A stretch of 13,543 nt of DNA, taken from contig JAIOPY010000022.1 in NCBI GenBank assembly GCA_021413625.1, forward strand, positions 1 to 13,543. The letters run 5' to 3'. A program made the translations under genes and the position numbers. The notes under the pieces are model-generated. The model did no database searches. It saw only the letters and a program-made list of their open reading frames with translations, and was not told the DNA's origin. This DNA is from Candidatus Nomurabacteria bacterium (lineage in GTDB: Bacteria; Patescibacteriota; Minisyncoccia; Phycocordibacterales; UBA9973). Positions 1-13,543 of this stretch are shown piece by piece (position 1 is the stretch's first letter; the number at the start of each line of letters is the position of its first letter).

Positions 1-183
1 ATGTCTCAACTTTTTAATAATTTAAAAAATGGAGACATTGTTGAAATAGTAGATAAGAAAGACGCTCACCCATCTTCAAAATGGCTAGAGTTTGTGAAAA
101 CTACTATTGCTAGAAAACATATAAAATCTTACCTAGAAAAAAACAGCTTATTGGCTAGACTAAAATCTTTTGGTAAAAGCTAG
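1..183 (+). CDS. RelA/SpoT-family (p)ppGpp synthetase/hydrolase, C-terminal end (5' truncated by window edge)
   Basis: RSH enzymes make and/or degrade the alarmone (p)ppGpp in the cytoplasm. Only the last 60 residues are visible. They match the end of a TGS domain: LKNGDIVEI at residues 8-16, then a His-Pro-Ser and Trp-Leu-x-Phe-Val-Lys-Thr segment (22-34) with a basic helix after it, as in the end of RelA/SpoT TGS domains. The ATG at position 1 is probably an internal Met, because the gene runs off the left edge. The protein stops about 20 residues after the TGS domain, so the helical and ACT/RRM regulatory domains of long RSH proteins are absent, an inference about a short form. It converges on parB: the TAG stop (181-183) overlaps the parB stop within one CTAG. 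Other TGS proteins (ThrRS, Obg-like) are less likely given the segment after the motif. Confidence 0.8.
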   Translation: MSQLFNNLKNGDIVEIVDKKDAHPSSKWLEFVKTTIARKHIKSYLEKNSLLARLKSFGKS

Positions 184-1169
184 AGGCTAAAACTAGACAC
201 ATCATATAACTTAGAATCATCTTCTTTGATTTCATCTTTGGAGCGGTCATCAATAGGAGCCTCGGTAGAGGTGGGTTCTATATTATCACTAGCAACATTT
301 TTAGAAATATAATTTTCCATCATTTCGGTAGGCTTTTTTTCAACTCCAGATTTATTTATTAATTCTAAAATTGAACGCAAATCTTCAGTTGAAAAGAAAT
401 CAATTTTAATCTGCCCACCTAGCTCCTTTCTATCTATATGAACTCGGGTGCATAACTTATCTTGAAATTCTTCTTCCAGTTCTGTTATTTCTGGGTCAGG
501 CATAAACTCTTTCTTGCGAACACGGTCATAAGCAATTTTACGAGCAAGTCTTTCTGCCTCACGCACAGTTATTTTTTTGTATAAAATTTCTTTAAACAAA
601 ACAATTTGCTCTTCGGGATGGTCAGCAAGCATTAAAATAGGTCTAGTATGACCTTCGGTGATTTTACCTTCGGACAAAGCGTTTAAAATTTCCTCTGGTA
701 AAGATAAAATACGAAGAGAATTTGAAACATATTCCCTGCTTCTACCCATTTTTTTAGCGATTTCATTATGAGTAAATTTAAATTCACTAGCTAGGCGAAA
801 AAAGGCGCGAGCTCTATCTACTGCATTTAAATCTTCACGTTGTAGGTTTTCAATAATAGCAAGTTCAAGCTTCATCAGTGAAGTATCTCCAACCCGAATA
901 ATAACTGGAACTTGATTTACTCCAGCAAGTTTAGCTGCGCGAAGTCTGCGCTCACCTGCAATAAGCTCATATTCAGTGGTTAAACCACCTTCTGGTTTTT
1001 CCACCTCTACCCGAGATACAGTAAGTGGCTGTAGAACACCGTATTGTTTTATGGAATCAGACAAATCTTGCAGGCGAACTTCATCAAAGTCTCGTCTTGG
1101 TTGATATGGGTTTGGTTTGACTTTATCAGTGTCAATCCAAAAAACTGAATTGGAATATAGGTTAGACAT
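180..1169 (-). CDS. parB: Chromosome partitioning protein ParB (Spo0J/ParB family)
   Basis: ParB loads on parS sites as a CTP-dependent clamp and works with ParA (and SMC) in chromosome segregation. The 329-aa protein has the family order: an N-terminal ParB/Srx domain with the box II motif GERRLRAA (72-79) and box III motif ENLQREDLN (107-115), both tied to CTP binding; a helix-turn-helix region (about 130-155); and a C-terminal dimerisation-like region (about 225-275). An acidic, low-complexity tail of about 50 residues follows. The start at 1169 is supported by an extended -10 (TGTTAAAAT) ending 6 nt before the ATG, which predicts a leaderless transcript; GGAG lies only 2 nt before the ATG, too close for a normal ribosome binding site. 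No parA is in the window, and no copy of the classical 16-bp parS palindrome was noticed. Confidence 0.93.
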   Translation of the reverse strand: MSNLYSNSVFWIDTDKVKPNPYQPRRDFDEVRLQDLSDSIKQYGVLQPLTVSRVEVEKPEGGLTTEYELIAGERRLRAAKLAGVNQVPVIIRVGDTSLMKLELAIIENLQREDLNAVDRARAFFRLASEFKFTHNEIAKKMGRSREYVSNSLRILSLPEEILNALSEGKITEGHTRPILMLADHPEEQIVLFKEILYKKITVREAERLARKIAYDRVRKKEFMPDPEITELEEEFQDKLCTRVHIDRKELGGQIKIDFFSTEDLRSILELINKSGVEKKPTEMMENYISKNVASDNIEPTSTEAPIDDRSKDEIKEDDSKLYDVSSFSL

Positions 1170-1175
1170 TGCTCC

Positions 1176-1184
1176 ATTTTAACA
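1176..1184 (-). promoter_or_regulatory. Extended -10 promoter of parB (leaderless)
   Basis: On the minus strand TGT is followed by TAAAAT (1181 down to 1176), an extended -10 element (TGn plus a 5/6 match to TATAAT). The hexamer ends 6 nt before the parB ATG, so the expected transcription start is at or next to the A of the start codon. No convincing -35 is seen at 17 nt. Confidence 0.6.
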
Positions 1185-1206
1185 TAAAATTTTTTAGAAC
1201 AAGAGT

Positions 1207-1235
1207 TTGATTTTAAGCAAAATTTGGGATAAGAT
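1207..1235 (+). promoter_or_regulatory. Possible promoter of tRNA-Leu/murA
   Basis: TTGATT (1207-1212, 4/6 to TTGACA) is separated by 17 nt from TAAGAT (1230-1235, 4/6 to TATAAT). Transcription would begin near 1242, giving an 85-nt leader before tRNA-Leu. The match is weak and the region AT-rich, so this is a best guess for the divergent transcript. Confidence 0.3.
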
Positions 1236-1237
1236 GT

Positions 1238-1285
1238 GGAAACGCCTCCGATCGCTTGCTCGTTGGAACTCGCATCAGCGATTCC
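1238..1285 (+). other. GC-rich pocket with hairpin in the tRNA-Leu leader
   Basis: These 48 bases are about 58% GC, unlike their AT-rich surroundings. They hold an inverted repeat: GATCGCT at 1250-1256 pairs with AGCGATT at 1277-1283 (one G-U pair), and TGC/GCA continues the stem inside after a 2-nt bulge. The pocket lies between parB and tRNA-Leu. Its role is unknown; a structured 5' leader is one possibility. Confidence 0.35.
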
Positions 1286-1302
1286 TAAAGAAAAAGGATT
1301 GG

Positions 1303-1330
1303 GGGCAAAGCAAAGCAGTTTACTTTGCCC
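1303..1330 (+). other. Leader hairpin overlapping the tRNA-Leu 5' end
   Basis: GGGCAAAG (1303-1310) is perfectly complementary to CTTTGCCC (1323-1330) across a 12-nt loop. The right arm includes the first four bases of the mature tRNA (GCCC, 1327-1330), so this 8-bp hairpin and the tRNA acceptor stem are mutually exclusive. It could affect folding or RNase P cleavage; that role is inferred. Confidence 0.45.
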
Positions 1331-1410
1331 AGGTGGCGGAATTGGTAGACGCGATAGACTCAAAATCTATTGATGGCAACATCATGAGAGTTCGATTCTC
1401 TCCCTGGGCA
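1327..1410 (+). tRNA. tRNA-Leu (anticodon CAA)
   Basis: Full class II cloverleaf of 84 nt. Acceptor GCCCAGG (1327-1333) pairs with CCTGGGC (1403-1409), with discriminator A at 1410. The anticodon stem is 1354-1358/1366-1370 around loop CTCAAAA, giving anticodon CAA (1361-1363) for UUG codons. The long variable arm is TGATG/CATCA closed by a GCAA tetraloop (1371-1384). The T arm is GAGAG/CTCTC around TTCGATT. CCA is not encoded. murA starts 6 nt after the 3' end, so the two are surely cotranscribed. Confidence 0.96.
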
Positions 1411-1416
1411 CATTTT

Positions 1417-2736
1417 ATGAAAGAATTTAAGACGACAATAGAAAATTTTGAAATAGAAGGTGGCAGAAAACTTTCTGGCTCAATTGTAACCAACACTTCT
1501 AAAAATGGCTCGGTGGGCCTTTTGTGCGCATCTTTAATCAATAAAGGTAAAACTACTTTACATGGAATCTCTAGAATAGAGGAAGTTTATAGAGTGATAG
1601 AAGTATTAGAAAGTATTGGAGTAAAAATAAAATGGATTGATACCCACTCTTTAGAGATAGTTCCTCCAGAGATAATAAATATGGCTAAGTTAGACAATGA
1701 AGCCGCAATAAAAACCAGAAGCATAATCATGTTTGCTGGACCACTACTGAGCCAACTTAATTCATTTTCTCTACCACACGCCCAAGGTTGCAAGTTAGGC
1801 AAAAGAACAGTTAGCGCTCATATCTATGGTTTAGAAGAGCTTGGAGTAAAAACAAAAGTTAGCAATCAAAATTATGAATTAAGTTACAAAAAACTTAAAC
1901 CTGCTCAAGTAATAATGTATGAGTCCAGTGATACCGCTTGTGAAAATATATTAACTACCGCGGCATTGATACCTGGAAAAACCACCATAAAATTTGCTAG
2001 TGCAAATTATATGGTACAAGAAATTTGTTTTTTCTTAAAAAAATTAGGAGTTAGGGTAGAAGGCACTGGGACTAGCACTCTAGTTATCCATGGCGTAGAA
2101 GAAATAAATCAAGATGTAGAATACTGGAATAGTGAGGACCCAATAGAAGCCATGATGTGGATTACTGCGGCTATCGCCACAGATTCAAAGCTAGAAATAA
2201 AAAAGTGTCCTATAGAATTTTTAGAGCTTGAGCTCTATAAGCTTGAGAAAATGAAACTTAAATATAAAATCTTAAAAAATTATAAATCAAATAATGGAGA
2301 AACTAACCTAGTAGATATTTTAATTCTACCTTCTAAATTAAAAGCTCTTGAGGATAAAATAGAGGCGCATCCATACCCTGCAATAAACATAGACAACTTA
2401 CCTTTCTTTGGGCTTATCGCAGCTTGCGCTGAAGGACAAACTCTTATTCATGATTGGATTTATGAAAATCGCGCTATTTATCTAACAGAATTAAACAAAC
2501 TTGGCGCAAATGTGCTCCTTGCTGACCAACACAGAGTTTTTGTGGTTGGAAAAACTGAATGGAAACCCGCAGAAGTGTCTTGCCCCCCTGCGCTACGTCC
2601 ATCTGTAGTTATAATGCTTGCAATGCTTGTAGGTAAAGGCAAATCAACTCTAAAAAATGTATATATGATTAAACGCGGATACGAAGATATCGTCCAAAGA
2701 TTCAACAGTATTGGCGCTAAAATAAAATCCGTCTAA
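1417..2736 (+). CDS. murA: UDP-N-acetylglucosamine 1-carboxyvinyltransferase (MurA), divergent
   Basis: MurA transfers enolpyruvyl from PEP to UDP-GlcNAc, the first committed step of peptidoglycan synthesis in the cytoplasm. The 439-aa protein has the two-lobed EPSP-synthase fold pattern. Visible family positions are Lys29-Asn30 (the KN pair of the substrate site), a TRS...GPLL segment (100-111), the active-site loop HAQGCKLGKR with the catalytic-type Cys125, a DPIEA segment matching the usual DRIEA, and near the C-terminus an LRPS segment plus a MIKRGYED motif. The frame stays open upstream to 1207, but that stretch runs through tRNA-Leu; the true start is the ATG at 1417, 6 nt after the tRNA, with no room for a ribosome binding site. 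Several normally invariant positions differ (Arg after Asp in DRIEA is Pro), so it is a distant member. miaA follows after 1 nt. Confidence 0.88.
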   Translation: MKEFKTTIENFEIEGGRKLSGSIVTNTSKNGSVGLLCASLINKGKTTLHGISRIEEVYRVIEVLESIGVKIKWIDTHSLEIVPPEIINMAKLDNEAAIKTRSIIMFAGPLLSQLNSFSLPHAQGCKLGKRTVSAHIYGLEELGVKTKVSNQNYELSYKKLKPAQVIMYESSDTACENILTTAALIPGKTTIKFASANYMVQEICFFLKKLGVRVEGTGTSTLVIHGVEEINQDVEYWNSEDPIEAMMWITAAIATDSKLEIKKCPIEFLELELYKLEKMKLKYKILKNYKSNNGETNLVDILILPSKLKALEDKIEAHPYPAINIDNLPFFGLIAACAEGQTLIHDWIYENRAIYLTELNKLGANVLLADQHRVFVVGKTEWKPAEVSCPPALRPSVVIMLAMLVGKGKSTLKNVYMIKRGYEDIVQRFNSIGAKIKSV

Positions 2737-2737
2737 A

Positions 2738-3532
2738 ATGAATAAAGTAATTGTGATTCTAGGACAAACTGCTACTGGTAAAAGCGACTTGGCAGTAAAA
2801 ATCGCCAAACTTGTAAATGGTGAAGTTATCTCTGCGGATTCTAGACAAGTTTATATTGGGCTTGATATTGGTACTGGCAAAATCACAACAAAAGAAATGC
2901 AGGGCATACCTCATCACCTATTAAGTGTGGTAAAAACAAAAAATAAATTCTCGGTCGGAGAATATAAAAAACTAGCTGAAGAAAAGATAGAAGAAATAAT
3001 TTCACGTAGCAAAACTCCAATAATTTGTGGTGGCACAGGTTTTTATATTGATGCAGTTACGCGTGGAATGATATTGCCTGATGTGCCTCCTAACCTTAAG
3101 CTAAGAAAAAATTTAGATAAAAAATCAAACACCGAGCTATTTAAAATGTTAAAAAAACTAGATAATAAAAGAGCTCAAAATATAGATAAAAATAACAAAG
3201 TACGTCTAATACGAGCCATAGAGATAGCCAAAATTTTGGGTAAGGTGCCAGAATTAGTTGAAATTAAACCAAACTATAAGTTTATAAAAATTGGACTATA
3301 CTTACCTACTCCTAAACTACAAAAAAGTGTTGAAGCGAGAGTTAAAAAAATGTTTAAGAACGGTTTATTGAAAGAAATTTTTGAATACAACGAACCAACT
3401 GAAGATAAAGTAATAAAAGAAACTATAAAGTATGCAAAACGACAAATGACTTGGTTTAAACGTGATAAAAAAATCAAATGGTTTGACTCATCTAAACTTA
3501 AAACAAAAGAAGTGTTAAAATTTTTTAACTAG
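2738..3532 (+). CDS. miaA: tRNA dimethylallyltransferase (MiaA), short form
   Basis: MiaA adds a dimethylallyl group to A37 of tRNAs reading UNN codons, a group that includes the tRNA-Leu(CAA) and tRNA-Trp encoded nearby. The sequence has the P-loop GQTATGKS (9-16), DSRQVY (34-39), GGTGFY (98-103), the NNKVRLIRAIEI segment (152-163) and the C-terminal YAKRQMTWF motif (232-240). At 264 aa it is shorter than the usual 300 or so. The gap lies between residues about 215 and 230, where the family normally has an IGYxE...YL.G segment; it is missing here, with the reading frame intact. The gene follows murA with a 1-nt gap (TAA, A, ATG), so translation is probably coupled. Its last 18 bases overlap the end of the convergent HAD gene, within an AT-rich inverted repeat at 3514-3529. 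Confidence 0.9.
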   Translation: MNKVIVILGQTATGKSDLAVKIAKLVNGEVISADSRQVYIGLDIGTGKITTKEMQGIPHHLLSVVKTKNKFSVGEYKKLAEEKIEEIISRSKTPIICGGTGFYIDAVTRGMILPDVPPNLKLRKNLDKKSNTELFKMLKKLDNKRAQNIDKNNKVRLIRAIEIAKILGKVPELVEIKPNYKFIKIGLYLPTPKLQKSVEARVKKMFKNGLLKEIFEYNEPTEDKVIKETIKYAKRQMTWFKRDKKIKWFDSSKLKTKEVLKFFN

Positions 3533-4141
3533 GTCTATTAATTCTAGAAAACTATTAATAGAAGCATCGGCTTCTTCAATAACACCACTGCCAAAACTTA
3601 CTGCTTTCATACCAGCCGCTTTAGCAGCAATAGCATCTGTACGCATGTCCCCCACATATACTATTTCTTCTGGCAAAAGGTTTAATCTGCTAGCAACTAA
3701 AAACAAAGGTTCGGGATGAGGTTTATGATTTTCTGTATCTTCATAAGAAACTAAAATTTTAAAATACTTTTCTAGGGGTGTAAGCTGGGGCATTTTATAC
3801 ACATGAGCACCCAAACGACTAGTAGTTATACCTAAAACGAATTCTTTGCTTAAAACTTCTAAAGTTTCTTCTAACCCATCTGGTGTTTTAACAAGGTGAG
3901 TTGGATAAGGCACATGTCTTTCTTTACCTGCCTGCCAAATTTTTTCAATTTCCTCTTCAGATTCTAATTTAGAGAAAGTTTTAATAATATCTTTCATATT
4001 AGAACCAAAATGCTCTCTGTATTCCTCTCTAGTTGGCGGAGTATGCCCAAATTTAGTAAAAAGGTCATTGAAAAATTTAAAATTCCCCTCAAAGGAATCT
4101 ATAAGAACTCCATCTACATCAAAAATTACTGCTTTAATCAT
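3515..4141 (-). CDS. HAD-superfamily hydrolase (phosphoglycolate phosphatase-like)
   Basis: A 208-aa HAD phosphatase, cytoplasmic. All four motifs are present: motif I DVDGVLID with nucleophile Asp8 and acid Asp10; motif II Thr-Thr-Ser (106-108); motif III Lys140 in HKPHPEP; motif IV GDMRTD with Asp165 and Asp169. A helical cap lies between about 15 and 85, as in the phosphoglycolate phosphatase/beta-phosphoglucomutase type (subclass I). The substrate cannot be read from the sequence; phosphoglycolate, pyrophosphate or a nucleotide are all possible. Its ATG overlaps the stop of the upstream VUT gene by one base (TAATG), so it depended on that gene for translation, yet it looks intact. Its 3' end overlaps miaA by 18 bp on the other strand. 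Confidence 0.87.
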   Translation of the reverse strand: MIKAVIFDVDGVLIDSFEGNFKFFNDLFTKFGHTPPTREEYREHFGSNMKDIIKTFSKLESEEEIEKIWQAGKERHVPYPTHLVKTPDGLEETLEVLSKEFVLGITTSRLGAHVYKMPQLTPLEKYFKILVSYEDTENHKPHPEPLFLVASRLNLLPEEIVYVGDMRTDAIAAKAAGMKAVSFGSGVIEEADASINSFLELIDLVKKF

Positions 4142-4760
4142 TACACCTTAAAAGGGTTAAAGTTTGTGTCTTTATCATAATAATCTTCCCCTTCTTTTGT
4201 TTTCAAGAATTTTACAACTTTATAAGTAATTGGAGTAAACAATATCTCCACCGCGCTCTTAAATAAATAATTTGAAATTATTAGTGTAAAAAGAAGAGAG
4301 CTAGGCAGTATGCCCCAGAAAGCTATTAAGATAAACAAAGCGCTATCTACCAATTCCCCAACTAAAGTGGAGCCTATGGTTCTACTCCAAAGCCATTTGC
4401 CTTCAGTCCAAATTTTCATTTTTGCTAAGATAAAAGAATTAGAAAAAGCGCCAAAGAAATAAGCAATAAGACTTGCAGTAACTATTCTGCTGCGGGAGGC
4501 AATTTACCAACTACGATAAAGACCAAGGACATTAAAAATGCCATAAAAAAACCTAACCAAATCACACTTCGGGACTTTTTATAACCATAAACTTCAGTCA
4601 AAATATCTCCGAAAATATAAGAAAGTGGAAAAAGCAAAGTTCCGCCGTCAAACACGAACCACTTTAAATCAACTATCTTTGTTGAAGCAACGTTAGAAAT
4701 AAGTAAAACTGAAACAAAAAATACACTAATCGCGCCTAAATATTTATAATTTTTATCCAT
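4141..4760 (-). pseudogene. VUT family (YhhQ-like) queuosine-precursor transporter, broken by an out-of-frame deletion
   Basis: YhhQ/VUT proteins are membrane transporters of queuosine precursors. The first frame (start 4760, stop 4482; 92 aa) gives the normal N-terminus: two hydrophobic segments, FDGGTLLFPLSYIFGDILTE, and ends at LPPAA-Glu-stop. The second frame resumes at once with Ile-Val-Thr-Ala-Ser-Leu-Ile-Ala-Tyr and carries the rest of the family, KIWTEGKWLW, RTIGSTLVGE and a C-terminus ending NFNPFKV at 4141. About 17 residues usually lie between PPAA and the Ile-Val, and they are gone. The loss is not a multiple of three, so the halves are out of frame near 4483-4488. The start at 4760 is 3 nt past tRNA-Trp; an upstream ATG in frame lies inside the tRNA and is rejected. 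A programmed frameshift would not restore the missing residues; an assembly error remains possible. Confidence 0.75.
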
Positions 4761-4763
4761 ATG

Positions 4764-4834
4764 CGGGCGATGAGGGAATCGAACCCCCGACATCGGTTTT
4801 GGAGACCGAAGTTATACCACTTAACTAATCGCCC
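4764..4834 (-). tRNA. tRNA-Trp (anticodon CCA)
   Basis: A 71-nt cloverleaf on the minus strand. Acceptor GGGCGAT (4834-4828) pairs with ATCGCCC (4771-4765), with discriminator G (4764), as usual for bacterial tRNA-Trp. The D stem is GTTA/TAAC, the anticodon arm TCGGT-CTCCAAA-ACCGA gives CCA, and the T arm is GGGGG-TTCGATT-CCCTC with one G-U pair. A complete CCA end is not encoded. It follows rpmG, a linkage seen in many bacteria, and is followed after 3 nt by the broken VUT gene. Confidence 0.96.
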
Positions 4835-4860
4835 ATATCCCAGCCCGAAGGCTGGAATAT
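4835..4860 (-). other. UUCG hairpin abutting the tRNA-Trp 5' end
   Basis: On the minus strand ATATTCCAGCC, loop TTCG, GGCTGGGATAT forms an 11-bp stem with one G-U pair and a C(UUCG)G extra-stable tetraloop. The base of the stem touches the first base of mature tRNA-Trp (4834), exactly at the RNase P site. There is no T-tract, so it is not a standard terminator; a processing or leader structure is more likely (inference). Confidence 0.6.
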
Positions 4861-4901
4861 TGAAATGTGCAATAATAATTAACACATCTCAAGAGGAACA
4901 T

Positions 4902-4921
4902 GCAGTAAAACTTTTTACTGC
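4902..4921 (-). other. Hairpin downstream of rpmG
   Basis: GCAGTAAA and TTTACTGC flank a 4-nt loop (at most 9 bp per arm). It lies 36 nt past the rpmG stop in the rpmG-tRNA-Trp gap. It may be an attenuator or weak terminator; no separate T-tract follows on the minus strand. The rest of 4861-4957 shows only a 5-bp ATGTG/CACAT inverted repeat and no gene. Confidence 0.35.
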
Positions 4922-4957
4922 TTAAGTATTGTAGCAAAATAAAAGAGGATTTAAAAA

Positions 4958-5116
4958 TTACTTCTTAATTTCCTTATGCTTGGTCTTTTTCTTACACCAT
5001 TTACAAAATTTATTGAGCTCAATCTTTTTAGTGACGAGTTTCTTGTTTTTACTGGACCAGTAATTTATGCGCTTACAAGTTCCGCAAGCAAGTTTTATAA
5101 GTCTATCTTGTGACAT
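4958..5116 (-). CDS. rpmG: 50S ribosomal protein bL33
   Basis: A 52-aa basic protein of the large ribosomal subunit. It starts MSQDRLIKLACGTCKRINYW and ends with a Lys-rich tail. Zinc-binding type CxxC pairs are present, Cys11/Cys14 and Cys38/Cys41, so this is the C+ form of bL33. Length, the Asn-Tyr-Trp segment and the Lys-Lys-Ile-Glu-Leu-Asn-Lys-Phe-Cys stretch match the family. The ATG at 5116 is supported by the homologous N-terminus and by a -10-like TACTAT ending 6 nt upstream, which again predicts a leaderless mRNA. tRNA-Trp follows about 120 nt downstream on the same strand. In many bacteria rpmG and trnW precede secE-nusG; here a transporter and a HAD gene take that place. Confidence 0.93.
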   Translation of the reverse strand: MSQDRLIKLACGTCKRINYWSSKNKKLVTKKIELNKFCKWCKKKTKHKEIKK

Positions 5117-5122
5117 GGCTAT

Positions 5123-5151
5123 ATAGTAGTATAAAAAGCCTTATAATGCAA
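5123..5151 (-). promoter_or_regulatory. Promoter of rpmG
   Basis: Minus strand: TTGCAT (5151-5146), a 17-nt spacer, then TACTAT (5128-5123), ending 6 nt before the rpmG ATG. The hexamer matches are only moderate; the spacing and the leaderless geometry shared with other genes here are the main support. Confidence 0.4.
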
Positions 5152-5156
5152 CTGCT

Positions 5157-7562
5157 TTAATACCCTTTATTTTTAATGATTCTCTCTAAAAATTCCAAAG
5201 GAAATATAGGCTTTTTCTCAGCCAAAGCTTGATGATAAATAACAGTAGATGGAGTAAGCCCAGGCAGAGTGTTAATTTCAATAATAATTATATTGCCTGT
5301 CTTTAGGTGGACGAAAATGTCTATTCTGGCATAACCTCGTAGCCCTATCTTGCTTGCTACTTTCTCAATAGAGTTTTTTACTTTATTTAAATTTTTAGTA
5401 GAAATAATTTCGGTCGGTGGAGGTGTGATGTTAACCCCTGTGCCACCTTGAAACTTCTCTTCTACACTCAATATTGTGTCTTCAGCAATAGTTATAGATG
5501 GTGAAAGTGATTTGATTTTATCTTTCTCTTCCAACACTCCCACCGTCATTTCCACATATCCACTTTTAGGAGTGTGTTTTATTTTTCCATCCTGAACTTT
5601 TAATTTATCCGTCTCTATAAATGACTCAAAAATAACATCCTGAACATCCCCCTCTGGCATATCTATATTATTTGGCTGGCTGGTAAAAGTTCCCCGTGGC
5701 GCTACTGGAACTTTATTTTTAATCATGGATATATATGTGGCTAGGTCTTTTTCATTAGACAACATCACCACACCAGCGGAACAACCATCTCCACGAGGTT
5801 TACCAATAATTGTTTTGGTGCCAAGTCTATCTATGAGCATTCTCCAATGAGCCTCATTTAATTCTTTAGTGATATTTTTGGGCGTATCTTTTATTTCATA
5901 AAGCGCATGTTCAGCCACTTTAACTCCATCTATCTTTGCTTTTCTTAGAATTTCATTTGTTTCCCATTTATCCATGCATAATTTAGAAACAACTGTTCCT
6001 GACCCATTGAATTTTATTTTTTTATCTTTTAAAATTTTCTGAACGGTGCCGTCTTCGCCTATACCTCCATGTAATGCTAAAAAAACAAATGGGTATTTTG
6101 AAAGAAATTCATTTAATGTGTATTTTTTAGGAGTGAAAAAATTTTCAGTAGTGTCTGTTTTTGACACGCAAAGCTTGATTTTCACTTTGTCTATCAATAA
6201 ATGGAGTCTCTCCGAATCTTTTTCAGCGTTAATGGCATTACTTATAATTTCTTCAACAGTATGGTTGAGCATATAGGAATATGGTAATTCCCAAACCTCT
6301 CTATTTTTACCAAGTAAATATGGATAAGGTTTATAAATAGCAGAGCCTCGTAATTTAAGCCAAACATTAGTACCACTCATAAGCGATACTTGTTTTTCTG
6401 CTGTTTCACCCCCAAACAACACTGCAACAGGTTTACGTGTTTTGGAATTAAAAACATCCTCAATTCTTTCATCCATGCCACGATTTAAAAAAGCATTGTT
6501 AAGCAAAAAACGGAAAAAATCTTGGTGTGAGAAACCCAAACGAGACGATTGTAGAAATAAGAAACTATTTTGTTCCATACCTGAAATAGGATTAAAATCT
6601 GAAAACCAAATATTCCCATCAGGCATTAAAAACCCATCAAAACGAGCAAAATCTCTCATACCAAAAACTGAAAACAATTGTTCTGCTTGTATTTGGATTT
6701 TTTCTATAACTTCATTCCCAAATCTAGGCGGGCAATGATAAACAACTTGGCGAGTCGGTAGATATTTTTTACGAAAATCAAAAAATTGGTTTTGGTCATA
6801 TTCCACTTCAATTTCAGTTGGCAATACTGCGACAGGCATACCTAGCTTATTTTGCAAAATTATGACAGTAAACTCACGACCTTCCGCAAATTTTTCTACC
6901 ACTACACGAGTATCCATCCTTTTACTAAAAAGTATTGCTGCACTCTCCACCGCATCTTGTACGTTTTCCACTGAAAAAACTCCAATACTAGAACCTCCAG
7001 AAGCAGGCTTTACTATTGCTCTTTTTATTTTCTCGTCATCCCAGAATTTTCTTACTTTATTTTCAATATCTTTTTTACTATCTGTAATCTTAAGCACAAT
7101 AGAATGAGGAGCATAAAACCCTTTGGTGCGTATGTATTCGTTGGCTTTATGTTTATCAAAAGCCATTTTGCAAGATGCCGAAGAAGAGCCAATAAAAGGT
7201 ATTTTATTATCTTCTAAAAAAGATTGAATTTCTCCATCCTCTCCAAAAGTGCCATGAATACATGGAAAAACCACATCTACTTGTTTTAAAGTTTTTAGCA
7301 GTGAAGCTGTGGTAAGTTCTTTACCAGTTTTTTTTAATTTAAAATCAAAATCACTTGGAGTATTAGAATAAAGTTGAGCTGTAGATATTTTATAAGGTTG
7401 TTTTTTTTCGTTAAAATATATAGGGACAATTTCTACACCTAAACTACCTAAATGGTCTAATACACTTCTAGCAGAGTTAAGAGAAATACCTCGCTCTAAA
7501 GAAGGTCCGCCACAAAGCACAGCTACCGAGATTTCCTTGTTTTCTTTATGTTTCTTAGTCAT
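5157..7562 (-). CDS. ddl: Tandem D-alanine--D-alanine ligase fusion (two Ddl units in one protein)
   Basis: Ddl is an ATP-grasp enzyme that joins two D-Ala for the peptidoglycan stem peptide. At 801 aa this protein is more than twice the usual 300-370 and holds two complete units. Unit 1 (about 12-370) has GGPSLERGIS (18-27), HGTFGEDG (103-110), KPASGGSSIG (185-194), ARFDG (306-310) and a metal-site segment DFNPISG (322-328). Unit 2 (about 377-800) has GGETAEKQVS (384-393), HGGIGEDG (498-505), KPRGDGCSAG (588-597), ARIDIF (745-750) and EINTLPG (762-768), the canonical metal motif. Unit 1 has Asp322 for the usual Glu and lacks the Thr-Leu-Pro-Gly of that motif, so it may be altered or have another amino acid substrate. 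Unit 2 has an extra acidic/Gly segment around 610-700. rpmG follows after 40 nt. Confidence 0.9.
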   Translation of the reverse strand: MTKKHKENKEISVAVLCGGPSLERGISLNSARSVLDHLGSLGVEIVPIYFNEKKQPYKISTAQLYSNTPSDFDFKLKKTGKELTTASLLKTLKQVDVVFPCIHGTFGEDGEIQSFLEDNKIPFIGSSSASCKMAFDKHKANEYIRTKGFYAPHSIVLKITDSKKDIENKVRKFWDDEKIKRAIVKPASGGSSIGVFSVENVQDAVESAAILFSKRMDTRVVVEKFAEGREFTVIILQNKLGMPVAVLPTEIEVEYDQNQFFDFRKKYLPTRQVVYHCPPRFGNEVIEKIQIQAEQLFSVFGMRDFARFDGFLMPDGNIWFSDFNPISGMEQNSFLFLQSSRLGFSHQDFFRFLLNNAFLNRGMDERIEDVFNSKTRKPVAVLFGGETAEKQVSLMSGTNVWLKLRGSAIYKPYPYLLGKNREVWELPYSYMLNHTVEEIISNAINAEKDSERLHLLIDKVKIKLCVSKTDTTENFFTPKKYTLNEFLSKYPFVFLALHGGIGEDGTVQKILKDKKIKFNGSGTVVSKLCMDKWETNEILRKAKIDGVKVAEHALYEIKDTPKNITKELNEAHWRMLIDRLGTKTIIGKPRGDGCSAGVVMLSNEKDLATYISMIKNKVPVAPRGTFTSQPNNIDMPEGDVQDVIFESFIETDKLKVQDGKIKHTPKSGYVEMTVGVLEEKDKIKSLSPSITIAEDTILSVEEKFQGGTGVNITPPPTEIISTKNLNKVKNSIEKVASKIGLRGYARIDIFVHLKTGNIIIIEINTLPGLTPSTVIYHQALAEKKPIFPLEFLERIIKNKGY

Positions 7563-7594
7563 TTTTGCAAAAAATTAAGCCTAAAACAACCTTT

Positions 7595-7623
7595 ATTTTA
7601 AAGGAAAAATAAAAAAATAGCAA
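7595..7623 (-). promoter_or_regulatory. Promoter of the ddl fusion gene
   Basis: Minus strand: TTGCTA (7623-7618, 4/6) with exactly 17 nt to TAAAAT (7600-7595, 5/6). The start site would be near 7588, giving an AT-rich leader of about 25 nt without a clear Shine-Dalgarno. The -10 lies in the small inverted repeat CCTTTA/TAAAGG. Confidence 0.5.
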
Positions 7624-7629
7624 AAATTA

Positions 7630-7638
7630 TGTGGATAA
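7630..7638 (-). promoter_or_regulatory. Single consensus DnaA box upstream of the ddl promoter
   Basis: TTATCCACA on the minus strand is identical to the strong DnaA-box consensus (TTATnCACA). It lies 6 nt upstream of the proposed -35 of ddl. Only one such site was noticed in the window, so it could be chance in AT-rich DNA; a regulatory role is inference. Confidence 0.3.
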
Positions 7639-7657
7639 ATCAAATTTTTTGCAAAAT

Positions 7658-8398
7658 TTATTTAACTGACAAAATTACATCTTTTAAATTTTTAGAAGGA
7701 CTAGTTAAATTCTTGCAGCCATCCTTGGTAATTAAAACCATATCCTCTATTCTAACTCCACCAAAACCTTTCAAATAGATTCCTGGCTCTACCGTCATTA
7801 CACAACCAACTGGTAAAATGTCTGTGCTTTTTGGTTTAAAATTTGGCCATTCGTGAATCACAGTTCCTACTCCATGGCCTAAACCATGCTGAAAGTTTTT
7901 CTTGCCATATTTTTTATTTAAAAATGTCCTAGCTGTTTTATCAATAATCCAAGCTCGTCTCTCCCCTGTTTTTAATTTTTTGAAAGTGAGCTCTTGTGCT
8001 TTTAACACGTCCAAATAAACTTTTTGTTGTTTTTTGGTAGGTTCTCCCCAAAAATAAGTACGGGTCATATCCGAACAATAATGGTTTACAGTACAGCCAA
8101 AATCAAACATTATTATGTCTCCTTTCTTTAATTTAGTTTGAATGGTAGGTTCGTGGTGAATATTGGCAGTGTTTTTACTAAAAGAAACAATAGGCGAAAA
8201 TGCTAAAATTGGCGCACCATATTTTATGAAAGACTTTTTAATAAAATTAGCAACTTCAACTTCGCTAATCCCAGTTTTTAAAAAAATTAAAACATCACGT
8301 AACACTTTTTCACTTATTTTTTGAGCTTTTACTATATTGGCAAGTTCTTTTTTACTTTTAACTGCCCGAACTTCATGAATTAATTTTATTTTCTTCAT
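7658..8398 (-). CDS. M24 family metallopeptidase (Xaa-Pro aminopeptidase/dipeptidase-like)
   Basis: M24 'pita-bread' enzymes cleave N-terminal residues, for example Xaa-Pro bonds or the initiator Met. The five metal ligands are all present: Asp99 (MFDFG), Asp110 (SDMTRT), His175 (HGLGHGVG), Glu204 (EPGIY) and Glu218 (RIEDM). His81/His82 in NIHHEP match the substrate-binding His of the aminopeptidase P branch. At 246 aa it is only the catalytic domain and lacks the N-terminal creatinase-like domain of full PepP/PepQ. The HxxGH and RIED motifs favour the Xaa-Pro branch over methionine aminopeptidase, but exact specificity is unsure. It lies 44 nt downstream of the S2P protease gene, probably in the same operon; that gap holds an imperfect CCTTATTCG/CGAATAGG hairpin (8413-8431) without a T-tract. 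Confidence 0.85.
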   Translation of the reverse strand: MKKIKLIHEVRAVKSKKELANIVKAQKISEKVLRDVLIFLKTGISEVEVANFIKKSFIKYGAPILAFSPIVSFSKNTANIHHEPTIQTKLKKGDIIMFDFGCTVNHYCSDMTRTYFWGEPTKKQQKVYLDVLKAQELTFKKLKTGERRAWIIDKTARTFLNKKYGKKNFQHGLGHGVGTVIHEWPNFKPKSTDILPVGCVMTVEPGIYLKGFGGVRIEDMVLITKDGCKNLTSPSKNLKDVILSVK

Positions 8399-8442
8399 AA
8401 TTTAACTATTTACCTATTCGGGCGAATAAGGCTTAAAGATTA

Positions 8443-9540
8443 TTAGAATAATTTAACGATATCGTGATAAGTAACAATGCCCATAAGCAGAAGCAAGGCG
8501 CAAAAACCAATTACATTTACAGTGTTAGCAAACTTTGGATTTAAGCGCGAACCTTTAATTTTTTCAATCAATAAAAATAGAAGTCTGCCACCATCAAGCG
8601 CTGGAAATGGAGCTAGGTTTATAATTGCTAAGTTTATAGAAATTAGTGCCGTAAAAGAAAGTAAATACACGAAACCAAACTGGTAAGCATCTCCAACTAT
8701 ACCCACCATACCAACTGGTCCAGTAACTGCAGAAAAGCTACCTTTCGCCTGTAAACCGTCAACTATAAGCCTATAAAGCCCCACAGCTGTGTTTTTAGAG
8801 ACAAATAGGGTTAACTTCATGCCCTCTTTAAAAGCTGACAAAATAGGCAGTTTAGCGATACCTATTTGGTCCATGCTTATACCTATGAAAGGCTCGCCGT
8901 CACCCCCACGGAGAGATGGGGTTATGTTTGTATAATTAATATCTGGGTTCTTGCCACGTAAATACCCTATTTCTATTTCTTTACTACTTACAACAATAGA
9001 TTTAACAGTAGCAGCGCTGATGTAAGTGGTGGACTGTCCTTGGTCGTTTTTTATGAAAACAATTTTATCTCCAGATTTCAATCCGGCACTCATTGCTGGA
9101 GATTCAGGTGTAACAGAAATAACTACTAAATTTATATCTTTCAAATTATCTCCGGCAATATTACTACCAACCGAGGTTGGTAACCCTGACATAAAACCAA
9201 AAGAAAATAAAAACCAAGCCAAGACAAAGTTGGCAAAAACTCCTGCAAACAGAACAATCGCTTGTTGCCATTTTGGTTTATTAACAAAACTTCTGTGTTT
9301 ATCGGGGCCATTGGTATTTTCTTCATCTGGATTTTCACCAAAAATTTTAACAAAACCACCTAAAGGAAATAAATTAAAAGTATATTCAGTTTCACCGAAC
9401 TTTTTACCAAATAATTTAGGCGGAAAACCAAAACCAAATTCATCTACTCTAATACCAAACTTTTTTGCAGAATAAAAATGCCCAAACTCGTGGACTATCA
9501 CTAACACCAATAAAATAACTAAGAAAATTAAAATATTCAT
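8443..9540 (-). CDS. rseP: RIP metalloprotease RseP (site-2 protease, M50 family)
   Basis: An intramembrane zinc protease that cuts membrane-bound anti-sigma factors or signal peptide remnants inside the bilayer. The 365-aa protein opens with a hydrophobic segment holding HEFGH (17-21), the zinc site. A second hydrophobic segment follows at about 95-115, then a single PDZ domain (about 125-195), and near the end a membrane segment with NLAPFPALDGG (308-318), which gives the third zinc ligand, Asp316. A last membrane helix is at about 343-358. The usual E. coli form has two PDZ domains; one is typical of shorter homologues. The ATG is 3 nt after the frr stop, with no separate promoter or clear ribosome binding site, so it is likely read from frr by coupling. 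The frr-rseP pairing recalls the frr...rseP cluster of many bacteria. Confidence 0.92.
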   Translation of the reverse strand: MNILIFLVILLVLVIVHEFGHFYSAKKFGIRVDEFGFGFPPKLFGKKFGETEYTFNLFPLGGFVKIFGENPDEENTNGPDKHRSFVNKPKWQQAIVLFAGVFANFVLAWFLFSFGFMSGLPTSVGSNIAGDNLKDINLVVISVTPESPAMSAGLKSGDKIVFIKNDQGQSTTYISAATVKSIVVSSKEIEIGYLRGKNPDINYTNITPSLRGGDGEPFIGISMDQIGIAKLPILSAFKEGMKLTLFVSKNTAVGLYRLIVDGLQAKGSFSAVTGPVGMVGIVGDAYQFGFVYLLSFTALISINLAIINLAPFPALDGGRLLFLLIEKIKGSRLNPKFANTVNVIGFCALLLLMGIVTYHDIVKLF

Positions 9541-9543
9541 ATA

Positions 9544-10095
9544 TTACCCCATTACTTCCTTCTCCTTCTTTTCAAAAATTGCTTCTAGGTTGCCATTAGT
9601 TTCATCTACAACTTTTTGCAAATCATCTTTTGCTCTAAACTTTTCATCTTCAGTCATCTTTGCTTCTTTTTCTTTTTCTTGAACGTCTTCCCAAACTCGC
9701 TCCCGTTCCCTACGCACACTGATACGCGCTTCTTCTAATTTTTCTTTTAGGATTTTAACTAGAGATTGCCTAGTTTCAGTAGTGAGTTGAGGAAATATTA
9801 CTCTAATGCCAGACTCATCTGTAGCAACAGAAAGCCCTAGGTTTGACGCCATAATAGCTTTTTCTATATCTTTCAACTGCCCCTTATCCCAAGGCGCAAT
9901 ACGCAGTGTTTTAGGGTCTTCAATAGAAACAGAAGCAACATTTTTAATTGGCATAAAAGAACCATAAGATTCCACAGAAACACCATCTAATACCATTGGC
10001 GAAGCTCGCCCGACATTAAGCTGGCTATATTCTTTGCTTAAAAATTCTTCTACTTTTTTGAGTTCCGTCTTTAAACTGGAAAAGTTATATTGCAT
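9544..10095 (-). CDS. frr: Ribosome recycling factor
   Basis: RRF splits the post-termination 70S ribosome together with EF-G. At 183 aa the length is normal (about 185). Features are NVGRASP (27-33), the beta-rich domain II with SIEDPKTLRIAPWD, and the long helical domain I return with an RRERERVWEDV stretch, both family hallmarks. The start at 10095 is fixed by TATAAT, a perfect -10, preceded by TG-A and ending 6 nt before the ATG; no ribosome binding site is present, so the mRNA should be leaderless. The promoter sits immediately behind the intrinsic terminator that ends the GC-rich segment upstream. rseP follows after 3 nt. Confidence 0.96.
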   Translation of the reverse strand: MQYNFSSLKTELKKVEEFLSKEYSQLNVGRASPMVLDGVSVESYGSFMPIKNVASVSIEDPKTLRIAPWDKGQLKDIEKAIMASNLGLSVATDESGIRVIFPQLTTETRQSLVKILKEKLEEARISVRRERERVWEDVQEKEKEAKMTEDEKFRAKDDLQKVVDETNGNLEAIFEKKEKEVMG

Positions 10096-10101
10096 AAATT
10101 C

Positions 10102-10110
10102 ATTATATCA
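10102..10110 (-). promoter_or_regulatory. Extended -10 promoter of frr (leaderless)
   Basis: Minus strand TGA then TATAAT (10107-10102), a perfect extended -10. It ends 6 nt before the frr ATG. The region where a -35 would lie is the T-tract of the upstream terminator, consistent with an extended -10 that needs no -35. Confidence 0.7.
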
Positions 10111-10118
10111 AAATTTGC

Positions 10119-10157
10119 AAAAAAAAGAAGGGCAACACGACGACCGTGCCACCCTTC
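10119..10157 (-). terminator. Strong intrinsic terminator at the end of the GC-rich segment
   Basis: On the minus strand GAAGGGTGGCACG (10157-10145) and CGTGTTGCCCTTC (10139-10127) form a 13-bp stem, three pairs being G-U, around a 5-nt loop. Eight T follow directly (10126-10119). It would end the mreB-delta' transcript just before the frr promoter. Confidence 0.85.
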
Positions 10158-10497
10158 GCAACCGCCGACCCACTAGTTGAGAATCGGCTGAACTGTGGAT
10201 GAAACAAACTTCAAGACTGCTGTCCGCCCGTCCGGGAGTTGAACCAGAACCTCGTCTGGTCCGACTACTCGCACGGGAAGAACAGGCAACGCAGTCTCGT
10301 GCGGGTTGAGGTCACGAATCTCCTTCGTGACATCGCACGAAATCTGGATTTCGCCGTTGAGGCGACCCACGTCCTGCCCATCAATGGACAGAATAACGTG
10401 AGCCCGGAATTTCCGTTCGGGCGCGGGTTCGTTGTGCATCAGGGCTTCGCGCCGCGCCGCCAAAGCCAGGCTCGTGCTCGCCGAACATACCGCCACA
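10119..10497 (-). other. GC-rich island of likely foreign origin, with a small ORF, hairpins and its own terminator
   Basis: Counting 10141-10500 gives 215 G+C of 360 (about 60%), against about 37% in the next 60 bases and an AT-rich window in general. The right edge, near 10495-10505, falls at the last codons of the delta' domain; the left edge is the terminator. Codon third positions on the minus strand are GC-rich and the reading frame is continuous, so minus is the likely coding strand. A possible separate start (ATG, 10439) would give an 88-aa protein containing GPDEVLVQLPDGRTAVLKF. I do not recognise the family. No terminal repeats, target duplications or transposase are visible. A chimeric assembly is an alternative. 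Confidence 0.6.
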
Positions 10498-11171
10498 GAC
10501 TCCATTAAACTTTTAGCAGAAGAGCCTGGTTGGCGAAGAAATTTACGAACCTTGAAAAAATGTTTCAAACAAACTCCTAGTGAACTAGACTGACTTTTAA
10601 GAAATTTTGAATGCAAAGAAACTTCAAGAGCATTTAAAAAGTTCAGTGCTTTGGAACGAGGAGAGTCAGAAGACAAAATTTCCTCCTCCTCTTCTGCCTC
10701 AGATAGCAACTCTTTAATAAAATCAATTCTATCTTTTATAGAACTCGCAATAAATCCTTCAGCTTCTTTTTTCTTAGAGTCTTTGCTCGTCTTAATTAAG
10801 AAAAATCTTGAAATAAAAGTCGGTATTAAAACATTGGCGTCAGGAATAATTAAAAAAAAGTGAGTATTTTCTATAGGTTCTTCAAACATTTTTAATAAAG
10901 TATTTTGCGCCTCTAGTAAAATATTATTTGCAGAAATTATAAATATTTTTTTACTAGTAGACATTGCTTTATCGTTACTAAAAGATTTTAAATTTCGCGC
11001 ATCTTCAACTTTCAATGAATCTAATTGAATATGACAAAAATCTGGATTAGCAATAGTTTCTACGCCTAAATTTTTCACCAAATCTATTATTTCTGGTAAA
11101 ACTCCTTCCTGCAAACCCTCAACAAGGTAGGCATGGTGCAAATTATTTTTATCTATATGTTTAAAAATCAT
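10173..11171 (-). CDS. holB: DNA polymerase III delta' subunit, with a fused GC-rich C-terminal tail
   Basis: Delta' is part of the clamp loader that places the sliding clamp on DNA. Residues 1 to about 225 look like a small bacterial delta': LHHAYLVEG at the start (11-19), a degenerate nucleotide site without a Walker A, LLEAQNTLLKMFEEP (85-99), the SRC-like element S121-R122-F123, and a helical collar ending in LRQPGSSAKSLMES. Patescibacterial delta' proteins are expected to end within a few residues of this point. Instead the frame runs on for about 107 residues of quite different composition (Val, Pro, Asp, Arg-rich; GC-rich codons) from 10496 to the stop at 10173. The tail has no similarity I can name. 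The start overlaps the mreB stop (ATGA), so the gene is cotranscribed with mreB and ends at the terminator below. The domain call is firm for the first part only. Confidence 0.75.
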   Translation of the reverse strand: MIFKHIDKNNLHHAYLVEGLQEGVLPEIIDLVKNLGVETIANPDFCHIQLDSLKVEDARNLKSFSNDKAMSTSKKIFIISANNILLEAQNTLLKMFEEPIENTHFFLIIPDANVLIPTFISRFFLIKTSKDSKKKEAEGFIASSIKDRIDFIKELLSEAEEEEEILSSDSPRSKALNFLNALEVSLHSKFLKSQSSSLGVCLKHFFKVRKFLRQPGSSAKSLMESVAVCSASTSLALAARREALMHNEPAPERKFRAHVILSIDGQDVGRLNGEIQISCDVTKEIRDLNPHETALPVLPVRVVGPDEVLVQLPDGRTAVLKFVSSTVQPILN

Positions 11172-12181
11172 TTTTTACTAATGACTGCTTTTTTATAAAC
11201 ATCTAAGTGTTCAAGGGCAATACCGCTACCTTTAACTACACAATATAAAGGGTCTTCTGCAAGAATTGCCTTCACTCCAGTTTTCCTGTAAACCAAATCT
11301 GTTAAATTGCGCAATTGAGAAGAACCACCAGTCATGATTATTCCATAATCCATAATATCAGAAGCTAGCTCTGGCGGAGTCTCTTGTAAAACATCTTTAA
11401 TTGCTTTTATAATATGTTTTAGTTCAGTATCTATTGCTTTCACTATTTCATTTGTGCCAACTTGCGCGGAACGAGGCAGCCCTTGAATAAAATCTCTACC
11501 CTTGATTGTAACCCGAAGCTCTTCTTCTAGTGGCACAGCTGCGCCTATTTTAATTTTTACTTCTTCCGCTGTTCTATCACCTATCGCTAGGTTAAAAGTT
11601 TTTTTAATGTAGTCTGCTATCGCTTGGTCAATTTTATTTCCGGCGCATTTTACAGAAGTAGAAGCAACAATTCCTCCAAGTGAGATTACTGCCACATCTG
11701 TGGTGCCTCCACCTATATCAACTACCATGTACCCTTTTGATTCATAAATCGGAATACCAGCGCCTATCGCTGCTAATATTGGTTCTTTAACCACATAAGC
11801 ATTTTTTGCCCCAGCGCGGATGGCAGCTTCCACCACTGCTCTACGTTCGGTTGAAGTAACTCCAGCTGGAACAGAGACCATTACATCTGGTTTAAAAATA
11901 TTAAATTTGCCCATTGCTTTATTTATAAAATATTTAAGCATGGCTTCAGTAACACGATAATCCGCAATCACACCGTCCTTCATCGGACGGTAAGTGATTA
12001 TAGAATCAGGCGTTTTGCCAATCATGTTTTTAGCTTCAACTCCAATAGCCAGAATTTTATTGTCTTGTTCGGAAACAGCCACCACTGAAGGTTCATCTAA
12101 AACAATGCCTTTACCAGGTAAAAAAACCAAAGTGTTGGCGGTGCCTAAATCTATGCCTAATTTTCGTGAAAAAATTCCCAT
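11168..12181 (-). CDS. mreB: Rod shape-determining protein MreB
   Basis: MreB is the bacterial actin that guides peptidoglycan synthesis along the cell side wall. At 337 aa the length is normal. Actin-fold nucleotide motifs are clear: LGIDLGTANT (8-17), VVDIGGGTTDVA (153-164) with the phosphate-2 loop, and GIIMTGGSSQL near 285-295. KPDVMVSVPAG (97-107) and the ERRAVVEAA segment are typical of MreB. The start at 12181 is supported by an extended -10 (TGATATATT) ending 6 nt upstream; no Shine-Dalgarno exists, so the mRNA is predicted to be leaderless. The stop overlaps the delta' start by 4 nt (ATGA). mreC and mreD, often next to mreB, are not here. It is divergent from the small gene at 12219. 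Confidence 0.96.
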   Translation of the reverse strand: MGIFSRKLGIDLGTANTLVFLPGKGIVLDEPSVVAVSEQDNKILAIGVEAKNMIGKTPDSIITYRPMKDGVIADYRVTEAMLKYFINKAMGKFNIFKPDVMVSVPAGVTSTERRAVVEAAIRAGAKNAYVVKEPILAAIGAGIPIYESKGYMVVDIGGGTTDVAVISLGGIVASTSVKCAGNKIDQAIADYIKKTFNLAIGDRTAEEVKIKIGAAVPLEEELRVTIKGRDFIQGLPRSAQVGTNEIVKAIDTELKHIIKAIKDVLQETPPELASDIMDYGIIMTGGSSQLRNLTDLVYRKTGVKAILAEDPLYCVVKGSGIALEHLDVYKKAVISKK

Positions 12182-12187
12182 AAAAGA

Positions 12188-12196
12188 AATATATCA
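12188..12196 (-). promoter_or_regulatory. Extended -10 promoter of mreB (leaderless)
   Basis: Minus strand TGA then TATATT (12193-12188; 5/6), ending 6 nt before the mreB ATG. Its TG comes from one arm of the palindrome CACATTTGTG (12195-12204). Confidence 0.65.
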
Positions 12197-12202
12197 CATT
12201 TG

Positions 12203-12211
12203 TGCTAAAAT
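12203..12211 (+). promoter_or_regulatory. Extended -10 promoter of the small gene/lysA (leaderless)
   Basis: TGC then TAAAAT (12206-12211; 5/6). Seven nt later comes the ATG at 12219, so transcription should start at that ATG. Its TG is the right arm of CACATTTGTG, whose left arm serves the mreB promoter. The final T of the hexamer is the T of the earlier ATG at 12210, which would therefore not be in the mRNA. Confidence 0.6.
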
Positions 12212-12218
12212 GAAAGAA

Positions 12219-12542
12219 ATGCAAAATGACGAAAAAGATAATTTAAAAAACCCTTTTGAGGGCTACTTAGAGAATTTAAAGAAACATAAACAAGCAGTAA
12301 ACCCTGTTCATGAAATTGTGAATTGTTATTATAAAATGAATGGTTGGGAAAAGATGCCAAAAGACTTTTATACTGGAAGATATGCGTATAACAAACTAGC
12401 TAAAGAAGCTAAAATGCTGTATGTTGCCTGTGAAGAAAAACTGGATGATTGCATTTGGGCATTAGATAAAATGAAATATTTAGCAGAGAGAGGTGGTTTT
12501 GATTGGTCAATTATAACTTGCTTGAAACACAAATTAAGATAA
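12219..12542 (+). CDS. Hypothetical protein, 107 aa, upstream of lysA
   Basis: I do not recognise this protein. It is helical in appearance, soluble, near-neutral, without a signal peptide or membrane segment. It has scattered Cys (near residues 36, 71, 78 and 101), several aromatic residues (NCYYKMNGWEKMP; DFYTGRYAYNKLAKEAK) and a C-terminal KHKLR. An ATG at 12210 in the same frame would add three residues, but it overlaps the proposed -10, so 12219 is preferred as a leaderless start. It ends in TAATG, sharing one base with the lysA start, so the two are translationally coupled and perhaps functionally linked. The frame is open further upstream, but only across the antisense of mreB. Confidence that it is a real gene rests on the promoter, the coupling and normal codon use. 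Confidence 0.7.
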   Translation: MQNDEKDNLKNPFEGYLENLKKHKQAVNPVHEIVNCYYKMNGWEKMPKDFYTGRYAYNKLAKEAKMLYVACEEKLDDCIWALDKMKYLAERGGFDWSIITCLKHKLR

Positions 12543-13543
12543 TGAAAAAAATAGTTTTAGATAAAATCATACAAAAATTTGGCACCCCCATATATCTTTA
12601 TGAAGGAAATATAATAGAAAAAGCCTGCGCAGAGTTAAAAAAGAACTTAAGAGGAGTTAATCTATATTACGCCTGTAAAGCAAATACAAATCTTGAGATT
12701 ATAAAATTAATATACAAACAAGGTTTTGGTATTGAAACAGTAAGCCCAGGGGAAATCGCTATAACTCGCAAAGCGGGAGTTCCAATTTCAAAAATAACTT
12801 TCACTTGCGGTAGCATTAATGAAGAAGAACTTTTATCGGTGGTAAAACAAGGCATACGAGTTCATCTGGACTCTCTGCATCAAGTTGAAATGTTTGGTAA
12901 AAAATTCCCTGGTAAAGAAATTTCTGTAAGATTGAATTTAAATTTTGGAGCAGGTAGTCATTCCCACGTAATAACTGGTGGGCCAAATAGTAAGTTTGGT
13001 ATTGATATTAAAAAAATTAAAGACTTAAATGAACTGGTAAAAAAATACAACCTAAAAATAACTGGACTGCATCAACATATCGGGTCAAATGTTTTGGACG
13101 CCAACACATTTTTAAAAGGAGTAAAAGCTCTACTTGAAAATGCCTTGTTATTTCCAGATTTAAAACATCTGGACTTTGGTGGGGGTTTTGGTGTGCCTTA
13201 TAAACCTAGTGATAAAAGTTTAGATATGGCAAAAGTGGGAAAAGAATTTAAAAAAATGACTTCCATATTTTTTAAAAAATATGGAAGAAAACTAGAGGTA
13301 TCTTTTGAGCCTGGTAGGTATTTAATTGCGGAAGCAGGTTCACTTATTACCCAAGTAAATGACCTAAAAATAAACAGCGTGAAAACTTTTGTGGGGGTGA
13401 ATTCTGGATTGAATCATTTTATCCGACCAGCGATGTATGACGCCTACCATGAAATCATTAATTTAAGTAATCCTCGTGGTAAAGGAGAAAAAGTAACTAT
13501 AGCAGGCAACATGTGCGAATCAGGTGATGTTTTTGCTAAAGAC
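12542..13543 (+). CDS. lysA: Diaminopimelate decarboxylase LysA (3' truncated by window edge)
   Basis: LysA converts meso-diaminopimelate to L-lysine with PLP. Only the first 334 residues are in the window; family length is about 400-430. The fold-type III PLP decarboxylase motifs are seen in order: YACKAN with the PLP Lys46, HQHIGS (177-182), the PLP phosphate loop GGGFGVPY (213-220), EPGRY (256-260), and NMCESGDVFAKD (323-334), in which Cys325, Glu326 and Asp329 form the active-site motif contributed to the neighbouring subunit. The CESGDV form favours DAP decarboxylase over ornithine/arginine or carboxynorspermidine decarboxylases. The ATG at 12542 overlaps the stop of the preceding 107-aa gene by one base (TAATG). 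Biosynthesis of lysine in such a reduced genome would need an external or upstream DAP supply; that is inference. Confidence 0.9.
   Translation, partial: MKKIVLDKIIQKFGTPIYLYEGNIIEKACAELKKNLRGVNLYYACKANTNLEIIKLIYKQGFGIETVSPGEIAITRKAGVPISKITFTCGSINEEELLSVVKQGIRVHLDSLHQVEMFGKKFPGKEISVRLNLNFGAGSHSHVITGGPNSKFGIDIKKIKDLNELVKKYNLKITGLHQHIGSNVLDANTFLKGVKALLENALLFPDLKHLDFGGGFGVPYKPSDKSLDMAKVGKEFKKMTSIFFKKYGRKLEVSFEPGRYLIAEAGSLITQVNDLKINSVKTFVGVNSGLNHFIRPAMYDAYHEIINLSNPRGKGEKVTIAGNMCESGDVFAKD

Follow-up and report, generated by a model that had tools for sequence, protein, structure and literature searches.

How did a GC-rich island come to lie at the 3' end of holB, the gene of the clamp-loader subunit delta', in the AT-rich genome of a Candidatus Nomurabacteria bacterium, and what does it consist of? 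The island is located in the 13,543-nucleotide stretch of DNA analysed here (in the following referred to as the window), where it has mreB, holB and frr as neighbours. The window forms contig 18 of a draft genome of 527 kb in 84 contigs which is about 94% complete.

Composition and parts of the island

Over positions 10119 to 10497 the island has a GC content of 58.3%, whereas the adjoining 60 bases towards frr have 18% and the adjoining 200 bases towards delta' have 37%. Two-state segmentation places its edges at 10130 and 10503, which bears out the sharp compositional boundaries described in an earlier note on this DNA. The delta' open reading frame (minus strand, 10173-11171, 332 amino acids) reads in frame through the island, while its match to the Pfam family DNA_pol3_delta2 is confined to residues 38 to 128 (63.5 bits compared to a cut-off of 27). 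Within the cassette-derived frame the GC content at the three codon positions (0.68/0.42/0.65) follows the pattern of a coding frame. This frame has no recognisable promoter, Shine-Dalgarno (SD) motif or start of its own, and since neither an SD motif nor a promoter is seen before it, the original cassette has apparently lost its 5' part. At the opposite end a stem followed by TTTTTTTT forms a terminator-like site, one of two in the region scanned where shuffles lead one to expect 1.0, and the 391-base strand of the island is more stable when folded than any of 100 shuffled versions (z -3.4). The earlier note's claim that the island ends in a strong terminator of its own therefore holds for the stem with its T run, yet the T run itself may be native as some relatives (e.g. 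locus L016) have one at the same spot. The hairpin would be expected to end the holB transcript ahead of the frr promoter.

Table 1. Features of the holB-frr region in window coordinates
Feature	Position	Strand	Basis
GC-rich island, foreign cassette, 59.8% GC	10130..10487	-	composition, segmentation; site without island in relatives
Cassette-derived frame, 104 codons plus stop, in frame with delta'	10173..10487	-	ORF; codon-position GC
Native delta' (holB) part, residues 1-228	10488..11171	-	Pfam DNA_pol3_delta2; same-genus matches ending mostly at 228-237
Junction where the shared M-E-S-V-A of delta' stops and the cassette starts	10485..10496	-	by-eye comparison with the ATGGARTC.. ends of relatives
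Cassette 3' hairpin, 14-pair stem, intrinsic-terminator-like with T run 10126-10119	10127..10157	-	
AT-rich spacer with -10-like TATAAT of frr, probably native	10096..10126	-	resembles spacer of relatives, e.g. L016
frr (ribosome recycling factor), intact	9544..10095	-	Pfam RRF, residues 19-182 of 183

As the earlier note had stated, the encoded residues belong to no family known to us. For an 88-residue part beginning at an internal Met, a search of 5.8 billion proteins which needs shared five-residue words gave no relative, and the tail matches nothing in Pfam (E 0.01), PHROGs or PADLOC and has no relative in viral contigs. Against solved structures it yields one non-significant match (E 0.33), and a structure predicted for the 103-residue tail from this one sequence is not usable (mean pLDDT 52.8). 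Copies of the tail or the island elsewhere, which the earlier note had envisaged, did not appear: there is no second copy of the island DNA in its own genome, and 99 relatives contain two matches of 21-24 bases, one of them in a helicase-like gene (by eye), both of which we read as chance. The island DNA has one weak match in phages (45 bases, E 0.4) and none in plasmids. Elsewhere in the window, positions 5157-7562 encode a single 801-residue chain in which the D-Ala-D-Ala ligase unit occurs twice (two stretches each for the N and the C domain).

The holB-frr junction in relatives

Among the 99 relatives searched, 59 of which are of the same genus, a delta' protein match is found in 95, although for some it is merely a paralogous clamp-loader ORF. 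Full-length matches of the same genus end mostly at residues 228-237, close to the 225-235 which the earlier note had anticipated, and none of the matches listed from the 99 relatives extends beyond residue 246 of 332. A tail of ordinary host composition, which the note had named as evidence against an insertion, is accordingly not seen among these listed matches. The spacing between the Met-Glu-Ser codons of delta' and the start of frr could be measured in 24 of the 29 loci of the genus. It amounts to 43-68 bases in 19 loci and to 126-170 bases in five, which hold another small element between the two genes, compared to 410 bases in the window. In the remaining five loci the motif patterns gave no match; one of these (L030) has a different gene after delta'. 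In all 24 measurable relatives the island is absent from the junction. Together with the two chance-like matches of its DNA this supports the horizontal gain proposed in the earlier note.

Native delta' ends in these relatives with six to eight residues such as LIIPNF followed by the stop codon. The delta' of the window keeps M-E-S-V-A and then departs from the homologous sequence (by eye), so that about six to eight native C-terminal residues and the stop are gone while 103 in-frame codons and a hairpin are added. Hence the island at this junction is an insertion fused in frame to delta', and the event was a replacement plus an insertion. The in-frame join to the last codons of delta' which the earlier note had described is continuous as to the frame, but it is these last codons and the stop which were replaced. 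As the lost residues are few and variable among relatives, the clamp-loader function is probably kept, and the tail is presumably tolerated by the clamp loader rather than useful to it.

As an observation apart from the island, palindromic elements (CCCGTTAGA/CCCGTACGA) of 48-121 bases, with arms of 12-14, lie scattered over 20 places, before frr in L011, L014, L023, L025 and L031 and elsewhere in L122, L124, L126, L139, L141 and others. The five at frr are flanked by exact seven-base repeats containing the ATG of frr, those elsewhere by shorter repeats (by eye, with a one-base offset).

Further islands in the same genome

From 81 of the 84 contigs, 14 of them masked, 480,969 readable bases were surveyed by segmentation. 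This gave 53 GC-rich segments, and the 27 of at least 220 bases were considered. Five of these were dropped, namely those holding 16S rRNA (L057), RNase P (L072:759-1109) and tRNA clusters (L104, L109) and one in L062 which lies inside a 471-residue ORF, GatA-like by eye. The remaining 22 islands, that of the window included, comprise 10,222 bp. They span 231-1,220 bases, and each is essentially one ORF of 32-403 codons. The term cassette used in the earlier note is thereby strengthened, as there are 21 further islands of like anatomy. Its statement that the cassette lands at gene ends applies to the window copy; the other 21 adjoin genes and do not sit inside them, 16 with an ORF on both sides and five, near a contig end, with an ORF on one side only.

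The cassette genes are set apart from those of the host by their GC content at third codon positions. It ranges from 0.57 to 0.94 in 25 cassette genes (21 of this genome including that of the window, and four of relatives; L039 joined the set afterwards), whereas the mean of 319 host genes is 0.26 and their maximum 0.40, so that the ranges are disjoint. A 3' hairpin below -15 kcal is present in 23 of 25 cassettes compared to 15% of 147 host genes, its strength being in part a consequence of GC. Promoter scores exceed those of shuffles at p<=0.01 in just five of 25 cassettes; the promoter of L067 matches the consensus in 12 of 12 positions. Few islands encode a recognisable family. The products identified are a family 2 glycosyltransferase, an M48-like peptidase, an HTH_17 protein and a weak DUF218 match, to which a Pfam scan of the 25 proteins adds a few weaker matches and PADLOC a single one (mad1, 2.4e-7), probably the HTH protein.

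In their DNA the cassettes do not match one another, and such repeats as were found sit in the flanks. The earlier note had also called the island mobile, for which the genome offers little: no boundary repeat common to the set was found, Pfam recognises one tyrosine recombinase (Phage_integrase), XerC/D-like by eye, and reverse transcriptase (PF00078) has no match. Two neighbouring cassettes at L059:5885-6181 and 6312-6587 encode proteins which are 29% identical over 49 residues. In L036 a 73-base hairpin stretch (1067-1137 and 1617-1689, 93% identical), located downstream of a lysS-like gene (by eye), flanks the second cassette on both sides.

Shine-Dalgarno motifs and the 3' end of 16S rRNA

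As SD motif we counted a purine motif located 5-15 nt upstream of the start, and its frequency at the cassettes exceeds the background. With starts chosen by eye it precedes 20 of the 21 cassettes other than the window copy, L035 being the one without it, while the complementary control motif precedes none of the 21 and internal ATG/GTG codons inside cassettes show the SD motif in 8% of 274 cases. Since these starts had been picked by eye we repeated the count with mechanical longest-ORF starts, by which 12 of 21 cassettes have the motif compared to nine of 320 host ORFs (p=1.6e-11). Among host ORFs of at least 150 residues it is present in nine of 319, and the host rate is no higher than that of a control window further upstream (3.7% compared to 5.9%). 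A screen for SD motif plus hairpin returned 18 ORFs in this genome compared to 12 for the control motif and is therefore nonspecific inside GC-rich DNA. In 852 kb of relatives it returned 16 low-GC small genes compared to four for the control motif, which indicates that high GC is not the defining mark of the cassettes.

The 16S rRNA of this genome (L057:530-580) ends in GTGGATTAATTCAATTTG, without CCTCC, and its tail GGATTAATTCAATTTG offers an SD-initiated gene no anti-SD in this cell. The anti-SD is described as highly conserved across Bacteria in PMC8710568. It is absent from all 31 genomes of the order that were read (13 relatives of the genus, 17 from 17 other families and this one), drawn from the 43 of 60 genomes searched in which the 16S anchor is present; many of them share the tail AATTCAATTTG (L179-L208). 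SD-led cassettes in an order whose 16S rRNA is devoid of the anti-SD thus carry the signals of a translation system which the recipient appears to lack, and the host ribosomes appear unable to read them. G492 and G375, which belong to this phylum but not to the class, retain CACCTCC. Yet in G492 none of 22 host genes sampled has an SD motif, so the lack of SD use extends beyond the genomes that have lost the anti-SD.

Distribution in relatives and beyond

In 20 stretches of relatives (392 kb) one cassette was found in each of four, G013, G017, G019 and G052. The stretches contained 11 segments of at least 200 bases, seven of which were discarded as core-gene- or repeat-like by eye. Five further stretches with seven segments gave four cassettes, one in G013 and three in G492 (32 kb). 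Two of the latter have an SD motif; the third, a glycosyltransferase gene, does not. The other segments included a host-like gene in G019 and, in G017, two overlapping SD-led GC-rich ORFs (L213:10503-12121), which shows that not all such units are single-gene. In 400 kb of three relatives two segments appeared, neither of which was taken as a cassette.

At the cassette site of G052 the neighbouring genes lie 35-58 nt apart in six relatives. The G019 cassette protein occurs in one of 80 genomes of the genus, G019 itself, and the L041 protein, which has no match in plasmids, in one of 379 genomes of the phylum, the present one. The glycosyltransferase is found in three of these 379, this one included, and of the 188 genomes of the class in this one alone; in G375 it does not form a clear GC island. 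Among 84,980 species genomes a pattern scan returned relatives of 33-35% only, and a search of 5.8 billion proteins about 60 close relatives, of which the two named ones are Patescibacteria. Two of the three cassette proteins searched in this way have no relative there. With cassette proteins in so few genomes gain and loss look fast, and we infer a quick turnover. A low-GC SD-led gene in G058 occupies the position of the G019 cassette, to which it shows weak similarity (E 7e-6), and a third such gene, in G033, resembles that of G058. Either the donors differ in GC content or older copies have retained the SD motif in the course of drift; the latter, if so, would hint that the motif matters.

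Origin of the cassettes

We consider it probable that the island is a cassette gained horizontally from a GC-richer, SD-using cell, one among 22 or more in the genome, which lost its 5' end on joining the gap between holB and frr. The ancestral unit would have comprised a leader with an SD motif, one ORF, a terminator and perhaps a promoter, and the donors would be cells that use SD signals. That the two named close relatives of the glycosyltransferase are Patescibacteria speaks against an ordinary bacterial host as donor. DNA with such a complete unit would enter the cell and, without homology, join an intergenic gap; units would survive whole since neither neighbour is harmed, the terminator shielding the gene that follows. 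At the site in the window the cassette would thereby have lost its 5' end and delta' its native stop, so that delta' now carries the cassette frame as an extension of 103 residues. As to the route, we tentatively favour DNA uptake followed by illegitimate end-joining in intergenic gaps, although it may well have been a different one; for Patescibacteria, PMC12455944 suggests that environmental DNA is taken up via comEC and pili.

Single transcription units left by, or moved between, phages and now chromosomal could have produced a similar picture. Such morons possess signals of their own, a terminator and foreign GC, an anatomy which that of the cassettes resembles. Among the 25 proteins PHROGs matches six families with one member each, a GtrB-like (9e-20) and an excisionase-like one (1e-5) being clear and the remainder matching terminase small subunit or transposase at 0.002-0.007, and the glycosyltransferase has 14 weak phage relatives (below 60% identity) and two in viral contigs at 23-32%. 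We nevertheless regard a phage origin as rather unlikely. No prophage is recognised around the window copy (the other loci were seen as ORFs only), the tail, L105 and L041 proteins are without relatives in viral contigs, that of L105 also in phages, and a phage adapted to a host without anti-SD should not need an SD motif. Single ORFs with an SD motif and a 3' palindrome would likewise suit integron gene cassettes placed at secondary sites, but the attC core (RYYYAAC/GTTRRRY) was not noticed by eye at the palindromes looked at, and the sole tyrosine recombinase match of the draft, about 94% complete, is the XerC/D-like one; this origin is very improbable.

We assign an equally small chance to the idea that the islands are cDNA copies of mRNAs from leader to terminator. 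Their GC edges do roughly match transcript-like units, but the genome gives no PF00078 match and consensus promoters lie upstream of some islands, as in L067. That the islands are chimeras of a draft assembly is highly improbable, even though the draft consists of 84 contigs and six of the 22 islands lie within 750 bases of a contig end: there are 22 separate ones with gene-unit edges, and other assemblies contain the like anatomy. A last variant supposes that the cassettes are kept as expression-ready units for another SD-using cell, such as a host or partner, whose ribosome their SD motif, terminator and, in some, promoter would suit better than that of the carrier; the order would act as carrier of a pool of small genes, which would then act or spread in other bacteria. 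We think this improbable.

If we return to horizontal gain from SD-using cells, genes transferred into streamlined Patescibacteria are as a rule recognised by matching them to a donor, a method that misses genes lacking relatives. Where a lineage is apparently devoid of the anti-SD, an SD motif would provide an independent label for incoming genes, one by one, and would render their rate of gain and loss, and whether they are translated, directly measurable. It also raises the question of why complete single gene units arrive instead of random fragments.

Comparison with known systems

A literature search comprising few subscription journals and no preprints returned no paper that we recognised as a description of SD-led cassettes or of anti-SD loss in Patescibacteria. 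In kind the process is ordinary, being the horizontal gain of single genes; its form and setting are unusual. PMC12455944 reports that individual genes were gained horizontally in Patescibacteria, most transfers taking place among Patescibacteria, and the cassettes share with these the gain of single genes. Those transfers were called with MetaCHIP from matches of donor and recipient, whereas the cassettes are mostly genes without known relatives, marked by SD motif, third-position GC and hairpin, in an order without anti-SD; the main text of that paper does not contain the term Shine-Dalgarno. The host's SD-poor genes have a parallel in Bacteroidia which are reported (PMC8710568, PMC9976891) not to use SD motifs although the anti-SD is kept; in the order studied here the 16S rRNA does not contain the anti-SD at all.

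Phage morons are, like the cassettes, autonomous single-gene units with foreign composition and a terminator, but the cassettes lie between chromosomal genes, and around the window copy no prophage is recognised. Integron gene cassettes have in common with the present set the single ORF, the SD motif and the 3' palindrome; the set, by contrast, is scattered, with no attC noticed by eye and no integron integrase recognised.
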